Positions 1 to 64,000 of a stretch of 64,000 bases of DNA are shown here, in pieces; position 1 is the stretch's first letter, and each line of letters starts with the position of its first letter. Location of the stretch: NCBI RefSeq assembly GCF_011762045.1, contig NZ_JAASQS010000002.1, positions 1-64,000 on the forward strand. The letters run 5' to 3'. A program made the translations under genes and the position numbers. The stretch is from Rhizomicrobium electricum (GTDB taxonomy: Bacteria > Pseudomonadota > Alphaproteobacteria > Micropepsales > Micropepsaceae). The notes beneath the pieces are model-generated. The model ran no database searches. It was not told where the DNA came from and saw only the letters and a list, made by a program, of their open reading frames with translations.

Positions 1-178
1 CGAGCTGCGCTTCTTGCGGCCCAAGCGACTGTTCGGGTTCGATGGAACGGCGGACGGACGACCAAGCTCCCCACGGGCTCTTGAGGCCCCAGGTGCCAGC
101 GGCCTTCCGTCCGCCACCGCGCCGGTCAGCTTAACCGATCTGCGGGACTTCAAGTTACAAGGTGCCGAGCCTTTTGCG
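1..178 (+). ncRNA. Candidate structured RNA, possibly 6S RNA
   Basis: No convincing protein is encoded here. Bases 49-58 pair perfectly with 106-115 as a ten-base-pair stem enclosing a GC-rich apical region. The stretch that follows the closing arm (cagcttaaccgatctgcgg, 126-144) resembles the 3' half of bacterial 6S RNA, where a similar AGCCUUAAAACUGCG run follows the apical stem. The 5' end may lie before the window. In many alphaproteobacteria 6S RNA follows zapA, which cannot be checked here. Another structured RNA is possible. Confidence 0.33.
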
Positions 179-181
179 AGG

Positions 182-291
182 CGGAGGGGGGACCGCGCAA
201 CCATTGCAATCCCCCCTCCGTCGCCTACGGCGCCACCTCCCCCGCTATTTCATCCTCATGCGGCTCAAGAAGTGGAAATCCGCGGGGGAGG
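182..291. repeat. Two GC-rich palindromes (extragenic repeat)
   Basis: Two hairpins lie in tandem. Bases 182-191 (cggagggggg) pair with 211-220, and bases 236-245 (cctcccccgc) pair with 282-291. Both have ten-base-pair perfect arms. The composition and the motif cgtcgcctacggcg between them are typical of extragenic repeats in alphaproteobacterial genomes. Lying after the candidate RNA and before tsaC, they could also act as a transcription boundary. Confidence 0.55.
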
Positions 292-338
292 AAAGAGAGA
301 CACTTGCTTGCAGCGCTGCGCTGTGAGCTTTTTTTGTC

Positions 339-381
339 GCGCTTCCGTTCCGAAAACCGGTTCCCACTGTTCGGGAAGCGC
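339..381. repeat. Extragenic palindrome with gcgcttcc arms
   Basis: Bases 339-346 (gcgcttcc) are the inverse complement of 374-381 (ggaagcgc). The internal sequence cgaaaaccggttcccactg is the type seen in short palindromic repeats scattered between genes of Rhizobiales-like genomes. It lies 15 bases before tsaC. On the minus strand it is followed by a run of A residues, so it is not a standard terminator for either neighbour. Confidence 0.5.
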
Positions 382-395
382 TCTAGATTGCCCCG

Positions 396-1355
396 ATGCA
401 GCCTGATGTTTCCTCCGTCCGCACTGCCGATGCCGCCGCACTTGCCGAAGGCGGACAGCGGTTGCGTGCGGGTGCCCTCGTCGCGTTTCCGACCGAAACC
501 GTTTACGGCCTCGGCGCCGATGCCACCAACGGCGAAGCCGTCGCCAGCATTTTCGCACTCAAAGGCCGGCCGCGCTTCAATCCGCTGATCGTGCACGTGC
601 AGGGACAGGCGCAAGCCGCACAACACGTCGAATTCAATGCCGCCGCAAAGGCGCTCGCCGAAGCGTTCTGGCCTGGACCGCTGACGCTGGTGCTGCCGCG
701 CCGGGCCGATACGCCGCTCTCGCTCCTGGTGAGCGCGGGGCTCGATACGGTGGCGGTGCGCTGTCCGGCGCATCCGATCGCACAAGCCCTGATCGCCGCC
801 GCGGGCGTGCCGCTGGCTGCGCCGAGCGCCAATCCCTCCGGCACTGTCAGCCCGACCACCGCGCGCCATGTCGCCGAAGGCTTCGGCAACAAGATCCTCA
901 TCCTCGACGGCGGCGAGACCAAAATCGGCGTCGAGTCCACCGTGATCGGCTTCGGCTCGGACGGCGCCGTGATGCTGCGGCCGGGTGGTGTGCCGCGCGA
1001 AGCCATCGAGAAGATCGTCGGACCTCTTGCGGCACCGGCCGCGGGCGGGCCCGTGACCTCGCCCGGCATGCTGACCAGCCATTACGCGCCGCACGCGCGC
1101 GTGCGCCTCAATGCCCGCACCGCCGAGCCCGGAGAAACGCTGCTCGGCTTCGGACCCGATGCGCCGGCCGATGTGCTCAATCTCAGCCGCAAAGGCGATC
1201 TCGCCGAAGCCGCCGCGCATCTGTTCGCCATGCTGCGCGCGCTCGATACCGGAACCGATGCGATTGCCGTGATGCCGATCCCGTCCGATGGTCTCGGGGA
1301 AGCGATCAACGACCGTCTGAAACGCGCTGCGGCGCCGCGAGGCACCCATGTCTGA
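396..1355 (+). CDS. tsaC: L-threonylcarbamoyladenylate synthase, Sua5/YrdC type
   Basis: This enzyme makes threonylcarbamoyl-AMP from threonine, bicarbonate and ATP, the first step of the tRNA t6A37 modification. The 319-residue length fits the two-domain Sua5 form rather than short TsaC. The YrdC domain covers about residues 15-200, with the signature KGRPRFNPLIVH near residue 52 and the run APSANPSG. The C-terminal Sua5 domain starts with SPGMLTSHYAPHA near residue 222. The ATG is preceded by a short leader with no strong ribosome site. The 3' end overlaps the next gene by 8 bases, so the two are probably cotranscribed. Confidence 0.93.
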   Translation: MQPDVSSVRTADAAALAEGGQRLRAGALVAFPTETVYGLGADATNGEAVASIFALKGRPRFNPLIVHVQGQAQAAQHVEFNAAAKALAEAFWPGPLTLVLPRRADTPLSLLVSAGLDTVAVRCPAHPIAQALIAAAGVPLAAPSANPSGTVSPTTARHVAEGFGNKILILDGGETKIGVESTVIGFGSDGAVMLRPGGVPREAIEKIVGPLAAPAAGGPVTSPGMLTSHYAPHARVRLNARTAEPGETLLGFGPDAPADVLNLSRKGDLAEAAAHLFAMLRALDTGTDAIAVMPIPSDGLGEAINDRLKRAAAPRGTHV

Positions 1356-2745
1356 CGTTTTCGCACAACTGAAATCCATCGTCGGCGCCAAGGGCTTTTC
1401 CGAAGACCCGGCCGAGATCGCGCCGCATCTCGAGGAATGGCGCAGCAAATACACCGGCAAGTCGCCGCTGTTGCTGAAGCCGGCGTCGACGCAGGAAGTC
1501 TCCGCCATTCTGACGCTGTGCCACGCCACCAATACGGCGGTGGTGCCGCAAGGCGGCAATACCGGACTGGTCGGCGCGCAGATTCCGTTCAACGGCGAAA
1601 TCCTCATCACGCTGGCGCGGATGAACACCATCCGCGCCGTCGATGCCAAGGATGCAAGCCTGGTGGCCGACGCCGGTGTCGTGCTTGCCAACGCGCAGAA
1701 AGCGGCCGACGACGCCGGCCTGATGGTGGCCCTGAGTTTGGCCTCGGAAGGCACCACTACGCTCGGCGGACTGATCTCGACCAACGCCGGCGGCGTCAAC
1801 GTGCTGCGTTACGGCATGATGCGCGAGCAGGTGCTGGGCCTCGAAGTCGTGCTCGCCGACGGCAAGAAACTCGATCTGTTGCGCACGCTGCGCAAGGACA
1901 ATACCGGCTACGACCTCAAGCAGCTTTTCATCGGCGCCGAAGGCACGCTCGGCATCATCACCGCGGCGGCGATCAAACTGTTTCCCAAGCCGGAAGAACG
2001 CGCCACCGCGTTCGTTGCGGTGCCTGATGTGCATGCCGCGACCGCCCTGCTCGCCATCTTGCAGGACCGCACCAACGGTCTGCTCAACGCTTTCGAACTG
2101 ATGAGCCGTGACGGGCTCGATCTGGTACTGGAGCATGTGGCGGGCGCCCGCGATCCGTTGTCGGCGCCCTCGCCCTGGTACGTGCTGTGCGAAGCCTCCG
2201 GCATCAAAGGCATCGGTGCCGTGTTCGAGAGCGCCCTGGAAAAGACACTGGAAGACGGCGTTGCCGCCGATGCCGCGATTGCCGCCAGCGAAACCCAGCG
2301 AGCGGCGTTGTGGAACTTGCGCGAAGCCATGTCGGAAGCGCAGAAGGCGGAAGGCCCGTCGCTGAAGCACGACGTGTCCGTGCCGGTGAGCGCCGCCGCC
2401 GATTTCATCGCCACCGCCATCACCGCCGTGGCCCATCGGTTGCCGCAAGCGCGCCCGGTACCGTTCGGCCATCTCGGCGACGGCAATCTGCACTTCAATT
2501 TCCAGATGGCGCGCGGCAGCGATCCCAAGGCCTATCTCGCCCATTGGGACGAAATCCAGCAGATTGTCCACGACATCGTGCACGAACACGGCGGCTCGTT
2601 CAGCGCCGAGCACGGCGTCGGCATCATGAAGCGGGCGGCGCTGAAGCGCTACAAAAGCGCCGCCGAAGTCGAGATGATGCGCACGCTGAAACGCACCTTC
2701 GATCCCAAGAACATCCTCAATCCCGGCAAGCTGATCCCCGATTGA
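1348..2745 (+). CDS. FAD-binding oxidoreductase (D-2-hydroxyglutarate/D-lactate dehydrogenase-like)
   Basis: A 465-residue flavoprotein of the FAD_binding_4 / FAD-oxidase_C family (GlcD, D-lactate and D-2-hydroxyglutarate dehydrogenases). The PCMH-type FAD domain occupies the N-terminal half, with VPQGGNTGLVGAQ near residue 67 and STNAGGVNVLRYG near 145. The C-terminal substrate domain has the metal-binding type motifs PFGHLGDGNLHFNF and EHGVGIMKR. It oxidises a D-2-hydroxyacid to a 2-oxoacid; the exact substrate cannot be read from the sequence. It overlaps tsaC by 8 bases. Confidence 0.9.
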   Translation: MSDVFAQLKSIVGAKGFSEDPAEIAPHLEEWRSKYTGKSPLLLKPASTQEVSAILTLCHATNTAVVPQGGNTGLVGAQIPFNGEILITLARMNTIRAVDAKDASLVADAGVVLANAQKAADDAGLMVALSLASEGTTTLGGLISTNAGGVNVLRYGMMREQVLGLEVVLADGKKLDLLRTLRKDNTGYDLKQLFIGAEGTLGIITAAAIKLFPKPEERATAFVAVPDVHAATALLAILQDRTNGLLNAFELMSRDGLDLVLEHVAGARDPLSAPSPWYVLCEASGIKGIGAVFESALEKTLEDGVAADAAIAASETQRAALWNLREAMSEAQKAEGPSLKHDVSVPVSAAADFIATAITAVAHRLPQARPVPFGHLGDGNLHFNFQMARGSDPKAYLAHWDEIQQIVHDIVHEHGGSFSAEHGVGIMKRAALKRYKSAAEVEMMRTLKRTFDPKNILNPGKLIPD

Positions 2746-2920
2746 CCGGTGCGACCTTGATGCGCTGCCGCGAACTTGCGCAGCGGCGCGCCAAGGACCG
2801 GCTGAGGAATTCCGGCCTCTGTTCAAGTTTTGAGCAAGCGTCGCGTTTCAACGACACGGTCGCGCCGTTGACACCGGCTGCAGCGATAGTGTCCGCTCGG
2901 CGTCCGACATGGAGGGACCG

Positions 2921-3685
2921 ATGCGCAGCCTCGCGAAATTTATGACCGTGACGCTCACGGCAGTGATCATGTCCGGTGCTGCCTGGGCCGCCAACGTCAC
3001 CATGTTCGCGGCCGCCTCGCTGAGTTCGGCGTTGCCCGAAATCGCCGCAGCCTATCAGAAGAAGACCGGCAAGACGGTGACGTTCTCGTTCGCCGCCTCC
3101 TCGGTGCTGGCGCGCCAGATCGAAGCCTCGCCGGGCGCCGATGTGTTCATGTCTGCCGATGCCGATTGGATGGACTATCTCGAACGGAAAAACCTGATCC
3201 AGCCCTCCAGCCGCAAGACGCTCTTGTCCAGCCGACTGGTGCTGATCGCACCTGCAGCGGCGCCGGTGTCCCTGAAAATCGCGCCGCAATTCGATCTCGC
3301 CGGTGCGCTCAAAGGCGGGCGGCTGGCGGTCGCCGATCCGGCCTCGGTACCTGCAGGAAAATACGCCAAAGCCTCGCTCACCGCGCTGGGCGTATGGCCC
3401 GGCGTCGAAAGCAAGCTTGCGGCCGCCGAGAACGTGCGCGTGGCCCTCGCCTATGTCGCGCGCGGCGAAACTCCGCTTGGCATCGTCTACAGGACGGATG
3501 CGCTGGCGGAACCGAAAGTGAAGATCGTCGATACCTTCCCCGACAAGACCCACCCGCCCATCGTCTATCCCGTGGCGATGATTAAAGATGCGCGGCCGGA
3601 TGCGAAGGCGTTCCTCACCTTCCTCGAAGGGCGCGAGGCAGCGGCGATTTTCGTGAAGTATGGGTTCGAGGTGGCGGGGAAATAG
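2921..3685 (+). CDS. modA: Molybdate ABC transporter substrate-binding protein ModA
   Basis: A periplasmic binding protein that captures molybdate or tungstate for an ABC importer. It has a signal peptide of about 23 residues ending AAWA, then the family start VTMFAAASLSSALPEI, and the anion-site region FAASSVLARQIEASPGAD. The ATG at 2921 is preferred over 2909 because ggaggg at 2911-2916 gives a well-spaced ribosome site. No modB or modC permease or ATPase gene lies nearby, so the partner transporter must be elsewhere. Confidence 0.92.
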   Translation: MRSLAKFMTVTLTAVIMSGAAWAANVTMFAAASLSSALPEIAAAYQKKTGKTVTFSFAASSVLARQIEASPGADVFMSADADWMDYLERKNLIQPSSRKTLLSSRLVLIAPAAAPVSLKIAPQFDLAGALKGGRLAVADPASVPAGKYAKASLTALGVWPGVESKLAAAENVRVALAYVARGETPLGIVYRTDALAEPKVKIVDTFPDKTHPPIVYPVAMIKDARPDAKAFLTFLEGREAAAIFVKYGFEVAGK

Positions 3686-3687
3686 CG

Positions 3688-3906
3688 TCAGGACGCGATT
3701 TCTTTTCCCCATTTGTCGACTTCGCAGCCGCACGAGCAGGTCCAACCGCCCCACATTGCCTGATGCGCGTTTGCGGGCCTGCGCACAGTCGGCAAATCCT
3801 TGCCGCATCGTGGGCATTTCACCCGCTTGATATTGATCCCCAACTTCCCCTTTGTGGCCGTCGCGGCGATCACCACGACGATCGCGACCAGAAGCCAGAA
3901 GCTCAT
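3688..3906 (-). CDS. Small membrane-anchored zinc-ribbon protein
   Basis: A 72-residue protein of unknown function. An N-terminal hydrophobic segment (FWLLVAIVVVIAATA) is followed by a CPRCG knuckle and a second cysteine cluster CSCGC near residue 60. Together these look like a small zinc ribbon facing the cytoplasm. The ATG at 3906 is preferred to the upstream in-frame start at 3930 because a G-rich ribosome site precedes it. It ends 2 bases from the end of modA, on the opposite strand. Confidence 0.6.
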   Translation of the reverse strand: MSFWLLVAIVVVIAATATKGKLGINIKRVKCPRCGKDLPTVRRPANAHQAMWGGWTCSCGCEVDKWGKEIAS

Positions 3907-3955
3907 CTCGCGCCCCCCGAAAGAGTGCACGGTACCTTACGCTCGCAAAGCGTGT

Positions 3956-6604
3956 CTATATCTTGACCAATGACTTCGGCGGTTCGGCTGGCACAGCCGG
4001 CGTGCGATCTTTCGCCAGACCGCGCGCGGAGACGGCGGCGGTGATCACCGTCGCGGCGTACGGCAGGCTTTGCACGCCGAGCATGATGATCCACAGCCAC
4101 GCCGCGGGATCGTCGAAGCGGCCGGTTTCCATCACCGAGACGATCGCCACGATGCAGAGCCCGAACAGCGTCGTTTCCTGCCATACGCCGCGCAGGGCTT
4201 GGCTCAGCATCGCTTCGTCGGCGCATTTGGGCGTGCGGAAGAAGCCGACGCCGCTGGTGAATATGCCGCTCCACACCGCTTTCGCCACCACATGCGTCAG
4301 CGCCAGTCCGGCAATCGACGCCATCAGCGCGCCGCGCAATCCGGAGCGCACCTTGGAGGGATAGAGCAGCAGCGTCTTCAGCATCTTCGCGGCGAACAAG
4401 GCCAGCGCGGCGGCGGACAGCACCGGCATCGGCACGTCGACATAGCGCGGCGCCGCCCACATCGCGAAACTCCAGACGAGCGCGACGAAGGTGACGATCA
4501 TGCCGAGGCCGTCCGACAGCCACGGTAGCCAGCCGGAGAAGAAGTGATAGCGCTGCGCCAGCGACAGCTTAGTCGAGCCACCGAAAATCGCTCCGGCATG
4601 GCGCTTCATGATCTGCATCGCGCCGTAGACCCAGCGGTAGCGCTGGCCCTGGAACGATTTCAGCGTGTCGGGGATCAGCCCCTTGCCCATCGAGAGCGGC
4701 AGATACGCGGCGCCGTATCCCGCCTCGAACAGCCGAAGGCCGAGTTCGGTATCTTCGGTGATGCACCACGTCGCCCAACCGCCGACCTCGATCAGCTTGT
4801 CCTTGCGCACGATGGTCATGGTGCCGTGCTGGATGATGGCGTCGCTTTCGTTGCGCTCCACCATGCCGATCTGGAAGAAGCCGCGGTATTCCTCGTAACA
4901 CATCGCCTTGAACAGGCTTTCGGAGGCGTCGCGGTAATCCTGCGGGCCCTGCACGATGGCGATGCGCTCGTCGGCGAAGTACGGCAGCGTCAGCCGCATC
5001 CAGTTGGGATCGACGTGATAGTCGCTGTCGATCACCGCGATGTATTTCGCGTCGGGATGGGTGACCTCGATGGCGATGTTGAGCGCGCCCGCCTTGAAGC
5101 CTTTGACGCCGCCGAAATGGAAGAAGCGGAAGCGCGGCCCCAGCGTCTCGCAATGGGCCTCCACGGGCTTCCACGTCTCTTCATCGGGCGTGTTGTTGTC
5201 GAGGACGATGACCTCGAAATTCTCGTAATCGAGCTTCGCCAGCGCGTTCAGCGTTTCGATCAGCATCTCGGGCGGCTCGTTGTAGCAAGGCACGTGCACC
5301 GAGACCATCGGCGGGTTTTCGGGAATCTCCGCCCGCACCAGACGCTTTTCCACCCGCCACAGCGCCGAAGCGAGCTCGACGCCTTCGGTGAGGATGACGA
5401 TCGAGGCGAGCAGCACCAGCGGGCTCATCGCCAGGATCATCGCGATGTTGGCCGGGTCGACGTAATTGAGCGTCACCGCGTCGATCAAGAGAAGAATGCC
5501 GGTCGTCACCAGTGCCACCAGCCCGCCCATCACGACATAGCCGGTCGAGCGCACCCGCGGCATGCGGCCGAGAATGATGAGCCCGAGCAGTAGCGAGAAG
5601 ATGCCCGCCACCAGCGTATATTTGCGCCATTCGGGGAACGAGCGCACCGCGCCGGTGAAGTTGAACTTCGGCTGGCCTTCGGCGTTGAAGAGGCCCCAAT
5701 AGGCGCCGACGCCGCCGCCCTTGCCTTCGATGGCGGCCTTCCACGGCTGATCGTAGGCTTCGATGATGTAGTAGTCGTAGCCCTTGTCGAGCGCGAGCTG
5801 GACGAAGTTGCGGATGAAATAGGCCTGGTTGGCGAGCGAGGCGTCCGCATTGTTCATCGTGCGGCCCTGGCTCGGCCAGCCCACTTCGCCGATCACGATG
5901 GGCTTGTCGGGAAATTCGTCGGCGACGTGATTGTAGGCGCCTTGCAGGAAGCCGATCGAGCCGCGGATGTCGGAGCCTTCCCAGTACGGCAGCAGGTGCA
6001 CGAAGATCACGTCGCAGTATTCGCCGATCTCCGGATGCAGGAGCCAGCTCGACCACGTTTCGGCGGTCGTGACCTTGATGCGGGCCGGCAGCGCTCGGCG
6101 GACGCGCTTGATGTAGCCGTTGAGCTGTTCGCCGGTGACGTCACCACGCATCACCGACTCGTTGCCGACGATCACGCGGTCGATCACCCGCCGGTTGGCG
6201 AGGATGACCGCCATCGCCTTTTCCATCTCGATTTCGTTCTTGTCGAGATCGGCGCCGATCCAGATGCCGAGCGACACGGTGAGACCGTAGCGGCGGGCGA
6301 TTTCCGGCACCTTGTCGAGACCGTAATTCACCGTGTAGGTGCGGATGTGGCCGGTGAAGTGCGATAGCTGCTCCATGTCCGCGTCGATGCGCTCGGGCGG
6401 CACGTGCTTGAGCTGTTCGCTGTCGTAGGTGTGGCTCGGATAATAGGTGACGCCGCGCACCAAGCCGTCCCACTCGGGCGCCATCACGGTGTAGTCGCGG
6501 CTGGCCCAGAACAATGCGCTGGCCGAAACGACCAGCAGCAACGCGAGCGCAATACGCACCGCTCCGCCGCGACTGCGCAGAATCTGAGCCAACCTAGCGA
6601 TCAC
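3956..6604 (-). CDS. GH17-GT2 fusion: membrane beta-glucan synthase (NdvB-like)
   Basis: An 882-residue inner-membrane protein. After one N-terminal helix comes a periplasmic GH17-like domain (about residues 35-320) with the acid motif VGNES and the nucleophile motif IGEVGWPSQG. Three helices (about 335-410) lead into a GT2 processive glycosyltransferase. Its motifs are HVPCYNEPPE, DSDYHVD, TEDTE and the product-binding QGQRYRW. C-terminal membrane helices follow. Pseudomonas and Bradyrhizobium proteins of this design make or remodel beta-1,3/1,6-glucans. All key motifs are present. It sits 9 bases downstream of the FKBP gene, suggesting cotranscription. Confidence 0.88.
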   Translation of the reverse strand: MIARLAQILRSRGGAVRIALALLLVVSASALFWASRDYTVMAPEWDGLVRGVTYYPSHTYDSEQLKHVPPERIDADMEQLSHFTGHIRTYTVNYGLDKVPEIARRYGLTVSLGIWIGADLDKNEIEMEKAMAVILANRRVIDRVIVGNESVMRGDVTGEQLNGYIKRVRRALPARIKVTTAETWSSWLLHPEIGEYCDVIFVHLLPYWEGSDIRGSIGFLQGAYNHVADEFPDKPIVIGEVGWPSQGRTMNNADASLANQAYFIRNFVQLALDKGYDYYIIEAYDQPWKAAIEGKGGGVGAYWGLFNAEGQPKFNFTGAVRSFPEWRKYTLVAGIFSLLLGLIILGRMPRVRSTGYVVMGGLVALVTTGILLLIDAVTLNYVDPANIAMILAMSPLVLLASIVILTEGVELASALWRVEKRLVRAEIPENPPMVSVHVPCYNEPPEMLIETLNALAKLDYENFEVIVLDNNTPDEETWKPVEAHCETLGPRFRFFHFGGVKGFKAGALNIAIEVTHPDAKYIAVIDSDYHVDPNWMRLTLPYFADERIAIVQGPQDYRDASESLFKAMCYEEYRGFFQIGMVERNESDAIIQHGTMTIVRKDKLIEVGGWATWCITEDTELGLRLFEAGYGAAYLPLSMGKGLIPDTLKSFQGQRYRWVYGAMQIMKRHAGAIFGGSTKLSLAQRYHFFSGWLPWLSDGLGMIVTFVALVWSFAMWAAPRYVDVPMPVLSAAALALFAAKMLKTLLLYPSKVRSGLRGALMASIAGLALTHVVAKAVWSGIFTSGVGFFRTPKCADEAMLSQALRGVWQETTLFGLCIVAIVSVMETGRFDDPAAWLWIIMLGVQSLPYAATVITAAVSARGLAKDRTPAVPAEPPKSLVKI

Positions 6605-6613
6605 GTCCGGGGC

Positions 6614-7174
6614 CTAGTCGTTATCTGCCGGTCCCATGTCCTCGCCGGCGTGCTTGTCGTCGGGATTGTTGGGGTCGGCGGGCCTCAGCCGCGGCGGCGT
6701 GACCTTCAGCAGTTCGACCTCGAACACCAGCGTCTGCATAGGCGGAATGGACGGGGGCGAACCGGCCTCGCCGTAGCCGAGTTTGTACGGGATCACGATC
6801 TGCCAGCGGTCGCCGACTTTCATCAGCGTCAGCGCCTCGGCCCAGCCCGAGATCAGGTTGTTGACCTTGAAGCGGACCGGCATGCCTTCTTCGGTGCCGT
6901 CGAAGGTTTCACCGTTGATCAGCTTGCCGGTGTAATAGACCGTCACGTAATCGGTTGCGCGCGGCCGCCAGCCGAAACCGTTCTTCAGAATCTGATAGCG
7001 CAAGCCCGAAGGCTTGATTACCGCGCCGGGCTTACCGACATGGGCCTTGTCCCAGGCCGCCAGGAAGGCCTGGTTGGCCTGCGGCGTGAGCCTGGGGTCC
7101 GACTTGGGATCCGCGGCGTTCGCATGGACCGCCGTCGCCGCCAGCAGGACCGCCAAAATCAGTGCAAGACGCAT
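6614..7174 (-). CDS. Periplasmic FKBP-type peptidyl-prolyl isomerase
   Basis: A 186-residue exported proline isomerase. It has a signal peptide (RLALILAVLLAATAVHANA) and one FKBP domain at about residues 60-165, including VTVYYTGKLINGETFDGT and the FKBP-end signature LVFEVELLKV. The ATG at 7174 is chosen over the GTG at 7189 because gagagg lies at ribosome-site distance. It is cotranscribed with the GH17-GT2 gene downstream and may assist envelope protein folding. The C-terminal tail is charged and rich in Asp and Pro. Confidence 0.9.
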   Translation of the reverse strand: MRLALILAVLLAATAVHANAADPKSDPRLTPQANQAFLAAWDKAHVGKPGAVIKPSGLRYQILKNGFGWRPRATDYVTVYYTGKLINGETFDGTEEGMPVRFKVNNLISGWAEALTLMKVGDRWQIVIPYKLGYGEAGSPPSIPPMQTLVFEVELLKVTPPRLRPADPNNPDDKHAGEDMGPADND

Positions 7175-7316
7175 GGTTATTCCTCTCACGGGTGTGCGCG
7201 GTCCAACCGGACACGCAACTCATCCTGTCCGGGCGCAGCTACGCCCAGTGCCCTTCCTGTTCACCCCCAGAATAGCCCATAGCATGGCCGGTTGCGCCAG
7301 CCTTTTGTCGTCGCTG

Positions 7317-7694
7317 TTAACGATCGCGGCCCCCGAAGAGCCGCGCCAGGACGCCGCGCTTCTTGGGAGGTTTGCCGAGGGCGGCGCCGATGTAACCGCC
7401 AGCGGACGCCGGACCGCCGGGCATTTCCGCAATGGGTTCCCGCGACTGCGGCCGTTCGGCGTGGGGGGCAACCTCAAAGCCCGGCGCAGACGGGGCGGAT
7501 TCGCCGCGGCCGCGCGGCAGGATGGTGCGGGCGGCATAGGTCTGCTGCCAATCGAGGTCGGGATGGCGCCCGGACAGCGGACGAGCGGGCACTTGTGGTT
7601 GCGGCCCTGCTCCAGTGGCCTGGTACTGGCGGGTTTTGACCTCCGCGATGAAGCGGTCGAGGCGGCCGGCGGTTTCGGCAAAGCGGTTGGTCAT
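7317..7694 (-). CDS. Small hypothetical protein coupled to the proteasome-like gene
   Basis: A 125-residue protein with no recognised domain. The N-terminus (FAETAGRLDRFIAEVKTRQY) looks like an amphipathic helix, the middle is rich in Pro and Gly, and the C-terminus is basic (KKRGVLARLFGGRDR). It starts 2 bases after the stop of the upstream Ntn-hydrolase-like gene, so the two are probably translationally coupled and their products may work together. It has no signal peptide or membrane segment. Confidence 0.6.
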   Translation of the reverse strand: MTNRFAETAGRLDRFIAEVKTRQYQATGAGPQPQVPARPLSGRHPDLDWQQTYAARTILPRGRGESAPSAPGFEVAPHAERPQSREPIAEMPGGPASAGGYIGAALGKPPKKRGVLARLFGGRDR

Positions 7695-7696
7695 GG

Positions 7697-8935
7697 TCAG
7701 GCTCCCTGCCGTTTCCACCAGGTGAAACCCGCATCGCGGCTGATGACCGCCACGTCGATCGCCCCGCCCACGGTGGGGTCCTGAGCGGTGATGCGCTTCT
7801 TGAAAATGTTGAGGGCGACAAGATCGCGGGCCGTCTCGGCGAGATCGGCGCGAGCGGAAATCTCGACCACGGCGAGCACCGGATCGATATAGGCCGTCTG
7901 CTGGTAGGCGCCGATGGCCTCGTAGCAGGTCTCGACCGCTTGCGGCACGTGCTCGGCCTGCGCCGTACGCCGGATACTCTCGCGCTGGGCCGGATCGATG
8001 TCGCCGAAACTGCCGACCACCTTGTCGACCAGTTCGCCGGCGGCAACGTGGAAGACGCCGTAGATCCGCGACTCCAGTTCGATGTCGATGCCGCGCAGAA
8101 AGGCATAGGTCGCTTCGCTGTCGGCATAGAGCGAAATCGCGGCGTGCATGTCGCCGTCGATGACCGTCTGTTCCATGCAGGCGCGCTTGAGATGCCCGCC
8201 CACCATCGCCGAAACGGTATAGGTCGTCACCACCGGATAGGGTTGCGCGGTGCCGTAGCCGCCGAACACCAGCCCGGTGACGTCCTCGAGGAACAGGTCC
8301 TTGATCACGCACCAGATCGCGATGTCGTGCAGCCGCTTGCGGGCCTCGAGATCGATCGAAAAGGCGCTGAAGGAATAGCCGTTCACCTCGCACATCGCGT
8401 CGGCGTAATCGCGTTCGAGCACGGCGGCGAAATCGGGCGGAAAACACGCGAGATCCGGACGCGGCCGCCCGTCGGGATAGGCTTGGTAGCGCTTCCAGAC
8501 GTTCTCGATGGCGCGCTCGAGGATCGCCTCGTCGGGACCCTCTACGCCGGTCTCCTGCAGGTAATAGGCATAGCGGAAGATGAAGCGGTGCACCGAGGCC
8601 AGCAGCCGCTTGTATTCGTCCTTATGGCGCGAGGCCGGAAAGAAGGCGTCGAGACTTTCGAGGTGCGCAAACAGGCTCGCGGGATAATCACCGAGATGAG
8701 ACATCGGCTTGGGCGCAACGCGCGTGCGGTAGGTCTCGACCAGCACGTCCCAGGGATGGCCCATCAGGTCGGCCACGCCGAAGAACATCACACCGACCGG
8801 CAGGCCTTCGGCGAGGTTGAACAGCTTCTTCTGGTCGTTGCGGACGATGATCTTGCCACCGTCGATCAGGGTCACCGCGGAATCCGCGGCAAGCGCGATA
8901 GCGCGCTGATTCATCACCACAATTTCGGAAGTCAT
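7697..8935 (-). CDS. Proteasome/HslV-like Ntn-hydrolase candidate
   Basis: A 412-residue protein of unknown function. The N-terminus starts Met-Thr. Counting from Thr as residue 1, an Asp in LAADSAVT falls at position 17 and a lysine pair at 35-36 precedes LFNL. HslV has Thr1, Asp17, Lys33 in a similar context. The later run VGVMFFGVADLMG resembles the HslV strand with a small turn. The C-terminus has GGAIDVAVISRDAGFTW, resembling the last proteasome-fold strands. It is about twice HslV length, owing to a long helical middle. The fold call is inference from spacing; no homologue was searched. It is followed by the coupled small gene at 7694. Confidence 0.6.
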   Translation of the reverse strand: MTSEIVVMNQRAIALAADSAVTLIDGGKIIVRNDQKKLFNLAEGLPVGVMFFGVADLMGHPWDVLVETYRTRVAPKPMSHLGDYPASLFAHLESLDAFFPASRHKDEYKRLLASVHRFIFRYAYYLQETGVEGPDEAILERAIENVWKRYQAYPDGRPRPDLACFPPDFAAVLERDYADAMCEVNGYSFSAFSIDLEARKRLHDIAIWCVIKDLFLEDVTGLVFGGYGTAQPYPVVTTYTVSAMVGGHLKRACMEQTVIDGDMHAAISLYADSEATYAFLRGIDIELESRIYGVFHVAAGELVDKVVGSFGDIDPAQRESIRRTAQAEHVPQAVETCYEAIGAYQQTAYIDPVLAVVEISARADLAETARDLVALNIFKKRITAQDPTVGGAIDVAVISRDAGFTWWKRQGA

Positions 8936-8988
8936 GACGCCACCCCGCCGGCAGGCTTAACCCGCCTGCTCGCCCCGGTGGCAGGATG

Positions 8989-9780
8989 TCACAAAGACCG
9001 GTGGATTGGGAGAGTGGCGTGCCGAGCCGCCGCTGCGGGCAGATCGGGCGCGCCCGAAAACAATTTGGGGAACGCGACGTGCACCAGCACCGCGATGCCG
9101 AACACGAACACCAGCACGCCCGAAACGCGGTTGATCAACTGCACCACGTGATCGTCGATCTTGGCGTGCAGCATACCGACCGTGGTCGTCAGCATCAGCC
9201 ACCACGTCGCCGAACCGAGCATCACGCCGAGAACCCAGAACGCAGCTTCGAAGAAGCGCAGGTTTTCCGACAATCCGCCGAGGCCGGCCGCACCGGAGAA
9301 GAACCACAACAGCGTTGCCGGATTGGTGGTGGTGAGCGCAAAAGTTGTGGCCATGCCGCGGGCCGGCGATTTGGCGGCGCCGTTCTTGCCGTTGCCGTTC
9401 TTGAGCACGGGCCCCTTGCCGTTACCCGCCGCCGGGCATCCCGCGGGCGCAGCGGCCGTATTGGTATTCAGCGCATCGCCGATTCGCTCCGGCGGCGCGG
9501 CGAAGAACATCCGGATGCCCATCACCACCAGCATGATGCCGCCGACGATCTGCAGCGGCACCGAGTAGCCGTTGATGAGCTGGGCGATGGCGGTCAGGCT
9601 GAAAGCCGCGATGCAGGCGAAGATGCCGTCGCCGAGCGAGGCGCCGAGACCCGACACGAAGCCGTAGAAGGCGTTGAACTGCAGCGTCCGCCGAATGCAG
9701 ATCAGATTCACCGGTCCGATCGGAACGGCTGCAATAAGCCCGATCGCCCAACCCGTGAGAATGATTGCTACGTAATCCAT
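8989..9780 (-). CDS. LysE/RhtB family transporter
   Basis: A 263-residue inner-membrane exporter of amino acids or similar metabolites. The LysE-family start is clear (GLIAAVPIGPVNLICIRRTL), with about six hydrophobic segments and the second-half motif TTTNPATLLWFFSGA. A hydrophilic Gly-Asn-Lys rich insert of about 40 residues (about 110-150) lies in the central loop and is longer than usual. Its substrate is unknown. The proteasome-like gene follows 53 bases downstream on the same strand. Confidence 0.85.
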   Translation of the reverse strand: MDYVAIILTGWAIGLIAAVPIGPVNLICIRRTLQFNAFYGFVSGLGASLGDGIFACIAAFSLTAIAQLINGYSVPLQIVGGIMLVVMGIRMFFAAPPERIGDALNTNTAAAPAGCPAAGNGKGPVLKNGNGKNGAAKSPARGMATTFALTTTNPATLLWFFSGAAGLGGLSENLRFFEAAFWVLGVMLGSATWWLMLTTTVGMLHAKIDDHVVQLINRVSGVLVFVFGIAVLVHVAFPKLFSGAPDLPAAAARHATLPIHRSL

Positions 9781-10306
9781 TAAACCCCAACAGCCGGTCC
9801 GTGTGGCGCGTTCGCCTGGATCTTTGGTTCCCCTGCGTCTATCCGGCGGGAAACCGCTTATAGAACAATATTCCCGCCGTGTGGCGAGTTCGTACCTGCG
9901 ACGCCTTGCGGCCCATTCGGCCGGTAACCCTCAGGATTGTATTACGGTTCCCTGTCCCCTGACCCGTTTTGCGGCCGTTTCCCGGCCCCCCGAGCCGCCG
10001 AACCGGCAAAGTGTCCCGCCGGCCGCAACCGCTCCATGCGACGCGACGACGCGACCGTGCGTTGTCCGGAAGGCCCGCCACGCCTCTGAGGAGACCTAAG
10101 GCCTCCACCACGAAACCTGTCGCGAACCTTTCCGCAATGTAATCAGTATGCGGAATAGTTCGCATGGCACTCTTGCCGCTCGCATGCCGCTTATACGAAG
10201 AGACCGCATGGTCCGGCAACGCATGAACCGGACAGGCGTTACACGTTTCGGCCTGCTCCCGGCAACGAAAAACGCCGGAGGCACGCCTGGCTGAACGAGG
10301 AACGCG
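9781..10306. other. Intergenic region with two large inverted repeats
   Basis: No supported gene lies in these 526 bases between the divergent LysE and usg genes. Two dyads are visible. Bases 9844-9852 (cggcgggaa) pair with 9871-9879 around an AT-rich 18-base loop. The second is a long imperfect hairpin at 10122-10163. The region probably holds both promoters, but no clear -35/-10 pair stands out. Confidence 0.5.
10122..10163. repeat. 42-base imperfect palindrome upstream of usg
   Basis: Bases 10122-10127 (gcgaac) pair with 10158-10163, and 10131-10136 (tccgca) pair with 10149-10154. The two stems are separated by a 3x3 internal loop and capped by a 12-base AT-rich loop. It lies about 145 bases upstream of the usg start and could be an operator or an mRNA leader element. 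It has no trailing T run, so a terminator is unlikely. Confidence 0.45.
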
Positions 10307-10570
10307 ATGCGCGACATCGAACGCAAACTCATCGGGTACCGGCTGACGACGGCGGAAATCCTCTACCATATGCCCGATCATCCCAGCGTCTTGCAGAGCT
10401 TCATCTGGCAGGATCTCGATCTGGTGCCGGGCTTTCCGATGCTCAACCGCTTTCTCCAATTCTGGCAAACCAGCATCGACGGCCGCCTGCATTCCGTCCG
10501 CGTCGCCGCCCGCGGCATCATCTTCGACGCCGAAATGCGCATGGTGGGCGGTGAGTTCGTGATGAACTGA
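10307..10570 (+). CDS. usg: Usg family protein
   Basis: An 87-residue cytoplasmic protein of the Usg family, conserved in alphaproteobacteria and first noted near tryptophan genes in Caulobacter; its function is unknown. The hallmark run YRLTTAEILYHMPDHP is followed by QSFIWQDLDLVPGFP and LHSVRVA. Length is normal for the family. No trp genes are adjacent here. The ATG follows gaacgaggaacgcg, which supplies a ribosome site. Confidence 0.9.
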   Translation: MRDIERKLIGYRLTTAEILYHMPDHPSVLQSFIWQDLDLVPGFPMLNRFLQFWQTSIDGRLHSVRVAARGIIFDAEMRMVGGEFVMN

Positions 10571-10586
10571 GCATTTTGGGAGATAG

Positions 10587-11909
10587 CTACAGCGTTTCCC
10601 AAAACCTGAGCGGCTTGCCCTGCCCGGCGGCGACCAGGGCGCCGTCGCGCATCACCGTCGTGCCGCGGATGATGGTCGCCACGGCCCAGCCAGTGGTTTC
10701 GAGCCCATCGAACGGCGTCCAGCCGCAGCGCGAGGCGATCCACGAATTCTCGATCCGCTTCTTCGCCTTCAGATCGACCACGGTGAAATCGGCGTCGTAG
10801 CCGATGCCGATACGACCCTTATTGGCGATACCGAAGATGCGCGCTGCGCCGGCACTGGTGAGATCGACGAAACGCTCCAGCGTCAGCCGTCCGGCGGCGA
10901 CGTGATCGAGCATCAGGGTCACCAGGGTCTGCACCCCGGTCATGCCCGACGGGCTTTCGGGATAGGTCTTGGCCTTTTCCTCGGACCTATGAGGGGCGTG
11001 ATCGGAACCGATGACGTCGATCAGGCCATCCGAAACCGCCTGCCATAACGCGTCGCGGTGATAGGCTTCGCGGATCGGCGGGTTCATCTGCGCCAGGGTG
11101 CCGAGGCGCTCGTAACATTCGGGCGCCGCCAGCGTGAGGTGCTGGGGCGTGGTTTCGACCGTCGCCAGATCGCGCGAATCGGCGAGCAGCGGCAGTTCTT
11201 CGGCCGTGGTGACATGCAGGACATGCAGCCGCCGTCCCGCCTGCCGCGCCAGCCGCAATACGCGTTCGGTGGAACTCCTCGCCGTTTCGGCATCGCGCCA
11301 GACCGGATGGGTGCGCACGTCGCCGCGTACGGCGTAGGGTTTGCGCTCGCGCAGGCGTTCCTCGTTCTCCGAGTGCACCGCCATCCGGCGCGTGCCGCCT
11401 TTCAGCGCCGCCAGGATCGCTTCCTCCTGCTCCAGAAGCAGCGTGCCCGTCGACGAGCCCAGGAAGGCTTTGACGCCGCAGACGCCCGGCAACTTCTCCA
11501 GCGCCGCCAGCGCTCCGACATTGGCCGGCGTCGCCCCGACGTAGAAGGCGTGATCGCAGTGCATCCGCCCGGCAGCCCTGGCGAGCTTGTCTTCGATGGC
11601 GGCGCGCGTGGTGGTCGGCGGATTGGTGTTCGGCATTTCGAACACGGCCGTGACCCCGCCCAACACGGCGGCTCGCGAACCCGTTTCGAGGTCTTCCTTG
11701 TGCTCGTTGCCGGGCTCGCGGAAATGAACCTGGGTGTCGATCACGCCGGGCAGGACATGCAGCCCCTGGGCGTCGAACACCTCGGCCGCCGTTCCAGCGA
11801 CTCTGCCGATGGCGGCGATCCGTCCGGCACGAATACCAAGGTCGGCTTGTGCAATGCCGTTCGGCGTCGCACACATCCCTCCGCGGATCAAAAGGTCGTA
11901 GCTTTCCAT
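10587..11909 (-). CDS. pyrC: Dihydroorotase, class I
   Basis: A 440-residue amidohydrolase that interconverts carbamoyl-aspartate and dihydroorotate in pyrimidine synthesis. It has the carboxylated-lysine region GVKAFLGSSTGTLL, metal histidines in AVHSENEE and LHVLHVTTAEE, and the catalytic Asp in IGSDHAPH. The first metal motif reads DTQVHFREPG, with Gln60 where the usual HxH has its first His. The start is placed at ATG 11909 (ESYDLLIRGG), matching the usual N-terminus; upstream in-frame sequence is not conserved-looking. It diverges from ygfZ. Confidence 0.88.
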   Translation of the reverse strand: MESYDLLIRGGMCATPNGIAQADLGIRAGRIAAIGRVAGTAAEVFDAQGLHVLPGVIDTQVHFREPGNEHKEDLETGSRAAVLGGVTAVFEMPNTNPPTTTRAAIEDKLARAAGRMHCDHAFYVGATPANVGALAALEKLPGVCGVKAFLGSSTGTLLLEQEEAILAALKGGTRRMAVHSENEERLRERKPYAVRGDVRTHPVWRDAETARSSTERVLRLARQAGRRLHVLHVTTAEELPLLADSRDLATVETTPQHLTLAAPECYERLGTLAQMNPPIREAYHRDALWQAVSDGLIDVIGSDHAPHRSEEKAKTYPESPSGMTGVQTLVTLMLDHVAAGRLTLERFVDLTSAGAARIFGIANKGRIGIGYDADFTVVDLKAKKRIENSWIASRCGWTPFDGLETTGWAVATIIRGTTVMRDGALVAAGQGKPLRFWETL

Positions 11910-11963
11910 GGCCCAAGCAGTAGGCTGCGTTCCCGTCCTTGGCAACTGCATCACGAGGCGATC

Positions 11964-12740
11964 TTGATTCGCAAACCCTGCCATCTCAGCGACCGCGCCG
12001 TCATCGCCGTATCGGGCCCGGAGGCGACCGGCTTCCTGCAAGGGCTGGTGACCAACGATGTCACAAAGCTGACGCAGCAGCCGCTCTACGCCGCCCTGCT
12101 CTCGCCGCAAGGCAAGATCCTGTTCGATTTCCTCCTGTCAGCCCAAGGCGACACGATGCTGATCGACGTCCAGAAGGACCAGCGCCCGGCTCTCGCCAAG
12201 CGGCTCTCGATGTACAAACTGCGGGCCAAAGTGGAGATCGCGGCCCGCGACGACCTGATCGTGATCGCCGACGAAGGTCCCGACGACCCGCGTCTTGCTG
12301 CCCTCGGTCAGCGCACCATCGTTCCGGCCGGCATCGAAACGGTCGACGGCGCCAGCGCCTATCATGAGTGGCGGTTCGGCCTCGGCGTGCCGGAAGCGGC
12401 CGATTTCGGCTCCGAAAAGGTGTTCGCCATGGACGGCGGCCTCGACGAGCTCAACGCCATTTCGTTCACCAAGGGCTGCTATGTCGGCCAGGAACTGACC
12501 GCGCGCATGAAGCACCGCGGCACCGACCGCAAGCGGCTGCTGCCCTTCAATGCCCCCGAATCCGAACTGAAAGCCGGTACGGCGATCGTCTCCGGCGAGG
12601 TCGAGATCGGCACCATCATGTCCTCATACGGCGACGCCGGCTTCGCGCTGGTGCGGCTGGACCGACTCGAAGCGGCGGGACCGCTCACCGTGGCCGGTAC
12701 CGAGATATCGATCGTCAAACCGGAATGGCTTTTTACTTGA
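11964..12740 (+). CDS. ygfZ: YgfZ/GcvT folate-binding protein
   Basis: A 258-residue protein of the YgfZ (COG0354) family, which uses folate to support assembly or repair of certain Fe-S enzymes. The signature KGCYVGQELTARMKHRG is intact, including the conserved Cys. The N-terminal GcvT-like part has GPEATGFLQGLVTNDV. No suitable ATG exists, so TTG at 11964 is chosen, preceded by gagg at 11955-11958. The divergent dihydroorotase starts 54 bases away. Confidence 0.88.
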   Translation: MIRKPCHLSDRAVIAVSGPEATGFLQGLVTNDVTKLTQQPLYAALLSPQGKILFDFLLSAQGDTMLIDVQKDQRPALAKRLSMYKLRAKVEIAARDDLIVIADEGPDDPRLAALGQRTIVPAGIETVDGASAYHEWRFGLGVPEAADFGSEKVFAMDGGLDELNAISFTKGCYVGQELTARMKHRGTDRKRLLPFNAPESELKAGTAIVSGEVEIGTIMSSYGDAGFALVRLDRLEAAGPLTVAGTEISIVKPEWLFT

Positions 12741-12846
12741 TTCACACCACGGGCGCAGCAAAGTGGCGCCGGACTTGAATTGTTGCGCTATCGGACCGAC
12801 AACCGGTTTCGAATATTCGAACAGCGCCCATTAGGAGGGATACCCC

Positions 12847-13518
12847 ATGCTGCATCATGTTTCTGTTGGCGTGCGTGACGTCGAACGCGCCGCTCAGTTC
12901 TACGACGCCGTGCTCGGAGCACTCGGCTACAAGCGTGTCATGGAGTTCCTGCCCTACGGCATCGGCTATGGCGAAGAGCATCCCCAGTTCTGGGTCCAGC
13001 TGCCGCACAATCAGCAGGTCGCGACGGCGGGCAACGGCGTCCATATCAGCTTCGTCGCCCGTACCACCGAGGCGATCGACGCCTTCCATGCCAAGGCAGT
13101 GGAACACGGCGGCCAGGATGCCGGCGCCCCCGGCCCGCGCCCGGACTACAGCCCGGACTATTACGGCGCCTTCGTGATCGATCTCGACGGCAACAAGCTG
13201 GAAGCCACGCTGCTGCCGGAACCGGTCGAAGCGCCCGCGCCGAAGGCCGTCGCCAAGACGGCTGCCAAGAAAGCCGCGCCGAAGGCTAAGTCCGCCCCGG
13301 CCAAGAAAGCCGCTCCGGCGAAGAAGGCGGCTCCCGCCAAGAAGGCTGCGCCCGCGAAAAAGGCTGCCAAGCCGGCTGCCAAAAAAGCGGCAAAGCCGGT
13401 CGCCAAAAAGGCCGCCAAGAAGGTCGCGCCGAAGCCGGCCAAGAAGGTCGCTCCCAAGGCGGTGAAGAAGTCCGCTCCGGCCAAGACGGCCAAGAAGGCG
13501 AAAAAGGGAAAGAAGTGA
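12847..13518 (+). CDS. Glyoxalase/VOC domain protein with histone H1-like Lys-Ala tail
   Basis: A 223-residue fusion. Residues 1-125 are a VOC (glyoxalase/bleomycin-resistance) domain, beginning HHVSVGVRDVERAAQFYDAV and ending with DLDGNKLEATLL. Residues about 135-223 are almost entirely Lys, Ala, Pro and Val in AKKAAP-type repeats, like histone H1 or bacterial Hc1 tails, which bind DNA or RNA without sequence specificity. A strong ribosome site, ggaggg, precedes the ATG. Its stop overlaps the tag start (GTGA). The substrate is unknown and a nucleic-acid link is inferred. Confidence 0.85.
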   Translation: MLHHVSVGVRDVERAAQFYDAVLGALGYKRVMEFLPYGIGYGEEHPQFWVQLPHNQQVATAGNGVHISFVARTTEAIDAFHAKAVEHGGQDAGAPGPRPDYSPDYYGAFVIDLDGNKLEATLLPEPVEAPAPKAVAKTAAKKAAPKAKSAPAKKAAPAKKAAPAKKAAPAKKAAKPAAKKAAKPVAKKAAKKVAPKPAKKVAPKAVKKSAPAKTAKKAKKGKK

Positions 13519-14147
13519 GCGACGGCATTAGCCGCTGCCCGTGGCCGGGCGTCGATCCGCTGTACGTCTCCTACCATGACAAGGAATGGGGCGTACCGGA
13601 GCTCGACGCCCGAGCACTGTACGAAAAGCTGGTCCTCGACGGCTTCCAAGCGGGGCTGTCGTGGATCACCATCCTGCGGAAGCGCGAAAACTTCCGCAAA
13701 GCCTTCGAAGGCTTCCAGCCGGAAAAGATCGCCCGCTATGGCAAGCGCGAGGTGAACCGCCTCCTCGCCAACGAGGGCATCGTCCGCAGCCCGGCCAAGA
13801 TCAACGCCGCCATCAAGGGCGCCCAGCTCTGGCTCGACATCCAGGAAAAGGAGCCCGGCGGGTTTCCCTATCTGATCTGGAAGCATGTCGACGGGCGGCC
13901 GAAGATCAACCACTGGCGCACCATCAAGCAGGTTCCGGCCGAAACGCCGATGAGCCAGAAGCTGGCCAAGGAGCTGAAGCAGCGCGGCTTCAATTTCTGC
14001 GGCCCGGTGATCGTCTACGCCTTCGCCCAGGCGATCGGGATGGTCAACGACCACGTCGTGACCTGTTTCCGCCATGCCGAATGCGAAGCGCTGGCGGGCA
14101 ACGCCGCCTTCCCGATGCTGGAAGAAAAACGCGCCCGTACCAAGTGA
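13515..14147 (+). CDS. tag: DNA-3-methyladenine glycosylase I
   Basis: A 210-residue base-excision repair enzyme that removes 3-methyladenine from DNA. It has the family start RCPWPGVDPLYVSYHDKEWG, the helix-hairpin region DGFQAGLSWITILRKRENFR, and the C-terminal zinc-snap residues in HVVTCFRHAEC, which pair with the N-terminal Cys and His. It starts with GTG overlapping the stop of the VOC gene by 4 bases, so it should be translated by coupling to that unusual protein. Confidence 0.95.
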   Translation: MSDGISRCPWPGVDPLYVSYHDKEWGVPELDARALYEKLVLDGFQAGLSWITILRKRENFRKAFEGFQPEKIARYGKREVNRLLANEGIVRSPAKINAAIKGAQLWLDIQEKEPGGFPYLIWKHVDGRPKINHWRTIKQVPAETPMSQKLAKELKQRGFNFCGPVIVYAFAQAIGMVNDHVVTCFRHAECEALAGNAAFPMLEEKRARTK

Positions 14148-14178
14148 ATCCAGGTGAAATGAGTTTTGGGGAACCGCG

Positions 14179-15060
14179 ATGCTGAAATACGCCCTTGCCG
14201 CCGCCCTGGTGCTGACCGCCGCCGACGCCAAGACGCCCGCCGAAGTCTGGAAGGACGGCATCAAGGACGCCAACGCCGTCTGGGCCACCCAGAAGCACGC
14301 CTATCTCAAGATCAACGACGCCGCCTACCTCCATGAAGGCGAGTTCGCCTCGCTGATCGGCGATCCCAAGAAACCGGCGACCTGGCATTGGGCCAAAGGC
14401 AAGGCGGCGAATGCGGCGCTGATCGCTTCATTCCAGAAAGGCAAGGCCGTGCTGACCAAGGGCGGCAAGCCGGTGCCGGAAGCGGCGCTCGCCAACGGCA
14501 TCGATATCGCGCCCGATATCGACGTCACCGGCGGCGCGACCCAGATGGCGCCGGGCGAAACCGGCCTGCGCCTGTGGGTGTTCGATCAGACCAACAAGGC
14601 GGCGAAGGCGTTCAAGGGCATCGACGTGTTTCCCTATGATCCGGCCTATCGCGTCAGTGCCGCCTTCAAGCCCGATCCGAAGTTCACGCCGCACGTCTTC
14701 CGCACCTCGCGCGGGCTCGACAAGCAGTTCTTCCACGCCGGCGACGCGACCTTCGTGCTGCAAGGCAAGACCGTCACCCTGCCCCTCTACGGCGATGCGC
14801 GCAAACCCGCCGACGTGAAGTCGCTGTCTTCGTTCTATACCGATGAGCTGACCGGCAAAGGCGCCTATCACGCCGGGCGCTATGTCGATGTCGAATTGCC
14901 GGCCGGCAAGTTCCCGCCGGCCACGGTCACCATCGACTTCAACTTCGCCTACAATCCGAACTGCGCGCGGTCGAACTTCTTCAACTGCCCGTTCGCGGTC
15001 GACTTCATTCCGCTGGCGATGAAAGCCGGCGAAAAGGACCCGCACGCGGCGGCGCATTAA
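14179..15060 (+). CDS. DUF1684 secreted protein
   Basis: A 293-residue protein with a short signal peptide (ALAAALVLTAADA). The body matches DUF1684: FPYDPAYRVSAAF, a central FVLQGKTVTLPLY strand pair, GRYVDVELPAG, and the C-terminal DFNFAYNPNCA run ahead of a CPFAVDFIPLAMKAGEK end. The function of the family is unknown. ggggaa precedes the ATG. It is 31 bases downstream of tag and may share its transcript. Confidence 0.85.
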   Translation: MLKYALAAALVLTAADAKTPAEVWKDGIKDANAVWATQKHAYLKINDAAYLHEGEFASLIGDPKKPATWHWAKGKAANAALIASFQKGKAVLTKGGKPVPEAALANGIDIAPDIDVTGGATQMAPGETGLRLWVFDQTNKAAKAFKGIDVFPYDPAYRVSAAFKPDPKFTPHVFRTSRGLDKQFFHAGDATFVLQGKTVTLPLYGDARKPADVKSLSSFYTDELTGKGAYHAGRYVDVELPAGKFPPATVTIDFNFAYNPNCARSNFFNCPFAVDFIPLAMKAGEKDPHAAAH

Positions 15061-15076
15061 GGCCGGAAAGGCTGTC

Positions 15077-15772
15077 TCAGAGCTTCATCACCAGACCGGC
15101 GCTGGCGGTCAGGAAGTACTTGCCGGTGTCGCCCATGTTGAGGTTCTGGATGCGCCCCAGCACCCGCAGTTCCGCGCCGCCGTAGGAGTACGACAAGCCG
15201 AAACCGATTTCCGGGCTGACTTCCGTCTTGCCCTGCAACACGGCGTATTCCGTGGCGGTGGTGATGACGTCCTTCGAGGTATCCGTCGCACTGCGCAGGT
15301 GCGAGGTGACCGTCGAGTCCGTCTTGGTGACTTCCTTCAGCTTGTCGATCGATATCCCGGTGAGGAAGAATGGCGCCAGCCCGGTGTTGCCGAGCGGATA
15401 GCGAACCAGGAGGTCGAACGCGAACGCCGATGACGAGGTATGGTAGGCCGTCACGGTCTTGGTCGAAATCTTGGTCGTATCGGTGAGGACATCCGGCAGC
15501 GTCGCATTCACGGTCTCGCCGTCGCCGTAGGCCCTGCGGACCGAGCCTTCCAGCGCGAAGTACTTGCCCATGGTAACGCCGATGATCGGCGCATAGCCGG
15601 TAACTTCCTTGCCGTAAAGCGTCGTGCTCTTGAACTCGAGCCAGCCCCGCTCGTAGGCGGCGCCGAAATAGGGACGGAATTCGATACCTTTGTCCGCATC
15701 CGAGTCCGCGCTGGCGCCTGCCGCCATCGCCGCAAAAACGCATGCCGCAACCGGAAGACCTGCAAATCGCAT
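15077..15772 (-). CDS. Predicted outer-membrane beta-barrel protein
   Basis: A 231-residue protein with a signal peptide ending AGASA. Alternating hydrophobic and polar strands fill the rest (EFRPYFGAAYERGW, GVTMGKYFALEGSVRRAYG, PEIGFGLSYSYGGAELRVLG), and it closes with a barrel-type terminus LTASAGLVMKL. It resembles small OmpA/OmpW-like or porin barrels in size but no family was identified. A ribosome site (aggggtg) precedes the ATG. It converges with the DUF1684 gene, leaving 16 bases. Confidence 0.65.
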   Translation of the reverse strand: MRFAGLPVAACVFAAMAAGASADSDADKGIEFRPYFGAAYERGWLEFKSTTLYGKEVTGYAPIIGVTMGKYFALEGSVRRAYGDGETVNATLPDVLTDTTKISTKTVTAYHTSSSAFAFDLLVRYPLGNTGLAPFFLTGISIDKLKEVTKTDSTVTSHLRSATDTSKDVITTATEYAVLQGKTEVSPEIGFGLSYSYGGAELRVLGRIQNLNMGDTGKYFLTASAGLVMKL

Positions 15773-15876
15773 GGAAGCACCCCTTGAATGCGAGCAGCCT
15801 GGGAGAGACGACCGTAAATTGCAAGCAATAGCAGATGCGACTTGCTGTCAGTCGCACGGTTTAGCGTTTTGCCTCC

Positions 15877-15919
15877 ATTTTTTAACGCCTCGGGCATAAC
15901 TCCGCGCCACAATGCGGCC
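15877..15919 (+). promoter_or_regulatory. Leader block duplicated ahead of both PAS-like genes, copy 1
   Basis: The stretch starting with a T run, then aacgcctcgggcataactcc, and ending just before the ATG is nearly identical to 16543-16585 ahead of the second PAS-like gene. Conservation of non-coding sequence in both copies points to a shared promoter or leader, or to recent duplication. The coding start (NFEPLLSGPVHP) is duplicated with it. Confidence 0.5.
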
Positions 15920-16459
15920 ATGAACTTCGAGCCGCTCCTTTCCGGGCCAGTGCACCCCGTGATCGCGGAGGTCGCACGCTATTTCCGGACGCTCGCGCCG
16001 GGCGACGCATTGCCGAGACGGCACGCCTTTCGTCCCAGTCACGTGCGCCACGCACTGGGCTACATTTTCCTCGTCGATGTTCTGGCCGGTGACTATCGCT
16101 GGGACCTGGTCGGCGAAAAAGTCGGGATCCTGTTCGGCACCAATCGGCAAGACTCGTTGCTCAGCACGCTTCCGCCCGATCTGCGCAATCTTCTCAAGCC
16201 GATGTACGACGGCGTCGTGGCGTCGCGCGCATTTCACTACTGCCGCGGCCGCTACACCTGGCCCGACAGATCGGTACCGATCGAGCGGCTACTGGTGCCC
16301 ATGACCGACGATCAAGGTCGGGTTGCGAGCATTTTCGGCGTGACGATCCCCACCCTGCCCCTCGACGATTTCGTCATTGTGTTCACCGGCAATGGCGCCG
16401 CCGGTTTCGAGGTCGATGAAGCGATTACCGGGGCCGCGACGGCCTGCGAGCCGGCTTAA
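15920..16459 (+). CDS. PAS_5-like domain protein, tandem copy 1
   Basis: A 179-residue cytoplasmic protein resembling the PAS_5 family of alphaproteobacteria (single PAS-like fold, role unknown). It has RYFRTLAPGDALPRRHAFRP, then DYRWDLVGEKVGILFGTN and RYTWPDRSVPIERLLVPM, the last typical of the family. It shares its start, layout and about half its residues with the gene at 16586. The ATG at 15920 is chosen because the second copy starts at the equivalent codon. No output domain is attached, so it may be a small sensor or adaptor. Confidence 0.8.
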   Translation: MNFEPLLSGPVHPVIAEVARYFRTLAPGDALPRRHAFRPSHVRHALGYIFLVDVLAGDYRWDLVGEKVGILFGTNRQDSLLSTLPPDLRNLLKPMYDGVVASRAFHYCRGRYTWPDRSVPIERLLVPMTDDQGRVASIFGVTIPTLPLDDFVIVFTGNGAAGFEVDEAITGAATACEPA

Positions 16460-16542
16460 CCCGGCCTGGACACCCGCCGGCGCGGGAAATAGTACGGACC
16501 ACAACATATTGGAAGTTGTACACAAGCGGGCGCGTTCTGAGC

Positions 16543-16585
16543 ATTTTTTAACCGCTCGGGCATAACTCCGCTGCACAATACGGGC
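16543..16585 (+). promoter_or_regulatory. Leader block duplicated ahead of both PAS-like genes, copy 2
   Basis: This is the second copy of the block described at 15877-15919. It has a T run, then aaccgctcgggcataactcc, then a purine-poor stretch up to the ATG. Differences from copy 1 are a few substitutions and one-base shifts. Confidence 0.5.
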
Positions 16586-17122
16586 ATGAACTTCGAGCCG
16601 CTCCTCTCCGGCCCCGTCCACCCGGCGATTGCCGAGGCCGCCCGCTATTTCCAGTCGCTCGCTCCCGGCGATGCGCTGCCGAAGCGGCGCGACTTCCGGC
16701 CGAACCGCGTGCCCGCGCTGCTCGGCTACTACTTCCTGATCGATGTACGGGACGATCACAAAGACTACTATTACCGGCTGATCGGCGAACACATGGCGCT
16801 GTTGTTCGGCAACGACGTGACCAACAAGTGGCTCAGCGAGATCGGCGACGCACCGTTGTGCGCCCGCCTTCGGGAAACCTACGACATCGTCGTCTCCCGG
16901 CAGACATTCCATTACGTCCGCGGCCGCTATTCCTGGCCGGAGCGTTCGGTCGCCATCGAACGGCTGCTGGTGCCGATGGCCGACAACAATGGCAAAATCG
17001 ACACCATTCTCGGGGTCTCGATTTCCGACACCAAGCTCGACACGTTGAACCTGCTCGCTGGCATCGGCACCGCCAACCTGGAAATCGACAGCACGATCAT
17101 CGGCAGCCCGGCCGCAGTCTGA
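16586..17122 (+). CDS. PAS_5-like domain protein, tandem copy 2
   Basis: A 178-residue paralogue of the gene at 15920. It shares NFEPLLSGPVHP at the start, RYFQSLAPGDALPKRRDFRP, YYRLIGEHMALLFGNDV, and RYSWPERSVAIERLLVPM. The middle and C-terminal thirds have diverged more, suggesting an older duplication with different ligands or partners. It ends 15 bases before the end of the convergent GGDEF-EAL-like gene. Confidence 0.8.
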   Translation: MNFEPLLSGPVHPAIAEAARYFQSLAPGDALPKRRDFRPNRVPALLGYYFLIDVRDDHKDYYYRLIGEHMALLFGNDVTNKWLSEIGDAPLCARLRETYDIVVSRQTFHYVRGRYSWPERSVAIERLLVPMADNNGKIDTILGVSISDTKLDTLNLLAGIGTANLEIDSTIIGSPAAV

Positions 17123-17137
17123 AGCCGCTTTGCGGCG

Positions 17138-18445
17138 CTAGACCCACAACTCCACTTCCGGCTTCGCCAGCACTTGCGCCCAGTCCAGGCGCCACATCCC
17201 GCGCGGCGTTGTCGTCGGCGGCGCGACGGCGGGGCCGCACAGATACTGGATGCCGGCATCCTGGGCGTATTTCAGCACATTCTTGTCGCAAATGCCGTTG
17301 AGGAACGTGCCGAGATTGTTGCGCCGGGCGAACTGCGCCAGACGTTCGGCGTCGTCCTGTGCGAACTTGGCGCGCGCCGGAAACTCCTCGACATCGTAGC
17401 CGACCGCCTTCAATCCGATACCCTGATAGCCGCTGAACGCGCGCGTCGCGGGGTGAACCGTCGCCACCACCGCACGCCCGAACGGGTTCAGCGCAGTGAC
17501 CATGTTGGCCAGCGCCGTCTGCCCCACCCCGAGCGGCACGTTCGAAATCACGTAGGTGATGAACGAGCGGAAATCGTGCGGCATCTCTCGGCAGGCGGAG
17601 AGCACTTCCATCCGTCCGGCCGGCGGGCCGAAGACGTCGAACGACAGCGGGATGTTGAGGAGGAACCGCTTGCCCTCCTGGTGCGAACGCGTCAGTTCGG
17701 CGATGCCGTGACGCAGTACCGACATCTCGACGATCAGCCGCTCTCTGGGCTCCAGCGCAGACGCCGGAATAGTCGACTGCCGTCCGGCAACGCGGATCGC
17801 CTTGGGCGTGCAGATATAAGTCGTGACCGCCGCATTGGGGACCGACCACACCGGCAGGAAATGGTGCTCGATTTGAACCGCGCTTTCGGCCGAAGCGGCC
17901 TGCGCCGGAGAACGGCCGCGTGCGTTTCCGTGAGACGAGCGGTGATAAGGGGCGCGATTCTGGCTGTGCTCCGACGGCTCGCTCAATGTCGGGATCATGC
18001 CGTCCGGCTTGGCCAGCAGATCGGCGATACCGACCCGCTCCGCGAGCTCGGCGATGGTGGTGGCCGGCAGGCGCCGCAACACCAGCGCATCGTCCTCGCC
18101 GCCGACCACCGCGTCGACGTGGATCTGCGCCAATCCGCACTCGCCGAGAAAACTCATATGCAGATCGAACGCGACGCGCGTGCAGATGGCGCTCACATCG
18201 TCGGCTTCGGTGGTCGGCATGGTGATGAGATACGCCGTCTCGCCGAGACGGACGAACAGATCGTTGGGGCCGAGCTTGGACCGCAGCAGGAATTCCAGAC
18301 GGGCGTAAACGCCGTCGCGGATGCGCGGCCAGCGTTCGCCGGCGATCTCCTTGAGGGCGTCCAGTTCCACCACATTGACGCATCCCTTCGCCAGAAACGC
18401 CGGCGAAGCCGCAGCAGATAGTATGGGTGACATACTTTGCAGCAT
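17138..18445 (-). CDS. Degenerate GGDEF-EAL-like protein
   Basis: A 435-residue cytoplasmic protein. The N-terminal half (about 30-120) follows the GGDEF layout, but the signature is GETAY in NDLFVRLGETAYLITMP, so it should lack cyclase activity. A Ser/Pro-rich linker (about 155-185) leads to an EAL-like half with LNIPLSFDVF and, near the end, AGIQYLCGPAVAPP in place of the usual QGY. The ExLxR and DDFG motifs are absent, so no phosphodiesterase activity is expected. Likely a regulator that has lost c-di-GMP chemistry. Homology is judged by eye. Confidence 0.62.
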   Translation of the reverse strand: MLQSMSPILSAAASPAFLAKGCVNVVELDALKEIAGERWPRIRDGVYARLEFLLRSKLGPNDLFVRLGETAYLITMPTTEADDVSAICTRVAFDLHMSFLGECGLAQIHVDAVVGGEDDALVLRRLPATTIAELAERVGIADLLAKPDGMIPTLSEPSEHSQNRAPYHRSSHGNARGRSPAQAASAESAVQIEHHFLPVWSVPNAAVTTYICTPKAIRVAGRQSTIPASALEPRERLIVEMSVLRHGIAELTRSHQEGKRFLLNIPLSFDVFGPPAGRMEVLSACREMPHDFRSFITYVISNVPLGVGQTALANMVTALNPFGRAVVATVHPATRAFSGYQGIGLKAVGYDVEEFPARAKFAQDDAERLAQFARRNNLGTFLNGICDKNVLKYAQDAGIQYLCGPAVAPPTTTPRGMWRLDWAQVLAKPEVELWV

Positions 18446-18456
18446 GAATGCGGAAC

Positions 18457-18476
18457 TCTCACGTCGTTACGTGAGA
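18457..18476. promoter_or_regulatory. Perfect 20-base palindrome at the GGDEF-EAL-like start
   Basis: The sequence tctcacgtcgttacgtgaga has two eight-base arms around a four-base centre. On the minus strand it ends 11 bases before the start codon at 18445, so it overlaps the ribosome-site zone. It could be a repressor operator or an mRNA hairpin that limits translation. Confidence 0.5.
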
Positions 18477-18595
18477 ATAAGGCGCAGGACGTAACTAGAA
18501 AGTTATCGACTAATACCAAAGTTAATGGGCAACCACCCGGAAACCTTAGCGCCAGGATTGTTGGCTATGCGATATAATCCTTACCGCTCCTGGTC

Positions 18596-19069
18596 TTAGC
18601 CGCGGCCGCGGTAAGGTTCCACCTCGAGGTCGGGCAGCCAGACGTTCCGCGGCAAACGGCCCGTTTGCCAGAAAACGTCGATCGGAATGCCGCCGCGCGG
18701 ATACCAATAACCACAAATCCGCAGGTATTTCGGCTTGAGCACGTCGACCAGCCGCTTGCCGATCATCAGCGTGGTGTCCTCGTGGAACGCCGGATTGTTG
18801 CGGAAGCTGTTCAGGAACAGCTTAAACGATTTCGACTCCACCAGAGCGCCTTTCGGGCAGTAGTCGATCACGAAGTGCGCGAAATCGGGCTGGCCGGTCA
18901 CCGGGCACAGACAGGTGAACTCCGGCGCGGTGAAGCGGACGACATAGTCCGTACCCGGATGAGGATTGGGCACCGCCTCGATCTTGGCCACGGCCGGCGA
19001 AGCCGGGATCGGCGAAACGTGATGGCCGAGCTGGGTGAGGGATTTCTTGAGGTCGGTTTTCTTGGGCAT
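18596..19069 (-). CDS. queF: NADPH-dependent 7-cyano-7-deazaguanine reductase QueF
   Basis: A 157-residue enzyme that reduces preQ0 to preQ1 in queuosine tRNA modification. It is the short, single-domain QueF type. It has the catalytic Cys region [16 protein letters not shown], the NADPH motif [14 protein letters not shown], and the downstream [16 protein letters not shown]. No other queuosine genes and no preQ1-type leader are visible around it. Confidence 0.95.
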
Positions 19070-19145
19070 GACACAGTTCGTCTGAATCGGCGGCGCGGTT
19101 TATAGCACCGATCCGCGATTGTCATCCCAAGCGCGCCGACCTTCC

Positions 19146-19324
19146 TGTCATTCCCGGCCGAGCCAGCGTCAGCGCAGTGAGGGGAAGGGAACCCAGGTCG
19201 CCGCACCCGCATGCCGGCGAAGAATGGACTGTGCCACACCTCCTGGACCGACCGCTCGCTTGCACCTGGGTCCCCTTCCCCTCACCTCCATCGCTACGCT
19301 CGGATTGCTCGGCCGGGGATGACA
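19146..19324. repeat. 179-base imperfect palindromic extragenic repeat
   Basis: Outer arms are 19146-19163 (tgtcattcccggccgagc) and 19307-19324, which are inverse complements with one or two mismatches. Inner arms are 19178-19199 and 19264-19285, containing ggggaagggaacccaggt and its complement. The nested symmetry with a variable centre is typical of extragenic repeat elements in alphaproteobacteria. It fills the gap between queF and the peroxiredoxin gene. Confidence 0.7.
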
Positions 19325-19331
19325 GCCGTTT

Positions 19332-19859
19332 TCACTTCTTCGCCTTCCACGCCTTCACCGCATCCATGGTGAGGGTCACGTGCTTGTCGGGGCTCATGTC
19401 GCTGTAGGCGAAGGCGACCTTGTGGTCGGGGGTGATGACGTACGAAATCCGGTTGGCGTACGGCACGACCGGCATCTTGGCGTCGTAGGCTGCGATCACC
19501 TTGCCGTCCGGATCGGCCGCGACCGCGAACTTGTTGCGGCACTCGCTGACCGAGAATTCTTTCAGTTTGGCAATGCCGTCGTGGCTGACCCCGATCACGG
19601 TGGCGCCGAGGGCGGCGAACTTGTCGGTGGCTTCGGCAAAGTCGTGCGCCTCGATGGTACAGCCCTTGGTGAAGGCCGCCGGGTAGAAGTAGAGGACGAC
19701 CGGCCCTTTCTTGAGCGCGTCGGCCAGCGCGAACGTGAATTCTTTTCCACCCAGCGAGGCCTGGGCGGTGAAATCGGGCGCCGGGGCGCCCACGCTGAGG
19801 GCGGCATGTGCCGGTAATGCCGCAAGGATCAATGCGATACTGGCGAAAGCGCGCTTCAT
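19332..19859 (-). CDS. Periplasmic peroxiredoxin (AhpC/TSA, Bcp-like)
   Basis: A 175-residue thiol peroxidase with a signal peptide (IALILAALPAHA). The thioredoxin fold has YFYPAAFTKGCT with the peroxidatic Cys, and a second Cys in SVSECRNKFAVA that may resolve it. The expected substrates are hydrogen peroxide and organic peroxides. The ATG at 19859 follows aaggaag. Export is unusual for Bcp-type enzymes but occurs in Gram-negative bacteria. Confidence 0.88.
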   Translation of the reverse strand: MKRAFASIALILAALPAHAALSVGAPAPDFTAQASLGGKEFTFALADALKKGPVVLYFYPAAFTKGCTIEAHDFAEATDKFAALGATVIGVSHDGIAKLKEFSVSECRNKFAVAADPDGKVIAAYDAKMPVVPYANRISYVITPDHKVAFAYSDMSPDKHVTLTMDAVKAWKAKK

Positions 19860-19974
19860 GGAGTACTTCCTTGGTTTCTTGGGCGACGAGTATGAGGGGT
19901 GCCGGTCTGTCACGGCAACACTCGTTTGCCCTTGAAAGTCACGGCAAAAACCACGAAATGCGTATGGGAAACCG

Positions 19975-20847
19975 ATGGGCGACCGCCTGATGAAGTCTGA
20001 ACAGTCGAAGGGGGCGGCCGATTTCCTGGGTCGCGTTCGTGCCACCGTGGCGAAGTTGGTGCCGGCTCCCGTGGCGGCATTTTTCGCTCGTAAAGACGTC
20101 CAGGCGGTGTGGGACTGGATCAAAGAACCGCTCTATGCGGTGGTCATGATGTTCGGGTTCGTCACCATCGTGGTGCAACCCTTCTACGTGCCCTCGGGCT
20201 CGATGGAGCCGACGCTGGCCATCGGCGACGCCGTTCTGGCCGCCAAGTTCCCCTACGGCTACACCCGCTATTCGATGCCGTTCGATTACGTCTTCCTCGG
20301 CGAGTCCAAGGCGACGCCCAAGCCGATCCTGCAACGCCTGCCCACCGTCGGGGACGTGATCGTGTTCCGTCTGCCGAAAGACCCCAAAATCACCTTCGTC
20401 AAGCGCGTGATCGGCCTGCCCGGCGACCGCGTCCAGATGAAGGAAGGCCGTCTCTGGATCAACGACAAGCAGTTGCCGATCAAATACGCCGGCCTCGCCT
20501 CCAATGAGGACGAGTTCGGCGGCGAAACGATGGTGCCGACCTTTACCGAGACCCTGCCGAACGGCAAGGAACACCGCATTTTCAAGAAGCAGTGGGACGG
20601 CCGCATGGATAATACCGACGTCTATGTCGTGCCCGCGGGCCATGTTTTCATGATGGGCGACAATCGCGACAATTCCTGCGACAGCCGGTTTCCGCTCGAA
20701 GAATGCGGCGTCGGCTACGTCCCGGTCGGCAATCTGGTCGGCCGCGCCTTTGTCGTGATCGGCTCGGTAGACTTCAAGAATGCCAACGGCATCTGGGAAT
20801 GGCCGTTCAACTTCCGCTTCTCGCGTATCCTGAACTGGGTGCGGTAA
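19975..20847 (+). CDS. lepB: Signal peptidase I, first tandem copy
   Basis: A 290-residue inner-membrane serine protease that removes signal peptides from exported proteins. The catalytic Ser is in YVPSGSMEPTL, the Lys in FVKRVIGLPGDRV, and the box E motif is MGDNRDNSCDSR. One membrane segment precedes the catalytic domain (LYAVVMMFGFVTIVV). An alternative ATG at 19990 is possible. The usual rnc-era partners are not adjacent; instead a second copy follows 54 bases later. Confidence 0.94.
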   Translation: MGDRLMKSEQSKGAADFLGRVRATVAKLVPAPVAAFFARKDVQAVWDWIKEPLYAVVMMFGFVTIVVQPFYVPSGSMEPTLAIGDAVLAAKFPYGYTRYSMPFDYVFLGESKATPKPILQRLPTVGDVIVFRLPKDPKITFVKRVIGLPGDRVQMKEGRLWINDKQLPIKYAGLASNEDEFGGETMVPTFTETLPNGKEHRIFKKQWDGRMDNTDVYVVPAGHVFMMGDNRDNSCDSRFPLEECGVGYVPVGNLVGRAFVVIGSVDFKNANGIWEWPFNFRFSRILNWVR

Positions 20848-20901
20848 CCTCTTGAAAGTTGCCGCGGGTCGCCCCAGGTATCGGGCTGGGAGGGCGTGAC
20901 G

Positions 20902-21726
20902 ATGACTCGGTCCTGGTGGTTTGCGGCCTGGATTCGGCTGCGCAAGGCGTTGCGGCGCTACAAGGCCGCCGAGCGCAGCCGGCTGGTCTGGGACTACGCC
21001 AAGGAGCCCCTCCTCATTTTCGGCGCGGTCTATATGGGCGCGGCGGCTCTGGCCCAGCCGTTCTACGTGCCGTCCGGCTCGATGCAGCCCAGTCTCGGCA
21101 TCGGCGACTTCCTGATCGCGACCAAGTTTTCCTACGGCTACAACCGCTATTCACTCCCGTTCGCATCAGGCTCGACACCGACCCAGCAGATCTTCGCCAG
21201 CCTGCCCCAGGCGGGTGACGTGGTGGTGTTCCGCAAGCCGGGGCATGAGAGCCAGACCCTGGTGAAGCGTGTGGTCGGCTTGCCCGGCGACCGGGTCCAG
21301 ATGATCGCCGGCCGGCTCTGGATCAACGGCAAGGAACTGGCCCTTCGCCCCGACGGGATCGGCAAAGCCGAGAACGGCCCGACCGAAGACCCGCCCGGCG
21401 CCTATGAGGAGGTCTACCGCTTCATCGAGACCCTGCCGAACGGCCGCCAGCATCCGATCTACAAGAAGGGCTGGAACGGGTTCTTCGACGATACGCCGGA
21501 GTACGTGGTCCCACCCGGCCACCTCTTCGTCATGGGGGACAACCGCGACGACTCGGCCGACAGCCGCGTGCCGCTGGAGCGCAACGGCGTCGGCTTCCTG
21601 CCGGCTGCAAATGTGACCGGCCGGGCTCGCCTGGTGATTGTTTCGGTCGACTTCGTCAACGCCGACGGAGTCTGGGAATGGCCGTTGAACGTGCGCAAGG
21701 ATCGTACGCTTCGGCAGGTTCGATGA
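20902..21726 (+). CDS. lepB: Signal peptidase I, second tandem copy
   Basis: A 274-residue paralogue of the gene just upstream, with all catalytic motifs: YVPSGSMQPSL, LVKRVVGLPGDRV and MGDNRDDSADSR. Both share the C-terminal layout SVDFxNAxGxWEWP. The ATG at 20902 is chosen because gggaggg at 20887-20893 is well spaced. The two copies differ mainly in the loop after the first Ser box and the central insert, which could alter substrate choice. Confidence 0.92.
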   Translation: MTRSWWFAAWIRLRKALRRYKAAERSRLVWDYAKEPLLIFGAVYMGAAALAQPFYVPSGSMQPSLGIGDFLIATKFSYGYNRYSLPFASGSTPTQQIFASLPQAGDVVVFRKPGHESQTLVKRVVGLPGDRVQMIAGRLWINGKELALRPDGIGKAENGPTEDPPGAYEEVYRFIETLPNGRQHPIYKKGWNGFFDDTPEYVVPPGHLFVMGDNRDDSADSRVPLERNGVGFLPAANVTGRARLVIVSVDFVNADGVWEWPLNVRKDRTLRQVR

Positions 21727-21974
21727 CGCCGCGGCTGCCCGGATTTCGCCTTAATTGACGGCGTGTTGTTCAGAATTGCGTCACCGAATTGCGCCATTTT
21801 GGCCAACGCCCTCCCCGCGACCACCCCGCTTGTTGCACGCTGTTCCCATCCCATGCTAAGGCCCTCGCCGCACGCGTTTAAGGATTCGCGCGCACCGCTA
21901 ATTTTTCATTTCCCATCAGGGATTTAGTGGAGCTTCGGAGAGTCTCGCTCCGGCTCCAATGAAACGGATAAAGC
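21727..21974. other. Leader region of the ATP synthase operon
   Basis: No gene is supported in these 248 bases. It must carry the promoter of atpH-A-G-ohr-D-C. No strong -35/-10 pair is clear; ttgcac at 21833 with a weak partner near 21854 is the best candidate. Confidence 0.3.
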
Positions 21975-22535
21975 GTGGCAGACGAAGCTCATCTGTCGGG
22001 GATCGCAGGGCGCTATGCGCTGGCCGTCTTCGAACTCGCTCTCGAAACCAAAGCGATCGACGCCGTCGGACGCGATTTCCTGACGCTGAAAGGCCTCCTC
22101 GCGGAAAGCGCCGATCTTGCGCGGCTGGTTCGCGCGCCGGTGTTTTCGCGCGACGACCAAGCCAAGGGCATCAGGGCCGTACTCGATGCGGTCGGAGCCG
22201 ATGCGCTGACGACGCGCTTCCTGCTTCTGCTGTGCGCCAAGCGCCGCCTCTTCCTGCTGCCGGCGATCATTCGCGACTTCAACACGCTGGTCGAGCGCGA
22301 GAAGGGCGAGATCGCAGCGCAGGTTCTCTCGGCCCACAAACTCAACGACGCGCAGATCGCAGAACTGAAGCGCGCGCTGAAGGAAAAGCTCGGCCGCGAT
22401 CCGCTGCTCAACACCGAAGTCGATCCCACCCTCCTCGGCGGCCTCGTCGTCAAGGTCGGTTCGCGGATGATCGACTCTTCGCTCCGTTCCAAGCTCAACG
22501 GCCTCCGTCTTGCGATGCGGGGCGCCAGCCACTGA
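21975..22535 (+). CDS. atpH: ATP synthase F1 subunit delta
   Basis: A 186-residue subunit linking the F1 alpha/beta ring to the Fo stator b subunits. It has the family start GIAGRYALAVFELA, a helical N-domain, and the C-terminal LLGGLVVKVGSRMIDSSLRSKL. The GTG start at 21975 gives the normal alphaproteobacterial N-terminus. It is the first gene of the F1 operon; Fo genes are not in the window, as is common in alphaproteobacteria. Confidence 0.95.
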   Translation: MADEAHLSGIAGRYALAVFELALETKAIDAVGRDFLTLKGLLAESADLARLVRAPVFSRDDQAKGIRAVLDAVGADALTTRFLLLLCAKRRLFLLPAIIRDFNTLVEREKGEIAAQVLSAHKLNDAQIAELKRALKEKLGRDPLLNTEVDPTLLGGLVVKVGSRMIDSSLRSKLNGLRLAMRGASH

Positions 22536-22592
22536 ATTCGTCACGCCAACGCGTGAGACACTCTTTCTGCCCAGGATAAAGGAAGTAATACG

Positions 22593-24121
<1,529 letters not shown>

Positions 24122-24122
<1 letters not shown>

Positions 24123-24994
24123 TGGCAAGCCTGAAAGCGCTCCGCACCCGCATCGCCTCCGTCACGGCGACGCGCAAGATCACCAAGGCCCAGCAGATGG
24201 TCGCGGTGTCGAAGCTGCGCCGCGCCCAGGCCGCCAACGAAGCCGCCCGCCCCTACGCCCAGAAGATGAAGGCGGTGATTTCCGGCATGGCGGCCGGGCT
24301 GAAGAACAACCCCGGCGGCCCCAAGCTGCTCACCGGCAACGGCAAGGACGACAAGCATCTGCTCGTCGTCTGCACCGCGGACCGCGGCCTGTGCGGCGGC
24401 TTCAACTCCAACATCGTCCGCTTCGCCAAGGTGAAGATCGAGGAGCTGAAGGCCGAGGGCAAGAAGGTCGAAATCCTCTGCGTCGGCCGCAAGGGACGCG
24501 ATCAGCTCAAGCGCCAGTACGCCGAACTGATCGTCGACACGGTGGAATTCACTGCCGTGCGCCAGCTCGGTTTCGCCAATGCCGACGAAATCGGCAAGAA
24601 GCTGCTGGCATGGTTTGAGGAAGGCAAGTTCGACGTCGCGACGTTGATCTATGCCCGCTTCAGGTCGGTGATGACGCAGACCCCGACCGCGCTGCGGCTG
24701 ATCCCGGCGGCGATCGAGGAAACCGACAGCAAGACCGGCCAAGTCTACGAGTACGAGCCGGACGAAGCGGAAGTCCTCGCCGAACTCCTGCCCAAGAACA
24801 TCAGCGTACAGATTTTCAGTGCACTGCTGGAAAACGTGGCAGGCGAATTCGGCGCCAAAATGACCGCGATGGACGGTGCGACCCGCAACGCCGGCGAGAT
24901 GATCAACAAGCTGACCTTGCTCTACAACCGCACGCGCCAGGGCAAGATCACCTCGGAACTGATCGAAATCATTTCGGGCGCAGAAGCGCTCTAA
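24122..24994 (+). CDS. atpG: ATP synthase F1 subunit gamma
   Basis: The 290-residue central rotor shaft of F1. It has the N-terminal coiled-coil helix [22 protein letters not shown] and the C-terminal signature [29 protein letters not shown], read across residues 240-275. The start overlaps the atpA stop. It is followed 14 bases later by ohr rather than directly by atpD. Confidence 0.96.
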
Positions 24995-25008
24995 GAAGGA
25001 GAACGATC

Positions 25009-26876
<1,868 letters not shown>

Positions 26877-26884
26877 TCACTGAC

Positions 26885-26915
26885 CGTCGTGGCCGGGCCG
26901 GTCCCGGCCATGACG
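26885..26915. repeat. Palindrome between atpD and atpC
   Basis: A near-perfect 13-base-pair stem with one wobble pair is formed by 26885-26897 and 26903-26915 around the loop ccggt; its core is ggccggg/cccggcc. No T run follows. It lies between the atpD stop and the atpC ribosome site. It is likely an extragenic repeat that may tune atpC expression or mRNA stability. Confidence 0.6.
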
Positions 26916-26936
26916 ATGTATGAGAGAAGAAACGGC

Positions 26937-27317
26937 ATGGCCGACAAAATCTCCTTCGACCTCGTCTCTCCCGAACAGCTTCTGCTGTCCGCGGATGCCG
27001 ACATGGTCACGATCCCCGGTTCCGAAGGCGACATGGGCGTGATGGCCGGTCATACCGCAGTGATCACCACTCTGCGCCCCGGCGTCATCACCGTCTCGGG
27101 CGGCAAGGAAGCCCAGCGCTTCTTCGTGCTCGGCGGCTTTGCCGAAGTCACCCAGACCAAGCTGACGGTGCTGGCCGAGGAAGCCATCCCGGCGAACGAC
27201 ATCGATGCCCGCATCGCAGCGGTCACGGAAAGTCTCGCCAAGGCGGTCACCGACACCGAAAAGTCCGTACGTCAGGCCAAGCTCGACACGCTGACCAAGC
27301 TGCGCGCCGACGCCTGA
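26937..27317 (+). CDS. atpC: ATP synthase F1 subunit epsilon
   Basis: The 126-residue inhibitory rotor subunit. The beta-sandwich domain has FDLVSPEQLLLSADADMV, PGSEGDMGVMAGH and FVLGGFAEV. A C-terminal helical hairpin follows. The ATG at 26937 is chosen because gagagaag precedes it and the upstream in-frame codons lie in the palindrome. It is the last gene of the operon, followed by a terminator. Confidence 0.95.
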   Translation: MADKISFDLVSPEQLLLSADADMVTIPGSEGDMGVMAGHTAVITTLRPGVITVSGGKEAQRFFVLGGFAEVTQTKLTVLAEEAIPANDIDARIAAVTESLAKAVTDTEKSVRQAKLDTLTKLRADA

Positions 27318-27340
27318 TCCGGCACCGTTCAAAATAGACA

Positions 27341-27376
27341 ACCGGCGTGCATTCCCATGCACGCCGGTTTTGTTTT
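27341..27376 (+). terminator. Rho-independent terminator of the atp operon
   Basis: An 11-base-pair perfect stem (accggcgtgca at 27341-27351 with 27358-27368) has a six-base loop and is followed by ttttgtttt. It starts 23 bases after the atpC stop. It may also serve the convergent gene at 27387. Confidence 0.9.
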
Positions 27377-27386
27377 GCACGCAGCG

Positions 27387-27791
27387 TTACTCCTTCAGAA
27401 CCGTCTTGCCGGCCGGCAGGCATACGATGTTCGCCGGATAGGCTTGGAATTTGAGCGTGCCGAACTGGTCGGCGGTCTGCACCGGAGGCGTCTTCTTGCT
27501 CTCCATTTTGACTTCGTAGCAGACCATGTGCAGCTTGGAATCGACGATCGGATACGTCGTTTTGCCGACCATCTTGGCGGTCGGCGTGCACAATTGCACC
27601 GGCCGCACCAGGGTAGCTTTCCACTTGCCGAATTGATCGGTGAGGACCACGTCGCGCGCCTTGAACGAAACATCCTTCACCGGATAGCAGAGGTAATGAT
27701 TACCTTTTGGAATATCCGCCCCCGCTGCCGGCAGCGCGATCATCATGCCTGCGAGCGCGCCGAGTAACGCGCCGGTCGATACATTTTTCAT
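27387..27791 (-). CDS. Secreted protein with two internal Cys repeats
   Basis: A 134-residue protein with a signal peptide (GALAGMMIALPAAGA). The mature part consists of two related units of about 42 residues. One has HYLCYPVK, LTDQFGKWK, LCTPTAK; the other has HMVCYEVK, TADQFGTLK, VCLPAGK. Each has two cysteines, suggesting two small disulfide-bearing modules. No function is recognised. It converges with the atp operon. Confidence 0.65.
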   Translation of the reverse strand: MKNVSTGALLGALAGMMIALPAAGADIPKGNHYLCYPVKDVSFKARDVVLTDQFGKWKATLVRPVQLCTPTAKMVGKTTYPIVDSKLHMVCYEVKMESKKTPPVQTADQFGTLKFQAYPANIVCLPAGKTVLKE

Positions 27792-28032
27792 GCAAACCTC
27801 CTGCGCCTGTGGCCGAAGCCACTTTTGATGCCCAATCCAATCGGACGGATGCTTGCGGGCGAATACATCCGCCTACGCAGACGCTGAGGCATGCAGTTTA
27901 GCAGGACAGCGGCGTTGAACGTGCAACCCAGTCGTAGCTGCAGCGCGTTTGTCGTTACGACAGCTTCGACAACCGCTCTTTTTGAAAAGATGATCTCAGA
28001 ACAGCCGGTTCCCTCATGCGTTTTGGTCTTGT

Positions 28033-28055
28033 TATAATCTATGCACACGGGTGCA
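28033..28055 (+). promoter_or_regulatory. Probable -10 box and dyad upstream of the ferritin-like gene
   Basis: tataat occupies 28033-28038, about 31 bases before the ATG. A small dyad, tgcac-acgg-gtgca, follows at 28042-28055, near the expected transcription start. No good -35 hexamer is seen, so an activator may be needed. The dyad could be an operator. Confidence 0.4.
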
Positions 28056-28069
28056 CACACGAGGCCAGA

Positions 28070-28927
28070 ATGACGTCAGAACCGGTCTATAGGCAGGGCT
28101 GGAGCCCAGACGATATCGCGTGGGACAAGTTCGATCGCTCCAAGGCGGAGCCGTGGCTGGTCGACGCGATCAAGTCGGCGGCGCTGGTCGAGTACAATGC
28201 CCCGGACTATGTCGGCTATCTCAAGCGCGTCTTCCCCGATCCGTCGTTCCATCCCGTCATTGAGCAATGGGGCCGCGAAGAGAGCCAGCATGGGTTGGTG
28301 CTCGGCCGCTGGGCGGAGATGGCCGATCCGTCGTTCGATCTGGAAGACGCCTTCGCACGCTTTCGCGCCGGCTACCGCCCGGCCCATTTCGACGGCTCCG
28401 ACGAGACCTCGGTGCGCGGCTCCAAACGGGGCGAGATGATCGCGCGCTGCGTGGTCGAAAGCGGCACCTCGTCCTATTACACCGCCATCAAGGAAGCGAC
28501 GGCTGAACCGGTACTGCAAGAAATCGCCGGACGCATCGCGGCCGACGAATACCGCCATTACAAGCTGTTCTACGAAACTCTTCAGACCCAGGATGAAGCC
28601 GACCTGCCATTGTGGAGGAAGATCGTCATCGCGGTCGGCCGCGCCGCCGAAAGCGACGACGACGAGATCGCGTTCTCCCGCTATTGCGCCACCGTCCCCG
28701 CCTCGGAAGTGACCGCCCGCCCCTACAGCCGCACCGCCTGCTCGCGCGCCGTGACCACAACCACGCTCAGGATCTACCGCCGTCGCCACATCGAGAAACT
28801 GACCCGGATGATCGCCAAGGCGATCGGCGCCGATCCGCAGGGATGGCCCGTCAAACTGGCCGGAGCCGGCCTGTGGCGCATGCTCACGGTGCGTGCAGGC
28901 CTGATCCGCGCGACAGCGGCTGCTTGA
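28070..28927 (+). CDS. Ferritin-like diiron protein
   Basis: A 285-residue cytoplasmic protein with a four-helix diiron pattern. It has an early Glu (ALVEYNAPDYVGYL), EESQHGLVLGRW as the first ExxH, VVESGTSSYYTAI, then ADEYRHYKLFYETL as the second DExxH. This is the arrangement of the acyl-ACP desaturase/ferritin-like superfamily. The ATG at 28070 follows gagg; the upstream in-frame ATG at 28016 would place the probable -10 box inside the gene. The C-terminus is basic. The substrate is unknown. Confidence 0.75.
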   Translation: MTSEPVYRQGWSPDDIAWDKFDRSKAEPWLVDAIKSAALVEYNAPDYVGYLKRVFPDPSFHPVIEQWGREESQHGLVLGRWAEMADPSFDLEDAFARFRAGYRPAHFDGSDETSVRGSKRGEMIARCVVESGTSSYYTAIKEATAEPVLQEIAGRIAADEYRHYKLFYETLQTQDEADLPLWRKIVIAVGRAAESDDDEIAFSRYCATVPASEVTARPYSRTACSRAVTTTTLRIYRRRHIEKLTRMIAKAIGADPQGWPVKLAGAGLWRMLTVRAGLIRATAAA

Positions 28928-29120
28928 TCTCGGCGACGGGCTGCGGCCGCAAGCCGAAATGGTTCTGCCACACCGACACTCCGACCACCGCAGCCCAGAA
29001 CGTGAGCGACAGGACCATCAGCCAAGCCGGCACGTCCGCCAATCCGGCCGCCGCCACAAATACGAGGGGCGTCACCGCGCAGGATACGAGAAGGGCAAAC
29101 ACTCTGGTCATGGGGGTCAT
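28884..29120 (-). CDS. Small two-helix membrane protein, copy 1
   Basis: A 78-residue protein with two hydrophobic segments (VFALLVSCAVTPLVFVAAAG and VPAWLMVLSLTFWAAVVGV) and a short polar tail. It is a paralogue of the product at 29228-29443: MTxVxALLxxCA and DVPAWL are shared in register. Function unknown. Its 3' end overlaps the 3' end of the ferritin-like gene on the other strand by 44 bases. Confidence 0.5.
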   Translation of the reverse strand: MTPMTRVFALLVSCAVTPLVFVAAAGLADVPAWLMVLSLTFWAAVVGVSVWQNHFGLRPQPVAEIKQPLSRGSGLHAP

Positions 29121-29227
29121 GTGGTGACACCCCGGCGTGGCTTCAAGGGGGAGAAATTGCGGCCCGTCTGTGACCCGTGATGGCCGCGTTACTGACCGGC
29201 GCGGCACGCTTGAACGGTGTTAGCCGC

Positions 29228-29443
29228 TCAGCGCCACCGTATCCACGTCGGCGGCCTGATCTCATCGGGCGACGAACGGCGGGTTCCGAACCGGGTCTGC
29301 CAACCCCAGGCGAGCGTAATCGCTGCGCCGAATGCAAGCGCCAGCCAGAGGAGCCACGCGGGAACATCCACCGGAAGGGCCGCGTACACGATCACGAGCA
29401 CCGTCGCTGCACAGGCGCCAAGAAGTGCGATGACCTTAGTCAT
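29228..29443 (-). CDS. Small two-helix membrane protein, copy 2
   Basis: A 71-residue paralogue of the gene at 28884-29120. It has MTKVIALLGACAATVLVIVY, then VDVPAWLLWLALAFGAAITL, then a WGWQTRFG tail equivalent to VWQNHFG in copy 1. Conservation of protein over DNA sequence supports both being real genes. Function unknown. Confidence 0.5.
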   Translation of the reverse strand: MTKVIALLGACAATVLVIVYAALPVDVPAWLLWLALAFGAAITLAWGWQTRFGTRRSSPDEIRPPTWIRWR

Positions 29444-29489
29444 GCCGCTTTTATGATCTCAACTTGAGGTAGTCGCAAGAGGGCTCTTG

Positions 29490-29846
29490 ATGCGAATTCC
29501 AATTCTGCTGATCGCCGCGGCGCTGACGGCCCCTGCCCTGGCGCAAAATGAATCCGATTGGGTTTCGTATTTCACGTTCCAGGACGTGAAGTTCTTCTAC
29601 GCCCCCTCGACGGTGCAGAAGGATGGCGCGGTGCGGATCGTCAAATGGCACGACAGCCGCAATCCGCAAGTCGTGTTCAAGGTCCGGATCGATTGCACCG
29701 CCCGCACGATCCAAAGTCTCGAGGCCGACGAATACGACCTTCTCACCGGCGACTATTACGAAACCGCCGACCTCTCCGGCCAGCCACCCGACCCACTCGG
29801 CGCCTCGGACTCGATGGGCAGCGCGCTGGCGAAAACGGTGTGCTGA
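29490..29846 (+). CDS. Small secreted protein, surface-adhesin E-like
   Basis: A 118-residue exported protein with a signal peptide ending APALA. The body (WVSYFTFQDVKFFYAPSTV, then VRIVKWHDS, then a Cys in RIDCTARTI and one at the very C-terminus) resembles the small adhesin-E-like family in layout; that match is tentative. The ATG at 29490 is chosen because gaggg precedes it at six bases. Confidence 0.55.
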   Translation: MRIPILLIAAALTAPALAQNESDWVSYFTFQDVKFFYAPSTVQKDGAVRIVKWHDSRNPQVVFKVRIDCTARTIQSLEADEYDLLTGDYYETADLSGQPPDPLGASDSMGSALAKTVC

Positions 29847-29914
29847 GCACGCCCACACATCAGGCAAAGGAGCATATGTCCGAAAGCGGACGCCAGTCGG
29901 TCCAACTTCTTCGC

Positions 29915-32686
29915 TCAGACAACGGAAAATTTGTAGCTGCCTGACCCGGCCGATACCGCCACTATGCGGCTATCGCGTGCGAGAATGTTCAGACCATCAC
30001 GCGGCCGCATGGGCCGTCCATTCTCGAGGACGGTCTGGTTTGTCGAAGCCGGAATCTGGATGACAGCATCGGTGTTCGGCGGAAGCGTGACACGGAGCTG
30101 CAGCCCCATCGCGTTTCTGCGCCACTCTGTCGAGATTCGGCCATACACGGCCTCATAGCTGCCGACGGCAAATTTGAGCCGGGGATCGCAGATGGGGCGG
30201 ATGAGGATTTGTTCGAATCCCGGCGCCGTCTGATCGATGCCCGCAATGCGACGGTACAAAAACGCCGTAATCGCACCGAAGGCGTAGTGGTTGTAGGAAT
30301 TCATCGCGATGTCGCCGGTGTCGCTGTTCCACCGCTCCCACATCGTGGTGGCGCCCTTCATGACCATGTAGCCCCAGGAGGGATAACCGGTCTGCAAAAG
30401 CAGCTCGACCGCGAGGTCTTCGTGACCGTGGGATGCCAAGGCATCGAGAATATACGGCGTTCCGAGGAATCCTGTCGAAGGTTTGGTGCCGTGGGCGCGG
30501 ATATTGGATGCAAGCTTGTCTGCCGCCGCGCTACGCAGGGCTTCCGGCAACAAGCCGAAGGCGAGCGCCAGGATATAGCTGGTCTGACTGCCGCTTCCCA
30601 CTTCACCATCGGCGCGGACATATTCCTTCCGGAATGCGGCGGCGATCTCGGCGGCAAGCCGTTTGTAGGACGCGTACGCTTCGGTTCTGCTGGTAGCCGC
30701 TGCCATTTCGGCCATAAGCGACGCGGAATAGGCCCAGAACGCCGTCCCGATGAGGTCCTTCGGCGTGGGCTTGTCACCGGAATCGATCGCGAGCCAATCG
30801 CCCCAATCGCTGCCTCGCCCGTTTCGCCAAACGCGGTCTGGATTTGCGTTCAAGATATACGCGATCCATCGCTCCATGGCGGCCCAGTTGTGGTCGATAA
30901 TGGCGGTATCGCCATAGTGGCGGAAAACGGTCCACGGAATGATGACACCGCCGTCCGCCCAGCCTGGCGCACCCATGAAGCGGCCGTCGCCCATCGCATG
31001 CGGGGTCATTTCGGGGAAGGCGCCATCCGCGGATTGGCCCGCCCGAACATCGCCCATGAAGCGGTTCGCAAAGGCGTCCGTATCCATGTTGAAGGAAGCG
31101 GCATCCCAGAATACCTGGGCATCGCCGAGCCAACCCATACGCTCGTCCCGTTGCGGACAGTCCGTGGGAATGCCCATGAAGTTCGAACGCTGGCTCCAGA
31201 CCGAATTCTGCCAGAACTTCTGGATCACGGGGTTACCGACACGGAACTCACCGGTAGCGGGCAAATCGCTGTGAATGACGACGCCCGTTACCGCATCTTT
31301 TGAAGCTTCGCCTGGAAAACCGGACACCTCGGCGTAACGGAAGCCAAAATAGGTGAAGCGAGGTTCCCAGGTTTCGCCGTTCGGGTCGCCTTTGAGGATG
31401 TATGTGGCTTGTGCTCTAGCCGTTCTTAAGTTGGACTGATCCACTCGGCCCGATGGCGCGAGGTATTCCGCAAAGCGCAGCTTCACTTCTGTGCCGGCCG
31501 GCCCTTTTACGTTCAGCCAGATCAAACCCGCGAAATTCTGGCCGAAATCGAAAACGGCGATGCCTGCTTCAGGCGCGGTCACGGCGACAGGCTTCAGCTT
31601 CATCACTTTCCGGATCGGGGGTGATAGCTGGGCTTCGAGAACCGCGGGAGGAGCTTCACCTATTTCCGCCGGAGCCCAGGCGCTATCGTCAAACCCGATG
31701 GAATCCCAACCGGGTTGTTCCATTCGCGCGTCATAGACCTCACCATCGTATATCTGCGAAAAGCGAACGGGCGACGCCGCAATGCGCCAATGCTCGTCGG
31801 TGCAGACAAGGTCCTTTGTCCCGTCGGCATAGAACAGCTCCAATTGAGCCAGAAACCGGTTGGGCGGGGCGCCAAACATGTAGGCCTTCGGTTCCCAGCT
31901 ATACGGGCTTCCATACCAGCCATCACCGACCATGGAGGCCAGGACATTCTCTCCGCGTACGATCAGTTCGGTGACATCGTATACCTGATAGAGCAGCCGT
32001 TTGCGGTAGTCCGTTAATTCCGGTGCCAGAGTCCGATCCCCTGCCGGCTTGCCGTTTATACGGGCCTCATAGACACCAAGCGCGGTTGCGTACAGACGGG
32101 CGCGAACAACGGATTTGGCGACGGAAAACCTACGGCCGAGCAGCATGGCCGGTTGTGCGGGATACGCTTTCGCCGTCTCGCCGGCTCGATGTGCCGCACG
32201 GTAGGCCTTGCCGGCAGCGTCCTCCACGACGACCCACGCCGCGTTCCAATCACCGCTGGCGAGCAAGCCCATTTCCCACCAGGTAGGCGCACACTTCGCG
32301 ATCCGGCCTTTGTTGTCGGCAACTTCGACCGACCAATAACAGCGCTGCCGCGATGCGAGTTCCGGCCCGGCATACGGCACATCGACCGAACGCCGCGATA
32401 AGACTTGTCCGCTGTCCCAGATGTCGGCGCGTCCCGCCCTGAGCACTTCCATGCTCGATGCCACGCGAATGCGATACGATACCTGCCGGATGTTCCGGCC
32501 GCCGGCCGCGATCCGCCAGGAAAAACGAGGGCGCCGTTCTTCCAAACCCAAGGGGTTGTCGAGGCGTTCAACCTGCGGCTTCTCGATCCGCAAGCCGTCC
32601 GCTTTCAAGCCTTCGGATGCCGTAGCGCCTGGCGTTCCAAGGACAATTCCGGCTGTCGTCAAAAAAGTTCTACGACACATCCCCAT
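29915..32686 (-). CDS. Alpha-L-rhamnosidase, GH78, Tat-exported
   Basis: A 923-residue glycosidase that releases terminal alpha-L-rhamnose from pectin side chains or plant glycosides. The N-terminus has a twin-arginine signal (CRRTFLTTAGIV). Beta-sandwich domains follow, including the bacterial rhamnosidase N-domain (YEARINGKPAGDRTLAPELTDY). The catalytic barrel has the GH78 signature PTDCPQRDERMGWLGDAQ. A C-terminal beta domain closes the protein. The start could be 32740, 32686 or 32680; 32686 has ggag nearby and keeps the Tat motif near the N-terminus. Confidence 0.88.
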   Translation of the reverse strand: MGMCRRTFLTTAGIVLGTPGATASEGLKADGLRIEKPQVERLDNPLGLEERRPRFSWRIAAGGRNIRQVSYRIRVASSMEVLRAGRADIWDSGQVLSRRSVDVPYAGPELASRQRCYWSVEVADNKGRIAKCAPTWWEMGLLASGDWNAAWVVVEDAAGKAYRAAHRAGETAKAYPAQPAMLLGRRFSVAKSVVRARLYATALGVYEARINGKPAGDRTLAPELTDYRKRLLYQVYDVTELIVRGENVLASMVGDGWYGSPYSWEPKAYMFGAPPNRFLAQLELFYADGTKDLVCTDEHWRIAASPVRFSQIYDGEVYDARMEQPGWDSIGFDDSAWAPAEIGEAPPAVLEAQLSPPIRKVMKLKPVAVTAPEAGIAVFDFGQNFAGLIWLNVKGPAGTEVKLRFAEYLAPSGRVDQSNLRTARAQATYILKGDPNGETWEPRFTYFGFRYAEVSGFPGEASKDAVTGVVIHSDLPATGEFRVGNPVIQKFWQNSVWSQRSNFMGIPTDCPQRDERMGWLGDAQVFWDAASFNMDTDAFANRFMGDVRAGQSADGAFPEMTPHAMGDGRFMGAPGWADGGVIIPWTVFRHYGDTAIIDHNWAAMERWIAYILNANPDRVWRNGRGSDWGDWLAIDSGDKPTPKDLIGTAFWAYSASLMAEMAAATSRTEAYASYKRLAAEIAAAFRKEYVRADGEVGSGSQTSYILALAFGLLPEALRSAAADKLASNIRAHGTKPSTGFLGTPYILDALASHGHEDLAVELLLQTGYPSWGYMVMKGATTMWERWNSDTGDIAMNSYNHYAFGAITAFLYRRIAGIDQTAPGFEQILIRPICDPRLKFAVGSYEAVYGRISTEWRRNAMGLQLRVTLPPNTDAVIQIPASTNQTVLENGRPMRPRDGLNILARDSRIVAVSAGSGSYKFSVV

Positions 32687-33049
32687 TTGGCTCTGCTCCA
32701 CGACGCCGTTATCACGGATAACTATGGAACCGGGCGGCATGCGATTACCAGCCCAAAGGCATGTCCGGCGTGGCCCTTAGTTACCATTCCAGGACGTTTC
32801 AAATACCCGGACCATTGGGGAGGCGATAAATGAATAAAACGCCCACCGCATAAGCTTTTTCAGTGCGGCAGATCGAACGCCGCCTCTGATGATCGCCGGA
32901 AGGCGGCCCTCCGAATGTGATGGACTGCCGCATCGCCGCTATGGTGTATTGACCGTTCGATTATCCCGAACGATTGAACCGTTATAATGAATTGGATAGA
33001 TGTAAGCGGCATATGCCAGTTTGCCCGCGTATAAAACGCGAGTTCCTGC
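32687..33049. other. Intergenic region between divergent rhamnosidase and yeiH
   Basis: No gene is supported. A tataat box at 32983-32988 and a dyad cgttcg-N7-cgaacg (32954-32972) just upstream look like a promoter with an operator for yeiH. A second small dyad, cgcgt-ataaa-acgcg (33026-33040), lies just before the yeiH ATG. Confidence 0.4.
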
Positions 33050-34081
33050 ATGCATGCCCCTGCCCAGCGGATCCACCCTTTTGATCTTTCCCAGCTTCTA
33101 TCCGGCGCGCGTAGCGTGCTGCCGGGCCTTCTCCTCACCGCCGCCCTCGCCGCCTTTGCCGGGACCGTCCACACCATCCGGCTGTTCTCCGGTCTCAGTC
33201 CGCTGATCATCGCCATCGTGCTCGGCATGGCGTTCCACAACCTGATCGGCACGCCGGTCCGCGCCAAAGCCGGGGTCGGCTTCTCGATGCGCCGCATCCT
33301 GCGCTTCGCCATCATCCTGATCGGCCTGCAACTGACCGCCCAGCAAGTCGCCCAAGTCGGCCTCACCGGCCTAGTGTTGATCGCCGTCGTGTTGGGCGCG
33401 ACCTTCGTTTTCACCAAATGGCTGGGACGGCGCCTTGGCGTCGAGAGCAAGCTGGCCGAACTGATCGCCGCCGGTACCTCGATCTGCGGCGCCTCGGCGG
33501 TGATCGCCACCAACACCGTAACTGACGCGCCCGACGAAGACGTCGCCTATGCGGTGGCGTGCGTGACCGTGTTCGGCGGCATCGCCATGCTGGTCTATCC
33601 GCTGTTTCCGGCGCTGCTGCACCTCACCCCGCACCAGTACGGCCTGTGGGCGGGGTCTTCGATCCACGAGATCGCCCAGGTGGTCGGCGCCGCCTTCCAG
33701 GACGGCAAAGAGGCCGGCGAGTTCGCCACCATCACCAAGCTGTCCCGCATCGCCATGCTGGCGCCGCTGGTGATCGGCCTCGGCCTTATCAAGCACTACG
33801 GCAAGGCCGCCAAGCATCGCCGCCCTGTGCCGTTGCCGTGGTTCGTGCTCGGCTTTGTCGCCCTGGTCGGGCTCAACAGCGTCGTGACCATTCCGGCCGC
33901 CGACAAACAGGCTGTGGCCGCCTTCACCGCCTTCCTGCTGTCGATGGCGCTGGCGGGCATGGGGCTCGAAACCGACTTCGCCAAACTGCGCGCCAAGGGC
34001 CTGAAGCCGCTGCTTCTGGGATTTGCCGCCTTTCTTTTCGTCGCCGGATTCAGTCTCATGCTGATCGAATTGACCGCCTGA
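33050..34081 (+). CDS. yeiH: YeiH family membrane protein (putative sulfate/sulfite exporter)
   Basis: A 343-residue polytopic inner-membrane protein of the UPF0324/YeiH family. About ten hydrophobic helices are visible. Family motifs include [16 protein letters not shown], the conserved [14 protein letters not shown], and [12 protein letters not shown]. Sulfonate or sulfite export is proposed for the family but is not proven. A LysR regulator follows 7 bases later on the same strand, whereas in many bacteria the pair is divergent. Confidence 0.88.
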
Positions 34082-34088
34082 CTCGCCA

Positions 34089-35003
34089 ATGACCCTGGAG
34101 CAGCTCCGCATCTTCGTCGCCGTAGCCGAACGCCAGCATGTGACCCAGGCGGCGCGGGCGCTGCACCTCACCCAGTCGGCGGTCAGCGCCGCGGTGGCGG
34201 CGATCGAGAGCCGCTATGCCGTCACCCTGTTCGACCGCGTCGGCCGCGGCATCCGTCTCACCGAGACCGGCAAGCGGTTTCTCGCCCAGGCGCGGGCGGT
34301 GCTGGCGCGGGCGGCCGAAGCCGAGACCGTGCTGGCCGATCTGTCGGCGCTGAAGATCGGCAGCCTCGCGTTGGCCGCCAGCCAGACGGTCGGCAATTAC
34401 TGGCTGCCGCCGCTGATGCAGCGCTTTCACGCCGGCAACGACGGCATTGCCCTCACGCTCACCATCGGCAACACCGAAACCGTGCGCGAGGCGGTGCATG
34501 AAGGCCAAGTCGATCTCGGCTTCATCGAAGGCCCGATCGACGATCCGCTGCTGTCGGTGACCGCGATTGCCGACGACGAGATGGTGATGGTGGCGCCGCC
34601 CGGACTGGTCCCCGTCCGCAAACGCCTCGGCGCCGCCGATCTGGCCAAAATCCCGTGGGTGCTGCGCGAGCACGGCTCCGCCACGCGCGTGATCCTGGAA
34701 GAGGCGCTGCACAAAGCGGGAGTACCGGCCGCGGCGCTGAAAATCGTGCTCGTACTGCCGTCGAACGAATCCGTCCGCGCGGCCGTGGAAGCCGGTGCCG
34801 GCGCCACGCTGCTATCCCGCCATGCGGTCGACGGGGCGCTGCGCAGCGGCACGCTGGAGCGCCTGCCCTTCGCTCTGCCGAAGCGGCATTTCTATGTGCT
34901 GCGCCACAAGCAGCGCTATGGCAGCGCCGCCGCAAACGCGTTTCTCGCCCTGGTCCGCGAAGACAAACGCACTAAACGCCGCGCTTCACCAGCATCCGCT
35001 TGA
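34089..35003 (+). CDS. LysR family transcriptional regulator
   Basis: A 304-residue regulator. The N-terminal winged helix-turn-helix has [27 protein letters not shown], read over residues 3-29. The effector domain starts near residue 90 with [19 protein letters not shown], resembling CysB/YeiE/CbbR-type sensors. It follows yeiH directly and probably regulates it. The last 32 bases overlap the end of sdhB on the other strand. Confidence 0.92.
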
Positions 35004-35766
35004 TATTGCCGATCGCCTCGGCCGGATTGAGGTTCTTCGGGCAGGTGGCGGCGCAGTTCATGATGGTGTGGCAGCGATAAAGCCGGAACGGGTCTTCGAG
35101 ATCGTCGAGGCGCTCGGGGGTCATCTCATCGCGGCTGTCGGCGATCCAGCGATAGGACTGCAGCAGCGCCGCCGGGCCGAGATAGCGATCCGAATTCCAC
35201 CAATAACTTGGGCACGCGGTCGAGCACGAGGCGCACAGGATGCACTCGTAGAGGCCGTCGAGCTTGGCGCGTTCTTCCGGCGATTGTTTCCATTCGGTCT
35301 CGGGTTCGGCCGTCTTGGTCTGCAGGTACGGCTTGATCGAGGCGTGCTGGGCGTAGAAATGCGTCAGGTCCGGCACCAGATCCTTCACCACCGGCATATG
35401 CGGCAGCGGATAGACCTTGATCGGACCGGAGACGTCGGTGATCGCCTTGGTGCAGGCCAGCGTGTTGACGCCCGCAATGTTCATCGAGCATGAGCCGCAC
35501 ACCCCTTCGCGGCACGAGCGGCGGAAGGTCAGTGTCGGGTCGATCTCGTTCTTGATCTTGATGAGGGCGTCCAGAACCATCGGCCCGCAGCTATCGAGAT
35601 CGACCGTGTAGGTGTCGATGCGGGGGGCTCCGCCGTCCGCCGGATCGTAGCGGTAGATCTTGAATTCCTTGGTCCGCTTGGCCTTTTTGCCATTCGGCTC
35701 CTTCGGCCCTTCCCACGTCTTGCCTTTGACGGGCTTGGAGCCTTTCGGCAGCACGAATTGAACCAT
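34972..35766 (-). CDS. sdhB: Succinate dehydrogenase iron-sulfur subunit
   Basis: The 264-residue Fe-S subunit of complex II. The [2Fe-2S] ligands are in [21 protein letters not shown], and the [4Fe-4S] and [3Fe-4S] ligands in [12 protein letters not shown] and [18 protein letters not shown] ribosome site (ggaga) precedes the ATG. It is transcribed alone, about 16 kb from sdhC-D-A (51658-54228) and on the opposite strand, unlike the usual sdhCDAB operon. Confidence 0.96.
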
Positions 35767-35842
35767 CTGATTCTCCGGGGAAAAATCGGCGGGGAACCAG
35801 CTTTAGCAAAGCCGGACGGCCGCTGCAATGTTGTCGCAGCCC

Positions 35843-37033
35843 CTAAATCACTCCCAACCGCTTCCCCACTACCTCGAATTTCTCCAGCGCGAACGCCACC
35901 TGTTCGTCGGTCAACGACGCGCACATTTGGATGCGCAGGCGGGCGGTGCCTTCGGGGACCACGGGATAGCCGAAGCCGGTGATGAAGATGCCCTCGCCCA
36001 GCAGTTCCTGGCTCATCTTGATGGCGAATGCCGTATCGCCGACGATGATCGGCACGATGGCGCTGGCGCCTTCGAGCGGCTTGAAGCCGAGTTTCTTCAG
36101 TCCCTCGCGCATCATCTTGGCGAGCGCGTGCAGCCGTGTCACCCGCTCGGGTTCGCGTTCGAGGATTTCGATCGCCTTCTTGGCACTGGCCGCAATCGTG
36201 GCCGGCAGCGCGTTGGAGAACAATTGCGGCCGCGAAACCTGGCTCAGATATTCGATCAGCGTTTCCGATCCGGCGACATAGCCGCCCGCGGCGCCGCCGA
36301 GCGCCTTGCCGAGCGTACCGGTGACGATGGCGATCTCGCCTTCTACGCCCCAATGCTCCGCCGTGCCGCGGCCGTGCTTGCCCATCACGCCGACGCCGTG
36401 GCTGTCGTCGAGAATGATGGCGGCGTTGTAGCGCTTGGCCAGGGTCACGATGTCGGGCAGCTTGGCGATATCGCCTTCCATCGAGAACACGCCGTCGGTG
36501 ACGATGAAGATGCGCCGCGCGTCGCGCACGTCGGCCAGCTTTTCGCGCAGATCGTCGATATCCGAATGGCGATAGACCAGACGCTTGGCTTTGGCGGCGC
36601 GGCAGCCGTCGATCAGCGAGGCATGGTTCAGCGCGTCGGAGACGATGGCGTCGCCCTCGCCCGCCACCGCCGGAATGAGCCCGGTATTCGCCGCCCAGCA
36701 CGACACGTAGGTCAGCGCCGCATGCGTGCGCGACAGCCGCGCCAGCGTCTGCTCGATCTCCTTGTGGATTTCGAACGTGCCGCAGATGAACCGCACCGAC
36801 GCGGTGCCGGCGCCATACTTGTCGAGCGCCGCCTTGCCGGCCGCGATCACTTCGGGATGATCGGCCAACCCAAGATAATTGTTGGAGGACAGCACTAAGA
36901 TGCGGCCGGACTTCTCGGCCATGCCGACTTCGGTATCCATCGGTCCGGTGATATGGCGGAAGGTCTTCAGCGTTCCCGCCTTGGCCATCGCCTGAAGATC
37001 GGTATGCAGCGATTCATCCAACGGTTGGGTCAT
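35843..37033 (-). CDS. kbl: Glycine C-acetyltransferase (2-amino-3-ketobutyrate CoA ligase)
   Basis: A 396-residue PLP enzyme that cleaves 2-amino-3-ketobutyrate with CoA to glycine and acetyl-CoA. It has [14 protein letters not shown], the Asp motif [13 protein letters not shown], and the PLP lysine in [14 protein letters not shown]. Length matches the family. It overlaps the tdh stop by 4 bases and completes the two-step threonine degradation route. Confidence 0.95.
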
Positions 37034-38061
37034 AGTTCACTCCAATCCAGCACGACCTTGCCGGAACGCCCAGAGCGCATCACGTCGAAGCCCTCCTGGA
37101 AATCCTTGTAGGAATAGCGATGGGTGATGACGGGCGTGATGTCCATGCCCGATTGGATCATGCTGGTGAGCTTGTACCAGGTTTCGCCGAACATGCGCCC
37201 GTAGATGCCGCGGATGGTGAGGCCCTTGAACACGACCGTGTTCCAATCGATGCCGGTGTCGCCGGGCTGGATGCCGAGCATGGCGATCTTGCCGCCGTTG
37301 GCCATGGTTTCCAGCATCTTGCGGAAGCCCGCGGGATTGCCGCTCATCTCGAGACCGACGTCGAAGCCTTCCTGCATGCCGAGATCGCGCATCACCGACT
37401 TCAGGTCTTGATTGGCAACATTGACGACCGCCGTCGCGCCCAGCTTCTTGGCCAATCCCAGCCGGTAATCGTTGACGTCGGTGACGACGACATAACGCGC
37501 GCCCGCCTTCACCGCCATCGGCACCGCGGCGATGCCGATCGGACCCGCGCCGGTGATGAGGACATCCTCGCCGACCAGATCGAACGCCAGCGCGGTATGG
37601 GCCGCGTTCCCCAGCGGATCGTAGATGGCATAAATTTCTTCCGGCACCTTCTCGCTGCAATGCCAGAGGTTCAGTGCGGGTACCGCGACGTACTCCGCAA
37701 AGGCGCCGTTGCGGTTGACGCCGACGCCGAGGGTATTGGCGCAGAGGTGCCGCCGGCCCGCCTGGCAGTTACGGCAATGGCCGCAGATGATGTGGCCTTC
37801 GGCGCTGACCAACTCCCCGACCTTGTGGCCGTGGACGTTGGAACCGACGGCGGCGATGCGGCCGACGAACTCGTGGCCGATGGTGGTGCCGGGCTTGACG
37901 GTTTTCTGGGACCAAGCGTCCCAGTTGTAGATATGGACGTCGGTGCCGCAAATCCCGGTTTTCAGGACCTTAATCAGCACGTCGTCGATGCCGTATTCGG
38001 GCTCCGGCACGTCCTGGAGCCAGATGCCTTCTTCGGCTTTCGTCTTCACAAGCGCTTTCAT
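37030..38061 (-). CDS. tdh: L-threonine 3-dehydrogenase
   Basis: A 343-residue zinc-dependent medium-chain dehydrogenase oxidising threonine to 2-amino-3-ketobutyrate. The catalytic zinc region is [15 protein letters not shown], followed by GHEFVGRI, the structural zinc cysteines [15 protein letters not shown] and the NAD site GAGPIGIAA. The ATG at 38061 is chosen because it gives the normal N-terminus ([14 protein letters not shown]). It forms an operon with kbl. Confidence 0.95.
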
Positions 38062-38207
38062 GGAATGGTCCCAGGCAAATTGCGGCTTGAATCGGTAACG
38101 CCGCATTTGATCCGGCGCAACAATACGTTGCGGATGGCAGCAACCACCCCGGCGCATGGGCGCCCGCAGGCACGATCTTGTCGTGAAACGCCGTCAGGGT
38201 TTCCGGT

Positions 38208-38837
38208 TCATGCTCCGGCGGGCGCCAGCGGCACGCCGAGTTGGATCAGGTCGCGGCGGAGCTTTTCCGCGCCGGTGAAGTGCAGCGCCGGCAAGCCGAC
38301 CTTGGCGGCGCCTTCGACATTGGCCGGGCTGTCGTCGACGAAGACCAGATTTTCCGGCTCCATCTCGTAGCATTTGAGTGCAATTTCAAACAGTTTGCGA
38401 TCCGGCTTGATGCAGCCGTAATCGCCCGACAGAACGATGTGCTCGAACATCCGAAACGGCTTGAAGGTGTAGCGCACGCGGGAAAACGTCTCGCTGTTCC
38501 AGTTCGACAGCGCGAAGAGATGCAGGCCCGCCGCCTTGAGTTCGGCCATCAGCTCCGGCGTGCCGGGAATGGCGTCGCCGACCATCTCGATCCAGCGGCC
38601 GTAATAGGCGCGGATTTCGCGCTCCCATTCCGGGAATTGCGCCACGCGCTCGGCGGTCGCCGCGATCAGGTCGCGGCCGGCATCCTGACGGGCATTCCAT
38701 TCGAGCGTGCAGATGGTGGCGAGGAAGTTGGCGGCCTTGGTTTCGTCGCCGTCGAACACCTTGCGATAGAGGTACATCGGGTTCCAGTCGATGACCACGC
38801 CGCCGAGATCGAACACAACGCCCTTGATCACGGGCAT
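38208..38837 (-). CDS. HAD family hydrolase (YihX-like phosphatase)
   Basis: A 209-residue HAD-IA hydrolase. Motif I is VFDLGGVVIDW, where the second Asp of DxD is Gly, as in YihX-type sugar phosphatases. Motif II is ALSNWNSE, motif III has CIKPDRKLFE, and motif IV is VFVDDSPANVEGA. Likely a sugar-phosphate phosphatase; the substrate is unknown. ATG 38837 is used because upstream in-frame sequence is basic and not domain-like. Confidence 0.85.
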   Translation of the reverse strand: MPVIKGVVFDLGGVVIDWNPMYLYRKVFDGDETKAANFLATICTLEWNARQDAGRDLIAATAERVAQFPEWEREIRAYYGRWIEMVGDAIPGTPELMAELKAAGLHLFALSNWNSETFSRVRYTFKPFRMFEHIVLSGDYGCIKPDRKLFEIALKCYEMEPENLVFVDDSPANVEGAAKVGLPALHFTGAEKLRRDLIQLGVPLAPAGA

Positions 38838-38936
38838 GCGCGTGTTGAGTGTCACCGTTTGCCTCTTCCGACAACGTTCTGGGGGTGCCTTAGCACGTGT
38901 GCGCCGCGCGGGGAATGCGGTCAGAAGAGCACGCAA

Positions 38937-39773
38937 TCACGGCCAAGTGATGTGCCAGATGTCGTGATCGCCGCGGCCATCCCCGCAATCGCCCGACCAG
39001 TAGAACGTCCCCGGCTCCGACGCGGGAAACGACGGACCGAAATTCAAGTGGCGGCCGCAATTGATCTCGGCCGAGAGTTCGCCCTTGTCCTGCCAGCGCG
39101 CTCCCGCCCGTTCGCCGCGGTGCAGCCGCACCTTCGTGACGGCGCCGAACGTGCCTTTGGCAAAAACGATCGTGCGTTCGTCCGGAGTAAACGCGGCATC
39201 GAACTCCTCGTCGGCGGAATTGATGCCCGGCCCGAGATTTTCCGGCACGCCCCAGACACCGTTTGCCTTGCGCGACAGGAACAGATCGTGCTTGCCATAG
39301 CCGCCGTGTCCATCCGACGAAAACAGCAGCACGTTGCCGTTCTTGGTCACGCTCGGCGCCCATTCGTCGCCGCTGGAATTGACGTTGGCGCCCAGGTTCG
39401 CGGCCTCGCCCCATTTTCCCGAAACGGGATCGAAGGCAATCTCGTAGAGGTCGCTCTTGCCGTATCCGCCGTCGCGATCGGAAAAGAAATAGACCGTGTG
39501 ACCGTCGGCGCTGAACGCCGGATCGAAATCGTTCCTGGGCGAATTGAATGGCACCGGCGCCGGCGCGCTCCAGCCGGACGGCGTCTTCCTGCTGAAGACG
39601 ATATCGGACGGCCTGTCGGAGCGGCCGACGCCCCACAGCGCCCATTGTCCGTCCGGCGATAACGCCAAACGAACGTCGTCTGCCGGTCCGGAAAACGGCG
39701 TCGCAATGCGTTCGCCGGCAACCGCGGCGGCGGCCAGATAAAATGCGAGGACTGCCGAAACTGCGATGCGCAT
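38937..39773 (-). CDS. Exported PD40/TolB-like beta-propeller protein
   Basis: A 278-residue protein with a signal peptide (VSAVLAFYLAAAAVAG) and about five propeller repeats. Each carries the PD40 pattern: LSPDGQWALWG, FSADGHTVYFFSDRDGGYGKSDLY, TKNGNVLLFSSDGHGGYGKHDL, FTPDERTIVFAKG. The GGYGKSDLY/GGYGKHDLF units are strongly alike. It probably mediates periplasmic protein contacts or sugar binding. ATG 39773 follows a gggggg ribosome site. Confidence 0.78.
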   Translation of the reverse strand: MRIAVSAVLAFYLAAAAVAGERIATPFSGPADDVRLALSPDGQWALWGVGRSDRPSDIVFSRKTPSGWSAPAPVPFNSPRNDFDPAFSADGHTVYFFSDRDGGYGKSDLYEIAFDPVSGKWGEAANLGANVNSSGDEWAPSVTKNGNVLLFSSDGHGGYGKHDLFLSRKANGVWGVPENLGPGINSADEEFDAAFTPDERTIVFAKGTFGAVTKVRLHRGERAGARWQDKGELSAEINCGRHLNFGPSFPASEPGTFYWSGDCGDGRGDHDIWHITWP

Positions 39774-39912
39774 TTGCCCCCCTTGGCGCGACCGATGCGA
39801 GTTCCTGAGGTGCCATAGCATGCTCGGCCAACCGCGGAAACATGGTCAGGGGAGCAGCGGGGATCACAAAAAACGGAGGGGAAGCCGTCCTCCCCCTCCA
39901 TCCAAACCCGGA

Positions 39913-41292
39913 TTACGACGGACTGCCGCCGCCGATATCGGCGACATGGTACCAGTCGATCTTGCGGGTGAAGTACATCGTGCCCGCCAGCGCTGCGAAC
40001 AGCACGCACGAGCCCGTCAGCAGCGCGTTGTCCTCGGAATTGAGGATCAGATACAGCATCCCATAAAGCGCGCCGAGCACGATTGCGGTCACCAAGGCGC
40101 GCCACCAACTTTGTAAGGCACTGACCGCATAAAGCCCGGTCAACAGCACCGTCGCGCCCGCGGCGATGACATAGCTGATGGCGAAGCCCATATGCTCGGC
40201 GATCGACAGCAAGAGCAGATAGAACAGCACCTGCGCCGCACCGACCATGGCGTACTGCACCACGTGGATGCGCCGCCGCGATACGGTTTCGGCGACGAAA
40301 AATGTCAGGAAGCCGAGCGCCACAAACAGGATGGCGTATTTCAAGGCCCGCTGGACGAGCTGGTAATGATCGACCGGCTGATAGAAACGCGCGCCGAACG
40401 CCTGGGGTATGATCGCGCCGACTGCGTCTTCGGATTTGGCAAAAGACTGGCCGAAACCGCGCGCCAGATACGGCACCGTCCACGACGCGGTGAATCCGTC
40501 CTTGCCGACGCGCCGCTCGCTCGGCAGGAAGGCGCCGAAGAAGCTCGGCGAGGCCCAGGCGGATTGCACGTTCGCCACCGTACGGCGGCCGAGCGGCGCC
40601 AGCGAAAACTCGCGCGTGCCGCGCAGCACGAACTTGGTCGCCAGCTTGAGGTCGGTTGCCTCGGTCAGATCGAGCCGCGCCTGCATGCCGGAAAGCGGCG
40701 ACGGGTTGCCGTTGTAGGTCGTGGCGGGGGTCGAAATTCCCGCCCCCGGCTCGAACGGCACCACACGACCGTTGACGGCCAGCGTGACATTGTCCGCCAG
40801 ACCGCGGGCGTCGGTCACCAGCACCGTGACGGTCACGCTCTTCCAATCGATTTCGGCGCCTTGCGGGAATGCGGCGGCGATGGCGGCCTTGTCGAAACGC
40901 GCCGTCATGTCCACCGCGGCGCGATAGACCGGCACCGGAAAGATGCCGCGATACCGTGTTTCGGTGTCCGCTTTGACCGCCAGTTTGAGATCGTCGGGCA
41001 ACAGCGCGCCGACGAAATCCTGCGCCGTCTCGACGGTTTTGCCGTCGACGAATTCGATGTGCTTCAGCCGGTACGGCACCAGCAGCACCGGTCCCGCCAC
41101 CGTCTGCGGTCCGCCATAGCCCTGCGCGATATCGGTTGCCGCGCCTTCCGCCGTCTTCTGCCGGTCGACTAGCGCCATTTGGATCAGGAACAGCGGCACC
41201 GCCATCAGCAGCGTCAATCCCACGATCACCAGTATCTTCAAGCCGGGCGAGCGCCCGCGCGCACCCGATGTAAGCCCGTCACCGATTGCCAT
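39913..41292 (-). CDS. creD: Inner-membrane protein CreD
   Basis: A 459-residue CreD family protein, linked in enterobacteria to envelope stress and colicin tolerance. One N-terminal helix precedes a large periplasmic region (GYGGPQTVAGPVLLVPYR is the family start). Five or six C-terminal helices end with FAALAGTMYFTRKIDWY. The ATG at 41292 follows ggaggga. It diverges from nnrS, with a perfect palindrome between them. No CreBC two-component genes are nearby. Confidence 0.9.
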   Translation of the reverse strand: MAIGDGLTSGARGRSPGLKILVIVGLTLLMAVPLFLIQMALVDRQKTAEGAATDIAQGYGGPQTVAGPVLLVPYRLKHIEFVDGKTVETAQDFVGALLPDDLKLAVKADTETRYRGIFPVPVYRAAVDMTARFDKAAIAAAFPQGAEIDWKSVTVTVLVTDARGLADNVTLAVNGRVVPFEPGAGISTPATTYNGNPSPLSGMQARLDLTEATDLKLATKFVLRGTREFSLAPLGRRTVANVQSAWASPSFFGAFLPSERRVGKDGFTASWTVPYLARGFGQSFAKSEDAVGAIIPQAFGARFYQPVDHYQLVQRALKYAILFVALGFLTFFVAETVSRRRIHVVQYAMVGAAQVLFYLLLLSIAEHMGFAISYVIAAGATVLLTGLYAVSALQSWWRALVTAIVLGALYGMLYLILNSEDNALLTGSCVLFAALAGTMYFTRKIDWYHVADIGGGSPS

Positions 41293-41338
41293 TGCTTCCC
41301 TCCGCATGTGGGCAAAACAGGACTATGCAATACCAATT

Positions 41339-41355
41339 ACTTTGTAACACAAAGT
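41339..41355. promoter_or_regulatory. Perfect palindromic operator candidate between creD and nnrS
   Basis: The sequence actttgt-aac-acaaagt has seven-base perfect arms. It lies 46 bases upstream of the creD start codon and 142 upstream of nnrS, and the adjoining tatac could be part of a -10 box. The size suits a dimeric MarR- or GntR-like repressor. The regulator gene is not adjacent. Confidence 0.55.
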
Positions 41356-41497
41356 ATACACCTTGGGCGGGCCGCCGCAAGCCGGTTCGCGCGCCGCCCT
41401 AGGAGTGCCCGCGGCATCCCCGCTGGCTGGTTGTTTTATTGTGGTATCTGTTTTACTTCTTTGGACTCAGTCCTGCCCGCTCTCGAAAGCGATCCCC

Positions 41498-42700
41498 ATG
41501 GCGATTCCGCGCTACAAGGCCACCTCCGGCCCGATCCTGTTCTCCGCCGGTTTCCGGCCGTTCTTTCTCGCCGCCGCCATCTGGGCCGCCATCGCCGTGC
41601 CGGTGTGGCTGGTGGCCTATACGAGCGGGCTGATGCCGCCGACCGCGATGCCGGCCATCATCTGGCATCCGCACGAACTGATTTACGGCTACGGCGCCGC
41701 CGTAGTGGCGGGCTTTCTCCTCACGTCCATTCCCAACTGGACCGGCCGGATGCCGCTACAGGGCGGACCGCTCGTCCTTCTGGTGCTGCTCTGGCTGGCG
41801 GGACGCATAACGGTGCTGATTTCCGGCGTGATCGGCGAACCGGCCGCGGCCGGGATCGATCTGGCGTTCCCGGTTGCATTCCTCGCCGTCGTGGCGCGCG
41901 AAATCATAGCCGGCAAGAACTGGCGCAATCTGCCGATGCTGGTGGCGCTGAGCGTGCTCGTGATCGGCAATCTGCTGGTCCATCTCGAAACCCTGGGCGT
42001 GACCGAAACGGCGCTGGCCGGAAACCGCGTCGGTATCGCCACCTTGCTGGCGCTGATCGCGCTGGTCGGCGGCCGCATCGTTCCCAGCTTCACGCGCAAT
42101 TGGCTGGTGAAGTTCCGCCCCGAAGTTCCCGTCCCCGCACCGGCCGAACGGCGCGATACGATTGCACTCGCGATCACTGCGGCTAGCGTGATCCTCTGGA
42201 TGATCTTGCCCGATGCGGCGATCACCGGATGGGGCCTGATCGTCGGCGGCACCGCTGCCGGATGGCGGCTGTCGCGCTGGCGCGGCGGCGCGACCCTGCG
42301 CGAACCGCTGCTCTTGATCCTGCATGTCGGCTACGGCTGGCTGGCGGCCGGGCTGCTGCTGCTCGGCCTCGACATCGTGTTCGATTTCATGCCGACGACG
42401 ACGGCGCTGCACGCCCTGACGGTGGGCGCCATCGGCACCATGACCCTGGCGGTGATGACCCGCGCCAGCCTCGGCCACACCGGCCGCCCTTTGATCGCCG
42501 GACGCTGGACGGTGGCGATCTTCATCCTGGTGTCGCTGGCGGCGCTGCTGCGCCTCGTGTCGGTATTCGGCGGCGCGGCGATGATCGCCCTCCTCCACAT
42601 CGCCGGCTGCCTGTGGAGCGTGGCGTTCCTCATCTTCGCCATCGCCTATGGCCGCGTCCTCTCCCGCCCGCGAGCGAGCGGAGATACGAAACCGGTGTAG
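41498..42700 (+). CDS. nnrS: NnrS family membrane heme-copper protein
   Basis: A 400-residue polytopic protein with about twelve helices, of the NnrS family, which contributes to nitric oxide tolerance. It has GPILFSAGFRPFFLAAAIWA, the metal-ligand region WHPHELIYGYGAAVVAGFLL, GGRIVPSFTRNWL, and MTRASLGHTGRPL. All conserved histidine regions are present. The ATG at 41498 gives the expected N-terminus; the upstream in-frame start at 41363 would add unrelated sequence. No nitrite or nitric oxide reductase genes are in the window. Confidence 0.9.
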   Translation: MAIPRYKATSGPILFSAGFRPFFLAAAIWAAIAVPVWLVAYTSGLMPPTAMPAIIWHPHELIYGYGAAVVAGFLLTSIPNWTGRMPLQGGPLVLLVLLWLAGRITVLISGVIGEPAAAGIDLAFPVAFLAVVAREIIAGKNWRNLPMLVALSVLVIGNLLVHLETLGVTETALAGNRVGIATLLALIALVGGRIVPSFTRNWLVKFRPEVPVPAPAERRDTIALAITAASVILWMILPDAAITGWGLIVGGTAAGWRLSRWRGGATLREPLLLILHVGYGWLAAGLLLLGLDIVFDFMPTTTALHALTVGAIGTMTLAVMTRASLGHTGRPLIAGRWTVAIFILVSLAALLRLVSVFGGAAMIALLHIAGCLWSVAFLIFAIAYGRVLSRPRASGDTKPV

Positions 42701-42703
42701 GCG

Positions 42704-45688
42704 TCACTGCTTCCGGCTGAAGGAATAACGGCGGACAAGCCGGGCGATCGGGCGACAGTCGGCGACAAATACGTCATGTGTCTTCCGCATGGTACGCGCG
42801 TAAGCAAATGCCTTTTCCACCGCGACCCAACACTCGTGCAGCTTAGAAGCTTCCATCACTATTGCCGCTGGGGCATTTTTCTCAATTACACTCCGCCATT
42901 CTCTATCTTGTTCAGTTACCCGCGCTTTGATGATTTCACCAACGTCTTCTGCACCGAAATTTTTGGTTCGCAGATCACGATCGATCACATCCACGATTTC
43001 TTCAATGGGTTGTCCGGTTTCAATAGCCGCAAACAGTGCCAAGATCGGATACGTCGGATCGTCGGCATTCAGTAGCTTGTCGAGTTCGCCGCGGCTCATG
43101 CGGGCGCGTGCGAGACGGTAGGTGTTAATCATCCGCTTGACGCCGCGCGGATCATGCGCCGCGATGGCGCCGATCGCCGGAGATTTGAGGAAATCGACCT
43201 CGCGCGGATCAAGCCGCATGGTCGCCAAGGTTCGGGCTTCTTCGATCGTCTCCGCGTTCCCGTCCGGAATATCCCCGTCGCCCGCCGCTTCCTCAGTGTC
43301 CGGCTCCGGTTCGAGGACAAGTTCGCTGTCTACTCCGGCGATGTCCTTGGCCTCCTCCCCCGTCACCACGATTTCAGGCGTCGTGTCCACAGCGGCGATA
43401 GACCCCGCCAGCGCGCCGACGAAGCGGCCATAGCTTCCGCCATCGTTGCCGTCGGTCGACAACGGCTTGAGCCAGAACGGGATCTGGAAAATTTTCTGCA
43501 GGTAATCGATGGCGCGCTTGCGGCGCTTGTTCTCGTCATCACTTTGGGTTTGCGGCCCGTCGCGAAGCTGGCGCGTGATCGCCTCCTCGACCCAGGCGAC
43601 ATCAACGCCCACCACCACCACGAACAATTCAAACGCCAGCAGCAGATGCACCGCTTGCAGCACCGCATAAACCTGATCGTGGCTGCAACGGTCGAGATCG
43701 TCGATGTAGAGCACGATGCGCTCGGGCACGTCCTCGTCGGGATTGTCTTTCTGGCGTTCTTCGACAGCGATCTTGTCGACCGCATGGAACAGCCGCCGCG
43801 CCCGGCTGATGAGGCCAATCTGGCCTTCAATTTCCTTGGTTTCGGGATTGTCATTGAGCAGATAATGCAGCAATCGCGACGGCGACTGCCCCTGTGCGCC
43901 AGAATAGGTCGCCAGCGCATTGCCAGCTTCTTCTGCTTTCTCCTTTCGCCGTTCCAATTCGGCGCGCTTATCCTGTACGATGACCTGTTTGGCGAGCAGT
44001 TGCTTTTCCGCGTCGTCTTTAACGGCTTTCAGTTTGCCGCCGAGCGCCGCCGTATCGCGCGCAATTTTCGTCACGATACGGAATGGCTCTCGCAAGCGCT
44101 CGGCAACGATGCCACCGAAACTGAGAACCGCCGTCATCCCGCCAACGATCCTCGGCATCAGTCCCGGATTCCATAAGACAATACCAACCGACGTGGCGAA
44201 CACGGCTACGGCGCCAAGGACCGGCCACTTCCACTTGTAGTGCCAAGCCGCACTCAGAACGGCCTTCGCTTGGCCCGGCCACTCCCGAACCTGCTTAGCC
44301 AGTTCCGTGAAACGCTCGACGGCCTTCTCGGCATCTCCTGGCGGCACTGCAATGCCCAACCGAGACAGCGCGCTCTTGTTCGCGTCGTATACTTCGGCAA
44401 TCTTTCTGACGGCGTCCTCGGTGAGCACATCGTTTTGCGCGTCCCGCACCTTTGACCGTGCCAAGTCGCGCTCCGCGCGCGCCTCTTTCAGGGCCCGCCG
44501 GCTGTCGGTGAGGGCCTGTTGGGCCTCCACCGCGTCGTCGGACAGCGCGCGTACGTAGTTTTTGACGCGCTGCACGAGGCGTTCGTGCACGACATTGCCC
44601 TGCCGGTCGTGGCCGCCCGCACGCAACTGGTCGAAGAATTCGGTGGTCAGGCTGGCCCACAGGTTGGCGTCGGAATACTGCCACGCGTTGAAGCGGATAT
44701 GGGCAACACGCGCGAGAAACCCCGGCGCCTCCGGCGGCTGCGGTTGGGCGCGTCCCGCTTTGATGTTCTCGCGCCGCTGTGCCTCTGCATCCGTGATCGC
44801 GATGATGGCCCTTTCCAGCCGTTCCATAAAGGTCGACTTGCCCGCGCCCCAGCCACCGAATAAGCCGATCGACAGCGGCGGCTTCACATCCTTCAGGCAG
44901 ATCAGCCTGGCAAACGCCTGCACGTCGGGATCGATGCCAAGACTGTCACCTGCATCAATGCCGGGACGATCGGGGGAGAAGTCGGGAATTTGGTCCTCAG
45001 ACGTGACGTGCAGCACTGCTGAGGGACTTGGCGGCGAAGCAACAGCGTTGGTGTCGCTTTCAGTATCTTTGTTGCCTAGAACCTCGGCCCAGGCGTTCAT
45101 ATTCGCGGCGGGCAGATTCTCAAAACCCCAACCGAGAAGTTCTTTCCTTGCTCGATCAACCGCCTTCTGTAGAACACCAGAAGGTCTATCGAAAACTGCT
45201 AACAAGCTAATGAGTGAAGAGCGGCTATTCAAAATACTCACCAATAAATGGTGGAGCTGAAAGCTTGATGACGTATTCGATTGCGTTCTCTGTGCAATCA
45301 ATAACGCCTCAGCAGCGAGGTCCGACAATATCGGTGCAATGCTGATCTCTGGGCGCGTTTGATCGGGCAATTCAAGCCGCTGACGCCGCGACGAGATTGC
45401 AGCATCCAACTTCCTCCAGCTGAAGCTCCCCCCTAAATACGCATAGAACCAATGCGCGCTGTCGAATTCACGACCACGCTGGCCGACGCCCAGTATGCTG
45501 AAAACCAAAGCATCGAAATCGATCGAAAATTGGGGAAAACCTGAAACGCCGCCAAAAGAGTGTCGTGCGGAGTAGTATGGAAGCTCATCCAACACGGCCT
45601 GAAGAGCGTAATCGCTTGAGTCCGCATTAGTGAAAATCTCTTCCACCGATTCTCGGAAAATGCGGGATTCGCGATCTCGTTCCGCCAC
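42704..45688 (-). CDS. KAP family P-loop NTPase with extra N-terminal domains
   Basis: A 994-residue protein. Residues 1-110 are unrecognised. Residues about 115-185 resemble a Clp N-terminal repeat (LAAEALLIAQRTQ then HHLLVSIL). The KAP core has Walker A GGWGAGKST (278-286), the KAP motif RFNAWQYSD (332-340) and Walker B RIVLYIDDLDRC (657-668). Between them lie coiled coil (385-420, 540-595) and two membrane helices (488-507, 512-528). The GTG at 45688 is chosen because ggagg at 45695-45699 is well placed and upstream frame belongs to the heparinase gene. The first part is lower in GC. KAP NTPases are often tied to defence or membrane signalling. Confidence 0.85.
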   Translation of the reverse strand: MAERDRESRIFRESVEEIFTNADSSDYALQAVLDELPYYSARHSFGGVSGFPQFSIDFDALVFSILGVGQRGREFDSAHWFYAYLGGSFSWRKLDAAISSRRQRLELPDQTRPEISIAPILSDLAAEALLIAQRTQSNTSSSFQLHHLLVSILNSRSSLISLLAVFDRPSGVLQKAVDRARKELLGWGFENLPAANMNAWAEVLGNKDTESDTNAVASPPSPSAVLHVTSEDQIPDFSPDRPGIDAGDSLGIDPDVQAFARLICLKDVKPPLSIGLFGGWGAGKSTFMERLERAIIAITDAEAQRRENIKAGRAQPQPPEAPGFLARVAHIRFNAWQYSDANLWASLTTEFFDQLRAGGHDRQGNVVHERLVQRVKNYVRALSDDAVEAQQALTDSRRALKEARAERDLARSKVRDAQNDVLTEDAVRKIAEVYDANKSALSRLGIAVPPGDAEKAVERFTELAKQVREWPGQAKAVLSAAWHYKWKWPVLGAVAVFATSVGIVLWNPGLMPRIVGGMTAVLSFGGIVAERLREPFRIVTKIARDTAALGGKLKAVKDDAEKQLLAKQVIVQDKRAELERRKEKAEEAGNALATYSGAQGQSPSRLLHYLLNDNPETKEIEGQIGLISRARRLFHAVDKIAVEERQKDNPDEDVPERIVLYIDDLDRCSHDQVYAVLQAVHLLLAFELFVVVVGVDVAWVEEAITRQLRDGPQTQSDDENKRRKRAIDYLQKIFQIPFWLKPLSTDGNDGGSYGRFVGALAGSIAAVDTTPEIVVTGEEAKDIAGVDSELVLEPEPDTEEAAGDGDIPDGNAETIEEARTLATMRLDPREVDFLKSPAIGAIAAHDPRGVKRMINTYRLARARMSRGELDKLLNADDPTYPILALFAAIETGQPIEEIVDVIDRDLRTKNFGAEDVGEIIKARVTEQDREWRSVIEKNAPAAIVMEASKLHECWVAVEKAFAYARTMRKTHDVFVADCRPIARLVRRYSFSRKQ

Positions 45689-45720
45689 GACCACACCTCC
45701 ATCGCAGCACTCAGCGCTGC

Positions 45721-47430
45721 CTACGTTCCCGCGCCGATCTGTTCGATGATCCAGCCGATTTCGACCGGCTCGTTCTTCACCTGTCCGGTGATGACGAGTT
45801 GTTCGGCGCGGCGGATGGCGGCGCCGCCGACGTAGACGCTTTCCTCCACTTCGACCGGCGCCGTGGCGCGGAAGCGCCAACCCTCGCCGTTCGGCAGCTT
45901 CAACAGGATGTAGCCGCTTTCGGCGCGGCTGAGCCGCACGTCGGGATGGATGTGGAAGCGCACCGCAAACGGCAGCGCCTGTTTGCGGTCCTGGCGCGGC
46001 ATCAGGCGGTCGGTGCCGGTAAGCGCAAGACCGTGCGGCGACAGCGTCAGCTCGCGCTCGTGGCGGACGCCGAAGGTCGCGACATAGCCGTCGTGGCTCG
46101 CCACCACGATGTTGCCCTTCTCGGTCTCGATCCGCCGCGTCTCGATGCTTTCGGGCCCGTGGATGATGCGCGGCCCCAGCATCCGCTTGATCCAGCCTTC
46201 GCGCACGATGATGGCGCTCGAGGTGTCGGCGAGAGTCACGGTCGAGTGCGCCGCGGTGGCGCGCAAGGCGTCCTGCCACTGCCGGTGTCCGGCGAGCGTG
46301 GCGGTGCCGCAATTGACGATCACGCGATGGGTGCCCGCGCTCAACTCGAACGACAGGCATCCGGCGTGGGCATTGGTGGAGAACCCGCCGGGCGGCGGCG
46401 CACCGCAATCGAACAGCACCAGCGTCCGGCTGGCGTGCATGCGGTGATAGCCGGAATGGCGGGCATAGCCGAACGGCTGGCCTTTGACGTCGTCGCGCTG
46501 CAGGAGCGCATGCACCATCCGCGCGCTGGATTCGCCGCCGCCGTTGAACAGCGCCAGTGCGCCGTCGCCGTGGCGGAAGAAGCGCAGCATCGGCGCCATG
46601 CGGTCGTGCGCGGTGCGGATGCCGTGCGGCACTTGCTGGCCGGTGGCGGCGAGCACTTCCATCACCATCACGACATAGCGGTAGATCTGCACCAGCACTT
46701 CCGGCGACCGGCTGAGATGGCCGCCGTCGGGCAGGATCTGGCGCGTCAGCTCGTCTTCCAGGCGGGCGAGCCCCATCTCCATCCGCTTCGGACTGTCGTC
46801 GAGGCAGATGCCCGACAGTGCCAGCCCGGCGGCGGCTTCGATCCGCGGCAAGCCTTCCGGCGCTTCGCCGACGATGCGCGCCAGCATCCGCGACTGCTCG
46901 CGCAGCGAGACGTAAACCCTGGAGCGCCACAGCATATCGCAGTTGGTCAGGATGAAGCGGCCGTGCGCGAAGATCGCCACCATGCGGCGGGCGATGATGT
47001 GCGGCTGCCATGCCGGTTCGCTGTATTTGCCGTAGCGCTTCAGCCATTGCGTCACGAGATTGGTCGCCAGCGTGCGCGCCGCCTCGCCGTTCGCGGCCGC
47101 CAGCGGCGCCATCCAGGCGAAACCGTGCAGCGCCTGAAGCCATTCCTCCGAAGGCGCCGACCGGTCGAAAATCGAGCGGTCGCCCGCGTCGACGGTCTCG
47201 CCCTGGAAGCGGAATTTGCCGCGCAGCAGCGCCTCGGCGTCGTCCAGCCGTCGCGGCATGGTGTCGACGGGACAGTAGACGACATGATCGGGCAGCGGAC
47301 CGCTCAGGAACCGGCGATAGAGCCAAGTGCTGCGGACCCAGCCGCGGCCGCGATCGGCAACGCGCCACAGCGCGACCTTCAGGGCCTCGGGCAGAAGATC
47401 GAGCGTCGGTCGGTTGGGGCGCGCAGCCAC
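45721..47430 (-). CDS. Heparinase II/III family protein
   Basis: A 569-residue protein of the alphaproteobacterial heparinase II/III-like family. It has a helical toroid N-domain (WLQALHGFAWMAPLA and LVTQWLKRYGKY) and a C-terminal beta-sandwich, with SGYHRMHASRTLVLFDCG and AHAGCLSFELSAG. It may be a polysaccharide lyase or a non-catalytic relative. GTG 47430 is chosen 4 bases after the rpe stop. The gene is coupled to rpe upstream, and the KAP NTPase starts 32 bases downstream. Confidence 0.82.
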   Translation of the reverse strand: MAARPNRPTLDLLPEALKVALWRVADRGRGWVRSTWLYRRFLSGPLPDHVVYCPVDTMPRRLDDAEALLRGKFRFQGETVDAGDRSIFDRSAPSEEWLQALHGFAWMAPLAAANGEAARTLATNLVTQWLKRYGKYSEPAWQPHIIARRMVAIFAHGRFILTNCDMLWRSRVYVSLREQSRMLARIVGEAPEGLPRIEAAAGLALSGICLDDSPKRMEMGLARLEDELTRQILPDGGHLSRSPEVLVQIYRYVVMVMEVLAATGQQVPHGIRTAHDRMAPMLRFFRHGDGALALFNGGGESSARMVHALLQRDDVKGQPFGYARHSGYHRMHASRTLVLFDCGAPPPGGFSTNAHAGCLSFELSAGTHRVIVNCGTATLAGHRQWQDALRATAAHSTVTLADTSSAIIVREGWIKRMLGPRIIHGPESIETRRIETEKGNIVVASHDGYVATFGVRHERELTLSPHGLALTGTDRLMPRQDRKQALPFAVRFHIHPDVRLSRAESGYILLKLPNGEGWRFRATAPVEVEESVYVGGAAIRRAEQLVITGQVKNEPVEIGWIIEQIGAGT

Positions 47431-47434
47431 ACCT

Positions 47435-48091
47435 CTACCCTCGCAAAGCCGCGATATTGGCCGCGTAGCACTGCGGACCGCCGCGGAACACGGCCGTTCC
47501 CGCAACGATCGTATCGGCGCCGGCCGAGATTACCTGCTTGGCCGTCGTCTTGTTGATGCCGCCGTCGACTTCGAGCGCGATGGACCGTCCGGTCTTGGCG
47601 ATGCGTTCCGCCGCCGCTTCGATCTTCTTGAGCTGGCTGGTGATGAAACTCTGGCCGCCGAAACCCGGATTGACGGTCATGATGAGTACCAGGTCCACCA
47701 GATCGAGCACCGGGTCGATATGGTCGATCGGGGTGCCCGGATTAAGCACGATGCCCGGCTTCTTCTTGAGGTCGCGGATGCGCTGCAGGGTGCGGTGGAT
47801 GTGCGGACCGGCTTCCGGATGGACGGTGATGCCGTCGGCCCCCGCCTCGGCGAAGGCGTCCAGGAAGGGATCGACCGGCGCGATCATCAGGTGGACGTCG
47901 AACGGCTTCTTGGTGTGCGGCCGGAGCGCCTTCACGATCGGCGGGCCGATGGTGATGTTGGGCACGTAGTGGCCGTCCATCACGTCGACATGGATCAGGT
48001 CGGCGCCAGCCTTGTCCAAAGCCTCGATCTCCGCCCCCAGACGGGCGAAATCGGCGGACAGAATGGACGGTGAAATGCGAATGTTACCCAT
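47435..48091 (-). CDS. rpe: Ribulose-phosphate 3-epimerase
   Basis: A 218-residue TIM-barrel enzyme that interconverts ribulose-5-phosphate and xylulose-5-phosphate. It has ISPSILSADFARLGAEI, the metal and catalytic site HVDVMDGHYVPNITIG, MTVNPGFGGQSFI, and VDGGI as the phosphate-side Asp motif. Length is normal. It leads the transcript rpe, heparinase-like gene, KAP NTPase. Confidence 0.96.
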   Translation of the reverse strand: MGNIRISPSILSADFARLGAEIEALDKAGADLIHVDVMDGHYVPNITIGPPIVKALRPHTKKPFDVHLMIAPVDPFLDAFAEAGADGITVHPEAGPHIHRTLQRIRDLKKKPGIVLNPGTPIDHIDPVLDLVDLVLIMTVNPGFGGQSFITSQLKKIEAAAERIAKTGRSIALEVDGGINKTTAKQVISAGADTIVAGTAVFRGGPQCYAANIAALRG

Positions 48092-48100
48092 AATCCCGCA

Positions 48101-48193
48101 TTAAGTGCCGGATTCGACGGGTTGTCGCAAGGCGCGTTCGACCGTTTGGCGGATCGTCAACAGGACAATCAGCACGGGCAAGCCCCAAGGCCT
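48101..48193 (-). pseudogene. Relic of a paralogue of the 50026-51468 membrane protein
   Basis: The last 30 codons read RPWGLPVLIVLLTIRQTVERA and onward to LRQPV before the stop. They match the C-terminus of the product at 50026-51468 (VAWVPVLVVLLTARSSVERA, then LRSPVS) in register. Upstream in this frame nothing similar is visible, so only the 3' end of a former gene copy survives. Confidence 0.6.
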
Positions 48194-48426
48194 CGTGATG
48201 TCGGTCGCAGCCCGTGGGGGATTGATCATGCTCGGTGTTGCTTGAGGCCGCCGCTGATCGGTTTGCCGCGGCGGAAATGGCGCCCGCCGTCCTCCCGCTC
48301 CTGTCGGATCTTCGCGACTCAAATCTGCATCCCGAATCTGCAGCCTTGAATCCATTCAAGTTTCACGCGCCGATGCAGTTGTCCGCGCCGCTGGGATGCC
48401 GGACCGGTTTAGCGGGCAGCGAAGGA
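48194..48426. other. Intergenic remainder between rpe and the alpha/beta hydrolase
   Basis: No gene, RNA or clear promoter is seen in this stretch beyond the relic at 48101-48193. The promoter of rpe should lie near 48092-48200. Confidence 0.4.
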
Positions 48427-49956
48427 TCATCGGTGGCCCGCCGCGTGCAAATGCGCATTGAGCCAGTCCCCGGCCAAGGTAATCACTTCCGGCGCAGCCA
48501 CCGGCCCAGGATTGGCCTGTTCCTGAGCGCTGGCGTTCCGCACGTTATGAAACGAGTGGTTCATATCTGCGATCTCGATCACTTGTGCATCGGGATTGGA
48601 GGCAAGCGCCTTCTTCGCGGCCGGCATGTGGTCGGCCGACGGGACGATCTCGTCGCGCGAACCATAAAGAGCCAGAACCGGCATGCGCAGCTTGGCAAGC
48701 GTTCGATCGAAATGGGCGTTGAACGCTTCGAGTACGACGGAACGCAAGGTCGTCAAAGCGGCCTCGGCCTGTTCGCTGCTGAAGTGGCACGCCATGAGGG
48801 CTTGGATCACCTTTTCCCGCAGCGGCCCGATTTCCTTGGATGATGCCTCGCGGATTTCAGCCTCGAACAGCGTCTCGGCGGTCGCGGTCACCCGCGCAAC
48901 GGCCGCCGGAGCTGCACCGCCTTTGATGAGTATGTCTCTCAGAATCACAAAGTTTATTTCGTGGCCCGGTCCGGGAGGCTCTGGTGGCGCTGCAGGCCCG
49001 GCAAACATCACGACGGCTGCAATCGCCGGATCGCGAGCGGCAACGGCCGGTCCCACCGCCCCGCCTTGGCTGTGGCCGGCAATGGCGATGCGCGCCCCAT
49101 CGATATCGGGCCGGCTCCGCAGGAACAACACGGCAGCAGCCGCATCCGTCTCCATGTTTTCGAGCGTGTCGACGAATTGCCCGGTCGATTGCCCGATGCC
49201 TCGTTTATCATAAGTCAGAACGGCAATGCCGTCGCGCAGCAGCCGCTCCTCCAGCAGGTTGAAACCGCCGCGTTGGCTGGGGCCACTGCCGGACAGTAGA
49301 AGGACGGCCGGGAACGGCCCCCCACCATGTGTGGCCGGTACGCGCAGCCTGCCGGCCAGGGTCACACCCGGAACCGAAGCAATTTGCACATCCTCCGTGA
49401 CGGATCGCGGTTGGAAAGCCGCAAAGGCCCTCGTGATGCGCAGATTGTCGAGTTGGTCAGTGGTAAACATCACCGGGCCGAGAACGACATTCCGTTGCAC
49501 ACGTCCCAACCCGATAGACAGGAATTGCGACCCCGCCGGAAGGTCCGCCCCCGCCACGCCATCAATGGCAAAACGCTGCCATTCTGTGGTGAGTTCGACC
49601 GTGCCGATAGCCAGATTTTTGTAGTCCGGCGCGGCGCCATGGATCGTTACCGTCACCTTCAGCGGTTGCTCGGCACGCGCCCAGAAGTAGCCGTTCAGGC
49701 GCTCACCGGCCTTCAACGCCACGGGAACAGATACACCCGTAGCGGCCGACCAATCTTCGCCCGCCTGTGCCGGAGGTGCTACCCACACGACAGCGTTACC
49801 CGGAACGCGGCAGTCTCGCGCAAACCGAACTTTGGTGCCGTAGATATTGAGGTCGTCCGCGCCGACGATTTGCGGCGGTCCGGCAAAGGCAGGGGTCTGC
49901 AAACCGATGGTAAGGACGCACAGAACGATTAGGAGCCGCCTAGCAAGAAACATCAT
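48427..49956 (-). CDS. Exported alpha/beta hydrolase with N-terminal beta-sandwich
   Basis: A 509-residue protein with a signal peptide (RRLLIVLCVLTIGLQTPAFA). Residues about 30-195 form a jelly-roll-like region with alternating strands (GERLNGYFWARAEQPLKVTV, FLSIGLGRVQRNVVLGPVMF). Residues about 220-500 are an alpha/beta hydrolase with LLLSGSGPSQRGG, the nucleophile GHSQGGAVG, and late Asp and His in SRDEIVPSADH and MNHSFHNV. An esterase or peptidase is likely. ATG 49956 is chosen after gaggcaggg. Confidence 0.8.
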   Translation of the reverse strand: MMFLARRLLIVLCVLTIGLQTPAFAGPPQIVGADDLNIYGTKVRFARDCRVPGNAVVWVAPPAQAGEDWSAATGVSVPVALKAGERLNGYFWARAEQPLKVTVTIHGAAPDYKNLAIGTVELTTEWQRFAIDGVAGADLPAGSQFLSIGLGRVQRNVVLGPVMFTTDQLDNLRITRAFAAFQPRSVTEDVQIASVPGVTLAGRLRVPATHGGGPFPAVLLLSGSGPSQRGGFNLLEERLLRDGIAVLTYDKRGIGQSTGQFVDTLENMETDAAAAVLFLRSRPDIDGARIAIAGHSQGGAVGPAVAARDPAIAAVVMFAGPAAPPEPPGPGHEINFVILRDILIKGGAAPAAVARVTATAETLFEAEIREASSKEIGPLREKVIQALMACHFSSEQAEAALTTLRSVVLEAFNAHFDRTLAKLRMPVLALYGSRDEIVPSADHMPAAKKALASNPDAQVIEIADMNHSFHNVRNASAQEQANPGPVAAPEVITLAGDWLNAHLHAAGHR

Positions 49957-50025
49957 CGGTACCCTGCCTCTGGATAACGCGTAGGTAATCCGCAAGTGGG
50001 ACGCCAAAGCCTGAAAAATAGCCGC

Positions 50026-51468
50026 CTAAGACACGGGGCTCCTGAGCGCGCGCTCGACGCTGGAACGGGCCGTCAGCAAGACGACCAGCACCGGCACCCA
50101 CGCCACCCGCGACTGATAGCGGTCGTGCGGCCCCGAAAACAGGCCGCAGACCATGGCATTGCCGAGCAGCGCCACGAACACGAAGGCCGGCAGCGTGGCA
50201 AGGTTCCAGCGCCGCCGCTTCAGCGCCTTCCACAGCACCCAGCCGAGCCAGGCTTGCGCCAGGAACGCCAGCGGAACGTGGACCACATTCACCGCGCCGA
50301 AGTGGATTTTGCCCCTCTGCTGATGGGCGTCCATGTAAGCCAGCCGCTGTTTGGGCATGAAACCGTAGAACAGGTCGCGCAAGACCCAGACCTGCGGCTC
50401 GACCCCGTCGCCGGTGCGGACCATGAAGTACTGGCGTACCGAGCCCCACAGGCCCGGCAGAAGGCTCTGCAGCGGATAATGGGTCAGGCTGTGGCGGACG
50501 ATCAGCTCGTATTCGTCCTTCGGCCCGTAGAAGCGGCCGATCTTGTTGAACGGGCTTTCCGGCCCCCACAGGAAATTGTCGGCCGTCCGGGACAGGTGGT
50601 CCTTGTAGGGGCACAGCACCATGGTCGGCCGGCTCGGGCAGAGGTCGTACAGCGTCTTCTTCACGACGCCGTCCCCCATCAGGCGGGCCGTAAGAAAGAA
50701 CGGGCCGGAGCGGCTGACGAAGACCTTTTCCTTGATCTCGGGGACCTTGCGCACCAGCGAGTAATTGGCGCCCAGCACCAGCCCCAGCCCGGTCAGGAAG
50801 CACAGCAGCGGCACGAACACGTTGGGACGCGGGAATTTGCGCTGGCGCCAGACGAAAGTCGGGATCCAGACCAGCGCCAGGCACAGCACCAGTCCTGCCG
50901 CCGTGCCGAGATGCGAGGGATGGCAGGCGATGGCCAGCCCCGCCACTGCAACCAGCAGGATCGACCGCACGACCCCGACCTGCTTCAGCTTGAAGGCGAG
51001 CGGATAGAAGGCGAGGATGAAGACCGCCGTGAAGCAGTCCGGCTCGATTTGTCCGGCAAACCACGCGACGCTGGTCAAGACCGATAGCGCCGCGCCGACG
51101 CGCAGCAGCATCCACAGGCTCGTCCGCGGCCACAGGGCCCGAGCGAACTCGACGATCACGAAGGCGGTCATCGCCGACTGCGCCCAGGCGACGAACCACA
51201 GGCTCTGGCGGCCGTGGGCGTAATCGAGGAACAGCGAATAGACCGGCGAGCGTTCGGGCACGAAGAAGCGGCGGAAGCCCTCCAGCACATAGGCGCCCGA
51301 GTCGAAGAACATGAACGGGAAACCGTTCCACCACGCCGCATAGAGGAATAGCGGCGCCAGGAGCACGATCGCCGCCAGTTCGGCCCACAGGCTGGAGACG
51401 TGCGCCGCCGGGACGTGGAAATGGACTGGCCAAACTGCCGGACGCAGCCGCATCGCCGATTCGCTCAT
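50026..51468 (-). CDS. Polytopic membrane protein of unknown function
   Basis: A 480-residue protein with about ten hydrophobic segments spread over its length. The early loop GFPFMFFDSGAYVLEGFRRF, holding an Asp and aromatic residues after the first helix, recalls GT-C fold glycosyltransferases, but that is only a resemblance. The ATG at 51468 follows gaggaattc. A decayed 3' fragment of a paralogue lies at 48101-48193, so the family has been duplicated here. Confidence 0.65.
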   Translation of the reverse strand: MSESAMRLRPAVWPVHFHVPAAHVSSLWAELAAIVLLAPLFLYAAWWNGFPFMFFDSGAYVLEGFRRFFVPERSPVYSLFLDYAHGRQSLWFVAWAQSAMTAFVIVEFARALWPRTSLWMLLRVGAALSVLTSVAWFAGQIEPDCFTAVFILAFYPLAFKLKQVGVVRSILLVAVAGLAIACHPSHLGTAAGLVLCLALVWIPTFVWRQRKFPRPNVFVPLLCFLTGLGLVLGANYSLVRKVPEIKEKVFVSRSGPFFLTARLMGDGVVKKTLYDLCPSRPTMVLCPYKDHLSRTADNFLWGPESPFNKIGRFYGPKDEYELIVRHSLTHYPLQSLLPGLWGSVRQYFMVRTGDGVEPQVWVLRDLFYGFMPKQRLAYMDAHQQRGKIHFGAVNVVHVPLAFLAQAWLGWVLWKALKRRRWNLATLPAFVFVALLGNAMVCGLFSGPHDRYQSRVAWVPVLVVLLTARSSVERALRSPVS

Positions 51469-51592
51469 GAATTCCTCGCACCACGCGGCAGCGTTATGCC
51501 GCCCGCGGGACGTTCGGACAATGCCGCGTAACCTCCCGGCGCGCAAATCGCGAAATGGTCGCTTTCCGATGCTGCCAAGGGTCACCCAAAGG

Positions 51593-51620
51593 TTGACTTA
51601 GAACGCTTAGAATCTATGCT
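51593..51620 (+). promoter_or_regulatory. Candidate sdhC-D-A promoter
   Basis: ttgact (51593-51598) and tatgct (51615-51620) are separated by 16 bases, close to the sigma-70 consensus. They lie 38 bases upstream of the sdhC start. Confidence 0.5.
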
Positions 51621-51657
51621 CCGGCCGTCTTTGCCCCTCTTTGCATCGAGGACTTGA

Positions 51658-52065
51658 ATGGCGGAACATCTGAAGCCGCGCCCGCTGTCGCCCTTCCTCA
51701 CCATCTTCCGCTGGCCGGTCACCATGGCGACCTCGATCGTCCATCGCGTCACCGGCGTCGGACTGGCGGGCGGGCTCGTCGTACTGGTGTGGTGGCTGAT
51801 CGCCGCCTCCAGCGGGCCCGAGGCGTATAACTTCTTCATCGACCTCGCCGAAACCACCATCGGCCAGATCTGCCTGTTCGGCTTCACCTGGGCGCTGGCC
51901 TATCACGCGGTGAACGGCATCCGGCATCTCGCTTGGGACCTCGGCTACGGCTATCAGGTCCGCACCGCCGACATCAGCGGCATCGCGGTGATCGTGCTGT
52001 CGGTGCTGATCGCGATCGGCGTCTTTGCCATCGCTTACGCAGGATACGGAGGCTACTACCAATGA
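51658..52065 (+). CDS. sdhC: Succinate dehydrogenase cytochrome b556 subunit
   Basis: A 135-residue membrane anchor of complex II with three helices. The family motifs RPLSPFLTIFRWPVTMATSIVHRVTG and the heme-ligand region FTWALAYHAVNGIRHLAWD are present (the first spans residues 7-32). Its stop overlaps the sdhD start (ATGA). Confidence 0.94.
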   Translation: MAEHLKPRPLSPFLTIFRWPVTMATSIVHRVTGVGLAGGLVVLVWWLIAASSGPEAYNFFIDLAETTIGQICLFGFTWALAYHAVNGIRHLAWDLGYGYQVRTADISGIAVIVLSVLIAIGVFAIAYAGYGGYYQ

Positions 52066-52439
52066 GCCTGGAAACGCCTCTGCACAAAGCCCAGGGCATG
52101 GGCTCCGCTCATTCCGGCGTCGGCCATTTCTGGAAGCAGCGCGTCACCGCCGTGGCGCTCATTCCGCTGACGGTCTGGTTCGCGATTTCGATCATTGGCC
52201 TCATCGGCGCGCCGATCGCGGCGGTGCTCAATTTCCTGTTCAATCCCGTCAACGCCGTGCTGATGGCCGCGTTCGTGCTGATCGCCCTCTACCACATGGT
52301 GCTGGGCCTGCAGGAAGTGATCCTCGATTACGTGCCGCATCAGGGGTTACGTTTTTTCCTGATGCTGGTGAACTACACCTTTGCCCTGGCGCTTGCCGCC
52401 GCCACGATTTTCGCGCTGCTGCGCATTGTCGGGACCTGA
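52062..52439 (+). CDS. sdhD: Succinate dehydrogenase hydrophobic anchor subunit
   Basis: The 125-residue second membrane anchor of complex II. It has [20 protein letters not shown] at the N-terminus, three helices, and the heme-side [17 protein letters not shown]. The ATG at 52062 overlaps the sdhC stop by 4 bases and gives the normal N-terminus. Confidence 0.93.
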
Positions 52440-52440
52440 C

Positions 52441-54228
52441 ATGACCGCTTATCCGATTACCGATCATACGTTCGATGTCGTCGTCGTCGGCGCCGGCGGT
52501 GCCGGCTTGCGCGCCACGCTCGAATGCGCCCGCCTCGGCCTCAAGACCGCGTGCGTGACCAAAGTCTTCCCCACCCGCAGCCATACGGTCGCCGCCCAGG
52601 GCGGTGTCGCCGCCGCGCTCGGCAATATGGGCGAGGACGACTGGCGCTGGCACATGTACGACACGGTGAAGGGTTCCGACTGGCTCGGCGACCAGGACGC
52701 CATCGAATACCTCTGCCGCAACGCGCCGGAAGCCGTCTACGAGCTGGAGCATTTCGGCGTGCCGTTCTCGCGCACCGAGGAAGGCAAGATCTATCAGCGC
52801 GCGTTCGGCGGCATGACCAGCCATTTCGGCAAGGGCATCGCCCAGCGTACCTGCGCCGCGGCGGACCGCACCGGTCACGCCATGCTGCACACGCTGTACG
52901 GCCAGTGCGTCAAGCACGAGGTGAACTTCTTCGTCGAATACTTCGCCCTCGATCTCATCACCGATGACGAGGGCGTGCGCGGGCTGATGGCCTGGAAGCT
53001 CGACGACGGCACCATTCACCGCTTCCGCGCCCACAAGGTCATTCTGGCGACCGGCGGCTACGGCCGCATCTATTTCACCTGCACCGGCGGCCACACCCAG
53101 ACGGGCGACGGCAATGCCATGGTGCTGCGCGCCGGCCTGCCGCTGCAGGACATGGAATTCGTGCAGTTCCATCCCACCGGCGTCTACGGCGTCGGCGTCC
53201 TCATCACCGAGGGCGTGCGCGGCGAAGGCGGCTATCTCACCAACAGCGAAGGCGAGCGCTTCATGGAGCGCTATGCCCCGAACGCGAAGGACCTGGCGTC
53301 CCGCGACGTGGTCAGCCGCGCCATCACGGTGGAAATCCGCGAAGGCCGCGGCGTCGGTTCGTTGAGCGACCATGCCAACCTGCATTTGTCGCATCTCGAT
53401 CCCAAGATCATCCACGAGCGCCTGCCCGGCATCGCCGAGAGCGCGCGCATCTTTGCCGGCGTCGACGTCACCAAGGACCCGATCCCGGTGCTGCCGACCG
53501 TCCACTACAACATGGGCGGCATTCCGACCAACTACATGGGCGAAGCCGTCACCCTGCACGAGGGCAATCCCGATGCGGTGATCCCCGGCCTGATGGCGGT
53601 GGGCGAAGCCGCCTGCGTCTCCGTACACGGAGCAAACCGTCTGGGCTCGAACTCGCTGATCGATCTCGTCGTGTTCGGCAAGGCCGCGGGCGCCCAGGCC
53701 GCCAAGGTGATCGGCGAGAACAAGAAGCACGCCGACCTGCCGAAAGGCGCCGGCGAACAAGCCCTCGCCCGCCTCGACCGCCTGCGCAATGCCAACGGTA
53801 CGACGCCGACGGCCGAGATGCGCCTTGCCATGCAGCGCGCCATGCAGGAAGACGCCGCCGTGTTCCGCACCGGCGAAGTGCTGGCGCAAGGCCAGAAGCG
53901 CATCGCCGAAATCTACGGCCGCCGCGACGAGTTGAAAGTCTCCGATCGCACCCTGATCTGGAACACCGATCTGGTCGAAACGCTGGAATACGAGAACCTG
54001 ATCGCCCAGGCGGCGGTCACGATCAACAGCGCCCTCAACCGCACCGAAAGCCGCGGCGCCCACGCCCGCGAGGACTATCCGGAACGCGACGACAAAAACT
54101 GGATGAAGCACACGCTGAGCTGGCTCAACAACGAAACCGGCGACGTGCGGCTCGACTACCGCCCGGTGCACTCCTACACGCTGTCCAACGACGTCGAATA
54201 CATCCCGCCGAAGAAGAGAGTGTATTGA
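52441..54228 (+). CDS. sdhA: Succinate dehydrogenase flavoprotein subunit
   Basis: The 595-residue catalytic subunit with covalent FAD. It has [18 protein letters not shown], the flavinylation motif [11 protein letters not shown], the active-site run [20 protein letters not shown] and [17 protein letters not shown]. Length is normal. It starts 1 base after the sdhD stop. No sdhB follows; that gene is at 34972. Confidence 0.97.
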
Positions 54229-54230
54229 AG

Positions 54231-54343
54231 TTACGTCCCTCGCCCGTTGAGGGGCCGATAGCGCCAGCGTAGTCGGCGCGGTTTGCCTTGCACTTAGCAG
54301 CTCTTCGCGAAGTAAGTGCTTAGGCAAACCGGGTGAGGGGTAA
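54231..54343. repeat. 113-base element with terminal inverted repeats after sdhA
   Basis: Outer arms ttacgtccctcgcccg (54231-54246) and cgggtgaggggtaa (54330-54343) are imperfect inverse complements. Inside, ggtttgcct (54280-54288) pairs with 54322-54330 and cactta (54291-54296) with 54313-54318. The nested hairpins and flanking TA-rich ends suggest a small mobile extragenic repeat. It may also end the sdhC-D-A message. Confidence 0.6.
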
Positions 54344-54390
54344 GTCGCGATCCCTCAATACTCGTAAACTGCAACGATACAGCAAAAGTA

Positions 54391-55185
54391 TTACTCGGGT
54401 GGATTTCCCATCTGTCGCTTGTACCTCTGCCAATAGACTGCCTTCACCGCCTTACGCAACTTGGACAGCTGCACTCCTTCGTAGGCATTGGGGCCAACCA
54501 ATCGACGAACAGCCGATATATAGTGCTCTGCCTTTCGCTGCTCCCGCTCTGCATCCTCTTGCAGAATTACCCGCGGCAGGTTTTTCGCACGACAGCTCTT
54601 GTCGATATCAACATAAATCGCATTCTGCTTAATGCAATCAATCTTTCCCTTGGCAATATCTTCGACATCACGGTCATAATCTGAATCATCAAGAAAGTTT
54701 CCGTTTTCGATTTTCTCAAAATATAGAATATTCAGTGCACTGCTTATTTTCTTCGGGAACCTACCGCCTAATTCGTATTCTGCATCAATAATAGCTTTGA
54801 TCTCTTCAATATCTTCCCACTCAGGTTCTACATAATCGATCACAAGCGCGATCAAATGCTTACAGGAGTGGTTTCGAATTATCCGAAGAACGTCAGCATC
54901 CCAAGGGATCATCTCCTCACGTATCATGTAGAGAAGAAATGCCTTTGAACACTCCTCTTGGGCAAGAAACGAAAGAGCTAACCGAGTTGCACCGCTATCC
55001 TGAAATTCGAGATATTCCGCGTCATCGACCAAACGCTTTGCATTGTTTATGCATTCCTCAATAGAAGCATTAACATCCTGCTTACGTGGTGCTGCGAACT
55101 GCGTTGGTGCTCTTCCCGATCTCAATATCTGCCCCCCTTCACATCCTAGACTGATTATGAGCCCATTACCCCAACACCACACCAA
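54391..55185 (-). CDS. AbiV-like HEPN abortive-infection protein
   Basis: A 264-residue acidic, helical protein of notably low GC. The first third has the AbiV/HEPN pattern of two helices with LALSFLAQEECSKAFLLYMI. The last third has REQRKAEHYISAVRRL, where an Arg and a His are spaced as in HEPN RNase sites (R-x6-H). AbiV proteins block phage growth by stopping translation. The ATG at 55185 is used; TTG at 55125 after aaggggggc is an equally good start. It overlaps the end of the MazF-like gene by 20 bases. Confidence 0.68.
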   Translation of the reverse strand: MVWCWGNGLIISLGCEGGQILRSGRAPTQFAAPRKQDVNASIEECINNAKRLVDDAEYLEFQDSGATRLALSFLAQEECSKAFLLYMIREEMIPWDADVLRIIRNHSCKHLIALVIDYVEPEWEDIEEIKAIIDAEYELGGRFPKKISSALNILYFEKIENGNFLDDSDYDRDVEDIAKGKIDCIKQNAIYVDIDKSCRAKNLPRVILQEDAEREQRKAEHYISAVRRLVGPNAYEGVQLSKLRKAVKAVYWQRYKRQMGNPPE

Positions 55186-55501
55186 TCGCCCGCTTCAACG
55201 CCTCGGTATCCGCGGCACCAAGCCCACCTAATTTCCGTATCACCAGCCCCTGCTCCAGTGTGGCGAATACCGGCTTGATGGCAGATGGTTTCAATAGCCC
55301 CGCACCTTGCCAATCCTGCAGCCACACCTCACCCAGGATCGGTGCAGGACGAAGTTGGCTGGTGACGGCCATCACCACGATATCGGGTTTGCTGTCGTTG
55401 TAGGTGCGATTGGAAACGACGACGGCGGGGCGCTTCTTTGAGGCGGTTTGACTGGTGAAGGGAAACGGCACCAGCACGATGTCGCCGAAGTCAAAGCTCA
55501 T
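55166..55501 (-). CDS. MazF/PemK family toxin
   Basis: A 111-residue endoribonuclease toxin of the MazF/PemK/CcdB fold. It has DFGDIVLVPFPFTSQTASKK, RPAVVVSN, and the second strand VMAVTSQLR. MazF toxins cut mRNA. The ATG at 55501 overlaps the antitoxin gene by 11 bases, the classic TA arrangement, and the in-frame sequence further upstream is antisense-like Arg-rich text. Confidence 0.9.
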   Translation of the reverse strand: MSFDFGDIVLVPFPFTSQTASKKRPAVVVSNRTYNDSKPDIVVMAVTSQLRPAPILGEVWLQDWQGAGLLKPSAIKPVFATLEQGLVIRKLGGLGAADTEALKRAIGVVLG

Positions 55502-55688
55502 CGTAGGCGTCGTCGTCCGGGTTGTTCCACACCTTCTCGAACGCCGGGCTACTCGCGGCCGCAGCCGCACGCACGACGGCCCGGTTCTGGGCGCGCGCCG
55601 CCACCAAGTCCACGAACTCTTCCACCTCAGGAAGATGATCGGGTGGCAGAGCCTTGATCTTGTCGATCAACGTTTTCGGGTCGGACAT
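55491..55688 (-). CDS. Antitoxin of the MazF-like pair
   Basis: A 65-residue protein just upstream of and overlapping the toxin. It has a leading helix with IDKIKALPPDHLPEVEEFVD and a disordered acidic tail (KVWNNPDDDAYDEL), the usual design of a toxin-neutralising partner. ATG 55688 follows gagg at 8 bases. Its exact antitoxin family was not identified; no DNA-binding motif is obvious. Confidence 0.78.
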   Translation of the reverse strand: MSDPKTLIDKIKALPPDHLPEVEEFVDLVAARAQNRAVVRAAAAASSPAFEKVWNNPDDDAYDEL

Positions 55689-55815
55689 CGCATGCACCTC
55701 GAATGTGCAATTTTACCGCGAAACGCCGTTTTGGCAAAGCGGCGCTATTCCAGGCAAAAAGCTTGGGCGAGGCGCCTAGTCGTCCGACCTTCACTTCAAG
55801 ATCGACATAAGAACC

Positions 55816-56262
55816 TTACCCCTTCTTCTCCAGCACTCGCTTCTTCGCCAGCATCCGTTCCCGGTCGGTCACGTAGATCAGGCCGCCGAGTTTGCGGATG
55901 AGTGCGTCCTCCTCGGGGTCGAGCACGCCGTCGGCATAGGCCACCTCCCACAGCATCTCGACGAACCCGACGCGTTCCTCCGGCGCCATGTGCTGAAACA
56001 CCGCCTGCGTATACGGATAGAGCTGAACGTTGCGCGCACTGGCCGCTTCGCTCGCCTCCATCAGCCGCGCGCATTCGTCTTGCGAAAGCGAGAACCGCTC
56101 GGTCAGCAGCCGTTCGATGGTGGCGCGTTCGTCAGGATCGAAATGCTCGTCCCGGTGCGCGGCTTCCAGCAACAGGATCGCCACGGCGATCCGCAGGTCG
56201 CCCGAGGGGTTGGCCTCCGGTTGGGGGCACTTAAACAGGCTCATAAGCTGGTCGAAGAACAT
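55816..56262 (-). CDS. TerB family protein
   Basis: A 148-residue helical protein of the TerB/DUF533-like family. It has LRIAVAILLLEAAHRDEHFD, then the matching half MLWEVAYADGVLDPEEDALIRKL, each with acidic residues that bind metal in TerB. The family is linked to tellurite resistance and stress, but many members have no known role. ATG 56262 follows gggag. Confidence 0.82.
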   Translation of the reverse strand: MFFDQLMSLFKCPQPEANPSGDLRIAVAILLLEAAHRDEHFDPDERATIERLLTERFSLSQDECARLMEASEAASARNVQLYPYTQAVFQHMAPEERVGFVEMLWEVAYADGVLDPEEDALIRKLGGLIYVTDRERMLAKKRVLEKKG

Positions 56263-56413
56263 GGTACTCCCTTTCCCGGCCAGCATAGCGCACCGAGGAC
56301 GTAGGGAAAGGGGCCGCGGGAACACGTCGAATTCGTCGGGTCGGGGCAAAAATGCGGCCTTGGTCTGGCCCCATTAAAGTTCTATGGAAAGCTCGAACCC
56401 AGAGACGTCACCG

Positions 56414-56548
56414 ATGCCGAAGCTTCCGGACATGTCCCCAGCCGCCGTCAAAAAGCGGCAACAGTTAACCGAAGCCGCGCAGGCCCAGCGGGCGAAAGAA
56501 CCGCCTCCGCCGCCGGTCGTCAAAGTGCGCATCGCCAAGCCGCGGTAA
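56414..56548 (+). CDS. Possible 44-residue small protein
   Basis: A short reading frame, MPKLPDMSPAAVKKRQQLTE to VVKVRIAKPR, basic and Pro-rich with codon use like its neighbours. The ribosome site is weak (gagacg). It fills the gap between the TerB and deaminase genes. No family is recognised and it may not be expressed. Confidence 0.3.
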   Translation: MPKLPDMSPAAVKKRQQLTEAAQAQRAKEPPPPPVVKVRIAKPR

Positions 56549-56560
56549 TCTTCGACCCCG

Positions 56561-57049
56561 CTACCCCTTCTCCCCCGGCGCGGCGATCTCGCGATAGTTG
56601 ATCCGCGCTTCGGCGAGGAGTGCGCGGGCCAGTTTCAGGTCGTCGGACCATTTGGTCGGCACGGCTTTTTCCGGGCGCGAGACGATCTCCACGATCCCCG
56701 CCTGGATGCTCTCGACGCAGCAACGCGTGCACGGCGGCCCGCCCCACTCGGCGCCCGATATGTCCGTCGCCGCGAGATAGAGCGTCGAGCCCTTGAGCCG
56801 GATGCCGTTGCGGGCGGCGTTGAGGATGGCGTTCATCTCCGCATGCACCACCAGCTTCAGTTTGGTCTCGCGGTCGCTCAGACGGGTCTCGGTGTCGGCG
56901 ATGCCGCGCGGCAGGCCGTTGAACCCGGTCGACAGCACTTCCCGCTCAGGCCCGACGATCACCGCGCCCACTTTGGTGGACGGGTCCTTCGACATCCGCG
57001 CCACCTGCACCGCCAACGCCAGGAAATGCTGGTCCCATCGCTCGCTCAC
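56561..57049 (-). CDS. Deoxycytidylate deaminase family protein
   Basis: A 162-residue zinc deaminase of the dCMP/cytidine deaminase superfamily. It has the zinc and catalytic motif VVHAEMNAILNA and the paired cysteines GGPPCTRCCVESI, with the N-terminal MSKDPSTKVGAVIVGP typical of ComEB/dCMP deaminases. It converts dCMP to dUMP for thymidylate synthesis, most likely. Confidence 0.9.
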   Translation of the reverse strand: MSERWDQHFLALAVQVARMSKDPSTKVGAVIVGPEREVLSTGFNGLPRGIADTETRLSDRETKLKLVVHAEMNAILNAARNGIRLKGSTLYLAATDISGAEWGGPPCTRCCVESIQAGIVEIVSRPEKAVPTKWSDDLKLARALLAEARINYREIAAPGEKG

Positions 57050-57217
57050 ATCGGCCTCGCCGCTGGATGAATGTCACCCCGGCACTATACAGTTTTGCCG
57101 CAGATTCGCCATGCCGGCCCCGTCGCCGTCGCGATGGCGCCGCCACGTCGTTCGCCTGCAATCGTGTCGGCCGCGGACCGGCGGCGAGGTCCTCACCGCC
57201 TCACGCGCAAACCCGGA

Positions 57218-57643
57218 CTAGTTGACCGCGCCGGGCTTGCAGAGGAAGAACGTCTTCGGCTGGCCGGGAATGGAATTCATGCAGGACCCCGGCTCCACGA
57301 TGCGCTTCAGCAGCAGCGTATCGGCGCCGCCGGTGCAGCCGGTGCAGTCCTTGGCTTTGTAGTGGCAAACCAGCGCCTGTTTGCCGGCCGGCCATTGCGA
57401 AGGCGCCGCTTCGACCGACCGGAGCTGGAGTTGTGCGTGCCCGGACGTCCATCCGGCCGGTAATGTGGCCGGCGTGATGTCGATGACCAGGGTCGCGGCA
57501 TCGGGGCAATTCACCACCGAAGTGTAAGGCGAGGAGACAAGACCGCGAGCAGGCTGTGCCTCGCCCGCCGTCGCAAACACGGCAATCGCAGCAACAAAGA
57601 CCCAAAGCGTCTTCATCTTCGTGCAGACGAACGTGTGATCCAT
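57218..57643 (-). CDS. Small secreted Cys-rich protein
   Basis: A 141-residue protein with a signal peptide (KTLWVFVAAIAVFATAGEA) and six cysteines after it, in SVVNCPDAA, VCHYKAKDCTGC, GSCMNS and FLCKPG. Disulfides are likely. No family recognised. ATG 57643 is chosen because ggggagg lies upstream at the right distance. Confidence 0.6.
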   Translation of the reverse strand: MDHTFVCTKMKTLWVFVAAIAVFATAGEAQPARGLVSSPYTSVVNCPDAATLVIDITPATLPAGWTSGHAQLQLRSVEAAPSQWPAGKQALVCHYKAKDCTGCTGGADTLLLKRIVEPGSCMNSIPGQPKTFFLCKPGAVN

Positions 57644-57805
57644 GACGATCCTCCCCTGGCGCCGCGGGCAAAGAGCCACTGCTTTGCCGGGCGGAACCCA
57701 GACGAGAGAACCTACCGCGCAGTCTCAGCCGTGGGAAATCAAATGCCGCGACGGGGCTCGCCGCAACTGATACTCAATCCGGAAATTCGGTGGATAGGCG
57801 GCGCG

Positions 57806-58354
57806 TTACGGCGCCACCCGCGTATCGTCGGCGACCCAGTTGACCTGCCAGGTCTTGCCGCCATCGGCCGAGATCGCCTGCTCGAAATGGGCGCTGTCCT
57901 TCTTGATGTCGGACCACACGCCGCGCACCAGCACATTGCGGCCGTTGATCGGTTCGGTGTCGTAGAATTCGCCGCGTCCGTTCTCGAAAGCGCCGATCGA
58001 GGGCACGCTCATCACGCCGCCTTTGACGCTGGCGAAGTTGAGGCTCCATTGGTGCGCCTGCGGATTATAGAGGCGCAAATTGATTGCTTCGATGGGACCG
58101 CCGGGACCATCGGCGATCAGCTCGACCATATTGGCGCGCCCGTTCCAGATCGGCCGTACCACCGACGTTCCGTCGTAAACTACCCAGGACGGCCCGCTCG
58201 CCGTCTGCCGCAGCACCTTCAGATGCGTTTTCCAGGTGCCGATCCCCCAATCGAAATCGTGCGCGCCGTCGCGCAGCGTTTGGGCCGGCGCGCCGCAAGC
58301 GAACAGACCGAACCAGACCGAGGCAACCAAACCAGCAGCAAGCGAACGTCTCAT
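57806..58354 (-). CDS. DUF1579-like secreted protein
   Basis: A 182-residue exported protein with a signal peptide (AAGLVASVWFGLFACGAPAQ). The body HDFDWGIGTWKTHLKVL, then VELIADGPGGPIEAINLRLY, then WSLNFASVKGGVM fits the lipocalin-like DUF1579 layout. No catalytic residues are evident. ATG 58354 follows gaggg. Confidence 0.68.
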   Translation of the reverse strand: MRRSLAAGLVASVWFGLFACGAPAQTLRDGAHDFDWGIGTWKTHLKVLRQTASGPSWVVYDGTSVVRPIWNGRANMVELIADGPGGPIEAINLRLYNPQAHQWSLNFASVKGGVMSVPSIGAFENGRGEFYDTEPINGRNVLVRGVWSDIKKDSAHFEQAISADGGKTWQVNWVADDTRVAP

Positions 58355-58727
58355 TGCAACCCTCGCACCGACTATGGGCATCCATGGTACGGACAGCCGC
58401 CCAATCACGCCACGCCCTTCTCCGACCTGCGAGACACTTTGTCGTGATTACTTACATTCATGCCGGATCAGCCGGAAATGACAGCCCTTACTCCGAGCCT
58501 CGCATCTCCGCGTGTATCCATTCCTACCCGTAGCCCGCAAACACCCATTCGGCTGTATCGCATCGCACATTCCAGCTTAGCGCGAATGTGCCGTTTCGGG
58601 CCGATTTTGCTGGACGAAATGTCGCTGTTCCGCAGGCGGATGATTGCTGCGCGGGCGGTTGAAATTCGCGCGATCGGCCCCATCTGCATAAGGGTAGCCA
58701 CACACAAACCAGCCAGGAGGATCCGTC
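58355..58727. other. Intergenic region with nothing recognised
   Basis: These 373 bases hold no supported gene or RNA and no clear hairpin. The end includes aggagg (58715-58720), the ribosome site of the DUF4019 gene. Confidence 0.4.
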
Positions 58728-59132
58728 GTGAAAGGTTTGTTCAGCAGCTTATTCGCCTTCCTCAAGCCGGTTTCGGTCGATTCGGCCGGGCCCGACCCGC
58801 AAGCGGCATCGACCAATGCCGCCAAGGAGTGGCTGATGCTGATGGACCGCGGCGAGTATCGCACCGGCTGGAACGAAGCGGCGCCCTCATTGAAGACGGC
58901 GCAGCCGTGCGATCCGTGGACGGACACGGTCGCGACGCGGCACGGCAAGGCCGGCAAGGTGATCGTACGCGAGGTGACGGGTTTCCGGCTTCGGCCGGCG
59001 CGGACGGAGGACGCCTTGCATACCGCCGTGGTCGATTTTCGCTCCCAATACGAGGGCGGCCTGATGAAGGAACGCGTGACCCTCGAACATGTCGGCGGCA
59101 CTTGGCGGACTTCCGCATATTCGCTCGGTTAA
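58728..59132 (+). CDS. DUF4019 protein
   Basis: A 134-residue protein. After a short hydrophobic N-terminus (FSSLFAFL) it matches DUF4019: AAKEWLMLMDRGEYRTGWNE, DPWTDTVATRHGKAGKVI, and the end MKERVTLEHVGGTWRTSAYS. Its function is unknown and it is likely envelope-associated. GTG start at 58728 after a strong aggagg. Confidence 0.8.
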   Translation: MKGLFSSLFAFLKPVSVDSAGPDPQAASTNAAKEWLMLMDRGEYRTGWNEAAPSLKTAQPCDPWTDTVATRHGKAGKVIVREVTGFRLRPARTEDALHTAVVDFRSQYEGGLMKERVTLEHVGGTWRTSAYSLG

Positions 59133-59226
59133 CCGGCCGCGGGGTGATTTTCGCTCGCGCAACTCCGCTTGCGGCGCCCACAATTGCTGTTGACTGACGC
59201 AACGTCAGGAACGGCATGGGACGGCC

Positions 59227-59760
59227 ATGCGCATCGACAAAATCGCCCCCGGCAACAACCCGCCCTTCGACGTCAACGTGCTGGTGGAAGTTCCCATCGG
59301 CGGCGAACCGATCAAGTACGAAATCGACAAGGAGGCGGGCGTCCTGGTGGTCGACCGCTTCCTCTATACGTCGATGCGCTATCCCGGCAATTACGGCTTC
59401 ATTCCGCACACCTTGTCGGGCGACGGCGATCCGGTCGACGTTCTGGTCTGCAACACCCGCGCGCTGGTGCCGGGCGCGGTCGTCAATGTGCGTCCCGTCG
59501 GCGTGCTGATGATGGAAGACGACGGCGGCACCGACGAGAAGATCATCGCGGTGCCCTCGCCGCATCTCACCCTGCGCTACGAGCGCGTGCACGACTACAC
59601 CGACCTGCCCGATATCACGCGCCACCAGGTCGAGCACTTCTTCGAGCACTACAAGGACCTCGAACCCGGCAAGTGGTCGAAGATCCTCGGCTGGGGCGAC
59701 GCCGATACCGCGCGCCGGCTGATCCGCGAAGGTCTGGCGCGCTACGCCGAGAACAAATAG
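59227..59760 (+). CDS. ppa: Inorganic pyrophosphatase
   Basis: The 177-residue soluble class A pyrophosphatase that drives biosynthesis by hydrolysing pyrophosphate. It has [39 protein letters not shown] and VDVLV with the metal-binding aspartates. It has normal length and a complete active site. Confidence 0.97.
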
Positions 59761-59831
59761 CGCGTCTTCCCGACGTATTGACTGACTGCCCGTTCCGCCA
59801 CAGCTTGTCGGACAAAAGCAGGAGAATGGTC

Positions 59832-61211
59832 ATGTCGAAATCGGTGTGCGCGATAGCCGTCGCAGCGCTGGCGGCCGCGTGTCCGAGCCATGCGGAAAAC
59901 CCGATCATCCAGACCAACTTCACTGCCGATCCGGCGCCGATGGTCTACAACGGCACGGTGTATCTCTACACCAGCCACGACGAAGACGACGCCTACGGCT
60001 TCAAGATGAAGGAGTGGCGGCTGTACACGTCGACCGACATGGTCAACTGGACCGATCACGGCGCCGTCGCTTCGCTCAAGACCTTTCCCTGGGCGCGCCA
60101 GGACAACGACGCCTGGGCGCCGCAAGTGGTGCCGCGCAACGGCAAGTTCTATCTCTATGCCCCTGTCAGCGTGCCGGGCGAGCCCAAGAACGTCATCGCC
60201 GTCGCGGTTGCCGACAAACCGGAGGGACCGTTCAAGGACGCGCTCGGCCATCCGCTGGTCGGACCGGTAACCGGCTATATCGATCCCACCGCCTTCGTCG
60301 ACGACGACGGTCAGGCCTATCTCTATTGGGGCAATCCGAACCTTTGGTACGTCAAGCTCAACCAGGACATGGTGTCGTACAGCGGCCCCATCGTGCAGGA
60401 GCCCACCAAGCCGGCCAATTATCAGGAAGGCCCGTGGTTCTATAAGCGCGGCGGCAAATACTATCTCGCCTACGCTTCGACCTGCTGCTCCGAAGGCATC
60501 GGCTATGTCATGAGCGACCATCCGACCGGCCCCTGGGTGCACCATGGCGACATCATGGACGGCAACAAGGCATCGTCGGGCAATCATCCCGGCATCATCG
60601 ACTACAAAGGCGGCTCGTACGTCTTCGGCTTCAATTACCGCTTCAATTTCGACGATACGCCGGTCCATCGCGAGCGCCGTTCGATCACGGTCGCCAAATT
60701 CAACTACAACGCCGACGGCACCATCCCCAATCTGCCGTGGTGGAATACCGAAGGCGTCGCCCAGATCGAGTCGCTCGATCCCTACCGCCGCGTCGAAGCG
60801 GAAACGATCGCCTGGACTTCGCGCGTACCAAGCCCGTGGGATCATCCGATCGACTGGGTGCCCGGAATCAAGACCGCGAAGAACGGCGACAGCGTCTACG
60901 TCACCCGCATCACCAATAAGACCTACATCAAGGTCGCCGGAGTCGATTTCGGCAAAGGCGCCGAGCGCTTCACAGCCAGGGTCGCCAGCGGTGCCGGCGG
61001 CACGATTGAGCTGCATCTGGACAGCTTCAGCGGGCCGGTGATCGGCACTCTCGCGGTCGGCAGTACCGGCGGCTGGGGCGCCTGGCAGAGCCTCTCCGCG
61101 CCCGTGAAAGGCGCTGCCGGCAAGCACGACCTGTTCTTCGTGTTCAAAGGCGACGGATCGGATCCGCTGTTCGACTTTGACTACTGGCAATTCGCCAAGG
61201 CCGGCAAGTAG
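59832..61211 (+). CDS. Secreted GH43 glycosidase with CBM6
   Basis: A 459-residue enzyme with a signal peptide (AVAALAAACPSHA). The five-bladed GH43 propeller (about 22-310) has TADPAPMVYNGTVYLYTSHD with the catalytic base Asp, IDPTAFVDDDGQAYLYWG, and YQEGPWFYKRGGKYYL with the Glu acid. Residues about 325-455 are a CBM6-type beta-sandwich (RVEAETIAW to FDFDYWQFAK). It probably acts on arabinoxylan or arabinan. ATG 59832 is chosen over 59826 by spacing from ggag. Confidence 0.9.
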   Translation: MSKSVCAIAVAALAAACPSHAENPIIQTNFTADPAPMVYNGTVYLYTSHDEDDAYGFKMKEWRLYTSTDMVNWTDHGAVASLKTFPWARQDNDAWAPQVVPRNGKFYLYAPVSVPGEPKNVIAVAVADKPEGPFKDALGHPLVGPVTGYIDPTAFVDDDGQAYLYWGNPNLWYVKLNQDMVSYSGPIVQEPTKPANYQEGPWFYKRGGKYYLAYASTCCSEGIGYVMSDHPTGPWVHHGDIMDGNKASSGNHPGIIDYKGGSYVFGFNYRFNFDDTPVHRERRSITVAKFNYNADGTIPNLPWWNTEGVAQIESLDPYRRVEAETIAWTSRVPSPWDHPIDWVPGIKTAKNGDSVYVTRITNKTYIKVAGVDFGKGAERFTARVASGAGGTIELHLDSFSGPVIGTLAVGSTGGWGAWQSLSAPVKGAAGKHDLFFVFKGDGSDPLFDFDYWQFAKAGK

Positions 61212-61323
61212 CTGCTGGGCGACGCGCGCCGCTAGTCAGATTTCTCGGTACTGGAAATTCCGACGTCCGCGCAATTGCGTCGCGCCGTGTTGACGGGAGC
61301 AGCAGCGGACCTACATCAGCATC

Positions 61324-62286
61324 ATGATGATGCGATCCGCTGCCGCGCTTGCCGGCCTCCTCGCCTGCACCACTCCGGTGTTTGCGGGCGTCTGCCAGAC
61401 CACCAACCTCATGCCGGAGGTGCTCGCTTTCCGCGCGGCCACGGCCGGACTGCCGCCGGATCAGCGCGCCGCGCGCTTCGTCACCGAGGTGGTGGCGAAG
61501 CATCCCGAGTTCTTCAAGTCGGACATTTTCGGCAATGACGACGAATTGCGCGGCTATGCCGTGCGCCTGTTCGATCCCGACCATCCCGAGCATTTCGGCG
61601 ATTATCCGCCGCTGACCGACGCCAAGCTCGCCGCGTTCAGTGCGGATTTTCCGAAGGTCTTCGCGAGCGCCGAGACGCGCTTCGCCAAGGCCTTTCCCGA
61701 TTTCGCCTGCACGACGCCGATCCTGTTCGGTCCCTCGTTCGGGCGCTTTGGCGGCAGCGGCGGCGTCGGGCCGGATGGCGTCTATCGCATGCGGTTCGGC
61801 ATCGACATGCTGGCGATGATCGAATCCCCGTCCGATCTGCCGGTCCTGTTCAGTCACGAGATGTTTCATGTCCATCACAGCCAAGTGCTCGGTAACGCGC
61901 TGAAGCAGAATCTCGGCGTGGTGTGGTGGGGCGCCTGGGTCGAGGGACTGGCGAGCTATGTCAGTTATCGCATCACTCCCGGCGCGACGCCGAAACAGGC
62001 GCTGGCGTGGCCGGCCGATCTCTACGAGCGGATGCAGGCGCCCGGTGCGATGAAGCAGGCCTCGGCGCAGATGCTGCTCGACATGGACGCCAAAGGCAAA
62101 ACCTACGGCCTGTGGTTTCACATGAACGAATCCTATCCCGGCCTGCCGTCCAACGCGGGGTATTACATGGGCTATCGCATGGCCGAAGCGCTGGCCGCCC
62201 GCTACTCGCTGCCCGAGCTGGCGCGCATGAGCCCGGACGAACTCAAGCCGCTGATCCGCGCCTATCTGACCGAGCAATCCAAGTAA
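61324..62286 (+). CDS. Predicted secreted zinc metallopeptidase
   Basis: A 320-residue exported protein with a signal peptide (AALAGLLACTTPVFA). It carries an HExxH motif in LFSHEMFHVHHSQ and a downstream Glu in WVEGLASYVSYRI, the gluzincin-like pattern of DUF2268-type proteases. A predicted hydrolase whose substrate is unknown. The start could be any of the first three ATG codons. Confidence 0.72.
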   Translation: MMMRSAAALAGLLACTTPVFAGVCQTTNLMPEVLAFRAATAGLPPDQRAARFVTEVVAKHPEFFKSDIFGNDDELRGYAVRLFDPDHPEHFGDYPPLTDAKLAAFSADFPKVFASAETRFAKAFPDFACTTPILFGPSFGRFGGSGGVGPDGVYRMRFGIDMLAMIESPSDLPVLFSHEMFHVHHSQVLGNALKQNLGVVWWGAWVEGLASYVSYRITPGATPKQALAWPADLYERMQAPGAMKQASAQMLLDMDAKGKTYGLWFHMNESYPGLPSNAGYYMGYRMAEALAARYSLPELARMSPDELKPLIRAYLTEQSK

Positions 62287-62418
62287 TTTTCCAAATAAAG
62301 CACGGCGATATCACGCAGTTTAGAAGGATTCGATTTCGATTCTGGACGCCCCGGCTGACAGCGGAACCATCCGTCCGGGACAGCGTTCCATTCCCGCATT
62401 GAAGCGGTGGAGCACCCC

Positions 62419-62571
62419 ATGGGCCTGATCCTGATCGTTCTGTTGATCCTTCTGGTCATCGGCGCCTTTCCGTCCTGGCCATACTCCTCGGGTTGGGGCT
62501 ATTACCCGTCGGGCGGTCTTGGGCTGGTATTGATCATCGTACTGATCCTGGTGCTGATCGGACGGATCTGA
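62419..62571 (+). CDS. DUF3309 small membrane protein
   Basis: A 50-residue protein made of two hydrophobic helices (LILIVLLILLVIGAF and GLVLIIVLILVLIGRI) joined by the loop PSWPYSSGWGYYPSGG. This is the DUF3309 pattern, common in alpha- and betaproteobacteria and often stress-related. gtggagcacccc precedes the ATG. Function unknown. Confidence 0.8.
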   Translation: MGLILIVLLILLVIGAFPSWPYSSGWGYYPSGGLGLVLIIVLILVLIGRI

Positions 62572-62673
62572 CGTTTTCTTCACGTCCCGATTCCGCCCCA
62601 ATCCGTTCAGGAGCGGTTCAGCCTCGAGACCCGATGCTTGGGTCAACATGGTCTTGAGAGGAGTGCAGCCGTG

Positions 62674-63321
62674 ATGAAGATGAAGATGCTGGCGGGCGTG
62701 GCATTGGCCCTTCTGGTTGCGACGCCGGCTTTGGCCCAACCGAGTTGGGTGCCGCCGGGTGCCGATCCCGACGGTTATTACAGCCGCGCCGATCGCGACG
62801 GCTATTACGACCGCAACGGCCGCTATCACCGCTTCAGCGAATACCGCAACGACGACGATGACGATTACGGCCCGCCGCCTCCGCCGTCCGGCAACTACTA
62901 CCGGCAGGGCTATTACGAGGACACCTGCCGCAAGGACAATAACAAGGTGGCCGGGACTCTGTTCGGCGCTCTCGCCGGCGGTCTGATCGGTGGTGCGGCA
63001 AGTCACGGCAACGGCGGCGCAGTGGTCGGCGGCGCCATCCTGGGCGGCCTGCTCGGCAACGCGGTCTCGCGCGACATCCCGTGCGAAGACCATCCCTACG
63101 CCTTCCGCGCCTATGCCACCGGCCTCAACGGCGACCTCGGCCGCCGCTACGACTGGCGCCATGGCGACAACTACGGGTATTTCGTGCCGGAACGTGAATT
63201 CAACCGCGGCGGCCGGGTGTGCCGGTCGTGGTCCGAAACCACCTATGTCCGCGGGCGGTCCTACAACCGCTCGGGCACGGCCTGCCGCTACAACGACGGC
63301 AATTGGCATTTCGACGACTGA
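62674..63321 (+). CDS. Glycine-zipper surface antigen-like protein
   Basis: A 215-residue exported protein with a signal peptide ending TPALA. An Asp/Tyr-rich region (DGYYSRADRDGYYDRNGRYH) precedes a glycine zipper (VAGTLFGALAGGLIGGAASH, GGAILGGLLGNAVSRD) of the Rickettsia 17-kDa antigen type. A Tyr/Arg-rich domain with three cysteines ends the protein. Likely anchored in the outer membrane. The GTG at 62671 is an alternative start. A terminator follows. Confidence 0.75.
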   Translation: MKMKMLAGVALALLVATPALAQPSWVPPGADPDGYYSRADRDGYYDRNGRYHRFSEYRNDDDDDYGPPPPPSGNYYRQGYYEDTCRKDNNKVAGTLFGALAGGLIGGAASHGNGGAVVGGAILGGLLGNAVSRDIPCEDHPYAFRAYATGLNGDLGRRYDWRHGDNYGYFVPEREFNRGGRVCRSWSETTYVRGRSYNRSGTACRYNDGNWHFDD

Positions 63322-63343
63322 TCCGTCCTGGGACGGGAGAGCT

Positions 63344-63373
63344 AAAGGCCCGGATTTCCGGGCCTTTTCTTTA
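63344..63373 (+). terminator. Rho-independent terminator
   Basis: A ten-base-pair stem aaaggcccgg (63344-63353) pairs with 63358-63367 around attt. The T run continues as tttctttt. It ends the glycine-zipper gene transcript. Confidence 0.88.
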
Positions 63374-63447
63374 CCCCCAGGGTCGGCGAAAGCTTTCCGT
63401 AACGTTTCAAATCTAACTTAGAAGCCGCAGTTTCGCATCCGGCACGC

Positions 63448-64000
63448 ATGGCTTCGACTTGGACCATCAAGGCGAACGATCGCTGCTTCGGGCCCTACAC
63501 GCTCGAACAGATGCGGCTGTTCGCGAGCGAAGGACGCCTGGCGCCACACTCGCTGGTCGCATCCGACAACGCCGGACGCTTTGCGCCCGCTCATGAATAC
63601 GAGGCGCTTGCCGCCCTCTTCCGCCCCGCTGCGCCGGCGCCGCAGCGTCCGGTGTTCTTCACCGCGGAAGGCGATCTCGGCGCCGCTTATGCGGTGCGCG
63701 AGCCGGAACCGGCATCGCAATCGCGCTTCGTCATCATGGCCGAAATGAAGTCGAGTTCGATCGCAGGGCTCGAACAGGAAATCCAGCGCTGCGGTCAGGC
63801 GATCCAGCTGATGCCGCAGGCTTGGCTGCTCGCCAGCGAGATGACCATCAACGCCCTGCGCAATACGCTGATCCAGCGCCTCGGCCGCCTCGACATGCTG
63901 TTCATCGTCGATGCCAGCAACAACAAGGCGGCGTGGTTCAATTACGGTCCGGAAAACGACGCGCGCATCCGGCGCGTCTGGCAGGAAGCGCAGCGCCAGC
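63448..64000 (+). CDS. GYF_2 domain protein, truncated by the window end
   Basis: The reading frame starts at ATG 63448 and runs off the end with no stop (184 codons seen). Residues 5-35 match a GYF_2 domain (WTIKANDRCFGPYTLEQMRL, then EGRLAPHSLVA). After a Pro/Ala linker comes an alpha/beta region (FVIMAEMKSSSIAGLEQEIQ, LDMLFIVDASNNKAAWFNYG). The role is unknown. A GYF_2 domain usually binds proline-rich peptides. Confidence 0.75.
   Translation, partial: MASTWTIKANDRCFGPYTLEQMRLFASEGRLAPHSLVASDNAGRFAPAHEYEALAALFRPAAPAPQRPVFFTAEGDLGAAYAVREPEPASQSRFVIMAEMKSSSIAGLEQEIQRCGQAIQLMPQAWLLASEMTINALRNTLIQRLGRLDMLFIVDASNNKAAWFNYGPENDARIRRVWQEAQRQ

Follow-up and report, generated by a model that had tools for sequence, protein, structure and literature searches.

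A predicted proteasome-type threonine hydrolase and an adjacent small, variable gene shared by phages, satellites, plasmids and alphaproteobacterial chromosomes

The stretch of DNA analysed here (64,000 nucleotides of a Rhizomicrobium electricum contig; the window) carries a gene for a protein resembling the catalytic subunits of proteasomes, followed almost immediately by a small gene. An initial annotation had taken the large protein for an undescribed, self-contained hydrolase of the proteasome fold and the small one for its translationally coupled partner. The locus therefore raises the questions of whether the enzyme belongs to a known class, whether the two genes form a unit, and what such a unit might do. 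The features concerned are listed in Table 1.

Fold, catalytic residues and class of the enzyme

The initial annotation had rested its case on a Met-Thr start, with an aspartate at position 17 and lysines at positions 35 and 36 when the threonine is counted as residue 1, and on the resulting likeness to a Thr1/Asp17/Lys33-type triad without a propeptide. The alignments bear out this reading and refine it. In an alignment of 49 rows from the non-IMG/VR set, with near-identical proteins collapsed and fragments and frameshifted copies (L049, L050, L061, L062 and others of <370 aa) left out, Thr2 was retained in all 48 rows reaching that position (one row begins short of it owing to ORF calling), Asp18 was invariant (49/49) and, of the two adjacent lysines, the second alone, at position 36 (K37 of the window enzyme), was invariant (49/49). 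All three residues were also invariant in a 51-row alignment composed mostly of viral contigs (A4). The candidate for the oxyanion residue Gly47, G53 of the window enzyme, for which the register is uncertain, was a glycine in 27, an asparagine in 16 and another residue in six of the 49 rows.

The AlphaFold2 model of the window enzyme obtained from A4 (pLDDT 91.9, pTM 0.87) contained the four-layer fold expected of a proteasome homolog. Structural comparison by VIA-align identified Anbu as the best match, with a Z of 17.3 over 192 residues (rmsd 3.3), together with the 20S beta subunit (Z 16.6, 183 residues). Residue 2 of the model was aligned with the first residue of Anbu and with that of most 20S rows shown. 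The top Foldseek match was a 20S beta subunit (E 1.2e-4); the search of BFVD gave nothing at E≤0.001, its best match being a phage “proteasome beta type-2” (2.3e-3). Independently of the model, the A4 profile matched Thermoplasma proteasome beta (E 0.0031), with Thr2, D18 and K37 paired with Thr1, Glu17 and Lys33 in a weak N-terminal stretch (4.8 bits), and most of the score (13.3 bits) coming from the GGxIDVAVI strand at the C-terminus and its Thermoplasma counterpart. The long helical middle described in the initial annotation corresponds to helices within residues 101–211 and 285–358 of the model, and the elements of a modelled phage member follow one another in the same order. By predicted fold and conserved triad, the window enzyme is a proteasome-fold N-terminal-threonine hydrolase. 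Neither outcome named in the initial annotation as refuting this reading, a model lacking the four-layer sandwich or homologues not conserving Thr2, Asp18 and a lysine near 36, was observed. Removal of the initiator methionine would expose Thr1, and the enzyme would be expected to act as a peptidase or, alternatively, as a ligase in the manner of connectase.

The window enzyme matched PHROG 5990 (function unknown) over its full length (3.6e-65), and gave no match in Pfam, NCBIfam, PADLOC or, in a single-sequence search, the PDB. It did not reach the curated cut-off of PF00227 (Proteasome), which was weakly matched by three of 20 family members (best E 0.0063). PADLOC-DB 2.0.0 gave no match for either window protein. 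The survey of proteasome homologs by Fuchs, Alva and Lupas (2021; PMC8665760), in the portion of its text available, leaves the function of the PMI classes open, assigns insertions both after H1/H2 and between H3 and H4 only to PMI-3 and PMI-4, and lists only the latter in phages, its hosts being Proteobacteria, Firmicutes, Bacteroidetes and phages. Both insertion sites are filled in the window model and, of these two classes, the phage range is that of PMI-4 only, so a PMI-4-type homolog is the most likely identity, as assigned by insertion layout and host range alone and not by sequence. The enzyme family is therefore probably already catalogued, and the term “undescribed” is not supported for a member of PHROG 5990 with the insertion layout and phage presence of PMI-4. 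The AAH class, first considered for its occurrence in phages, was rejected, as the same text describes it as compact and without insertions. The reference list of PMC13022661 includes the 2021 survey, and we recognised no later work on the PMI-type class in the literature searched.

A second, shorter proteasome-like ORF (280 aa, with a Met-Thr start and the motifs AADSAS and NNANKVFNL) was observed at positions 1471–2313 (+) of L018, from genome G007, with a similar ORF in L063. The L018 ORF had no Pfam match, and may represent another of the 2021 classes.

Table 1. Positions of the enzyme and partner genes and of their features in the window, and of ubiquitin-related neighbours in plasmid loci
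Feature	Position	Strand	Basis or remark
Enzyme ORF, predicted proteasome-fold N-terminal-Thr hydrolase, PHROG 5990, PMI-4-like	7697..8935	-	412 aa, starts Met-Thr
Thr2 codon, nucleophile (Thr1) after putative Met removal	8930..8932	-	Row conservation and model alignment
Asp18 codon, Asp17 of the triad	8882..8884	-	49/49 rows; weak profile pairing with Thermoplasma beta Glu17
Lys37 codon, Lys33 equivalent	8825..8827	-	49/49 rows; weak profile pairing with Thermoplasma beta Lys33
Helical insertion 1, residues 101–211, after H1/H2 (pore-loop site)	8303..8635	-	AlphaFold model; site as defined in the available text of PMC8665760
Helical insertion 2, residues 285–358, between H3 and H4	7862..8083	-	AlphaFold model; site as defined in the available text of PMC8665760
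GGGAG, RBS-like, for the partner, within the last enzyme codons, just upstream of the partner ATG	7702..7706	-	Sequence; suggests translational coupling
Partner gene, 125 aa, basic, no known family	7317..7694	-	Starts 2 bases after the enzyme stop
C-terminal basic-aromatic motif of the partner, KKRGVLARLF	7335..7364	-	Alignment A5; patterns drawn up after seeing the data
Multiubiquitin, ThiF and DUF6527 neighbours	L046 7944–10788		
	L047 8699–11524		
	L050 8687–11512		
	L028 4733–6799		

The adjacent partner gene

The window partner had no match in Pfam, NCBIfam or PADLOC. Its description as a genuine gene coupled to that of the enzyme was supported, the short spacing being accompanied by an RBS-like sequence, with the coupling itself being suggested by this arrangement. 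Of 52 viral-locus representatives, 46 had a small ORF (30–75 aa, with an RBS-like sequence) as the next gene after that for the enzyme; the same was true of 45 of the 229 other long ORFs (≥250 aa) in these loci. For all 98 representatives, members with less than 250 nt of downstream sequence being left out of the count, the next gene was small (≤75 aa) in 58 cases and encoded 76–165 aa in 27; it had no clear ribosome-binding site in seven, was absent in five and was large in one. Inspection of the misses by eye recovered partners in L055, L056 and L058. The remaining exceptions were L030, in which no partner was found, L197, with only 26 aa, and two enzymes (L028, 8001–9437; L033, 1501–2832) with a C-terminal extension, possibly a fused partner, in place of a separate one; L175 was ambiguous.

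Separate searches for the enzyme and for the partner identified the same 17 of 61 genomes, all from the genus of the window; one of these genomes (G002) had one further weak partner match. Nine of the 20 genomes of the genus lacking the pair were examined. In six (L260, L261, L263–L266), the LysE and FKBP genes were direct neighbours, with neither gene of the pair between them; in the other three (L262, L267, L268), these genes were kilobases apart or LysE lay off the stretch. As enzyme and partner are jointly present or absent in the genus, the description of the enzyme as self-contained is doubtful.

Partner sequences are highly variable: 115 partners, including three entered by hand, fell into 43 blast clusters dissimilar from each other. 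Their net charge was positive in 106 of 115 cases, and dN/dS was nonetheless below 0.5 in all 30 measurable pairs (median 0.14; pairs with at least 60% identity, not independent of each other), ten further pairs being saturated at synonymous sites. As judged from these ratios, the partners are under purifying selection. The motif [SGNP][FWL][FLWV]x[RKQ][LMFK] recurred in eight of the 43 clusters (shuffles: mean 0.68, maximum 4), and a related basic-aromatic pattern in eight of the 11 partners of the alphaproteobacterial clade from outside the genus (shuffles: mean 0.62, maximum 4); the data had already been inspected when these two patterns were defined, and not all matches are C-terminal. The partners also seemed to share a W-x3-[FY] motif (26 of 77 sequences versus 3.0 in shuffles), which was dropped because a stricter form was not significant per cluster (4/43; shuffles: mean 1.0, maximum 5). 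When enzyme and partner were modelled with AlphaFold2 on one read-through chain (seven paired rows), the partner had a pLDDT of about 50 at a helix and about 30 beyond it, with no confident placement; it is probably largely disordered.

We consider it reasonably probable that the enzyme and partner form one unit, with the proteasome-type hydrolase being controlled or fed by the partner. The first gene would yield a hydrolase from which the initiator methionine is removed, exposing Thr1, and the two large helical insertions of which may hinder the formation of a closed double-ring barrel. The second would yield a small, basic, probably largely disordered protein; if its translation is coupled to that of the enzyme, it would be close to the enzyme as soon as the latter is made. 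We infer that the partner most likely binds the enzyme, either to control it, as an inhibitor, activator or assembly factor, or to present a substrate. The few members without a separate partner and the uncertain position of Gly47 count against such a unit. The lack of a confident placement in the one-chain model also tempers this reading, but does not speak against binding. We regard as established the predicted fold, the conserved triad, the presence of a selected partner gene next to that for the enzyme, the occurrence and loss of the two genes together in the genus, the lysogeny-type sites in phages, and the spread on phages, satellites and plasmids.

Distribution on chromosomes and mobile elements

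The family records comprise 10 plasmid and 13 phage records and 186 confirmed viral-contig stretches, from which eight plasmid loci, eight phage loci and 80 viral-contig matches were taken further; a single scan of genome contigs gave three loci. Relatives in viral contigs were found only with alignments, the scan with the window enzyme alone giving no match. The hosts include Proteobacteria, Streptococcus, Enterococcus and Porphyromonas, and the distribution is patchy (17/385 and 10/398 genomes in two genome searches). In the midpoint-rooted FastTree phylogeny of 101 representatives, the copies from the genus of the window formed a single clade (18/18, support 0.998), its neighbours in the tree being copies carried by other genomes of that class, with no member of the viral, phage or plasmid collections among them; the remainder of the tree consisted of phages, satellites, plasmids and scattered genome copies. 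The window copy falls within this larger alphaproteobacterial clade, which is mainly chromosomal and has longer partners: 89–162 aa in this set, against 34–70 aa for the other 86 partners.

Within the genus, 16 of 17 loci have an FKBP gene no more than about 1.3 kb from the pair, the distance in L080 being 5.3 kb; in seven loci, LysE is found less than 0.25 kb away on the opposite side. Gene order is likewise conserved in two further families; in one, the pair lies between queA and tgt, with a cyclophilin gene upstream of queA. A special link with peptidyl-prolyl isomerases was rejected, as the pair near the cyclophilin gene just occupies the interval between queA and tgt. Sequence evolution is faster in the enzyme than in its neighbours (83% identity to the G033 copy, versus 93–94% for LysE, FKBP and a glycosyltransferase). 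It was not found in 20 of 37 genomes of the genus, some of them incomplete, and six sites were empty; the pair is therefore dispensable. It looks domesticated in this genus, at mostly one chromosomal site. The gene adjoining that for FKBP in the window (3956–6604, -), syntenic in the genus, encodes a large protein, perhaps a beta-glucan synthase, in which a glycosyltransferase family 2 domain was recognised, along with a GH17 match below the threshold.

The mobile copies recur at sites of the lysogenic-conversion type. Among 59 viral representatives, 12 had the pair immediately after a co-oriented gene for a regulator of the repressor type or of another HTH type (10 identified by PHROG, and L148 and L142 by blastp). 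The gene immediately before the pair was endolysin-like in six, and a holin gene lay opposite the pair in three (L108 and L137 by PHROG; L121 by blastp), with L119 added by eye only; these classes cover only part of the 59, the remainder being unclassified. Two contexts were observed in complete E. coli genomes: behind an HTH gene in the immunity region of a prophage, and between Q and the holin genes, antisense to them. A query from one E. coli prophage matched the full enzyme in nine of 5426 E. coli genomes, and a query from another matched 22, over a short stretch only. The partner ORFs of the E. coli prophages L269 (13308–13457, 49 aa) and L270 (12208–12312, 34 aa) are related to partners in viral loci and are unannotated in RefSeq; half of the unit can thus be overlooked in annotation.

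The pair closes the element in three of the four streptococcal satellites examined, further genes following it in the fourth. A toxin-antitoxin-like pair of Gp49-like and HTH genes lies immediately upstream in L022 (6229–6880), L043, L044, L045 and L193. For staphylococcal satellites, the available text of PMC13376191 describes accessory genes, on occasion conferring phage resistance, that are often located near the integrase gene and between terS and the 3' end. Genes for multiubiquitin, ThiF and DUF6527 were found beside the enzyme gene in four of the eight plasmid loci examined, all rhizobial and from two divergent lineages; in L046, multiubiquitin is fused to an E2 and ThiF to a JAB domain. 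As the link with ubiquitin-like proteins comes from two lineages only, it is kept as a lead.

Possible roles and comparison with known systems

The possibility that the small ORF is a coincidental neighbour of an enzyme working alone is already disfavoured and highly improbable: phage genomes are dense in small ORFs, as the control genes show, and a few members have no recognisable partner, but the excess over these controls, the purifying selection on the partner, the identical sets of genomes with enzyme and with partner, the sites of the genus that lack both, and the presence of the pair outside phages all argue against it. The partner might instead be a dedicated substrate, cleaved or ligated by the enzyme in a connectase-like manner, with the release or attachment of a short basic peptide. 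Its small size, basic charge, apparent disorder and adjacency to the enzyme, and the recurrence of the basic-aromatic motif, are consistent with this role, and connectase provides proof, according to the available text of PMC8665760, that the same fold can ligate. We nevertheless consider a substrate role unlikely, because the motif patterns are post hoc, with some matches not C-terminal, and in 35 of the 43 clusters the motif is missing from half or more of the sequences. For the genus of the window, the pair could be a housekeeping quality-control peptidase and its assembly factor, with a role unrelated to that of the phage copies. The monophyly of these copies, the nearby FKBP gene and the GC content of the enzyme gene (0.634, close to the 0.631 of the window, that of the partner gene being higher, at 0.706) point in this direction; the many genomes without the enzyme, the empty sites and the rapid evolution of the enzyme make such a role rather improbable.

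A possible but doubtful function is that of an anti-phage or superinfection-immunity module, in which a toxin-like protease would be held by its small partner or the partner would act as a sensor. Such a module would have travelled on temperate phages, satellites and plasmids before its domestication in certain alphaproteobacterial chromosomes. The recurrent lysogenic-conversion sites, the two E. coli prophage contexts, the position at the end of satellites behind the Gp49-like/HTH pair, the multiubiquitin and ThiF neighbours in plasmids and the patchy distribution are all consistent with immunity. However, there was no PADLOC match, no paper testing an immunity role was found in the literature searched, and position suggests only expression in the lysogen, which other lysogenic-conversion functions would fit equally well. 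Moreover, three alphaproteobacterial groups have retained the pair at core sites, which suggests a cell function there. More speculatively still, the family might constitute a widespread two-gene lysogen-immunity system, composed of a proteasome-type threonine hydrolase and a hypervariable partner, carried by temperate phages, satellites and plasmids, linked to ubiquitin-like conjugation in rhizobia and domesticated in alphaproteobacterial chromosomes, including that of the window. If immunity were the function, the family would, to our knowledge, provide the first case of a bacterial or phage proteasome homolog acting in immunity.

Whatever the role of the unit that we favour, the partner gene and the mobile two-gene nature of the system appear to be new, on the basis of the literature searched, the enzyme class being probably known. 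The widespread pair hints at a mobile, unstudied protein-processing device, and its nearly constant partner, recurrent phage sites, joint loss and selection on the partner provide a handle for testing PMI function directly. If the partner controls the enzyme, the pair would constitute a minimal proteasome system of two components, with no ATPase.

The enzyme shares its fold and the position of the catalytic Thr1 with Anbu, but is about 180 residues longer, with two large helical insertions and a small partner of its own. HslV also starts with Met-Thr and forms a hexameric double ring working with HslU. The window enzyme has the core fold and the Thr1/Asp17/Lys33-type triad of HslV and 20S beta subunits, but its insertions may hinder a closed double ring, and no HslU-like gene adjoins the pair in those fetched loci of the family that carry an annotation. 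Small trans-acting helpers of proteasomes, such as Ump1 and PI31, resemble the partner by description: they are small, largely disordered, as the partner appears to be, and dedicated to a proteasome-type enzyme. The rexAB genes of lambda, among others, are repressor-linked superinfection-exclusion genes and, like the pair in the 12 viral representatives mentioned above, form a two-gene unit directly behind a gene for a repressor-type or HTH regulator; we know of no relation between the proteins, and a shared function would be suggested by position alone. A close resemblance is also seen to PMI-4 (and PMI-3), as described in the available text of PMC8665760, with which the window enzyme shares a proteasome core, insertions at the same two sites and the lack of a propeptide, and, in the case of PMI-4, a family range covering phages and several bacterial phyla. 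That text reports no genomic context or co-occurrence hinting at function for the PMI classes, whereas the window family has a partner gene and recurrent phage sites.
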